The notes under the pieces: model-generated
Database searches by the model: none
The model's input: the letters and a program-made list of their open reading frames with translations, nothing else
Told to the model about the DNA's origin: nothing
Translations under genes and position numbers: made by a program
Source of the DNA: Scatophagus argus
Taxonomy: Eukaryota; Chordata; Actinopteri; Scatophagidae
Assembly (NCBI RefSeq): GCF_020382885.2
Contig: NC_058510.1
Location: 1,598,001-1,662,000, forward strand
DNA length: 64,000 nucleotides
Direction of reading: 5' to 3'
Shown: positions 1 to 64,000 of the stretch, piece by piece
Numbering within the stretch: position 1 is the first letter of the stretch
Layout: each line of letters starts with the position of its first letter

Positions 1-397
1 CAGCTACACGCTGAACGTTAACCACGTTTGCTGATTCAGTTTAGCGTGTGCTAACATAAAGCTCACAAAGCACCGACGTGAATGTCTGTACAAAATGTGA
101 CGAAAACATGTCCAACGCTAACAGGCCTGTTTCAGTGAATTCACTGCAAATGTCAACGTCACAACGGCTCTAGAAACACCAAAGTTATGACGGTTAGTCC
201 TTTGGGGATTGATCAAAACATTATCATCGCGTCCCACAGAAGATGAGAATGGCTTTCATTTTTAAACGCCATCATCTCCAGTTATGTTGTTATCCTGACA
301 TAACAAAGCTTGTTTTCTCCTGACAATACCACTCGTGGGCAGAAACATGAGCACAAGCATCAAACCATCGTTATTCTAAGAGGGGTACCATATATAC

Positions 398-1298
398 TTT
401 ATTTTCAGGCCTTGTAACCATACAGTATCTACAGTACCATAGATAAAACCCAGGAATAAATAGTGTGTAATACTACATTATAGCACATTACAAAGGACAC
501 ACATTATCATGATACACGTATAATTTCAACCGTATTTAAAAATGGCAGATGTAATAGTCCATACGCCCGCGTCCATGCACATGCGTGACAGTTGGTCCAC
601 ATGTCCTCTATGTCTGTCTACTGCAAAACATAACATCAGGTCTCATCTATTTGGCATTTAACCATTACAGTCCAGCCACCAATTATAGCTAAAGGGACAG
701 TTCGCCCAAAAATGTAAATTCAGTCACGAGAAGCTTCACCTGACTTTCCATCAGCATGGGGTGAGCAGGCGACTGAATTGTCACTTTATTTGGGTGAACT
801 GTTCCTTTAAACTGTGTAAATCCTCAAAGAGATGTTCCCATGAAGATAGCTACAGATAACAACTACCGTTTACCACGTGTTAAAAGTATCTGCCACCGTT
901 TCAAATAGTTTTGGCTTCATTCAAGCAGGCATAAAATCTCAAGTAAATGTTCAGCACTGTTAGTTCGAATTAAATAACATCCTGTGGATAAAACAGTCCA
1001 GCAGCTAAACTGTAAAAGTGGACAGCTCCACGTTGGTACAGAAACATGTTTATGACAGCTCCCGCGCACTCCTTTTCGCTGTGGTTTGTCCGGTCCGGAC
1101 TCCTCACGTCCAGCTGTGGTAGACGCGGTCTTTGTGTATAGTGGACAGAGTTATTCGGCGTGGAAGAAACACCACAGCTTGGCCTCCAAACCCTTTTGAC
1201 ACGACGCAACAAACAGAGTCATCAGTCTGTCGACAGAGTGAAGTCCTGCACCCGCATGTGGCCTGTTAGTTTTAATGATGGCACGGGTTGCCCTTCTT
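398..1298 (-). other. fbxo45: fbxo45 3' UTR (probable extent)
   Basis: No coding signal is seen downstream of the fbxo45 stop. The first good minus-strand AATAAA is at 403-398, giving a 3' UTR of about 0.9 kb, which contains a small MITE at 691-810. The end is inferred from the signal only. Confidence 0.45.
691..810. repeat. Short MITE-like element in the fbxo45 3' UTR
   Basis: About 120 bp bounded by inverted ends: the left end reads AAAGGGACAGTTCGCCCAAA and the right end is close to its reverse complement (TTTGGGTGAACTGTTCCTTT). The interior resembles a very common teleost repeat that begins with 'cagttcaccc' and contains a 'gaagcttcacctgac' stretch. A diverged relative is seen near 13050-13210 in rbbp8. 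It is too short to code for anything. Confidence 0.6.
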
Positions 1299-3002
1299 CT
1301 AGCCGTCCAGAGGTTTTCCCAGGTACACCATGGTGACCTCGGTGTTGCCGTACACCGCAGAGACCGCAGGGTACAGGCAGGCCTTGGGCAGTCCACGAAA
1401 CGCTACTCCGAGAAACTCAAAACCCCTCTCGAAGGCTAACGTCTTGTCATCCATGTCTAAAATCACTCGTATTCTCTCCCCGATCTGTGGACAAACACAA
1501 TTACACCTCGCCAGATTACAAAAATACCAAATGAAAGTAAAGACAATGGCCAACATGTCTCCAAACACATTTCAACTTTGTTTCCAGATGGTGTGGATAC
1601 AGACGCAGCTCCGGCTCCTACCTGATATTTTGGTGCGTTGTTACACTGTGGGAAATTTCCGCTGACCTCTCCATTGTGAAGCAGGTTGTTATCGACCAGG
1701 TTCCAGCCCCAGCTCTGGTCATCGCTGCCCAGCAGGGCCACGTAGCCCTGGCACTGCATGGACGCCCGCTTCGTGGCGATGCCGATCACCGCCACGGTGC
1801 CCAGAGGGCCTTCCCACCAGATCTCCCAGGCGTGCCTCCCTTCCGAAAAGCCGATCTTGCCACGTGCGCCATCTGTGCTCTGGGCGATAGGATTGCGGTG
1901 CAGGGTGAAGCCGTTCTTCTTCACGTAAACGTTGCGGGAGCAGTCGTGGGAGCTCAGACCGTGCTGGAAGGCCTTGAGCTGTTGAGGGCGACGGGACAGG
2001 GACAACAGAGTTAAAGACTCCCCAAAACTCTTCAAACAGCAATGTAAAATATTGAAAATATAATTTAGAACGTGTTAAACAAAAGAAGCCCTCTCGTTGT
2101 ACTTGTTGGGAAACACAGATGCAAAACCAAAGTGGGACATGATCACAGAGTGGAATGTGCTGAGCTCCAAGTTCCTGTAAGTCCCATCCCATTTAGTTTG
2201 ACACGCATGATGAGTAACTGCTTATGGCTGCAGTTACAGTCTCAGGTGACTTTAGGTGATACTGAGATTTTTCCCTCAGTTAAATATTGATCTAGGCAAA
2301 ATGAGGTCTGCGGAGCTCCGGGATTCCTTGATGAACTTCTGTAGGAAGGCGTGGAAAACGACTTCACAACACAGCCTTTCACTTTCAGCGGGCCTATTTG
2401 CCTTGCATGTGGTGCAGAGGGTCATAGAGCAACGTAACAGCGACTGCGCTGTAATAAATGGTCTAATATTGGATAATGCTTCCTTGAGTCAAAACAACGT
2501 CACACCAAACCCCATTGAAGAATCTGCTAATTTAACTCGTGTTTTCAGCAAACAGGCACGGATTTATATAAATCGCTTTTCACGTCTTTATAAAGAAACT
2601 GTGAATGAATCACTAGAGTTTGTCTTTACGTTTTTTTTCCAACCAGAGAGAGAAAAGGCGGTATGTTGGTAAACCTACTTTCCCCTTGTAGGTGGGCAGG
2701 TTGCACAGGATGTCAGACCGCAAAGCTTCATCGCTCAGACTTCGGCTGCAGAGGCTGCGCCACACTTCGCTGTTTTCATCCGCCAGAATATTATTCCAGT
2801 GCCAGCAGACCAGCGAGCAACGCATCAGGTCGGAGAGCTCCAAATAGGAGAAAACGTGCTCCAGGACTCGAGCTGGCAACCTACCGGCCACCCCTGCGCC
2901 TCCTCCGGCTGAAGCAGCGTAGGGAAAGCCGGCGGAGCTGCAACTGGCTGCCGCTGCTGCGCCCAGACAGGAGGAGCCTCCTCCACCGGCCGCTCCAGAC
3001 AT
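1299..3002 (-). CDS. fbxo45: F-box/SPRY domain protein 1 (Fbxo45)
   Basis: Three coding exons on the minus strand: 3002-2679, 1978-1622 and 1484-1299, all with GT-AG borders, joining in phase 0 to give 288 aa (human about 286). Residues 1-40 are a Gly/Ala/Ser-rich lead. Residues 41-85 are the F-box ([16 protein letters not shown] start), and about 105-288 form the SPRY domain, with the conserved [18 protein letters not shown] and [13 protein letters not shown] stretches and the family ending YLGKPLDG. Known role: Fbxo45 pairs with the RING protein MYCBP2/PHR1 and Skp1 in an atypical ubiquitin ligase that acts at synapses and in axon growth. I chose the start at 3002 because it matches the family N-terminus; an in-frame ATG at 3053 would add 17 residues. 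The gene lies head-to-head with fam168b. Confidence 0.95.
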
Positions 3003-3719
3003 TATTACACCCCTGCTCCTTACCGACGACACCAGCCGAGCGAAGAGTTTCACCTTACACCGTAGAATGATTCCTAATATGAGTTACATACCAACATTTT
3101 ACATATAAAATCACACACAGGTCGCACTAAAATCACAACAGAATGGACCCTACTCTTCCCACTTTAATGGCTGAATGGAAACGATGCGTCAAGGTCCTCG
3201 AAGAGCAAATCCGATTAATGTGTTGCTGTCGAAGAAACGAGAAAAATCATTTGTGCAAGTGTTGGCTATATTAGTTTATAAACAAAATCAGTTAAACGCG
3301 GCGTTGATACGTTGTCAGATAAAACGACGCCGTTGCTAAATTTAAATAAATTCTATTTCCTGCGAGGACCACCGAGCTTACAAAATAACGAGCTCACACA
3401 TGATTTCTGCTGTTGCAGTGCGACGATATTCGATGTAATGGTTCTGATGTCAAAGTGAAGCGACTGGCTGGTGAAAAGAAAACACCAAACGGGCAACGAC
3501 GGTGAATAAGAACGTCTTTTTGACGAACAAATCGTAATAAGTAACCGGACCTGTCATGTCCTTTAGTCTGAGTCATAATTGTTTGACATTGTGCTCGCAT
3601 ATAGAAAAATAAAATTAAACAAATATTTGGTGAGTAAAGAAGAAAAACAGACGTTACGGTAAGAAATTTGGTCTACCTGATAAAGAAGAGTGTGATATAT
3701 CGTGGATCACGTGACGCTA
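3003..3719. promoter_or_regulatory. Shared region between fbxo45 and fam168b
   Basis: About 700 bp separate the fbxo45 start codon (minus) from the apparent first exon of fam168b (plus). There is no supported ORF. The region is a candidate bidirectional promoter. A palindromic TCACGTGA lies at 3707-3714, just before the fam168b first exon. Confidence 0.5.
3707..3714. promoter_or_regulatory. TCACGTGA E-box (USF/MiT-TFE type)
   Basis: A perfect 8-bp palindrome, TCACGTGA, followed closely by 'gacgctac' and a 'gtgacgcaaag' stretch. USF and MITF/TFEB factors are known to bind this core. The position, just upstream of the fam168b first exon, is typical of a promoter-proximal site. Use in vivo is inference. 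Confidence 0.4.
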
Positions 3720-3848
3720 CACGGAAGTGACGCAAAGTGAGTCAAAAGAGTTCAGTAAAGCATCTGGGAGCAAAACACCAGCTAGCTAGATTTCATTTTA
3801 CAGCCGAAGAGCACAGGAGGAGACAAACAGGCGGCCCAACAGTTAACA
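3720..3848 (+). other. fam168b: Probable non-coding first exon of fam168b
   Basis: A GC-moderate stretch downstream of the TCACGTGA box ends in a consensus donor at 3849 (AACA|GTAAGT). The next coding exon starts at an acceptor at 6165, 22 nt before the ATG. The 5' limit is a guess. The 2.3 kb intron between holds no ORF of note and one copy of a dispersed teleost repeat near 4975-5250. Confidence 0.45.
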
Positions 3849-4974
3849 GTAAGTTTTTGTTGGCTTTTGTCTCGACAGGAAGATTTTTGTGTAATTTATA
3901 GCGTCGGGACAGGCGTCACCGCGGAGCACAGCTGTCCGGCTGCTGGCAGCCTCCTGTGCTATGCGGCCTGTTGACAAGCTGTCCCCATCTGTCCGGGGAC
4001 GGTCCAGCGGTTTTCCGCGGTCAGACAGGTGATTAGCAGGTCAGTCGGCACACCGAGAGCAACCTGCAATGACGACCACGCTCAGCTAACGGCAGGCTGT
4101 GCACATAACGAGGCTCGTAAGCTAAGCTAGCTAGTGATAAGATAACAAAGCCCCGCTGCGTTCACTTTCTAAACCCCCTTGGGCTGAAAGGTTGCCATCT
4201 TTATTTTTGCAGGCAAGATGACTAATGTCACCTTTAAGAAAATACCTGCCGACCTTTGTTATCAAGACCTACCGGAAACAACCTTACAAAGAACACGTAA
4301 AAAAATGTAAAATGTAAATACATCAAGTAATTGAATTGCTCATCTTTCCTGTCGTGCGCCGTCTGTTTTGGTTAGCATCAATATTAAAACCGTTAATATA
4401 GCAGAATCACTGGCGTTCACTGATGTTTATCCTTTTTAATTATTAAATGAGATTGTTTTTTGTCAGATGTGAGGTTATGTTCTTCCCAGTGTGCTGCAGT
4501 AAAAGTCGGCCTATAAAACAGATTTGGCTTCGTAGCTTATGTAGCTGCATGATGTGCTAATATCAACCCCGAAGGAAACTCATGTCGTGACAGCTGTGGT
4601 TTCATTGCGTTAGCTTCACCTCGTAGAAAATGAATCTGAAAAATCTCTGTTTAAGCTGACTTGTAAAGTGGTGAACGGTGTTGGAGCACCGCTAGGGGGC
4701 AGCACAGAGACGTAGCAGGACCCAAGAGTAGACGCATATGATGAGCATCATGGGCTCCTCTCTTCGTAGAAATTGCAGAAAAATCTGTAAATCTTTTTAG
4801 TTTGTATGTAGTCACGTCTTCCCTAAAATATGTGGTTACAGACGTGTCTGAGGTGTGTGTGAAAGTATAGGAGTACTACAGGCTACAGTGTGATCCTACA
4901 CTCATCTGCTGCTTGTCACTTCAGTCATACTGAGTATTTATAATTAAGTATAGAAATTGTAGAATATTATAAAT

Positions 4975-5250
4975 TCAGGATGAAACTGACAGGAGGACGT
5001 ATATGAAGACAGCGGACGTGTCTCCGCTTCCTCCCACTATACTAAAATGAAGCCACAATATCCACGATAGGAGCACGACCATCTTGTTCCGGTGATGTCA
5101 TTTGGAGCCAGAGTCGGTGCAGTTGCGATAGGGAGGTGGAGCCGTTGTATGGAGTTCCCGTCTGAGCCAATCAGGAGCAGCACTCAGCTGTCAATCATCA
5201 CAGTTCACACACTTTTTGTAGCACCAAATAACTAATTAAAACCAAACGGA
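4975..5250 (+). repeat. Dispersed teleost repeat, copy 1
   Basis: The stretch from about 5016 to 5130 (tctccgcttcctcccact..., actaaaatgaa..., ggtgatgtcatttggagccagag) has a clear reverse-complement relative at 22375-22510 in nsmaf intron 1, so it is a dispersed element. It sits in fam168b intron 1. I see no ORF and no clean terminal repeats; the family is not named. Confidence 0.6.
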
Positions 5251-6186
5251 TGAGAAAAATTAACACTTAAACATATACCAGCATGATGAGTACTACTCAA
5301 AATGACAGAAAATGTTATTTTACGTGAGGGTTGGGCAGTTGAAAGGCAGTCCTGACATATGAGTGAATCAGTGTGTAAGATTGTGTTAATAAAATGTTTC
5401 AAAATGCATATGTGTTACAAGGGTTAGATTTTAGCTTTCCATGCATTTCATACTTCAAATATATACGCTATGGTGACAGTTAGGTGGAACACAAAAGCAG
5501 GAAGATGTTTATGGGATGGAGGCTTAGTTGAAACATGGAGGAGAGAAATTTAAACTCAGGCCCACACTGATACTTTGAGTACTGCGCTGTGTTAAATTAT
5601 TCATGTGATGTAAAACATGAGCTCACACAAAATGGTGCAGTTCGAGTTATGAGCACGCAGAGAAAAGAGGATATCTGTTGTGACTACGACCGAGGCAAGG
5701 TCATCTCCTCACCGCAAGCTTTTTGTCGGTGGGACAAAAGAAGCAACTTGAAGATGACACGGTTTAGCACAACTGGGCTCAACTTTTTGACATTTTATGG
5801 ACTAAAAATCAATTAATTCTGAAAATAACCCAAAGATTAGTCGAGAGCCCCACAAGTCACATGGCTGTCACAATACCGAATAGCGTTTTTGTACATTTTC
5901 CGCGGATCGCTGATGTAATGCATATTGTTCAGAGAAACGTTGATGAATAGTTTTTTTTAATGATGTGTTATAATTTTGTATAAAGACATCAGGGAATATA
6001 CTTTCAGTCATTGCACAGTTCATGGTCCACCCATGATCCATCAGCAGGGTCAGGAGACTGCGGTCCTTCTGGGTAACAGGATGCCCTTGAGACACTGTTG
6101 TTTGTGGACGCCTCTCTGGACCCTACCTGTACCCAGATGATGGTCTTTGCTTCTCTGATTGCAGCACCTGTGCATAGGCAGCCATA

Positions 6187-7447
6187 ATGAATCCGGTGTA
6201 CAGCCCTGCATCAACAGGGGTCCCCTTTACCAACACTAAGGGTATAGGCTACCCAGGTAATCTGTTTAAGCACATATCCTAATTACACGAAAGAAAAACT
6301 CTCAAGTCAGTGAAAGTCTTGATGTTTTTGCTCTCTTTTTGGTCATGCTAGCTGGATTCCCTGTCGGCTACGCTGCAGCTGCTCCGGCGTACACCCCCAG
6401 TGTGTATGCAGGAGCAAACCCAGCCTTCCCCAGTGGTAAGAAGGATGAAGCCACTGACTGAATGGGACCATGTGTTTAACTAGCAGCTGAGCTAACTTAA
6501 CGTGTCTTCCTCCCACCAGGCTATGCTCCGGGCACTCCTTTCAAAATGTCCTGCTCTCCCAACACGGGGACAGTCCCACCGTACTCCTCCTCACCCAACC
6601 CTTATCCTGCTGCTGTGTACCCGGTCAGGAGCACCTACCCCCAACAGAACCCCTATGCACAGGTCAGCGTGTCGTCGTTGTTGTTGTTGTCGCTGATCTT
6701 ATCTGTCCGAGTTATCATTTGATGAAGTCCTTCATGTTTTGAACTGTACTGTGGTTTGTTCCTCTTCGATGCAGGCGTTAATACCTTCGCAACAACAAGG
6801 CCCTTATTACACACAGCCGCTGTATGCTGCGCCGCCTCATGTTATCCATCACACAACAGTGGTCCAGCCTAATGGGATGCCTGCAGCCATGTATGCCCCG
6901 CCCATCCCTGCTCCCCGCCACAATGGTGTCGCCATGGGGATGGTAGCCGGCACCACCATGGCCATGTCAGCTGGTGAGCATTGGTTTCTATGTTATTGTT
7001 GATAACTGTTTGTTTTTGTAGTGATGCTAAAGTTGTACCTCCGTGCGTCGTACTTTTTTCGTGGCAGCCGAAGACAGAGTGACGAGTGGGCGGAGCTTTC
7101 ATGTCTGCCAAGTGAAGCCTTTAACCAGCATTCTTTCTAATTTCCAGCAGGGGGCAGCCTGATTGTGTGGAAGCTTGAGAATCCAAACTTGATGCTTTAA
7201 AGTGGTATTCCAATGTGTGACGTCCACTGTGTATTTTACAGCCAGCTTCTGTGGTCAGGAGGGAATAAAAGTGCAGGAAACACTCTATTTGCTTTTGCAA
7301 ATCAGCCTCCATAAATCTTCCTTTGTTGTGTCAGGAACTTTGTTGACAACGCCATCACCAGCGCCTGTGGCCCCCCACCAAGTCACGATGCCCACATATC
7401 GGCCTCCTGGGACCCCCAGCTACAGCTACGTGCCCCCGCAGTGGTGA
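6187..7447 (+). CDS. fam168b: FAM168B / myelin-associated neurite-outgrowth inhibitor
   Basis: Five coding exons: 6187-6256, 6352-6435, 6520-6662, 6775-6973 and 7335-7447. They join in phase to 202 aa (human FAM168B 195). The protein starts [14 protein letters not shown], is rich in Pro, Tyr and Ala, carries the family signatures [15 protein letters not shown] and [16 protein letters not shown], and ends [17 protein letters not shown] and [20 protein letters not shown] fit FAM168B better than FAM168A. Known role: a neuronal membrane-associated protein that restrains neurite outgrowth; the hydrophobic [10 protein letters not shown] segment (about residues 150-165) is the likely membrane part. 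A donor at 7460, 12 nt after the stop, and an acceptor at 7843 suggest that the 3' UTR is itself spliced. The gene is head-to-head with fbxo45 and followed on the same strand by rbbp8. Confidence 0.95.
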
Positions 7448-9265
7448 AGGGAGGGAAGCGTGAGTATGATGCTTTGGTGTTCCCGGACTGCGCATCAGTC
7501 TCTCACATGTCGTACGTCAGACCGGCACATCTGGGAACCTTCTGGGGGAAAACAAATGCCTCTTGCCACAGATTTTAATTTAAAAGTCAAATTAGTTGGC
7601 AAATGACCCAAAGACACGATGACAGGTAAACATATGTCTGCTCAGGCTGCTGTAGAACACACACAAGACGCATGGAAAAGATTGATGCTTCCTCAGTCCT
7701 GTCAGCCAGCTTAGCCACCCAAAGCAGGAGATAAATTAACTTCAGCTCGAAGACGTATCAGCAATGTGACGTTTTGATGTGTGCTTCACATAAACATGTT
7801 GCAGATTTCAGGTTTATATCCCTTCCTGTTGTTCCCTCTGCAGGTGAGACGATGGTAGATATGCATTCACACTCTACTCCAGTGTTTTCTGCTATTGGTG
7901 AAGACCTGCGGCGCCAGCGTCTGCAACCAGTTACTCTTCTTCCAGCATAATGTGAATCTAAAAAAAAAAACCCACACAGATAGAGGCCCATTTGGATAGT
8001 AGGGGGTGAATAATAGACACATCGCCCATGACCCCCTCGATGGAATAAGGCTGCATTCCACGTCACCCCCCAGCGCCAGCACCGTTCCAACCTGCTGCAT
8101 ATCTCGCATCAAACAGCAAAGCCTCCATGCAAACTGTTTCATAGACTGTCATGCAGGTTTTTACAGCTTAAACTCTTTTAAGTGGTGAAAAGGGAGTTTG
8201 GAATTTTTCATTTCTTTGTTTTTTATTTGGGGGACACATATGATGTTGAATGCATGTGTATATATAGATATATGAAGTAATGCTAGCTCAATCTACCTGC
8301 TGTGACAGATGCAAAATCATCAAAAGGCACACATCCAAAGGAACTAAAACAGTAATAATCTGCAATGCTGAACCACCAGTGACCATGTCTTACATGCGAA
8401 AGAAGAAAAGGCGTTTGTTCATGCAAAAACATACCTGCACAGATACGTGCAGAACAAACTGTAATATTTTCACTGCTTTGTGTTTTAGTAAGTGATGCTT
8501 GGTTTTTATTCTTTATCTCAGTGATGCAGTGTATGCATTTCGTCTCACCACTTTTTTGTTTTTTAGGAAAAAGATGAGACTTTGAGTTTCTGCGTCTGAC
8601 TGGTGGCCATTCCAACACTTAATCATTGCAAGTGTTTCATTTTTCCTGCCCTGTCAAACGTCTTAGCAAAAGAGAATCAACTTTTCCAAAAGTGTGGAGC
8701 AGCTTTTGTTCACTGCTCCAAATATTTCTGGGTGTTAAAACTACTCGCTTAGTTTAGCCGGGAAGCATCTCTGGTGGGGAACAAGTAGAGGGAAGTTGTT
8801 GGAAGTCATTTAAGAGCGTGAATGAGTAGGCACAGTATTGTGTGTGAGTATATATGTGTGTGTATCAAAGAGGATTAAAATAGAAACCATTAAAAAATGG
8901 TGCCATATAGTGCGACATGCCTAGAATGTTTGAGCTGTATCTCACAATAATCGATTTGTTCTTAGGTAGGTCTGAAGCACTACATCATTAAATCACTGCT
9001 AAGTGTGGACATGTTAGGAAAAACATGACATTGTTAAACTCTTTGTGAATAGCACTACTGAAGCAAGGCACTAATTCAAAACATTTTGTAAAGATATCTG
9101 ACCTTTTACATTGCTGGCTGTTTTACCTCAAGGTTCCAGGCTAACACACCAATATCACTGTTTCAGACATGCTTTTCTATGTTGCCTCAGTCACCTCTAT
9201 TTTGTAAATGTTATTTTTGTGATTTTGGTTCTTGTTTTGTATTCTTAAGAAAGACCAAAAATAAA
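7448..9265 (+). other. fam168b: fam168b 3' UTR, possibly spliced
   Basis: About 1.8 kb after the stop with no credible ORF. It includes a possible intron at 7460-7843 (GTGAGT donor, CCTCTGCAG acceptor) and an AT-rich tail with AATAAA near 9260. Human FAM168 genes also have long 3' UTRs. The end point is inferred from the polyadenylation signal. Confidence 0.5.
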
Positions 9266-9436
9266 AACAAATATAAGAATAATCCTTATAAGCTCTTTCT
9301 CTTTATTCTGCCTCTTTTGTTTGAACTTCTGAGCACAGGCTCATTTCTTAAATACCTGTCTAGTATAGTGTGAAGAGTGTGACAACCACAAAGATATGGG
9401 GTTTGAAAATGTACTTTATGAGTAAGTAGGCTTACT

Positions 9437-9477
9437 AATTATTATTATTATTGTTGTTGTTGTTGTTGTTGTTGTTG
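9437..9477 (+). repeat. (ATT)n/(GTT)n microsatellite
   Basis: A run of ATT followed by about nine GTT/TTG units between the fam168b 3' end and the rbbp8 promoter. Confidence 0.9.
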
Positions 9478-9545
9478 ACCAGAAGAGGGCGTCGAAGATT
9501 CCAAATTCGAAGGAGAAGAAGCACTATATCAAGTAGAAGAGGAGG

Positions 9546-9560
9546 ACTTCCCAGCATGCA
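9546..9560 (+). promoter_or_regulatory. ZNF143-like promoter motif of rbbp8
   Basis: ACTTCCCAGCATGCA resembles the ZNF143/STAF core (TTCCCAGCATGC), a common motif in promoters of housekeeping and cell-cycle genes. It lies about 150 bp upstream of a consensus donor at 9705 (TTAT|GTAAGT), which probably ends a non-coding first exon of rbbp8. Confidence 0.4.
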
Positions 9561-9876
9561 ACTCGACGCGCGAATTTGACTTCTGTTACGCTGTTCGAAA
9601 CATTGTTAACTTAGCATATTGTTGTTATTATTAGCTGCGTCAAAATATTTACGTAACAGTTCGTCCCTTCAAGGCTCTGCGTGTTTCGTGGACTCGTTTA
9701 TTATGTAAGTTTTGCTGGTGTTGTCGTGTAGTTTAGTGGCTAACAAACGTTAGCGCTTGTTGCTGTAACTTTGTGTTGTTTACAGGCAGGGAAAAGCTGC
9801 TAAGTGCGCATAACGTAAAAGACTCAGTTTATGTTTCCCGTAACCACCGAGAAAGACAAAGACATCAGTGTTTTGT

Positions 9877-9881
<5 letters not shown>

Positions 9882-9962
<81 letters not shown>
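9882..9962 (+). repeat. (TG)40 microsatellite in the rbbp8 5' intron
   Basis: About 81 bp of nearly pure TG between the apparent non-coding first exon (ending 9704) and the first coding exon (starting 10144). It is purine-pyrimidine alternating and therefore prone to Z-DNA and to length variation. Confidence 0.95.
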
Positions 9963-9966
<4 letters not shown>

Positions 9967-10167
9967 CGGCTTCAAAGTGTCTCAGTGGCAAACGTCAAGT
10001 GTTCATCTCGTTCGACACTAGTTAGCTGGACCGACTGACTGGACTTCAGCAGGGCTGAGCCGGTAGCATAATGTCGTGCTTGTGTTAAAGCAGACATATG
10101 CAGTAACTGCTGCTGTTGCTAAACCCTGCTGTTTGACTGGCAGAGGCCGGACTGGCTGTGGAGGACG

Positions 10168-16097
<5,930 letters not shown>

Positions 16098-16288
16098 AAA
16101 CCTGAAAATGTTTCTCGTGCAGCGTTTTTAAGATATTCGGCCCATTTGTGGACTTGATTCTGTGTTAAAACCGTGAGTTCAGGAAAGCTCTGTGGTATTC
16201 GGTGACCGTTTTAATGTGGACCAGTTTTAAGTGTTTCACTTGTGTTTGGTCTCTGTTCAGTTTTTGCAGACTGGGGTACGTTTGGATA

Positions 16289-16375
16289 AATAAAAATGAG
16301 CGACACGTACGTAGTGAGCCGAATGAGTCACTTTGGTTTGCTGAATTAATAAGAGCACACAAACATCAGTTTATT
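16289..16375. terminator. Convergent poly(A) signals of rbbp8 and tmem241
   Basis: AATAAA on the plus strand at 16289-16294 fits the rbbp8 3' end, 190 nt after its stop. AATAAA on the minus strand (TTTATT at 16370-16375) fits the tmem241 3' end, about 95 nt after its stop. The two genes therefore end within roughly 100 bp of each other, and their transcripts may overlap slightly. Confidence 0.5.
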
Positions 16376-16468
16376 TGGTCAGAAGATTATCAGAGCGCAG
16401 ATTAGAAAAGACACAAAGAAGGTACAAAAAACACTTGTAGAAGACACTGAAGTGACGGTTCAGTCTCA

Positions 16469-19400
16469 TCACGGCTGAGATTCTCTCTCAGAATACACCA
16501 GCAGGGCCTCCCCAACGTGACTGATGACCACACTGGAAGCAAACAACACGACCAACCATGAGCGCTTTGAACGTGACCCGTCTGGTTCCGGTGGGAGGTG
16601 AGGAGGATAAACTAAAAACAGTCCCTCAATAGGCAGGTGACGGACTTACCAAAGCAGAGCTGGAACATTAATGTCCATGTAGAAGATAAACGGGGAGAGG
16701 AACATGGCAGAAACCTGCAGGGAGACCGGAGTGGAATAATCTGCGACCGTTCACTCAATCAATCGGTGTCAGATAATCGTTTTACTAATTCCATTTCAGT
16801 CTTTTGATGGCGTGGATTGTGAATACTAATATATAAAAACATGACAGTCACCTTAGACACAAAAATCCAGACCCCAAAGTGCTCCAGCGAAAATCCACTT
16901 CTCAGTTTGGCTGTGGCCAACAGCAACAAAAACCCCAGCAGGGCGCTGAAACGAGACACGAGGAGGCGTGAGGCGAACGCCGGAAACAATGAAGTTAAAA
17001 GCGGTGACGTTATTCGGCGTGAGCCCTCACCTGGCACAGCAGCCGTAATGAAATGTGTGGGATTTCAGGGAGGGGAACTCCAAGGCACCCATGAGGTCAC
17101 CTGCACAGGGACAAGGACCCGATAAAGACCCGAACACAAGGTACAAGCGCACACCTCTGATCACATGAAGAGGAACAAGGTGTACACCGGACTGCTGCAA
17201 CGTTTGCTATCCCGACGTGAACCCCGACATGAACCCGGCTCGCCTACCTGTCGGGTGAGCGGCGAGGCCCAGCAGCAGCACACTGTGACAAAAAGGCAGG
17301 AAAAGCTGAAATTAGTCACCGATAACACCTGAAGCTGCACTGCTGTTTGTGCTCAAACAGTCCTGTGACATAAAAGATTAAATTAAATCCCATCACTGCA
17401 CAAACAAATCTCCTCATTAAACGTGATGAGTGTTTACTCAGAATACTGCCAGCAAGTGAGCTATCATTTATATTTATCACGCAGCTTAATTATGGCTTTT
17501 CTAAACAGCAGATTGATTCAACAACTGTGACCATTTGTGTGTCGCATGAAGTCGTGGTGACAGTTTTATAAAACCGTCTCAGAAACAGTTGACTTCTCAA
17601 AACAAAGACATAAATACGCACTCGTTTTGTTTAAAACGTCAGATCGCTGAACCTCGTCAAATCAGTTCCATCCTTAATGTGCTTATGTATCAGAATTACT
17701 TATTCTTACCTGAACAAGTAGTTAATGCACTGCTGTTCAAGGTCACTGCGATAAAACAAGACAAAAAGCGTCTTCAGTGAACTGCTGCCGTGTGACAGCG
17801 TGCAGCATTAATTCATTTGGTTCAGTGAGGTCTAACAGGCTGAAGTTGAAAAATGGCTTCTTATCTTTTCTGCTGCACGGCTTAGAAAACTTACCTCAAA
17901 TTACTGGTTTTGTGGTGAACTTGAAACACCCTGTAAGCACCTGAGGGGGAAAAAATAAGATAATCATTTTTAGGATGAAAACTGATCCTGATGAGTCTGA
18001 TGCTTAATGTCCACGTTGATGATGATCATCTTAAATACAACCTTTGCCGTCTTTCATCATTCTAATCTATCATGTACCGGCTTTTGTCGCATCCCACGCT
18101 CTTAAACCTCCCACCGATTGTTTCTTTAAATTATCTGTGGTGTCCCTCAAGGCTCAAACGTGGGCCCGCTGCTCTTCTCTTTGTGAAGCTGTCTGTCTGT
18201 GTGTTCTTGGTCTTACCGAGACAGAACAGATGACCGGCAGCCCACATGTAGCCACTATAGTCAAACTGCAAAAGAAAGAAACGCCAAACGCATGTAAACT
18301 GATTTGTTGTATTCGTCCTCCCACGTACAGTAATTATAATTATTTGATTGAAATGAGCACCTGAGGGTCACAGAAGGGCAGGTTGATGGCTGAGAGCAGC
18401 ATGAAACATAAGCTACAAGAAGCACATTTAAAGATGTCACCGTGTTAGCAGCAATAATTCTTCTCTGAGAAATGCAGTGTATTTCCTCGTACTGTAATAC
18501 TGCCAAAAATGTCAACATCTGGATACAAAGATCCATCCAGGCTAAGGAAAAAGGATCACAAACCTGATGTGTTTCAGGTATTGCTCCTTCTGCCGATGAA
18601 AACAAAGATTTTTACACATCGAGATGCGTCGTGGTGCTGGTTAAAGCTCGTACAAGATGCGACTGTTGGAGGTCGCGGAGCAGCGGCGCCTCCTTTGTAC
18701 TTCATATTCCAAAGGAAGGGACTGCATAAGCTCACATACAGCAGGCGGCGCAGACTCTTACCTCTTTATGGACGACCTTCAGGATTATGTAACTAACAGC
18801 ATGAGAGGAGTTCTGAAGGGTGAAGAAGAAGGGAATGTCCTGCACGGGGAGAAGGAAGAACTGTGATGTTACGCTGCGCAAGGCAACAGACCTCTAGATC
18901 ATTCAGGGACGTTTGCAGCTTACAGAGGACGTACTATGCGTGACAAGGCCCTGGAACCAGCATATATGTTGCCTACAAACAGGAGGGAGCCTGGCAGCCA
19001 GGATAGAGCAGCCCACCTGTAAGACGAACCCATCGATCAGACCTCTGCTGACTGCCAGTGAAAACAGTAATGTGAGCTCTGAAGGTGTACATGAAACGCA
19101 CCTGGTGATGCGGCTCATCTCCACCCATCCCAGCTTCCCGGAGAGCAGGAGGAGGACGCCGCCGATGAGCGTCTGCCATCTGAGTGAACACAAACGGCAG
19201 CTTTTCTGGGTGTGGAGTCTGAACCTCATCACGTGTTTGTCATTGGCGTAACATTAATCAGCATTCTCATTCAAAACGATTTATTTAGCTCATTTTTTAA
19301 ATGACAATAAATAAATCAAAGACTTTTCATGAAGTATGTTTGACCTTCTGTGAAAAGTCAAGTACAGTTTTGAGGTATCCTTATAATTCAGGGGCAAATA

Positions 19401-20341
19401 TTGTATTTTTAACTGTTACTACTTTATTGTTTGACAAGTTTAGTTACTTTGCAGGTTTACAATGATAATACAAAATACAATCAGCAAATTAATGATGGTG
19501 TGATATTATAGATTAAGATTAGGAGGAGAAAAATCAGTAATTATAATCCAATAATATGACTAACATTCTGCATAGTGGGTACTTTTACTTTCAAGAAATG
19601 GTTTTGGTACTTTTACTTAAATACAAGATCTGAGTACTTGTACCTCTGTCGCCCTTCACATCCTGTGAATGAAGACTACTCACCCTTGAAATAATGTTGG
19701 ATATGTGAATTTTAACACCGACAGGACAAACTGGGAAAAGAAAAAGAATAAAAACACACACATTTCAGGCTGTGGGCTGATCATAAGCAAAGCAGCGTGG
19801 CAGCTCGTCAGTGTGACACCGGGAGACGCTGCATCAGTGGAACCAAACTCAAACTTCTGCCAATTCAGTTGGTCCCTGACCGTCTGCAGCAGCACTTCAC
19901 TTTAATGATACATCAGTTAATGTGCTGTTATTGATCTCATTCGCTCATCGATTCGGCGTACTGTACACCCAACAGCACGACGTCTTTACAACCCGTTCGT
20001 GTCCATTTCCTGCAGCTGCTTTCTACCAAAGTAAGAGTTGACTTTTGGTTGTTCGTGCTGCGTCGTTGGGTTCGCGCCTGATACGTAATAACAATTCAAA
20101 TTCATGTTCAGTGCTGGTTTTAATGCTGGGTCACACTGCAGTTTCCTGCTGCGAAATAAAATACAAGAAGATCTACTGAAGGGGTTTAATGTTAAATCGT
20201 AGGATGAAAGTTACCGCGTCATCCGACTCGTTTTAGCTCGAGTTAAGCACCTGGTTCCAATCTTCTCACCTTGTTTGTGAAACACGATACGACGAAAACG
20301 ACGCTAAAAGCGAGGCCGGCGACGTGTCGTCTCCACTGCAT
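16469..20341 (-). CDS. tmem241: TMEM241, Golgi nucleotide-sugar-transporter-like membrane protein
   Basis: Fifteen coding exons on the minus strand: 20341-20270, 19730-19684, 19179-19102, 19016-18935, 18839-18762, 18589-18564, 18412-18361, 18265-18217, 17940-17895, 17745-17710, 17282-17248, 17100-17031, 16945-16852, 16714-16650 and 16532-16469. They join in phase to 297 aa (human 296). Recognised stretches include VLSVLKFTYPTLFQG, WQTLIGGVLLLLSGKLGWVE, FVGNIYAGSRALSRI, and GEALLVYSE near the end. The chain is a string of hydrophobic helices, as in the SLC35/VRG4-like family; the human protein has been reported as a Golgi UDP-GlcNAc transporter. Exon 6 is only 26 nt and exons 10-11 are 36 and 35 nt. 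In human, CABLES1 lies between RBBP8 and TMEM241; here the two genes touch tail-to-tail. Confidence 0.93.
19380..19650. repeat. Degenerate teleost repeat ('acttttacttaa' type)
   Basis: An AT-rich segment with 'taattataatccaataatatgac', 'cattctgcatagtggg', 'ggtacttttacttaaatacaagatctgagtacttgtacc'. These phrases are typical of a very abundant non-autonomous DNA element of percomorph fish. It lies in tmem241 intron 2 and is much decayed; the ends are not certain. Confidence 0.55.
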
Positions 20342-21307
20342 GTTGAGCCGCCGGCACCGCGCAGCAGGGACATGATTCCCAACAGGACATGAGAACTACA
20401 GCCCATTCATGTCGCCTGTTCCAAACACTTCAACAATCGGAAACTTCCCTCAGGTGACACGTCACGACGTCCAGGAGGGCAAAGATCGTCTATGTTTGGC
20501 AGGATCGTTCACTGGTACGTTTTCTGAGCGACAACAAATACAGCCAAAACGTGTTATGGTAGGTTTTTCTTCATGTATTAAGGTTAAAGTAAAGAGAATC
20601 TGTGCTGGTCTTACTGTACCCCACGATCTGTGTGACGTCACAGTGGTGGTTAAGTCATCAAATATGAGTCAAACAGTTGCTTGCTATCAGTCTAATAATA
20701 CTATTAAGCTTTTTATATAGCATGTTAAATACGTAGGACCCCTAAACTGACTCCAGGGCTGCAGGGACCCCACCTGCTGAGAATTGTACCTTTTATTTAA
20801 AGAGTGTAAGAAACTCATGATCAAAAATAGTCACATGCTGTCATTGTCTCACTTTGAAAAGCATAAGTGTATGTATTTGTATAGTTTTGGGATGTTTTGA
20901 CTTGCTGCTGGACAAAACGAGCTATTTTTAGATAGCTTAACTTAAAGAAACATCAGATGTGATGCAAGCACGTCTTAGAATTTTCCCCATGAAAAAGAAC
21001 ATCGTGTCTTTTGTGTGGTAGTTGAAGTGTTAGAAGCGAATAAACAACTTAAAGATATCCGCTTGGCTTCGCTTCCAACACGTAAACACCGTGTGATTTT
21101 GTTTTTGATAACATAGCCTCAGTCTGAGCTAAGGCTATTTTACGACACATTCGGTATCCCGAAATAGAGTCAGAGTGAGCCCTCTCTCATGTGCTTTGTT
21201 ACAGGATCGTCGGTCTGCGGGTCGGTCACGTGGTGTCCACAGAGTTTCCGTGTTTGTTGAGCTCTGACTGGTCTGGGCTCAGTTTCCGAAGAGGATGGTG
21301 TGCAGTC
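20342..21307. promoter_or_regulatory. Intergenic region between tmem241 and nsmaf (head-to-head)
   Basis: 966 bp between the two start codons, with no supported ORF. The nsmaf side, from about 21180, is richer in CpG and has a GTCACGTGG E-box at 21225-21233. It is a candidate bidirectional promoter, though the AT-rich centre (20560-21110) suggests two separate ones. Confidence 0.45.
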
Positions 21308-32301
<10,994 letters not shown>

Positions 32302-33112
32302 ACGGCCGTTTCTGCACACCCGTCAGCTCCCGGTGCAGCGAAGGACCCGGACGGTCCCGGTCAAGTATCCTACGGACCGCAGCACCCGGCTGTCTGACTC
32401 TGAACTCAGTTAACGTGCTGTAAACGTGTCCCAGAGCGGCTGGAGGACATCGCTTTAGTCTCTCAGCAGTTCTCAGTCCAAACCAAAGGTCGGCTACGCT
32501 CACATCCGTCTGCATATTGAGAGAAAATGTCCAATTGCAGTTTTGTGCATGGCAACAGGAAGCTGAGGTTCACGCCTTGTTTTTCTGTTTTCAGCTTGTT
32601 TCTTTCTCCAAGTATTATTTGTGATCTATCATGTTACACTTTTTTTTTCCTTTTTAAATTAGTGATGATGTTTCTGTGTGCGTTTTATTCTGTGGACTTT
32701 AAAGTGTCTGCAGCTACGGGCTGCTCAGGTGTCGTCGATACCAAATAACACCCACCTGTAAACGTCTTTGTCTCTTCTGTCGCCTTCTGTTGTCCCTCAC
32801 AGATCATCTAACTTTGGATTTCTTTACTGTTTATGCCGAGAGGCTGCGCTCGCTAACGTCAGACTGAACGTTGGCGTCGCGGGTTATTTGCGCTCTAACT
32901 TCACAGACCTCCAACCTAAAACAAACGACCGTGTGCAAACTGAGCTCACGAACGTCGTAACTTTTATTAAAAATAACGCATAGGTTTACACAATGCAAAC
33001 ATGAAACAGAACATTAAGCACCGCCTCTATCAGGGAGTCTACAGGAGTTTACCAGGTGAATATTTCTGGATTGGAGTTACAGATTGCCCGTTTCCTTTCA
33101 GCAACCAATAAA
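32302..33112 (+). other. nsmaf: nsmaf 3' UTR and convergent 3' ends with cngb3 copy A
   Basis: No coding signal after the nsmaf stop. A plus-strand AATAAA at 33107-33112 could end nsmaf. A minus-strand AATAAA (TTTATT at 32963-32968) could end cngb3 copy A, whose stop is at 33166. If both are used, the transcripts overlap by about 150 nt. Confidence 0.4.
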
Positions 33113-33165
33113 ACGCCAGATACGCAAAATGATTGGAAGCGCCGAAGCTCAGTGGCGTCGCCCTT

Positions 33166-36100
33166 TCATTTCTGCTCCTCTTTGCTTTTCTGTGGACAGA
33201 AGACAGAAATGAAGACACTCGCGTCACTGCCTGTGGTGTGGAAATCCAAAGCCTGCTCAGGGTTTCTGCTCTAAGACTTTTCTCTCAACACAAACAGTTT
33301 CTGACGCTCATCAAAAAGTGCAGCTGCCCCCGTTGTGTCGGTGTGTGTCGGTGTGAAGACTCTACCTTCAGCTTGTCCATGAGGCCTCCTTTGCCAAACG
33401 CTTTGAATAACTTGGGTGTTGGTGGTTTTGGTCCGAACAGAGTCAGACCCTTCGGCTTCTCCTCGTTGGTTTTAGCAGCTGCAGGGCCTTTGGCTTTGGT
33501 CAGTTTCCTTAACAAGAACACACACACGCACACACAGTCCTTCACGTTTATGTGCCGTCACAAGACTGAACTGACTGCTGAAATTCAAAAATGGTCGTCA
33601 TAAAACTTTACTAAAAGTGCTTCCAGCACTCTTAAACGACTCACCTTCCCTTCCTGGCCAACACTTTCTGAGACTCGGGGTAGTGGACGAGGATGTCAAA
33701 CAGGTCCTTCTTCTCCAGGACAAAAAGGTTAGCGAAGCCGTGTGCTCTCACGTTGGCTGTGCGCCTGTTTCCTCCGTCTTTGGCAGACTGTAGTAAACTG
33801 CGACAGGGTCAGAGGTCAGAGGTCAAGACAATCTCTGCAGCCGACATCCCCAAAACGATCAAGACGTGAAGAGACTTGTCGTTGGTTTAGTTTTTTCTTT
33901 TGTCACAGATGTGGACAAACCTGATTTCTCCGAACACACAGCCAGCCTTCAGTGTGACGAACACGATGCTGTTGTCAGGTCCTCCCACCACCTGCACCGC
34001 TCCGCTTTTAATGATGTACATCTCTTTACCGATGTCACCCTGCAGCAGAGGGTTTACTTTGGGTTCATGGGGTCACATGTGAAATCCAGGATGAAGATAT
34101 CATATGATCATTACTCACCTTCTTCACGACAAAGTCTCCTGGTAGGTAGATGATGGACTTGAGCCTCAGCAACATGTCCACCAACATCTGCTGGTCACAG
34201 CCCTGGAAGAAGCACACGAACTGTCCCTTTAACAGATGTTGAGTTTGCTATTACATTCATGTTTATGAGCTCGCCGTAACCTTTGGCCACCAAATTAATC
34301 AAGTCATCTTTCAGTCCAAGTGGACTTTTCTACATCAGGTTTCTCTTTCCATGAAGACATCTGGTCCAGCTTCAGTCCACAGTTCAAATTAAATGAGGTA
34401 ATTAAAACAGAGGCTTGTGTTCCTGACCAGAACTCAGTCACCTGAAACAGGGCAATCTTCTGGAAGGTGGTCAGGTTGATGTCCACAGCGATGGCAGTTT
34501 TCATCACGAGAGGCATCTTGTCCAGCAGCTCGGACTCATCTGGACAGGACATGGAAATGGATTCGTCATTTCAACACTACGATTTGGAGTAATTCCAACA
34601 TGACAAGATGAGAAAAGCAGGGTGTCAGACTCACCCAGCATGCCCTGAGAGGCCCAGGTGTAGTTGTACCAGGTCCGGATTCTGTTCTGGACATACTTGG
34701 GGATCGTATAGGTGTTCATGTAGGCAACGCAGCCGTCCATTGATGCCCGAAAATAAGCCTGACCTGCTGTTGCTGCTCCTATGACGTCTCTCATCTGAAA
34801 GGAAGAACATGCCAGAGATTTGACAAAAATAAAATAAAATCTGAAAGCAAACGACTGAATTAACCTAAGATCAGCCCGGTGGACGTTTTTACAAACCACG
34901 GATACGTTACTGCTGCACAGCGTGATATCATATCGCATCACGTCAACATTTCTGCAGCGTGCCAGATCACTTTCTCATCAGGACGCGGTGCTTTTGTGGG
35001 GACAGTTTTGACAAAAACCAGTTATTTGAGCCCTAACCTGAAGTTGTTTGTGCTTAACACTGGCCAGACCTGAAGCACAGTGTTGTCATAGTTTAACGTT
35101 TATCTGAAACATAAAGTTTCAACATGATTCCTGGTTTGCAGAAACACACAGCAATCTGGTTGTTATGATGCTTGCACACATGTCAACATGTAAATAAAAC
35201 CAACCGTTTAAAAAAAAACAAAAACAAAAAAAAAATCTTATCTACCTGTCCAATCAGACTGGAGAACACAAAGACGCCAATGAAAAAGTTCAACATCTGA
35301 AAGGTAATCTCAAAGGTGGTTACTGGCTCAGGAAGACCGCCGATGTTGATCAGACTGCGGACAGCAAAGTAGTAACAGCGCAGGTACCTGTGGAAGGAGG
35401 GAAACGCTGTGTGAATGCACTGGACAGAGGACAGACTGAGACAAGACAGCACCGAACATTGACACTGAAGACACTCTGAAGACACTCTGAAGACACGCTG
35501 AAGACACTCTGACGACGCTCTGAAGACGCTCTGAAGACATGCTGAAGACACTCTGAAGACACGCTGAAGACACTCTGAAGACACGCTGAAGACACTCTGA
35601 AGACACTCTGAAGACACTCTGACGACGCTCTGAAGACGCTCTGAAGACATGCTGAAGACACTCTGAAGACACGCTGAAGACACGCTGAAGACACTCTGAA
35701 GACACGCTGAAGACACTCTGAAGACACGCTGAAGACACTCTGAAGACACTGTGTGTCTCCTTCAAAACTGCCAGCCAATGACAACCAGCCATTTATGCTC
35801 TTCGCTTTGCTGTCTAACGTTTCGTGTTTTGTTGTTCGACATAAGAAAAAGCACATACGCCGAGCCTGCTCCGTTATACACCCACGTAGTCGATCCGAGA
35901 CCCTGGTGCACTGAGGCCACAAAGTACGCACAGGCGTTTAGATGGAGCATGAAGAGCAGGTAACCGGTGGTGCGAGCCACTCTGCCGTGAAAAACACAGA
36001 AACAGAACAGATTAGATCCACACAACATCAAAGAAACAAACTTCAATACTGTGATGCGTATAGATTTGCATTATATAACATGTTCACGTAAGGCTGATAG

Positions 36101-39100
36101 CATAAGACGAGTCATCAAGTCATCAGGCTTGCTGCAAACAGTTCAGTTCATCTAATGGTGTGCATAAATCACACGGCACACGGTTGTTCCAGCAGCTTGT
36201 ACCTCCAGATGTACGCCTTGGCCATGACATTCTCGAGTCGGTCGCTGAACTCGAAGAAGGATTCGATCTAAGAACAACACGCAAGCAGACCAACAGGAAA
36301 TGAGAGAGCAAACAGCGACATACTTTCCTGTTCTTCCACATTAAGATCCCGATGCGTCAGCTGCCTACCCTGATACAGCGGTTCAGTCGGTAGACGGAGG
36401 AGAACCCAAAGTGAAGGCAGAGGAGGTCGAAGGGGAAGATGCTGATTATATCGATCTGAAAAGAGGAATGAAGAGAACGAGTTACGCTCCTCGTGGACGT
36501 CTGCGATTTGATCCCCATCACTCTAAAGGTTCAGAGGAAGAAGTGTTCAGGTCATTTACTCCAGTGTAAGTACAGCAAAAGCACAATATTCAATCACAGC
36601 AGAAAGTCAGAATAAAAGTACAGAAGTACTTTAAAAGTACCGTACAGAAGTACTTTTATTCTGACGGACACACACACAAGAACTTAACTGATAATATCAA
36701 AGCGTTCACACTGATGCATTTTACTGTGACGGATGATCAGATTCTCACCTTGAATCGCTGTGATTTCCTGTAATGTGCCTTTGTCACAGCTCTGTCTTTC
36801 TGCAGGAGACACACAGTATCACATGACACAGTTCGTTTTCTAAACTTCTGGGCGTCTTAACGCTGCTGCTTCGTAGTTCTTTGTGACTTACAATAACGTC
36901 TCCGGCTTTGACAAACTGCAGCCGAGGCTGCCAGACGATGATGTCGATAACGTTCACCAAGTCGCTGAGAACATCGAAGATTATCCAGTAGATGTTGGCA
37001 GTTTCGTTGTGGTACGGGAAGGCCAGCCGGGCGGTGCAAAACCAGATATTGTAGTTGTATGCCACGGCTACCAAGGCCAACCAGGCGATGTAGCGATGAT
37101 CTAGAGAGAGACACACGTGCAGGTTTGATTCACGGGTTTTCATGAGTTTGCTCAGTCTCGTGTTCCCAGGGTGCACCTCACCTAAAGGATCTATGGTGTC
37201 TCCCAGGACGTCATCCATCTTCGCCTCAATGGGACGGAGGAGGACGTCAAAGCAGGAGCAGCTGATGTCCGGGAGGATCTTCGCCTTCTTCCTGGCTTCC
37301 TCGGCCAGCCTCTCCTCCTCCGCCTTCTTCTCAGCCTCCAGCCTTTTCTCCTCATCCTTTTTCTTCTTCTCCTCCGCCTTTTTGGCCGCCTCTTCTGCCT
37401 TCTTTTTTTCCGCCTCTTCTTTGGCTATTCGCTCCTCTTCCTTCTTCCTGATGTAGTCCTCCTTCCTCAGGATTGGTGCTGAACGGGCACAAAGAGCGGC
37501 GGCGCGTTAGATCACTTGTGTGTTTATTTTCTCCGCCCTCAGCGTGTCCGTTTGCACGTGTCCATACTTACTGACAGGTGGGCTGATTTCCGGGGACGTG
37601 GCGTACGGGTCGATGGACTTTTCCTTGAGCTCGCTGGTGCGCTCTCTCAACCTCCTGATCAACGCTCTGAGGGTGTCATCTGTGTAGCGGTTGTAGACAA
37701 CAGGTGGAGGAGGAGGAGGAGCTTCTTCACTGAAAACAGGAAGGAAAACCAGAGAAAAGGTGACATGAAATCAGAGAGGAGAGGCAGAACCTAATCAGTC
37801 ACTCATCCCGGAGTCCAAGTGGACGTTTGAGCCGAATTTGAAGAAAGAAATTCCTGAGTGTGAGGTGGACGAACGCCCTGAAAACATGATGCCTCCGGGC
37901 CACCATAACACCCACACTACTGTCTGACTGAATCAGACGGACAAAATTAGAATAAAACAAAAACAGAAGATAACCTTTCATTCTCAGTCCCAAGTACCAC
38001 TAAGCTCCTAATCTGCTTTCCGTCTTTAGAGTCGCAGTGCGATCGCGGCTGCAGCCAACACACACCAGTCACACACTGGACGTGTTTAGTACGACTCAAT
38101 CCAATTCAATTTTATTTATACAGAACCTTTTACAATCAAAACTGTCTCCAGGTGCTTTACAGAAACCCAGAGCCTGAACCCCCGAGACAGCAGACAGCTC
38201 ACTTCTAAACGTGAACCTAAACAGACAAATCAAGTGACGAGGCTTAAATTAAATAAGACGTGGTAACTTCTGAAAGCTTGAAATGTCAGAATTGATACGT
38301 CCCTGCATCGTAACTTATTGATTATTTATTAATCAACCAGTTTACTCATCAATTAATTAATCATTTCAGTCATTTTTCAACTGAAAAACCTCCACCATTT
38401 GCTTGTCTTTCGGGTTTTGGACTGTGATGAGTGTATGAGTATTATGTTTTTTTATATTTTATGGACTGCACAATTAATCATGGAGATTACCTGATAATAA
38501 AAATAATCGCTAGCTGTTACTCAAATGAAATGTAATGTACACAGTGTATGATGTATTCTTACCCGTCCGCCCCCTCTGGACTGGCAGCAGCTGGAGGAGC
38601 CGCCGGAGCAGCAGCTGGAGCAGCCGGAGCAGCAGCTGGAGCAGCTGGAGCAGCAGCTGGAGCAGCAGCTGGAGCAGCAGCTGGAGCAGCAGCCGGAGCA
38701 GCAGCTGGAGCAGCAGCTGGAGCAGCTGGAGCCACTGGAGCTGGGAGAACAATATAAGAGCACTTTTTCTTCAGCTGACCACAAACACGAACACTGACAT
38801 CAAAGGGTCCAGGACAAAAAGCATCAGTGCAACATGAAGTTCAGACCACAGGAACAGACTTCTCACCCGCCTCTTCCTGCTTGGGTTCTGCCTTCACTTC
38901 TTCTTTCTTTGGCTGCTGCTTTTCATCTTTATTTTCAGGAGGTTTTTCTTCCTGTAAATACACAATACTGTTACTGTGCGAAAACAAAACTGGACAAACA
39001 AGCTCACGAGCATCTAGCATTATCCAAACCTGCTACAGGCTCACGTTTCCCTTTTGATGTTTGATATCCATATGATTAAAGCGTGTCCCCCACCACCCTT

Positions 39101-39491
39101 GTGCTTCATCCTCAGCTTTCTGAGACAAACTGCAGGCCTGGCAGCAGTTAAATCCACCCCCCCTGCTGGCTGCTCCTCATCAGTGCCAAGCTGCTTCAGG
39201 AGCTTTCACTGATCTCATTCACCTGCCACAGACTCACCTCAAAACACTCATCATAACAGGCAGGCAGCAGGTAAACTTTCATTATTAACTTGAAATGAAA
39301 ACTGCTGGGAAGCAGCCGGCACAACTTACCCTTAAGAACAGAACACTGGACCTTTCTGGTCCAGGTTGCTTATGTTTAAGATATTAGAAAGGCCTCACCT
39401 TTGCAGGTGGAGCTGGTGTAGGAGGTGGGGTAGCAGCTTGGGCAGGGAGAGGCTCAGGAGCCCCCATCAACTTCTTCAACCTGCTGAACAT
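33166..39491 (-). CDS. cngb3: Cyclic-nucleotide-gated channel beta-3, tandem copy A
   Basis: Eighteen coding exons (minus): 39491-39399, 38951-38867, 38740-38563, 37729-37572, 37478-37182, 37100-36892, 36799-36749, 36455-36369, 36267-36203, 35981-35859, 35387-35246, 34794-34635, 34539-34442, 34202-34119, 34039-33921, 33797-33645, 33507-33366 and 33189-33166, in phase, 755 aa (human 809). The N-terminus holds a Pro/Ala-repeat exon (about 60-118) and a Lys/Glu helix (about 175-240). S1-S6 run from about 270 to 495 with pore filter NIGGLPEP. The C-linker follows ([20 protein letters not shown]). The cyclic-nucleotide-binding domain (about 580-700) has [24 protein letters not shown] and NRRTANV. 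Known role: modulatory subunit of the cone photoreceptor cGMP-gated channel. The last 8-codon exon is the least certain part; a different acceptor (33228) would give a longer tail. Confidence 0.93.
35467..35752. repeat. 11-bp minisatellite in copy A intron before the pore exon
   Basis: Twenty-six head-to-tail units of GAAGACACTCT and variants (CACGCT, CATGCT, GACGCTCT). Units 5-7 and 15-17 carry the same rare variants in the same order, so there is a higher-order period of about ten units (110 bp). Because 11 is not a multiple of 3, the array is open in every minus-strand frame with an 11-residue peptide period; these ORFs are artefacts. It lies in the 471 bp intron between the S5 exon and the pore exon. 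Confidence 0.93.
36606..36665. repeat. 60-bp imperfect palindrome in a copy A intron
   Basis: Arms GTCAGAATAAAAGTAC at 36606-36621 and its exact reverse complement at 36650-36665, with a further 'gtac...agtac' pairing inside. The surrounding 'ctccagtgtaagtacagcaaaagcac' resembles the same abundant fish element as at 19380-19650. It lies in the intron between exons 7 and 8. Confidence 0.7.
38097..38200 (+). repeat. Abundant teleost 'attcaattttatttatac' repeat fragment
   Basis: 'caattcaattttatttatacagaaccttttacaatcaaaa...caggtgctttacagaaac' is a recognisable copy of the same family as at 24933-25025. It lies in the intron between exons 3 and 4 of cngb3 copy A. Confidence 0.6.
38583..38740 (-). 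repeat. cngb3: Coding triplet repeat of copy A exon 3 (Pro-Ala-Ala)
   Basis: About 155 bp built from GCT and CCA codons (CCA GCT GCT [GCT]) read on the minus strand, giving mostly alternating PAAA and PAA. It makes up nearly all of exon 3 and is in frame with the rest of the protein. Length changes in steps of three bases would be tolerated. Confidence 0.9.
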
Positions 39492-40784
39492 GGCGCGGCT
39501 CAGTGTGGGCTACAGCGACCGGGCCTGCCCATCCACGTCTCCTCCTGAAGACGCCTCTTTGTGTGGATCTCACGTCCTTAAAGAGTCCTGGGATCCTCCG
39601 CAGTCCTCGTCTCGCGTCCAAACAACAGACTGAGGCAATTAAATTTCTTAGAGCCATTAATTCCCTCAGGTCACTCCCCTTTCTGCTGGAGTCTCCAGTC
39701 ACAGCCGCCAATCAGTGCCAGGAAACCCAACGGTACCGCTGACTCCAGACCCCTTCAGAGGGCCTGAAGACTTTATCTTTTGTGGCTAAATACGCATCAT
39801 AATAATTAATGCATCAGTTATCAAATGAAAAAGATTAAATGGTTTGAGGCAAAGCGGGTTTTCATTATTACAAACTACTACTTCTGGTATGAAGTTTCTC
39901 CCAGTTTCATGCAGCTCTGACTCGATGTAACCACATGTGAGTCGAATCAACTGGCGTCCGTGTGGGTTGAACGTTGCTGTCGTAAATTTAGACTGACGGG
40001 GTTACTTCAGTCCTACCTGACAGCAGAGTTCACTCACTTAATTAACCCTCACACTGTCCTCCAAGGTGGCTAACGGGATTAGTCGACTCTTCAGTGTTTC
40101 CTGCAGCACAAACACAAAGCTGACACACGGACACAAACAACACACAGGAAGCCAGCAGAATAAACTGCACTTCAGTCAGAGAATTATTTATGTAAGCAGA
40201 TGTCGACGCAAATCACATCAATTTAATATTACAGTGTGAGCATTGCTGTTAGCAGTTTTTATGACAGATAATCTCTGTTAGGCTACTGGAAAATAACAAA
40301 CAAAAAGAGGTAAACAGGCAGCTGCAGTCAGTATACACAGGAAGCAGGATCCACTGCGGGCAGTAAACCACAGACAGGTTCAAATACTGCACATCTCACT
40401 GTGTTAAAATACATTTCTGATGTTTAAATCTCCCTGATGTCCAGGTGACAGGTGACCACGGGATCCGCCACCAATTCAACATGCTCAGCTGTACACGGCG
40501 TGAAAACTAGAGCCACAGACGCTCGCCAACAGCCCGATGGTTCAGCCCGCTGTGTCAGGGCCCTAAATCTGACTTTAGTATGTTTCCACATGCTTATATT
40601 TAACCTGAGTTAAGGTCTTAACGTGGACAATCCTGCTTGCAAATGTGTGGGACTAACAGAAGCATCCATTTTAAACAACAGGATACACACACTCAGTTCA
40701 AAAGAGTAGCAAGAAGCTGGAAATAAAATTGCACATTCACTCCCAAAAAGGAGTTATATTAAGAGAAAAACCTCCGGACAACTC

Positions 40785-43700
40785 TCACTGGCCTCCAGCA
40801 GCAATCTGGGGAAAGAAAAACAAAATGTTGTAGCAGTCAGCCTAACAGCCGTGGCTTTCGTACGACCACACAGAGACGATAAAAGTTACCTTCATTTTAT
40901 CGATAATTTTCTTGTTGATGGTTCCACCGACAGCTCGCAGTAGTTTGGGCGTGGGCGGCTTGGGTCCGAACAGCGCCAGTCCTTTCTTCTTCTCCTCTTC
41001 TGCTTTGGCTGCCGCTGGACCCTTTGCTTTCATTAGTTTCCTGCACACACAGAAACCGATGAAGAAAAAAACCAGGTATGCTTGCTTAGCAGAGGAAAAA
41101 TATAAGATTCTCATAGTGGAGAAACGTAGGAATGGGCGGGACTTTAACAGGAAGTTAGCCTTGTTTCCAAACCAGTCATTGATTATGGAGAAATGTAGTT
41201 GGTCTATAAAAAGTTTTATGTTAGTTAGTTAATGTTTTTCTGCGTCCAGAGAAAAAAAATGAAGACCAATAATTTATATTTTCATATGTTCATAAACATG
41301 GCTTGGCAGCAGGAGATATTTCTAGTCTGCTCAGCAAACATTATGCTAGCAAGGTTCACAGTCAATGAGCAACAGGAAACATAAGGGCAGAGGGGAGAAA
41401 GGCTGCTTGTCTTTGCCTGACACACCTTCCCTTCCTGGCCAACACTTTCTGAGACTCGGGGTAGTGGACGAGGATGTCAAACAGGTCCTTCTTCTCCAGG
41501 ACAAAGAGGTTAGCGAAGCCGTAGGCCTTGACGTTAGCTGTGCGTCTGTTCCCTCCGTCTTTGGACGACTGCAGCAGACTTGCAAAAGAACCAAACATTT
41601 CGTGTCTGAAAATTCCTTTCTGCACTCGGTCAGGCAAAGTGAAAACGTCAGCTTTATCTCACCTGATTTCTCCGAACACGCAGCCAGCCTTCAGTGTGAC
41701 GAACACGATGCTGTTGTCAGGTCCTCCCACCACCTGCACCGCTCCGCTTTTAATGATGTACATCTCTTTACCGATGTCACCCTGCAGCAGAGGGTTTACT
41801 TTGGGTTCATGGGGTCACATGTGAAATCCAGGATGAAGATATCATATGATCATTACTCACCTTCTTCACGACAAAGTCTCCTGGTAGGTAGATGATGGAC
41901 TTGAGCCTCAGCAACATGTCCACCAACATCTGCTGGTCACAGCCCTGTGGGAAAAAAACAGACTTTGATTTGATCTCATGTCCAAACTGCTGCAGGCCTG
42001 TTTTACTGAGTGCTGGGGACTCGAGAAAAGACACCTTGAAGAGGTCAATCTTCTGGAAGGTGGCCAGGTTAATGTCCACAGCGATGGCGGTTCTCATCAC
42101 CAGAGGCATCTTATCCAGCAGCTCGGACTCATCTGAAAGCACCAGCACAAAAACCAGAACCGGGTTTGTTAGGAATGCAGTATTTATATGTACAACCTCC
42201 TGTTAAAACTGATCTCAGTCCAGTGTTACCGACCCAACATGCCCTGTGCGTCCCAGGTGTAGGTGTACCAGGTGCGGACTCGGTTCTGTACCAGAGAGGG
42301 GATGCGGTTGGTCACCATGTAGGCCACAGTGCTGTCCATGGAGGACCGGAAGTAGGTCTGTCCTGCTGTGGCCGCACCAATAACGTCTCTCATCTGAGGC
42401 AAGACGGTGACGGTGACAATAAATTCATGAACTGAGCCAAAGTCTGGTTAAACAGAAAAACTACTCGAATCAGCTAGTTTTCTGCCAGTCAAGACTCCAC
42501 AGGGAACCAGCGAGAGACGTCTGGAGTGACGGAGGGTGAGGTGTTAGTGAGGCTGGGATGACGGTCAGTATCAGTTCTAACACGACAGGTTTCATTCGGC
42601 TATCACTACATCACCACACCGATGGGACAAGTGGAGAGAGAGGTGACAACAAGCTAATTCAGATCATCACGTTTCCAGACGAAGCTACGGTCTAAATGAG
42701 TCTCTGTGTTACCTGTCCAATCAAACTGGAGAACACAAAGACGCCCGTGAAAAAGTTAGTCATCTGAAAGGAAATCTCAAAGACGGTATGGGGTTCGTTA
42801 AGACCCCCGATGTTGATCAGACTGCGGACAGCGAAGTAGTAACAACGCAGGTACCTGTGGAGAGGGTGGGGGCGTTAGAGGGGCTGTCACAGACGATGCT
42901 ACACCTCATTGGCTGGTTTTGTTTGGACAGACAGAATGAGTACGTGTGTGCACGTGTTTAGGACGGAGTTCAACAGTCTCTGATTCCCTTGATGTCTTGC
43001 TGCAGGCATGAAATAAAACAATGATGAAGACAAAGAATTTTCAGCTTGGACAAGAAACACATGGGCATCTACCTGGGCAAGAATGACGGACATAAAAAAT
43101 GCCCCGAAAAGGTAGTTTGTCATCTGAAAGATCTGTCCAAACATGGTGTCTGGAAACGGCAACTCAGCGATCATCAACAGGGACTTCTCCGCATAGAAGA
43201 AGCAGCTGAGGTAACTGCGGCAGCATCAGGGATCAAACATACAGCAGATTTTCAGTGTCTGTTTGTCTTTGTGTTTCTCAGGCATGAAGAAAACATCGCA
43301 CAAAGCATTGCAGTGAAAAGCTCTGTGATGTAGGGCTGCAACTAATCCACCTGCTTTTGACAAAGCAAAGCAACTCAACCTGACACTTAAGCTGGAACCA
43401 GCACATGTACCTGGCAACAACAGAACCAGGTACTTTAAACTCCTGAACACACGGTGCTAACATTTATTTTGGAAACTCGGTTGTTTGAAGTGACTTTGAC
43501 GGTGACATGTTAGTTGTGAAAATAACTGCTGATACTTTGTGATGAATACTGATGAACTGATTAAAGTGTGCAGTGTGTATAAAAACACAAAGCATTCACA
43601 CACAAGCAGGAAACGAAAGGCTGTGGACTTACGCGCTGCCAAGACCAGAGTAGACCCATTTGGTTTGCCCGATGCCCTGGTAGTCCGACGCCACATAGTA

Positions 43701-46700
43701 CAAGCAGGCGTTGATGTGCAGCATGAAGAGAAGATAGCCGATTGTCCGAATCACTCTGACAGAAAAGTAAAGATGCGAGTTAGCGTCCCTGTCTGTCTGC
43801 ATCCTTCTCCTTGTGGCCAAAGGGGACACGACATGTAAGGTGCCAGACACACCACAAAACAGTAGCTGATATCAATTACCTGTCATCTGTCATTAATAAG
43901 ATAAGATAAGAAGATTGTTGTGCCAGGGTTGCAATACAAAGGGGCAAACTAAAGTATCAAGTAAGTAAGTAATAATGCTGCTAAGCTCACATGCTAAGAC
44001 TATCTGAGACCCTCTGGCTGTTCAATGAGTCGCTCACTGAAGGGAAAACGTTACCTTTATCCTTCTAAATTCTCCTTCTCTCACTTACCTCCAGATGTAA
44101 GCCTTGGCCATGATGCTCTCCAGACGATCGCTGAACTCAAAAAATGTATCTGCCTTCAGAAAAAGCACGAAAATGTCACTCTGCTAAACTGACTTTATTT
44201 GTATGTTTTTCATCACGACTTGCTAACACATTAGAAAATTCACCTTCAGCAGACGATTGGCTCGGAAAAAGGATTTGAAGCCAAACTGGAGGTACAGCAA
44301 GTCGAACGGTATGAGGGACAACGTGTCCATCTGACGAGGAGAGACAGATGGCGTGTGAGCTAACTGAGACAAGTTCAATGTCGTGTTCCACGTTCAGAGA
44401 CGCTTTAAGTTACGATACCATGAATCTCTCGGAATCTCTGTAGTTCTTCTTAGTCATGACTCTGTCTTTCTGAAAGGAAGAAAATGACAGTTAATCCGGG
44501 TTATCCTCAGTATCAGGATCCCCATGTTATCACAAGCCGTACTTACTATGACGTCTCCTCCCCTGACAAACTGTTTGCGGGGCTGGAAGACGATGGAGTC
44601 TGTGAGGTAGATGACATCGGCCAGCACATCCAGGGCGAACCAGTAAGGGATGGCGTCCGCGGTGTGGTAGGGGAAACACAGGCGGGCCGTGCAGAACCAG
44701 GTGTTGTAGTTGAAGGCCAGAGTCACCAGGCTGAGCCAGGCGATGTAGCGACGGTCTGTGAAGGGGTCGATGGTCGTCCCCAGCACAGAGTCCATCTGGT
44801 CCTCAATGGGCTTAAGCACGGCGTCCACCGAAGACCAGGCGACTTCTTTAAACCTGGTCTTCATGTCCTTCTCCTCCTTTTTCTCATCTTTACCCTCCGC
44901 TTTCTTCTTCTCCTCCTCCTCTTTCTTCTTCTGCTCGGCCTCCTTTTTTTTCTGCTCCTGCTCCTCCTTCTTCTTCTTCTCGGCCTCCTCCTTCTTGATC
45001 CGTTCCTCCTCTGCTTGCCTTTTCCTCTCCTCTATGACTTTTACGTAGGTGTCTTTGGGTAGCAGAGGTGCTGAAAGAAGAAAACACTTTCCCATTGAAG
45101 CACCAGCGATAACAGTAATGACAGCGGCGATGCTCGGACTCCTGTGTTTGTACTCACTGATGGGAGGGCTGATCTCTGGGGATGACGCGTACTGATCCAC
45201 CACTTTGTCCTTGTACAGCTGAAGTCTCTCCCTCATGCGTTTGATGATGGCTCTGAGCTGCTCATCTGAATACTTGTTGATGACGATGGGTGGAGGTGGA
45301 GGAGGAGCCGCTTCTTGTCTGAAGATGGCAAATACCAGCAGAAACATGAGCCACACAGCCCTTAGAAGAACTACCGCATTTCCTCAAATAAAAGCCAGAC
45401 ACTCAATTTCAACTTTAGTATCGCGGTTCAATTTAGAAATGCATGTGAAAATACTTTTCACTTTTCACACATCATTTGGTATGGCAGGGGTCACCAACAC
45501 GGTGGTCGCCCCCAGGTCGCCCCCAAGAACCGCACGAGTCGCCCGCAGGCCTGTTCTAAAAATAGTACAACTCACTAGTGACTGCGTCTAAAATTTAATT
45601 TTATTCTGTTGCTGTTCTTTTTTTAATCACACTTGCATTTATATAGATTTTAAAATGACAGCATCTTAAAAATATGTTCATTATAGATTTTTTATTATTA
45701 TTTAAGTTTAGGTGAACTTTGACCTGCTCTAGTTCAAAGGTCAGTGTTGTGCTCGCGACAAAACCAGTGGTCATGGAGAGTAAGCTAGCGGCGCAGCGAA
45801 GATGAGCGCTGAATGCAGTTTCTTACACCCGCAAAATGGCAGAAAAAAAGAAAAGTTATCACGGAGGAGGAGGAGGAGGAGGAGATCTTCTTTACGACTG
45901 TGAAAGAAACCTGCGTGTGTCTCACTTGCGGGGCGACTGTGGCGACGGCAAAGCGGCACAATGTGGAGAGACGCTTCACTACGTGCCACAAAAGCTACCA
46001 TGCTAACTACCCACCGGGAAGCGCGTTACGGGCAGAAGAAGTCCGGGCCACAGAGTTGGTCATTAGTTCAAAATGTGACAAGATTTATTTAAAAATATGT
46101 AAGCTGATTTTTCTTTAACATTACATAATTGATAACTTTTTGAAACATGGTGTAACACATGTGTGGTGGTTTGTTAAAAGGGTTTGTCAGTCGTTAGTGA
46201 AAACGGGACATTTTTCCTATGAAATGTATCGATGTAAGTGATCATCTGAAAATTTAACAATTACTGAGATTAATAAAGTTGTGAGTATTGATGATCTGTT
46301 TCCCACCTTGTTCTCATTGTTGATAATTATTGTGAGAAATCATTAACGTGATCAGTGTCTTCACACAGATGAGAATCGTTATTCATTATTAATAATGTTT
46401 AATTAAAGGCAAACTGGGCAAATGTGTTATTTCAGAAGAGCGTACCAAACTGGTAGCCCTTCGTATGACTCAGCACCCCAAGTAGCTCTCAGTTTCAAAA
46501 AGGTTGGTGACCCCTGTGGTATAGTAATTATGGTTTGCAACATAAAATAAGGACATTTTAAGTGGAAAAGCAACACTAACAAACCCGACCGACTTCAGCA
46601 TCAGCAGCACAAACAGAGGAAGGTCACATCTGTGTTCATATGTCGCCCCCTGGTGGGCAAAGTCCAGGAAGACATCTGTCTGACAGAGGAGCCAGGAGGG

Positions 46701-49359
46701 ACTAAACACGGAGGGGCTTTAGCCAAGCAATTAGGCCCAAAATGGCTTAAAATAAAACAATTAAGTAATCCAAACGTATGCACAGTCTTATTGAGTCTCT
46801 GTGTTACCTGTCCAATCAAATGTATGTGTGTAGATAGTCTTTTTTAACCTCTGATCTCTCGACACCAGCAGGTCGGTGATGGCCGACGGCTCTAACCGTG
46901 ACCTGACTGATGGTTCTCCTGCGTCTTCCATGGGAAAAGTAACATGTGCTTACAACTGTGAGGATCAGAAGAGTCTGTCTTCACCTGCAGCCGTCGTGGC
47001 TTTTATTGCTGGGCCAGAAGCAGCGCTGCTGATCTTCTTAAAACTGAAAAGCTTTTAATCCACTTTCAGGTCGTCCTCCTGTTAATATGCATGTTGCACC
47101 AGGGGATAAAGATCTCACATACTGTCTTCATCTCTGAGGGCTTTCTCAGTCTCTCTCTGCCATCTTGTCGGGGAATCTGATTAATTAGTGTTCACTGGGT
47201 GATTAATTTGATACTGGTTTGTGGTGTAGGTGTCTTGGCAGACATTTGATTTGGTAAGTGGAGTTTGGATGCTGTGCAGATACTGCAGGGATAATTAAAC
47301 TATATGGGCTCTCCTCAACCGCCTGAGCTTATGTCATACTTTCAATGCAATTAACACAAGAACAAATCGGGTTGAAGAAACCCGCAGAACATGACATCCA
47401 TAGATGCTATTTTTCTGGCCTAAGATCTCGTCAGCCCAGCATGGCCTTTATTCAGCCCAGTTAAAGTGGTTAAAATATTGTTTGGTGTTTAGTCGGTCTG
47501 ATCTGGTCCAAATTTAGCCCAAGTTGGACGTCTGTTTCGGGTCACATAAAGCACATCTCAATGTAAACATGCCTCGTGTAAAACAAAAGGAAACTACACA
47601 AACTATGAAGAGTGCAAGTCTCACCCCTCAGGTGCGGCGTGATCAGGGTTAGCTGGAGCTGCTCCAGGGCCTGAGGCTGGAGCTGGAGCTGGAGCTGGAG
47701 CTGAGGCTGGAGCTGAGGCTGGAGCTGGAGCTGGAGCTGGAGCTGGAGCTGGAGCTGCTCCAGGAGCTGGATCTGAGGCTCGAGTTGGCTCTTAGAAAAG
47801 GCACGAATTGTAATTACTTTTTTACCTTCTCCAGACTTGACTGGTGATCGTCATTCTGATCTTCTGCACTTCTTCTTCTACACTTACAGCCCATCTCCTC
47901 ACATAATGCCTGACATTTTATAATTTACTCTCATTTTATCTTTTGGGTTTTGGATTTCATTGACTTTTTGAAAAGAACTTCATGATTGTTATTTTGTCAA
48001 CACATCTGGCCTTTCTCAGTCGTCTAGTTTGTAAAAGCTTAAAACTTGTTTAAAAAACAATACTGGCCGTAAAGTATCTCAGATCGGCACCAGTTATTGT
48101 GGAAGGGGATAAAATACAGCTGATGTTTAAAACCACAGCTCATGCATCAGGGCATCATTGGTCAAACACAAGCCTGAGACCTGAGCAGAAGGACAAATCA
48201 TGACAGAGATGAGGTCACATTAGTTTGTGGCGTTCAGTAACACACAGAGGATTGTTAAAGTTTGTTTTTCAGAGGCCTCAAGCTGCTCGAGAGGCAGGAC
48301 GTCGATGGAGGACTGGTGGTCAGGTGACAGGTGTGTTGCTGTATAGAACTCAGACAACAGGGACAATGAACATACAATGAGCTGAAGTTGTCCAGAGCTG
48401 AACTTTTAGCATTGATGAGCTGTCAGCCCTGTACTTTATGTGCCTCTTTGTTGTCTGTAATGATCAAGTCATCTTCTTGATCAATATCTCTGCCCCACGA
48501 GGTGATTACAGCCATTTGAAGCTGTTATATTCATTGAAGGTGCGTGAGAGGTAAAGGACAGTTGTCACAGAAAAAAAGGGACGTCCAGTAATTTTGTTTC
48601 TAGATGTGCTGTTTCAGGCTCCCAGATGAATGTCGACTTACCCTGCGGTTTGTCTCCCGTCTTGGCCTCATTCTCCTTATCGGCTGGCTTCTCCTCCTGC
48701 ACCACAAATCAACATTTTACACAAAGTCAGCTGCTCGCCTTCATTAGTCAAACCACAGTCATTAGGGAGACATTTTAATTTAGACAGTGTTTTTTAAAAA
48801 AAATGGTGAGTTCAGCATTTGACAAACGACTGCCTTGCCTGATGGACTCTTTAAAAAACAAGCCATTTTCGAGATGAACAGAATTCAAAAGTATCTGTTG
48901 GGTAATGACTTCAATGAGGTCCACGTAATGAAACAATTTCACTTGACTCTTTGCTGCCAAAAGTACAGAGCAACCGAATGGATGGAGGAGCAGATAAGAA
49001 GCCACTGCTGTGATGAATCTCAGGAGAAACAAACGCAACCGACAAAATGTTTATTTTGTGGTCACGCTTGAGTTCAGCCGGCTGACGCTGTCACTGCCAC
49101 ACGCAACAAACAAACCAAGAACAACAGGAAAACCTTTCAGAGCTCGTGGGAGCATCACACACCACAAGAATCCAACACCACAATATCTTAAACATCTTAT
49201 TCACTTACTGATTATGCAGCACATTGGACTTACCTTTGCAGGAGCAGGAGCAGGAGCCGGAGCAGGAGCAGGAGCCGGAGCAGGAGCCGGGTTGGGGGAA
49301 ACTCCAGAAGCCGCTGGCACCTGCGGGCCACTTAAAAGGCCCTTCAACTTGCCAAACAT
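40785..49359 (-). CDS. cngb3: Cyclic-nucleotide-gated channel beta-3, tandem copy B
   Basis: Seventeen coding exons (minus): 49359-49234, 48696-48642, 47790-47625, 45318-45158, 45070-44547, 44469-44419, 44330-44244, 44153-44089, 43755-43633, 42854-42713, 42393-42234, 42132-42035, 41944-41861, 41781-41663, 41578-41426, 41040-40890 and 40805-40785, in phase, 761 aa. The architecture matches copy A: Pro/Ala repeats at both residues 23-41 and in exon 3, a Lys/Glu helix, S1-S6, C-linker and cyclic-nucleotide-binding domain (FGEISLL, NRRTANV). Differences: the 524-nt exon 45070-44547 corresponds to two exons of copy A (no intron here); the main pore filter reads NIGGLNEP; the C-terminus is KMKIAAGGQ. 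An alternative pore exon lies at 43214-43073. Intron 3 holds a hAT transposon. Copies A and B lie 1.3 kb apart in the same orientation. Confidence 0.93.
43073..43214 (-). CDS. cngb3: Alternative pore/S6 exon of cngb3 copy B (mutually exclusive candidate)
   Basis: A 142-nt open exon with acceptor CTGCCGCAG|T and donor CAG|GTAGAT, the same length and phase as the standard pore exon 42854-42713. From the S5 exon (ending in phase 2) it reads [20 protein letters not shown] and continues [14 protein letters not shown], then a hydrophobic S6-like end MSVILAQ. Against the standard copy B exon, 20 of 47 residues match by eye, including YL.C, SL, the pore proline, FQMTN and the closing Gln. The filter MIAELPFP has Glu where beta subunits have Gly. 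Including both exons (284 nt) would shift the frame; swapping keeps it. Expression is not shown by sequence; it could also be a dying duplicate, but it has no stop and no splice-site damage. Confidence 0.75.
45485..46516 (+). mobile_element. Internally deleted hAT DNA transposon
   Basis: The element starts CAGGGGTCACCAAC and ends with the inverse GTTGGTGACCCCTG. It is flanked by 8-bp target duplications tggtatgg (45477-45484) and tggtatag (46517-46524), matching at 7 of 8 positions. Inside, an ORF at 45813-46118 keeps the start of a hAT transposase: a Lys/Glu-rich lead, then a BED-type finger ([20 protein letters not shown]...[13 protein letters not shown]) of the kind seen in GTF2IRD2/ZBED-related transposases. 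The catalytic part is missing, so this is a 1,032 bp non-autonomous derivative. It lies in cngb3 copy B intron 3. Confidence 0.9.
46643..46660 (-). promoter_or_regulatory. CTCF-like motif in cngb3 copy B intron 3
   Basis: On the minus strand: TTTGCCCACCAGGGGGCGAC, a good match to the CTCF core CCACNAGGGGGCG. It may belong to a dispersed repeat; occupancy is unknown. Confidence 0.35.
47656..47770 (-). repeat. cngb3: Coding (GCTCCA)n repeat of copy B exon 3 (Pro-Ala)
   Basis: Hexamer GGAGCT on the plus strand, read as alternating Ala-Pro with occasional Ala-Ser on the minus strand. It is the positional equivalent of the Pro-Ala-Ala repeat in copy A exon 3, but with a two-residue rather than a three- or four-residue unit. 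Confidence 0.88.
49240..49291 (-). repeat. cngb3: Coding (GGAGCA)n repeat in copy B exon 1 (Ala-Pro)
   Basis: About 52 bp of GGAGCA/GGAGCC units encoding Ala-Pro pairs just before the exon 1 donor. Copy A exon 1 has only a loose Pro-rich stretch here. Confidence 0.85.
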
Positions 49360-52300
49360 GTCCACGAACCTAAAGGTGCATCTGCTGTGCCTTCTGCAAG
49401 GGACTGTGAGGAGAAGGTGCTGATTCCTGAGCTGGAAGATCCTCTGCTGTGGCTGCTTTTAGCACCACTAATACTCTTGCACGGCGAATAGCCCCCACCA
49501 TCACCGTGACATCTAAGCCCATCACCATCTCATATAGGATCCCAATAGGCTTATAGGTGACCACTAAAGCAGGGCTGGGACAGCCGGGGACCGCCTCCAC
49601 AGAATGAACTGCATGTGTGCAGTACATACGGGTTTGCATTGCACTTACAGTCACTGAAATGCTCCTCCTTATCAACCCACATGGCGTTTGAGGCCCTGCA
49701 GCACAGGACACTTTTATGTTACAAACTTTAGAGAGACCCCACGTGAAGTAAATCTGACTTGTCAGATTTTAAAGACAAAACAACCGCTTTGCATCAATAT
49801 CATCACTTCCCTCAGTGGCAGAAGCTGCTGGGCCTGCGACGTGGCAGACGTCGTCACTACTTTATCAATACAAGAATCCTCCTCAGAAGTAAAATGTGCT
49901 TTCGTTGCATTAGCAAGACCTGCTACAAAATGAGAGGGGGGCCACCAGTCGCAGGCCTCTCTGACATGTTTGTTTACGAAGGTACAAACCAAATGTGGGC
50001 ACACTCATCAGAGTGAGTATTCAGCAACGTGGCGACTGAGTCTTTCCTGCCTCTCAAAAGTTTTCATGTTTTGTCTTTGTAGCTGCCGACCAGGACATAT
50101 CAGTAATTCACAGACTCCTCATCAAGAAGACATTAAGCTCACTTTATAATCAGCGTAAAACACGTACGGAGAGACTATAAGCACGGCCATTTAAACTCAC
50201 AAATCTCCCTCCTTTGTCATTTTCATTATCTTTGCACATTTTCATGCTTTCATTCATCCCTTATCTCAGGGAGACACTCGTATGCCCGCTTGTCGTTAAG
50301 AATAAAATTACATCCGTCGCCCTCCCACTCCCACTCGGCTCCTCTCGTCACGCTGGGGAACGACCGGCGAAACGCCACACTGATGCAGACGGGGCTCGAC
50401 GCAGCCGTGGGCTTCTTCTAATGCATCTCTGAGCCTTCTCAAGGACCATTGACTTGTCTGGGGCAGAGGAGAGGAGGAGGAGGAGGAGGATGAAGAACGC
50501 ACTTTTTCAAGCCTCTCCATCTTTCTGCTGTCCAGTGATGGGTCATTAGATCCTCTCCATCTCTTCCATTAATCTAATTAAGGCTCGGGGGTTGGGCCAG
50601 GCTCCTGACGCTGCTGTGAAAGAGCTCGAGACATATTAAAACGAGCTTGTTTGCTGCTTTGCTCACTGCACACTTAGAGAAAATTGAAGAAAATCGGAAA
50701 ATCAGTGCTTACTTCTGCACTGCAGATGGTACATGAGTGAACCCTTATCTTTCACACACACACACGCACACACACACACACGTCAGTGAGCAGGGTGACG
50801 ATAATAAAGCTCGACGTTGGAGCAGCTATAGATAAATTTACACCATAAAGTGGTGGAAGCTTAATTCTCCGCTGGCCGGAGACACATGACTCACGGCTCT
50901 AAGTGGTGTGATACGAAGCTGCCACAGAATAGTGTTGGTCCCAAACGCCACAATGGTTCCCACTCTGACAATGACATGAAAGTCGAGCACTGTTTGCAGG
51001 GTCTCCATTCAGTGAAGAGAAGCAGGAGGTAAAATTGCAGCAATTTGTTCCAGGAAAAAGGCTGTTTGAAGGACTTTCTCAGCTGACTGAAAAGAAACGC
51101 ACTCAATGGGCCTGAACAACGCGGTGAGGAAAGATCCCGAACATTTAAGGTAAAGGAGATTTAATGTAGGTTCATGGTTAAACTGGATGTGATTGCACAT
51201 AACAACACAAACGATTAGTTTACAGCCCCTGGGCCTTAAATAAAAGTGATCAAGATGTATGTTGAATTTTCATACTTAATTTAGTTCCCCTTTCTACTGC
51301 ATCCTGTAAGGCTATCAAACATAACATTAGATTCTATGTGGTTAAAATCTAATGTTATCCAGAAGACTGAATAAATACAAATGGGCTGACTGCCCACGTT
51401 TAGACGACCTACAACCTGCGACTCCAATCAGAAGAAAATGGCTGCCATGCGTTGCTTCAGTTAGCAGGCCACCATCATTTGAAAAGATTACTTCTTAAGT
51501 GTTAAAATCAACTTTGCCTGTTGCTTGTCTAGTCATGAACTTTTATTGCATGAAACCAAACCTCAGCCATCTTTTTCTGAGCCTGACCGAGAATTTTTTT
51601 AAGGCTGGACTCATGCAAAACGTCATTTCATGTTAATCTGCGTGTGAGAGACTTCAGGGCGGGAAGGTTTTGCACGTCGCACACAGATGCTAAAGGCTAA
51701 CCTGTTTGAGAAGCTGTGAGGCGTGACAAAGCAGCGGCGAAATCGGGACGAATCTGTGACTCGCAATTCTGTCGTTATTTTCACCCTGCAACTTCTTCAC
51801 TCCCATCTTAGTTCTGCTCAGTGCTCCACATTCACATTCGTCTGAGCAGGTAGCACACAGTGGATTTATCTGAGCTTCTTAACTGAAACCTGCTGATGAG
51901 AGCAGTGAGATGCTAAGGCGCTTCGTACAGCGGAGATGAAGTTCAGAGTCTGATACGATGCGTAATCATTAGATTGCTGTTGTGGTCACAAAAACACTGA
52001 TTAGAGCAGCTTTGAAGTGATGTAAAGGCCTTCAAATGAAATACGTGTCTATGCTGTAATAAATCTGACCATAAAGCTGGTAGAATAAACGAATCTCAAG
52101 ACCACCAGTGAAGGAGAAAACCTGCGACTCTGAGCCATCCAACCTTCTGAAAGCTGGCTGGACCACCCAGAGTCGGCTCCTCACTGATGATGAGGCTGAG
52201 CTGTAAGAAATTAAACATCATACATCATATTCTCCTTTTTCACTGGTGATGGACGCGTCTTAAATCGGAAACCTCCCAGCAGGTCTACTCGGATTAAATA

Positions 52301-54130
52301 ATAATCCTTAAAAATCCCTGAAGGTGGAGTTTGGGGATGTTGTCATAAACATTCTGGTATTTTTGCTTTCAGCTGATAAAGTTTGACTTTCATCTCTGCT
52401 CATACTAAATGCAGAGTTCTTCTCCATAACCTTACATATTGTCACCATTCAGCATATAACATGCATGCTTGTCCTCTCTGAGTTTGGAGTGTACATATTT
52501 GTCTTTTTTTTTCATGCCACTTTCTACTTCTACTCACACTCAGAGGGAAAAGTTTGCACTTTTAACTTCAGCACACTGACAGTTTTATTAACTTTAAAAA
52601 CAAAACATACAGAACCCATAAACTGTGACGTTTCGTTCTGAAGTTAACTACCTGACATGTATGAGTATATCTGAAACGATGAGTTGGATGTCTGAAAACT
52701 GATTGGCAACTATTTTCATAAATGTCAAAGTCATTTTCACCAAACAATCAATCGATCAACGGAGAAAATAATCAGCACATGAATCCAGAGCAAAAAGAAT
52801 CATCCAACAGTAAAATCCTGCTGCTACATTAATGCACAAATCTTCTTCTTCTGCCTTTACCATCGAGCGTTTGATCCCACGCATGTGAATCATGTCAGTG
52901 TTTAGTGCAGTTTGGTTACAGTCCTGAATCAAAGGGAATATCTGAAGAGTTCAAACAGGCTGAGAGTCAGATGAGGTCTGAATGTTGAGGGCTGCACTTA
53001 TCTCTGTGCCCAAAAGGGGGCAGAGCATCCTTTCATATCCTCGCCTCCTCCTCCTCTTCTCTCCTCTCCAACACAGACAGGAAAACCACATCCATCAGGA
53101 TGAGCCAGACGCTGTTGGCCGTTCACTCGGAGCTCCCAGAAAGCGAGGAAGAGGAGACATCAGAGTGACTTATTGAAGGCTGCAACATCTGGTGCCACTG
53201 CTCAGCTCGTTCCAGCAAAATAAAAAAAGAGCAACTAATTCATCAAATTCATCCAAGAGAATTAATACCTACCACCCGACTCCGAGGCTGCGTTCAGGCA
53301 GCGACTGTTTGTCCTCTGGGTTTTCAAACAGTATTGTTGTTTGTCCATCCATGACAGCATTTCTTTGTATTCTCAACAGCTTTATCTTCTCTTATCACAT
53401 TCTTGTTTCCTCCCCCCTCACGTCAAAAATTCACTTAAGATTTCCTGGATGCTTGAAAGGAGAGCCGTCAGGAGGAGTCGGTGCTTCATCTTGTGGAGGG
53501 GAAACGAGGTCGTAGTTGTGTTTTTATTGGAGAACTCGGCTCCCGACGTTCCCATTGTTTCTGCCTTTCCATTACACCTCATCCCAAGGTTGCAGAGTGC
53601 TGCTTTATTGGCTTTTCCTGCTGAAGGTGTGTGTGTGTGTGTGTGAGCGCCTCTAAGTGAGCCTGACAAGCCTCGATGTGTGTGTTCAGTGTGTTGTTTG
53701 TGTGTGGCAGGTGTGCGGCACTGAGGTGTATCGTTGTTTGGGCCTGTGGGGCTTAATGCTCAGCCTGTCAGGGTGCACATTAATCTGAATGAAGGCCCAA
53801 AGTGACACCCTGTGATTTAGGCCACCCATTAAAGCCCACAGTCACGTTTCCCACTGTCACAACACAGAGGGTGCAGGTTCTGGACTTTGGGCCGCCTGCT
53901 GAGCTGCGGCGGGCGGGCTGAAGCTACGCTAACACTTGGCATTTCCCGACGTCAGGCCTCGAGATCCGCTTCGTGATGCTGAACGTCTCCTGTGGCTGCA
54001 GTTAGTCTGCGGTCTGATCTGGACAGACTGGAGGACAACAAACGACTAACATGATGAAGATGAGGATGCTGCTTAGACTGGTGTCAGATCGGACGGTTTC
54101 AGGGTAGAAAAGAATCTCCTGTTCAAAACA
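49360..54130. other. Gene-free flank upstream of cngb3 copy B
   Basis: No exon chain or known protein is recognisable on either strand. It should contain the copy B promoter near 49360-49900. It holds a short CA tract near 50752-50782, a GGA run near 50470-50490, a 'ttaatctaattaagg' homeodomain-like stretch near 50570, and a 13-bp hairpin at 51321-51358. The longest open frames here are about 65-110 codons and have no family signature. Confidence 0.5.
51321..51358. repeat. Perfect 13-bp hairpin
   Basis: ATAACATTAGATT at 51321-51333 and its exact complement AATCTAATGTTAT at 51346-51358, with a 12-nt loop. AT-rich and isolated; possibly the remnant of a small inverted-repeat element. Confidence 0.7.
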
Positions 54131-54144
54131 AATGTGAACATTTG

Positions 54145-54480
54145 ATGGAAGGAAGGAAGACGGTGAAGGTAAGGAAAGTAAAGGAAGTAAAGGAAGAAAG
54201 GAAGGAAGTAGGGTAGGAAAGAAAGGAGGAAGTGAGGTGGGGAGGAAAGAAGGAAAAGGGGATAAAGCAAATGAAGGAAGGATAGAAGGAAAAAGGGAAG
54301 GGAAAAAAGAAAGTAAATACTAAGAAGGAAGGAAAGATAAAAATTAAGTAAAGAAGGTAGAGAAGCAAAGGAAGTGGATTGAAAGGAGAGAGACAGTGCA
54401 GAAAGGAAGGAGGGGGTGAGATGGACACAGGGACATATTAGGAAGGACGGGAGGGTTTAAAGAACAACAAAGAGAGAGAA
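54145..54480 (+). repeat. Polypurine (GGAA-rich) tract
   Basis: About 330 bp that are almost all purine on the plus strand (ggaagg, gaaagg, aaggaag units). The minus-strand open frames rich in Phe, Leu, Ser and Pro are artefacts of this composition. Confidence 0.88.
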
Positions 54481-55854
54481 AGCAGGTCGCATGGTGGCGG
54501 CGCTGAGCAGCAGGAAGTCGAACAGATCAGCGCCGTCAGAGGGATGACAAGTGGCTGCTCTCCCTCTGACATCCTGATCATTTCTCATGAATGTTAACAG
54601 CCCAATTTCTCTTCTCCCTTTTTTATGTCGCCGTCTGACCCTCCCCCCGGCACCAATCACACCTGACATGACAAGGCTGTCAGCCGGCGTGAAGCCACAG
54701 GTCTCCTCATCGTCACACTCTCAGCCTGACAAAGGTCAACTGTTGCTGAAAAATATTACTCTGCAGGTCAACACTCCCTGAATTAGTTCAGCTGAGCGAG
54801 GCAGACACGACGACAGGAGAACAACAGCATTACACATTACAGTTGATCTGCACCAATAAACCGGACTGCACATGAAGCGGGTACCACAAGTGTGTCGACA
54901 GATAAATATCCAGAAATTCAGGAGAATAAAGATGAGGCAGGGCAGGTATCCATGTATTCTCTGCAGTTATTTTATTAAACATTTCCTTGAATAGGTACAT
55001 TTTCCCTTCCAGAACCATCTTTAAGTTCAATGTATACTTTATGTCCAATGTCATGTAACATATCTATGTATTTCAATTTCCATATCAAACAAAATCAAAC
55101 CAAATCTCCATATACAGAATACACGTTTACATCAATACAAAATCCACGGTATAATGACCCATTAAACTGGTCTGAATGCATTTTCATTACCAGTAACAGC
55201 TTAGCACTTAACTGCACAGGAAGCTCAGAACTCAGTTTAACAGACTCGTAAAACCGTTGCTTCGAATATCTCAGCATTAACTGAACACACAAATATTTTA
55301 CGTTAAGTTAACACGGGGGACCAAACAGTAAACTAAGCTAACCAATAAACAAAGGCTTTGACTAACTGTACAGGTACATTTTCACGGGGGAGGAAGTGTG
55401 CGCGCCGCAGGGTCTAATGAAACATAGCTAGCATAACTTAGGAGCTTTAGCTCTGAAGTGTAGTTCACTATAACCAAACAAAACCATTCCTTAGCGACAA
55501 ACTATCTGCCCGAGCAGTTAATTTACATTTCACTAAGTGGTTTTATGTGGTTTATGTGGTGTTTGGCACATCACTGACCTGAAATTCAGGAGAATAAAGA
55601 CGAGGCAGAGCAACAGCGTACCGATGCGTTTGCGTTCTGCGCAGTTGTGAGGAAGTCCGTAACGGAGATGCAGAGTCACTACATGACTGCGCCCCCTGCT
55701 GGTTGGAGCACCGCACTCATTTTAAAGATAACCCTTAAACGTCACACACAAACAGGAAGGGCAAAGAGAGGATCTGCCGGCGTAGACTGAGGAATTAGCT
55801 GAGATTTTTTTAATTTTTAATTTTTACTTTTCTCGTGTGGCTTAAACAAAACGT

Positions 55855-55895
<41 letters not shown>

Positions 55896-57570
55896 TAAAT
55901 CACCAAAGCACCAAACATTTGGAAAAACTGGAAAACTCTCAGTAACTTTCCACACACACACACACACACACGAGAACAAGAGGAGGAAGGTGAAGGTTAA
56001 TGAAAGGTGTGTCTCTCATCATGTCTTGTGCCACCCTCCACAGATGGAGACACTGATAACATCCTCCCTTTTCCTCCCCTCTCAGAGCTGTGCCTCCCCC
56101 TCCACCCGTCCAGCTTCACTTCCTGTGGATAAGAGCCGTCACGCCGACTATCTTCACATCGAGGCCACGGACGCCAACTGCAGTCTGTCCTGTGTGTGAG
56201 TGTGTGTGCATGGAGAAACGAGTAGTTCTGCCTCCTGAACATGATGTTACATGATGTAAGAGTGAGTAAAGGGATGTTTGGACACACACTTTGCTTTTTG
56301 GACACACACTTTCAGCAGGCGGTTCTGTTTCCTCTCACTTTTACTGTACTTCTCCTTACAGAGAACACTTCCTGCCTGTGTTGTGTAGATAATTAGGTTA
56401 ATGATATAAAACACTTCAGACGCCAGATGCATTTGTCCCTCTTTGAACATTTCTGTGTATTTCAGTCTACAGACGTAGCAGGGTTGGGTTTCTCCAGCCT
56501 CTTAAGCCTGATTTACCCACCGCTGATATTCATTACGTCTGTCACTGACAGTTTTGATGTGTCGACTGAGAGAAATGAGATATTTCGGGTAATCGCATTG
56601 CGTGCGTCCTGGCGTGAGCAACGCGGCCGAGTGTGAATCGTTTCAGCTGACATCAGGAGCAAACCTGAGAAGGAGACCAAAACTCTGGCATTAACCCTTT
56701 AAAAGTGGTCATCTGTGAGTCCATTCACTGTGGTGCACTTCCCAGAGGTCACCTCCGCAGAGCACAATGTAATCTGTGTCTTTTTTGGGAATTTCTTAAG
56801 CTCTAGTTTCTGTTTCTGTAGGCGGCGGTTGATGTTTGGCCTGCGCTGCTGACTATAATCTCACGTAACCGCCGACTGCGGAGGTCTTTTTCCGTTTGTT
56901 CCCAAACAAACAAGAGACATAAACACATCCCACCCTGTGAATTAAAGGCCTTTGGTTGCATAAGATCAACCAGACATCAAGTGGAAACATTTCCCTCAAA
57001 TCTCCAACATTACAAAGTAAAAGAGGCAGAGACACGGACTTTGGTTCCAGTGAAATAACTCACACATGTAAGTTAATTTGGTAAATGACATTAATGACAA
57101 TGATCGTCATTGTAAGTTTGTTAAATTCTTGTTAAATAAAACTGAATTTGTTCGTGTGAGGAGCTCTGAAAAGTCAGGCAAAGCTACAGTCCAGCAGTGG
57201 GTACATTTTCAGCGATCTGAGCTAAAGAAAGTCTGTTTTCTTGAATCAGGCCCACAACAGCTCCAGGAGCCTAAACTGAGCCTCCCCACGCTCAGCACCG
57301 ACGTTCACCCACCACGGCGCACTTCCTCCACCTGCCTGCACCTACACTTTACCTTCCAGTTCGCCCGCAGCCCTGCAGACGATCATTTCTAACTCTGTGT
57401 TTGCCACGCTGGCACTGGTTTGTTTACTCCAGGAACGCAGAGACTGTGGCGAAACCAAAGAGTTGATCTGAGCGCCTGCAGCGCTGCGAGGAGCAGCTTT
57501 CTCAACACATTTAAATGTTGTGTCGAGCCGCTGCTCTGCTCCTCTTCCTCCAAGGGAGCCGGCTGAGGGG
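54481..57570. other. Non-coding stretch with microsatellites and a 32-bp direct repeat
   Basis: No gene recognised. It contains a 32-bp direct repeat (54913-54944 and 55581-55612), a (TG)n at 55857-55894, a (CA)n at 55951-55972, and a CTCF-like motif on the minus strand at 55689-55706 (CCAACCAGCAGGGGGCGC). The second repeat copy ends on the minus strand in a donor-like TTTCAG|GTCAGT, so an unknown minus-strand transcript is possible but unsupported. Confidence 0.45.
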
Positions 57571-57720
57571 TTTTGGGGTTCTGATCAGGGTGCCCAACTG
57601 GGAGGAGGCCTCAGGGTAGACCCCGAGCTCCCTGTAGAGATCACATCTGGCCTCGGAGCACAGCAGGAGGAGCTGCAAAACGTTTCTGGAATGCTCTGCT
57701 CAGCCGCTGCTTCGTTACAT
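57570..57720 (+). repeat. LINE 3'-end-like fragment
   Basis: The stretch 'gaggaggcctcagggtagacccc...atcacatctggcctcggagcac...caggaggagctgcaaaacgtttctggaatgctctgctcagccgctgc' resembles the 3' end of an abundant teleost LINE ('ctcggggcagacccaggac... catctggcctgggaac... caggaggagctgga...'). It is about 150 bp and truncated; the family is not assigned. Confidence 0.5.
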
Positions 57721-58150
57721 GCAAGAATCCATAACCATTTTCCACAAATCTCCACACAGACAGACATTAAACCAGTGCAACACAGCAGCGTTAAAAAACA
57801 CTACAGATTTGTCCTCCGCCCAGCATCACCTGCCCCCCCAACGAGCACCAGAGCACAAAGGTGACACCTACTGGACAACATGGTGTCCTACAGACACTTA
57901 AATTAAACTGAATGTGTTTCACGCAGGCTGAGCTCGTGTTCGGGTTTAATGTGGCTCAAACGGGTCACTTGACTTTTACAACAGACCTGCTGAAATGCAT
58001 TTAGTGTGTGTGTGTGTGTGTGTGTGCGTGCATATACAGTACTGCTGACCTTACATCACTTCCAAGTGCATTGCATTTTTTTTCCACCTATGCCTGCTGC
58101 CTCACCAGATTTTCACTTTCAGGGAAGCAGGGGGTGGTGGCAGTCAGGGG

Positions 58151-58151
<1 letters not shown>

Positions 58152-58204
<53 letters not shown>
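58152..58204 (+). repeat. (CA)n microsatellite
   Basis: About 53 bp of pure CA in gene-free sequence. A short (TG)n precedes it at 58003-58026. Confidence 0.95.
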
Positions 58205-58206
<2 letters not shown>

Positions 58207-59003
58207 CCTGTGCCTTGTTCCCGTGAGATCCTGACTGTGTGCCAGACAGGAATCGCATACATTGTCCGTCCCCGGCGTCATCCTGCTGGGACGCAGCACC
58301 TGTCCCTCCACCCCGACCGTGTCAGACGTCTCTCTGGGACAGGATGGGATGGGGTGTCCAGCTCGGCACGAGCTCAGCCAAACTCACGGCTCTTCTGAAG
58401 GCAGACGGCTGGGAACCTGCTTTGTCTGCACTTTCACACTGTTTTTCTTTCTGATTCCGTCAACTTGTTCCTTTATGGTTCAGCCTTCCTCTCCGACGCT
58501 CCAGCTTTGTTTCAGTCGGAGTTTTTCCTACCTTAATCACTGCCTTATCTGTGCTGGCTGTGTCTGACGTGGGCGAAGACAGCAGTCCATTAAAACACTG
58601 ACACTACAGGGCTGTTCTGCATTATTTATCCAAGGATGGTTTCTGTCATTTTATGTTGTTCTTATCACACTGATGTATGTTCAATTGTTCAAGTCAGTTA
58701 GTTAATAACAAATAATTAGTTAACTGGTGCCTTAAAAAGGGGGAGGAACGTCATGACTGAGCTCATTGGAACTCATATGCACAAAGAACAAAGGGGTCCG
58801 GTGGCGGTTTTGCTGAGGTGACCCACTCAGCAGAGGCTGACGGAGAAGACGGAGAGGTGAGCAGCTCGCTGTCGAACGTCACGACACTCCGAGTGAGTGG
58901 CGACCTGTCAGCCAGGTCACATAACAGAAAGAATAATTAAACAAATGGAAACCTGCCAGACAGCCTGCTGTCCCTGTGTCGTACACTGCAAACACTGCCA
59001 GGC

Positions 59004-59004
<1 letters not shown>

Positions 59005-59044
<40 letters not shown>
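59005..59044 (+). repeat. (CA)n microsatellite
   Basis: About 40 bp of pure CA in gene-free sequence. Confidence 0.95.
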
Positions 59045-59047
<3 letters not shown>

Positions 59048-60039
59048 TACTGCAGCCATTCATTTCCTGATTTTCTTCCTGCCTTAGCTGATGGCTCTGC
59101 CCTTCTTCAATCCATCTATTATCATTACCCATCTATTTGCCAGGACACCATCATCCAAAATCTTAAATCTTTACTTATTATTATATTCTCAATCTTTATC
59201 AGAAAGTAGTGGCAGGAGGTCCTACCACCTCCTGCCAATGGGGGACTTACACAGCTTTTACCAGAGAGATGCAAGCTCAGGGAAAAGCTGCAGCAGCTGA
59301 AACAACAAGGTATTTATTAGCAGCCATTGGGATGAGCGCAGATCGATAAGCACCATCATGCAGAGTGGATATGGAAATGTGATAGCCAGACCGATTCTCC
59401 TGGCTTTGTGTTTGTCTGTGACTCACTGAACCAGAAGCTGTGATCAATATGAGGCAAGTCCTGAGGCATGAGGCACAGTGACTCACGGTCTAAAGGCTAA
59501 GCTCATAACCTGGTTACTGCACTGAGCACAGTGAAGAGCTGAGCTCCCCTCCTGTGGATGTAACACATTCACATTAGACTCCGGTCTCATTCAACTTCTG
59601 CACCTCAGCGGATCATGAGGGCTCGTCTGTTAACCAAACTAAACGCAAAGACCTGCAAACAAGTCGGAGTTTACAACTTGTCAGGCGAGTTGTAAATGAA
59701 TTAAACCACTTTCTGAGAAGGTTAAAACCAGCTTGTTGGCACACCTGGCAGATTACTCAGGAAAACGACACACCGGCACAGCTGCAAGAGGCAGGTCAAA
59801 GTTGAACAATGAAGTCGGCATGTGAACTGTTTCTAAGCCTCTTTGGGGCACCTTGTGGAGCCAGAAGTGACCATATCTGGACAGGAGGCTGGAGGAAAAT
59901 CTGTGGTGTGTTTGACTGTAAATGAGATCATAATTTGCAAAATGAACATTGTGCTGTGTTGAAGACTTTAAACTAGCAGCTGAGATCATAAACTCATCAG
60001 GAAACTATTTACTGAGGTCTTATTTCTCATAAGCTTACA

Positions 60040-60140
60040 TGCAATCAGATGTGTTTCCGAAACCAGTGGAGTCGCCCCCTGCTGGACATTGCATGCAGGT
60101 TTAAAGCACTTCTGCGTTGCCTACAGACCCACCGGACTAC
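60040..60140. repeat. Teleost repeat fragment with a CTCF-like motif
   Basis: 'gtggagtcgccccctgctggacattgcatgcaggtttaaagcacttctgc' resembles a common percomorph repeat. Its minus strand (60071-60085) reads CCAGCAGGGGGCGAC, a CTCF-like core carried by the repeat. Confidence 0.45.
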
Positions 60141-61540
60141 GCTGAAGTATTGTACAGGGACTGTAAACATCCAAAGAAGTGAGCTCTGAGGGGCTGTGTG
60201 CCAGAGGAATGAAACCGAGGGGCTGATAAACCTCTAGACTGACGAGTCGATTATGTTTTTGCACGCCACATGGGGCTCACGTCCACAGCTGCCTCTGCTA
60301 GGTTCATGTGCAGCAGGGAAATGGTTTTAAAGCAGCAGTTCACGCACAGCAGTGGATGTGTGGGTGCAGCGGCAGCCCTGGAGATGAACAGATTTGCTGT
60401 AAAGTCTCTGCCAGCACTTTGCCTGCCGCGGGAATGATGGAGCGATCAACACCGAGAGGCTGAGCGTCACCCTCCAGTGTGAGACAGGTGTTAGGAAGCA
60501 GCCTTGCAGCATCACGGTCCGTCCAGCCATAAAACCCTCCTGCAGCCACACACTGCTGGAAATACAATATCCCTCCAGATTACTTTCCCCCCATCATTTT
60601 CACCCTTACCTCATTTTACACCCATCTCTCCATTTTTTTTATTTAAATGTGTCTGACAGTGTGCCGGGAGGGGAAAAAGAAGCACATAAATATCACCCGG
60701 GCGCTCATCATGCTGTGGAAACGTCAACACTGAGAAAGGAGTGCAGAGGCGGGAGTCGCTGAAGGAGGAAAGAAGGGAAGTTCCCCTCTCATCTGGCTCT
60801 GGCAGAGGAAGAGTGAGTCATCCTGTGGAGCGCCACAACGCTAAATGACTTTTCCTTTGCATCCCACTCCGAGGGTCAACCGAGGTAGAGCGTCTTTCAG
60901 GTGCATGGAAACCCTGCGCAGCTCACTGCCAGGCAAGAAACACTGCGTTTTATTTCTAGGACAGGCTGCCATTTCAGGTCAGAGCGAGAGGTCGAGGGAG
61001 GTGACGGTGTCATCCGTCACGAGTGCATGAACTCCTCACTCCGCAATTGCCGATGGAGTGCCTCCAGCATGGTGGTGAGAGAGACTGAGAGCTGCCCAGG
61101 GCATAGAAAATTACAGAGTACAGCTCGGCTCAGTCAGCCTAACGAAAGAGAGGAACGCAGGAAGGAACATTTCAGCGCCTCACACGGCTATCAGGCCAAT
61201 CACAAACCAGCTGATTAATCCTGAGCAGCGCTGCTTTATCAATAGGAGGAGACGTCGGTGGGTGCAGGACAGTGCAAGACGATTGTTTTCACTCAACAAC
61301 AGACATCCAGACACACAAACCCCAACCCACAGGAATGGAAAAGAACCGTGAGTCTGTAATGGTCACAGACAGATGCTGAGTGGAGAAATGGTCTCCAAGT
61401 CAAACACATGAAGTCATGGTGGTTGGCTACTGGAATGCCACTTAATTCAAAGGTGATCCAGATGTCAGTAAATGCTTTTATTTTAAAACATATAAGCATT
61501 TTCTGATCTTTCTAAATCTGATATCATTGTGGTTAGCCAG

Positions 61541-61556
61541 CCACCAGGGGGCGATG
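61541..61556 (+). promoter_or_regulatory. CTCF-like motif
   Basis: CCACCAGGGGGCGATG is a very close match to the vertebrate CTCF core, in plus orientation, opposite to the motifs at 46643, 55689 and 60071. Binding is not shown. Confidence 0.4.
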
Positions 61557-64000
61557 CAGACGACTTGGCCTAATTTTTGGGGAGCTCTCACATCTTCATA
61601 TACAATCAATGGGCCAAACTTAAACCAGGTTTAAGAATAAAGGTATAGAAATCTGGTCTTGTGAAGCCATCAGTAGTAAATAAGTCAAAGTCCATAGTAG
61701 GCTTAATCATAAGGACTTAGTCATAAGTCCTTGTAGGCTTAAGCACATATGTGACAAACTAACAACAGGAATAAGCAACAAGTATGTGTTTACTGTTTCA
61801 TTTTCATATTTAGCCCTGGCAGCCTGTGCGTTTCAGATGTATCTTAAATACTCTGTGGTTTCTTTGCAAACACAAAAGAGAGAAGAGCTATCTGACAGAC
61901 ACTTTGATTAAAGGAGGCTTTTTTCTTTCATCATACTGTATGGGGCAAATGTTATTGCCAATAATACAGAAATGTACTCTGGCTGTTAGGTAATAAAATC
62001 GACCTGATCTATCTCATATTGGATTCAGAAAAATCATCCTTTTTTCCCTCCCTCATCTCTTTCTCCCATCTCTCGCTGGCACTCAGATTGGCCCGCTGCA
62101 GAGCCTCATTTCAGATGAAATATTATCACTCTAATCTCTGTGGTGGATTTCTTTCTGTCGAGACTCAGTTCTTTCTGGCAGAGGTGGGACATAACCTCGC
62201 ATCCCACTGCCAGGTCTCTCTTCCAGCTGAAAGACAGCTGCTGCTGCTGCTGCTGGGAAAACCCCATGAGGAGAGAGTTCTTCTAAACACCCATTGTTTG
62301 CTGGGCACTAATCAGACCGTGAGTTCCAGTGGCTGGGTGCTGGGACTCGCTCCAGACTGGGTGGTGATGGTGGTGGATATCCAGCCCTCTGGCGCTCTCA
62401 GGCCTCGCTGGTGCTGCTGACGTTTGGCTGAGGCTTTGAGAAAAATATGGTTGTTAAGAGTGTGGGAAGGGTTTGAAGTTTCTGGGTGAGTTCTGTATTT
62501 TTGGTGTTTGTTATGGACTGTTTTTCACTCTGCCTCTGGGTTGGCAGCACCACACAAGTTACGCCTACCGCAAAACACAGCACCACACTGAAATGAGACG
62601 GGTCCTTTAAGGACAGTGGAGGACATTCGCCTCCTCTTGAGACGTCCCCCCCGCTCTTTTCTCCTCGCATTGCATTATCTTGTGACAGAGGCGTCCTCTC
62701 CCTGCTCTCTTCACGGTGATGGATGGTCCTCAGCGCTCCACAGTGGCCACAGTGATTGGCTCGTGCTGATAAAGCTCTAAATGGCTTCAGTAGGAATCTC
62801 ATCGGCCGACGGTCCCTCAGAGACCCAGCTACGCTGCGGCTTCCTCTACTGTCCCCAACTGCTGCTGAAATTGAAACTGAACCAGCCAGCTTTTCTCCTC
62901 GGGACTGACCTTTGACCCTTTCAAGTTCTGTCTGAAGAAAATTACAGCAGAAGCAAGAAAAAAAACAAACAAGAGGGCCGTTGAGGCCATCACGCCCGCA
63001 GTGAGAGTCCAGTCCAGATCCCACTGATGAAGTCGGTGAAGGTGGACACTTTGACTTAACATGAAGCTTATCACCTTTGTTTTCAACCATAACTCTTATG
63101 CAGCGACTGCTCAGCGTTTGATGCTGATTTAGTGGCAATTCTCTGCTGCCACATCCACTGGAGACGATGGGAAAAGAAATATGTTTGGTGGTCAGTAAGT
63201 TGGACGAGCTGCACGATAACGGCGATTACGGTTATTTGCGAGGCGAAGGCGAGGGGCTTTGTCACCTGTCGGGTCAGTAACAGCAGGTTTCACTAATACT
63301 GAAACCCTGAAAGCCACACAGCATCATTTGGGCTTTGTTGGACCGGAAAGTAATCCAATCCAAAACCCCGACACCCAGAGCGTTAGTCCCGAAAGCCTTT
63401 AAAGAGACGACGCCGGAGGAGCAGGATGTGCGGAGGTGGAATCTGCATCGGTGTGATTATTAATGATGACAGACTGATGACAGAGGACTGTAATCTTTCC
63501 CAACAGTAAAAGGCCACCAACACACAGCTCCAACTCAAGAGAGGCAGATTATCCTCAGTTACACAGCAGGCTTTTTTATCCAAGTCGTCTGCTGAGACGT
63601 GTCCCAACAGTCGTGACGGTTCTCATGAAAGGACATGTAGCTCTGCCAACTTCTGTGACAGCCAGGCAGAGCTTTGAGTGTTTTATTTCATCTTGTATTA
63701 TTATGTATCTAATCAGCTTTGAACAGAATAAAGTTTGTGCATTGAGGGCCACCGTAAAGCCATACTTAAGTTTTTCACTGGCAACCGTTTCTAATACCAT
63801 AGTTTTCAAAGGACATCACGAATATTGCAGTGACAAAGTGGTCACATCGGCGCCAGAAAACCAGGATCCTCGTTTGTGTCTCTGTCTGATGTGGATGCTA
63901 ACATGCTGTGCTAACATCAGCCAGTCAACCTGAAGAAGTCTGGCTAGTTTATGGGTACCGAGTCGTAACCAAAGGAGACTTTTTACATGACTGGGAAAAT

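Follow-up and report, generated by a model that had tools for sequence, protein, structure and literature searches.

Two homologous pore exons in one of the tandem cngb3 genes of Scatophagus argus: a predicted mutually exclusive choice in a cyclic-nucleotide-gated beta subunit

Copy B, the second of two tandemly neighbouring cngb3 genes (copies A and B) of Scatophagus argus, carries an additional homologous pore exon of 142 nt upstream of its standard one. The two exons of this member of the teleost cngb3 pair are probably mutually exclusive, and the isoform with the additional exon would alter the cone or pineal channel, a reading to which a probability of roughly 0.6 is given. The window is the whole stretch of 64,000 nt analysed on contig NC_058510.1, and the elements concerned are located in it as follows.

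43073..43214, minus strand: ALT, the alternative pore exon, 142 nt and 47 residues, covering the pore helix, the filter and most of S6
42713..42854, minus strand: STD, the standard pore exon of cngb3 copy B, 142 nt, phase equal to ALT
43633..43755, minus strand: S5 exon of copy B, upstream partner common to ALT and STD
42234..42393, minus strand: exon e8 of copy B, downstream partner common to ALT and STD, starting with MRD
43215..43632, minus strand: intron between S5 and ALT, 418 nt
42855..43072, minus strand: intron between ALT and STD, 218 nt
40785..45318, minus strand: cngb3 copy B, modelled from exon N1 to the stop codon only
33166..37729, minus strand: cngb3 copy A as modelled, with a single pore exon at 35387-35246

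An open 142-nt exon with ag and gt sites between S5 and STD had been proposed in the initial annotation, and its coordinates, length, phase and openness were all confirmed. The acceptor reads gccgcag/TTACC and the donor GCCCAG/gtagat. ALT shares its length, phase and ends with the standard CNGB3 and CNGB1 pore exons, including those of the cngb1 genes in the same genome, and has Glu in place of Gly410. A second copy of ALT was not found in the 571-Mb genome of Scatophagus argus, and no remnant of it was detected in the introns of copy A when the exon-masked window was searched, the best match there (E 0.83) lying upstream of copy B and on the plus strand. A tblastn search for stray cngb3 exons within introns, with the low-complexity filter on, found nothing at E up to 1.

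The spliced model of copy B with either ALT alone or STD alone is open from N1 to the stop, with 646 codons including the stop. Inclusion of both exons introduces a stop 57 nt into STD, 85 nt ahead of its 3' junction, which bears out the earlier claim that joint in-frame use is impossible; when both are skipped, a stop follows immediately. The pair thus has the sequence features of mutually exclusive exons, being adjacent, homologous, equal in phase and of a length not divisible by 3, with an open frame only when exactly one is included. In a leave-one-out PWM ranking of the sites of the two cngb3 genes, the ALT donor is 14th of 28 and the acceptor 25th of 30, so the sites appear usable and the acceptor weak. 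Steric exclusion is not indicated as the splicing mechanism, because the introns of 418 and 218 nt have GT-AG ends. Counts of splicing-factor motifs near ALT are ordinary in an informal comparison with other exons. No stops, frameshifts or lost splice sites mark ALT as decaying in this genome's copy. Frame logic, splice sites and coding signatures together make a coding, mutually exclusive tandem exon the best reading, as first proposed, and on this evidence ALT is probably such an exon. Each cell would then pick either ALT or STD, and messages with both exons or neither would be degraded.

The protein encoded by ALT is recognisably a cyclic-nucleotide-gated pore of beta type. In phmmer searches it matched six CNGB chains at E 2e-8 to 9.4e-7 (2e-8 for CNGB1, 7.6e-7 for CNGB3), followed by three NaK-type chains, one of them a NaK/CNG chimera, at E 0.23 to 0.49; no natural CNGA chain was among the matches at E up to 10. 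These CNGB1 and CNGB3 values exclude a chance open stretch, and the exact sequence occurs once in the genome, on a 22-Mb contig, so that chance or an assembly artefact, for which no supporting point was found, has a negligible probability. As had been counted before, 20 of the 47 residues are identical to STD, and 20 of 47 likewise to the standard exon of copy A. Compared with the CNG pores, 16 residues are beta-only, 4 alpha-only, 8 found in both and 19 in neither, which places 24 of the 47 in a beta pore. A tree test agrees with phmmer that ALT is nearer CNGB than CNGA and rejects a CNGA placement (AU p 0.015), and with it an origin from a CNGA exon; ALT was also absent from the 12 matches of a CNGA pore in its own genome (E up to 1). 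Descent from a cngb3 exon is not decided by the tree, in which the ALT protein branch is long (1.4). A Pfam search with two pore segments returned nothing useful. Searches of a viral contig collection with the ALT protein and with the cyclic-nucleotide-binding exons yielded no relative, and prokaryote genome contigs yielded only 15 bacterial loci, left out of the analysis; no fish sequence was found by either scan.

An old tandem copy that has lost its selection and is open by luck would also be found between S5 and STD, and several observations are compatible with such decay. For the ALT branch, omega 1 was tested with a codon model; the result was not significant (2dlnL 2.88, p about 0.09) and by itself leaves omega 1 standing. 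The long branch and the weak acceptor point the same way, as does the retention of CNG-invariant columns at chance level (3 of 8, hypergeometric P 0.54). Beta-invariant columns shared with CNGA were not favoured (7/13 vs 9/17 retained), and the apparent preference for beta-invariant columns (16 of 30 kept, P 0.045) is given no weight, the test being confounded, since ALT does not descend from the standard exon. The S6 hydropathy lies within what drift produces (P 0.17 to 0.53 at 0.3 to 0.47 substitutions per site), and GC3 alone was not significant when descent from the C1 cngb1 exon was assumed (P 0.23 at 0.3 and 0.076 at 0.47).

Against decay stands the divergence which it requires, 0.3 to 0.47 per site. 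ALT has no stop or indel, and its changes are conservative on average; an open exon with a charge-free S6 and equal conservativeness arose in 0.040 to 0.00095 of drift runs over that range (0.00095 to 0.00355 at 0.47, indels uncounted), and the lack of indels contributes a further factor of 0.12 to 0.0013 at assumed rates of 0.05 and 0.1 indels per substitution. At matched identity, changes as conservative as those of ALT occurred in 0.032 of runs from STDA and 0.0015 from B1c7, two of the four ancestors tested. In composition ALT (GC1/2/3 0.40/0.30/0.70, T2 0.47) resembles the four other pore exons and is of coding type, even though it departs from STDA at 28 of 47 third positions; the joint probability of coding-like GC3 and T2 under drift at 0.47 was 0.00025 to 0.00625 with four assumed ancestors. 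These drift tests were picked after the exon had been seen and assume an intron-like equilibrium. With the splice sites also intact, neutral decay looks unlikely, and the sequence of ALT shows signs of having been maintained for coding.

Third codon positions of STD are identical between copies A and B at 39 of 48 sites, compared with 18 of 41 in the neighbouring S5 exon and 32 of 53 in e8, indicating a recent exchange of STD between the copies. ALT and the standard exon of copy A agree at 19 of 48 third positions, like S5. These values would fit a history in which copy B first had ALT as its pore exon and later received STD from copy A by import or overwriting. The A-B similarity around STD, however, extends only 12 to 14 nt beyond the exon on the upstream side and 3 nt on the downstream side, which fits gene conversion of two existing exons and not insertion of a new one, and ALT matches the standard exon of copy A at first and second positions at only 0.68 and 0.57, below the 0.76 to 0.87 found for the flanking exons between the two copies. 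This history is improbable, slightly more so than decay.

The filter readings given earlier hold: MIAELPFP in ALT, NIGGLNEP in STD, TIGGLPEP in the solved CNGB3 chain and TIGETPPP in the solved CNGA chain, the solved chains presumably being human. Standard exons of both cngb3 copies in Scatophagus argus read NIGG, not TIGG. The Glu of ALT aligns with the alpha-subunit filter glutamate, as claimed, a position which is Gly in 7 of 7 beta pores and Glu or Asp in 7 of 7 alpha pores compared. The description of a CNGA-like pore stands for this residue and fails for the exon as a whole, given its excess of beta-only residues and the rejected CNGA placement. Since ALT reads MIAE where CNGB has TIGG, it is not classed as a standard CNGB pore; relative to the CNGA filter TIGE (TVGD in CNGA4) it has the Glu, but Thr and Gly are replaced.

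Beyond the pore Glu, ALT carries T407M, G409A, E419G, V431A, F434M, I438L and G439A (CNGB3 numbering). It keeps Ile408, Pro412, Pro414 and the S6 hinge Gly430, and has Lys at the Arg403 position; the arginine gate of S6 (R442) is supplied by the common exon e8, whose initial MRD (QMRD across the junction) contains this residue. Five of the 8 residues invariant in 14 other CNG pores are lost, among them the filter Gly (G409A), E419 and, in the upper cavity gate, the Phe (F434M). Normal conduction can therefore not be taken for granted. In related channels, Gly-to-Ala changes in the filter tend to abolish conduction. The main rival builds on these losses and holds that the ALT isoform is made and assembled but that its pore conducts poorly or not at all; splicing would then lower the channel current. 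Against this, only one subunit in four would be affected, the ALT changes are conservative on average, and the Ile, both Pro and the hinge Gly are retained; such a brake is unlikely, if the strongest of the alternatives.

On the preferred reading, the ALT isoform would join CNGA3 subunits as the sole beta subunit of the cone (or pineal) channel. Its Glu at the Gly410 position would add a fourth carboxylate to the filter ring, the Lys at Arg403, the hinge Gly430 and the arginine gate would be retained, and filter and cavity gate would be altered by G409A, T407M, F434M and I438L. Stronger divalent block with lower or altered conductance would be the most likely effect. The chances that altered block or permeation is the role of ALT are about even, and a calcium-block switch is plausible.

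The filter reads TIGE in CNGA and TIGG in CNGB, and the Gly of beta subunits in place of the filter Glu has been linked to the strength of Ca block and the Ca carried in photoreceptor channels (PMC10761061). An engineered Gly-to-Glu change in CNGB1 much enhanced Ca block (cited in PMC10761061); it makes the same beta filter position acidic as ALT does, but as a single change, whereas ALT carries many more. More tentatively, and with odds somewhat below even, the beta pore of the cone channel may be chosen by splicing, ALT being a natural counterpart of the engineered subunit which, by completing a four-carboxylate ring, would switch Ca block and conductance in chosen cones or pineal photoreceptors. 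Zebrafish tandem cngb3 genes are split between cone types (PMC8405809), a known pattern into which an extra isoform fits.

Exons 15a/15b and 31a/31b of NALCN encode alternative selectivity filters (PMC3557258). As is predicted for the tandem exons ALT and STD, 15a and 15b are a mutually exclusive tandem pair; they reach from the pore helices through the filter to proximal S6, with Glu at a key filter position in the upstream exon and not in the downstream one (PMC3557258). NALCN differs in being a four-domain invertebrate channel with transcripts and cross-phylum conservation shown (PMC3557258); ALT belongs to a vertebrate cyclic-nucleotide-gated beta subunit, is known from one genome's sequence and changes more filter and gate residues. 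Vertebrate tandem duplicated exon substitutions, among which ion channels are enriched, are likewise neighbouring homologous exons of which one is used and the other left out (PMC9741552). Conservation there is 44.3% of non-disordered residues (PMC9741552), compared with 43% between ALT and STD, and ALT differs from that set in being known from one species; 'cng' has no match in the main text of that paper. Titles and abstract beginnings of the open-access literature contained no description of a CNGB3 pore exon pair among the matches listed. Of two reviews, one gave no match to 'alternative splic' and 'splice variant' (PMC9953513), and the other mentions CNGB3 once, in a table (PMC7917623). 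The kind of exon pair is already known from NALCN 15a/15b, and ALT and STD would be a further variant of it, in a cyclic-nucleotide-gated beta subunit. If true, splicing would here swap the filter of a vertebrate channel, and a gene offering both Gly and Glu beta pores would allow the role of the filter Gly in Ca block and in the amount of Ca carried to be tested in a natural system.

The alternative pore exon (ALT) of copy B, one of two tandem cngb3 genes, is with a probability of about 0.8 a mutually exclusive coding exon. The genome (570.7 Mb, 48 contigs; window at C18:1598001-1662000) carries it next to a standard pore exon (STD), which scores better to CNGB3 than to CNGB1 (phmmer E 1.2e-19 and 3.9e-17), hence the gene name. 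The tandem pair and the gene content point to a teleost. CNGB3 was duplicated locally in the teleost ancestor (PMC9803222), and zebrafish cngb3.1 and cngb3.2 are reported to differ between cone types (PMC8405809). The relevant features are:

37729-33166, minus strand, cngb3 copy A, hand model from splice sites with first exons excluded
45318-40785, minus strand, cngb3 copy B, modelled likewise
43755-43633, minus strand, S5 exon of copy B, upstream of ALT
43214-43073, minus strand, ALT, 142 nt, ag and gt ends, phase equal to STD
42854-42713, minus strand, STD of copy B, downstream of ALT
41947-41661 (copy B) and 34205-33919 (copy A), minus strand, near-identical e10-e11 tract from the A-B comparison

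The extra 142-nt exon that the initial annotation placed between S5 and STD is borne out in ends, phase and openness. With ALT alone or STD alone, the copy B model is open through to the stop codon; with both skipped, a stop falls right at the junction. The two were also said to be unusable together in frame, and the double-inclusion model indeed halts 57 nt into STD, with 85 nt left to the 3' junction of that exon, a position from which nonsense-mediated decay is expected. Because the S5-ALT and ALT-STD introns measure 418 and 218 nt, they give no indication of simple steric exclusion, and the choice between the exons would depend on regulation and decay. By a leave-one-out PWM built from the sites of copies A and B themselves, ALT ranks 14/28 as donor and 25/30 as acceptor, and STD of B 15/28 and 20/30.

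Other features of the window are noted here. An 81-nt intron of copy A (37181-37101, minus) corresponds to one unbroken exon in copy B (45070-44547). Upstream of the modelled copy B exons, 52 nt at 46820-46769 (minus) match the last part of STD of B, its donor and the beginning of the following intron at 84.6% identity. Inspection by eye shows, in the S5-pore intron of copy A (about 35745-35480, minus), a tandem repeat built from cttcagagtgt/cttcagcgtgt units, which reads as long open frames and is non-genic. At 3083-1463 (minus), an open frame encodes an F-box (Pfam E 1.2e-13) and a neighbouring one gives a SPRY-like match just under the Pfam cut-off (E 2.4e-5); the two are probably a single F-box/SPRY gene, which we take to be Fbxo45-like.

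The ALT product shares 20/47 residues with STD of B, STD of A and the pore exon of the cngb1 gene on contig C7, and 19/47 with that of the cngb1 gene on contig C1; both cngb1 exons equal ALT in length and ends. At E up to 10, its matches in the own genome number at least five: ALT itself, two cngb1 exons and two cngb3 standard exons. Against PDB sequences it matches CNGB1 (phmmer E 2e-8) and CNGB3 (7.6e-7). Trees that put ALT among CNGA are rejected (delta lnL 15.7, AU p 0.015), and several placements within CNGB are allowed (AU 0.09 to 0.87), namely beside CNGB1, which fits best, beside CNGB3, or apart from the two; ALT is therefore beta-type. Its position suggests that it derives from a cngb3 standard exon. 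Sequence has recently been exchanged between the STD exons of A (35387-35246) and B (42854-42713): identical third positions are 39/48 in STD, 18/41 in S5 and 32/53 in e8, the common downstream exon, and the A-B likeness around STD reaches beyond the exon by 12 to 14 nt on the upstream side and by 3 nt on the downstream side. The divergence between ALT and STD of B thus gives no reading of their relative age. The e10-e11 tract, both exons plus their intron, is 99.65% identical between A and B over 287 nt, other exons being more diverged; gene conversion has very recently affected this part of the cyclic-nucleotide-binding region.

In favour of selection, ALT differs from STD of B at 32/48 third and 37/94 first and second codon positions. 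Its GC1/2/3 of 0.40/0.30/0.70 and second-position T (T2) of 0.47 resemble the four other pore exons, and the introns around it have GC of 0.42 and 0.47. Drift toward intron-like composition was simulated from four assumed ancestors (STD of A, STD of B, C7 and C1, in this order below), with composition, conservation and S6 measures picked after the exon had been seen. GC3 and T2 both as high as in ALT have P of 0.0005, 0.00025, 0.00095 and 0.00625 at 0.47 changes/site, and 0.0005, 0.00085, 0.0023 and 0.0237 at 0.3; GC3 alone is not significant from C1 (0.076 and 0.23, respectively). A stop-free frame, an S6 free of charges and prolines and ALT's BLOSUM score coincide at a frequency of 0.00095 to 0.00355 for 0.47 changes/site and of 0.027 to 0.040 for 0.3. 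Zero indels add a further factor of 0.036 or 0.0013 at 0.47 and of 0.12 or 0.015 at 0.3, for an assumed 0.05 or 0.1 indel/substitution. Among stop-free runs matched for identity, the share with changes at least as conservative as those of ALT is 0.032 from STD of A and 0.0015 from C7, the two ancestors run. A stop-free outcome by itself is frequent under drift (0.27 to 0.28 at 0.47); S6 hydropathy is ordinary, with P of 0.17 to 0.53 over the range 0.3 to 0.47. Against selection, omega 1 on ALT is not rejected by a branch codon model fitted to one topology (lnL -581.8 free, -583.3 fixed), because a saturated low-omega branch and a shorter neutral branch fit near-equally. Among columns identical across 14 further CNG pores (7 from beta and 7 from alpha subunits, with two intron-cut fish alpha pores excluded), ALT retains 3/8, not exceeding chance (P 0.54), and it keeps 16/30 beta-invariant columns, alpha-shared ones not being favoured (7/13 vs 9/17). 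Taken together, we read ALT as coding sequence constrained to remain a membrane pore module, on which the strict demands of a CNG pore have been relaxed or altered.

Filter swapping by tandem exons is described for invertebrate NALCN: the upstream exon, 15a, carries Glu and the downstream one, 15b, Lys, and the exon runs from the pore helices through the filter into proximal S6 (PMC3557258). ALT and STD have the same anatomy, with the Glu exon upstream. Among tandem exon substitutions in human genes, ion channels are over-represented, and 44.3% of non-disordered residues are conserved (PMC9741552). No description of such an exon in CNGB3 appears in titles or abstract openings among the literature matches listed.

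In human numbering, CNGA3 has T365-I366-G367-E368 as its filter and CNGB3 has T407-I408-G409-G410; Gly in the CNGB filter would weaken Ca binding, and a Gly-to-Glu change in CNGB1 much enhances Ca block (PMC10761061). STD of A and B read NIGG where solved CNGB3 and own-genome cngb1 read TIGG, and STD of B has Asn at the filter-proline position (LNEP), which is proline in the other pores compared. Of the 47 ALT residues, 16 are beta-only, 4 alpha-only (F398, E410, L428, I437), 8 both and 19 neither. Position 403 is Lys, matching CNGB1 at the equivalent site, hinge G430 is retained, and the arginine gate of the ALT form is supplied by the shared next exon. The filter changes are T407M and G409A, and the cavity-gate pair carries F434M and I438L; as to putative function, the chief rival is a brake subunit that conducts poorly. 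The Glu previously claimed at the pore-glutamate position is present (E410), and the switch of calcium block expected from it is plausible rather than proven. Judged from its residues, the ALT form may bring stronger divalent block and altered conductance to the channel.
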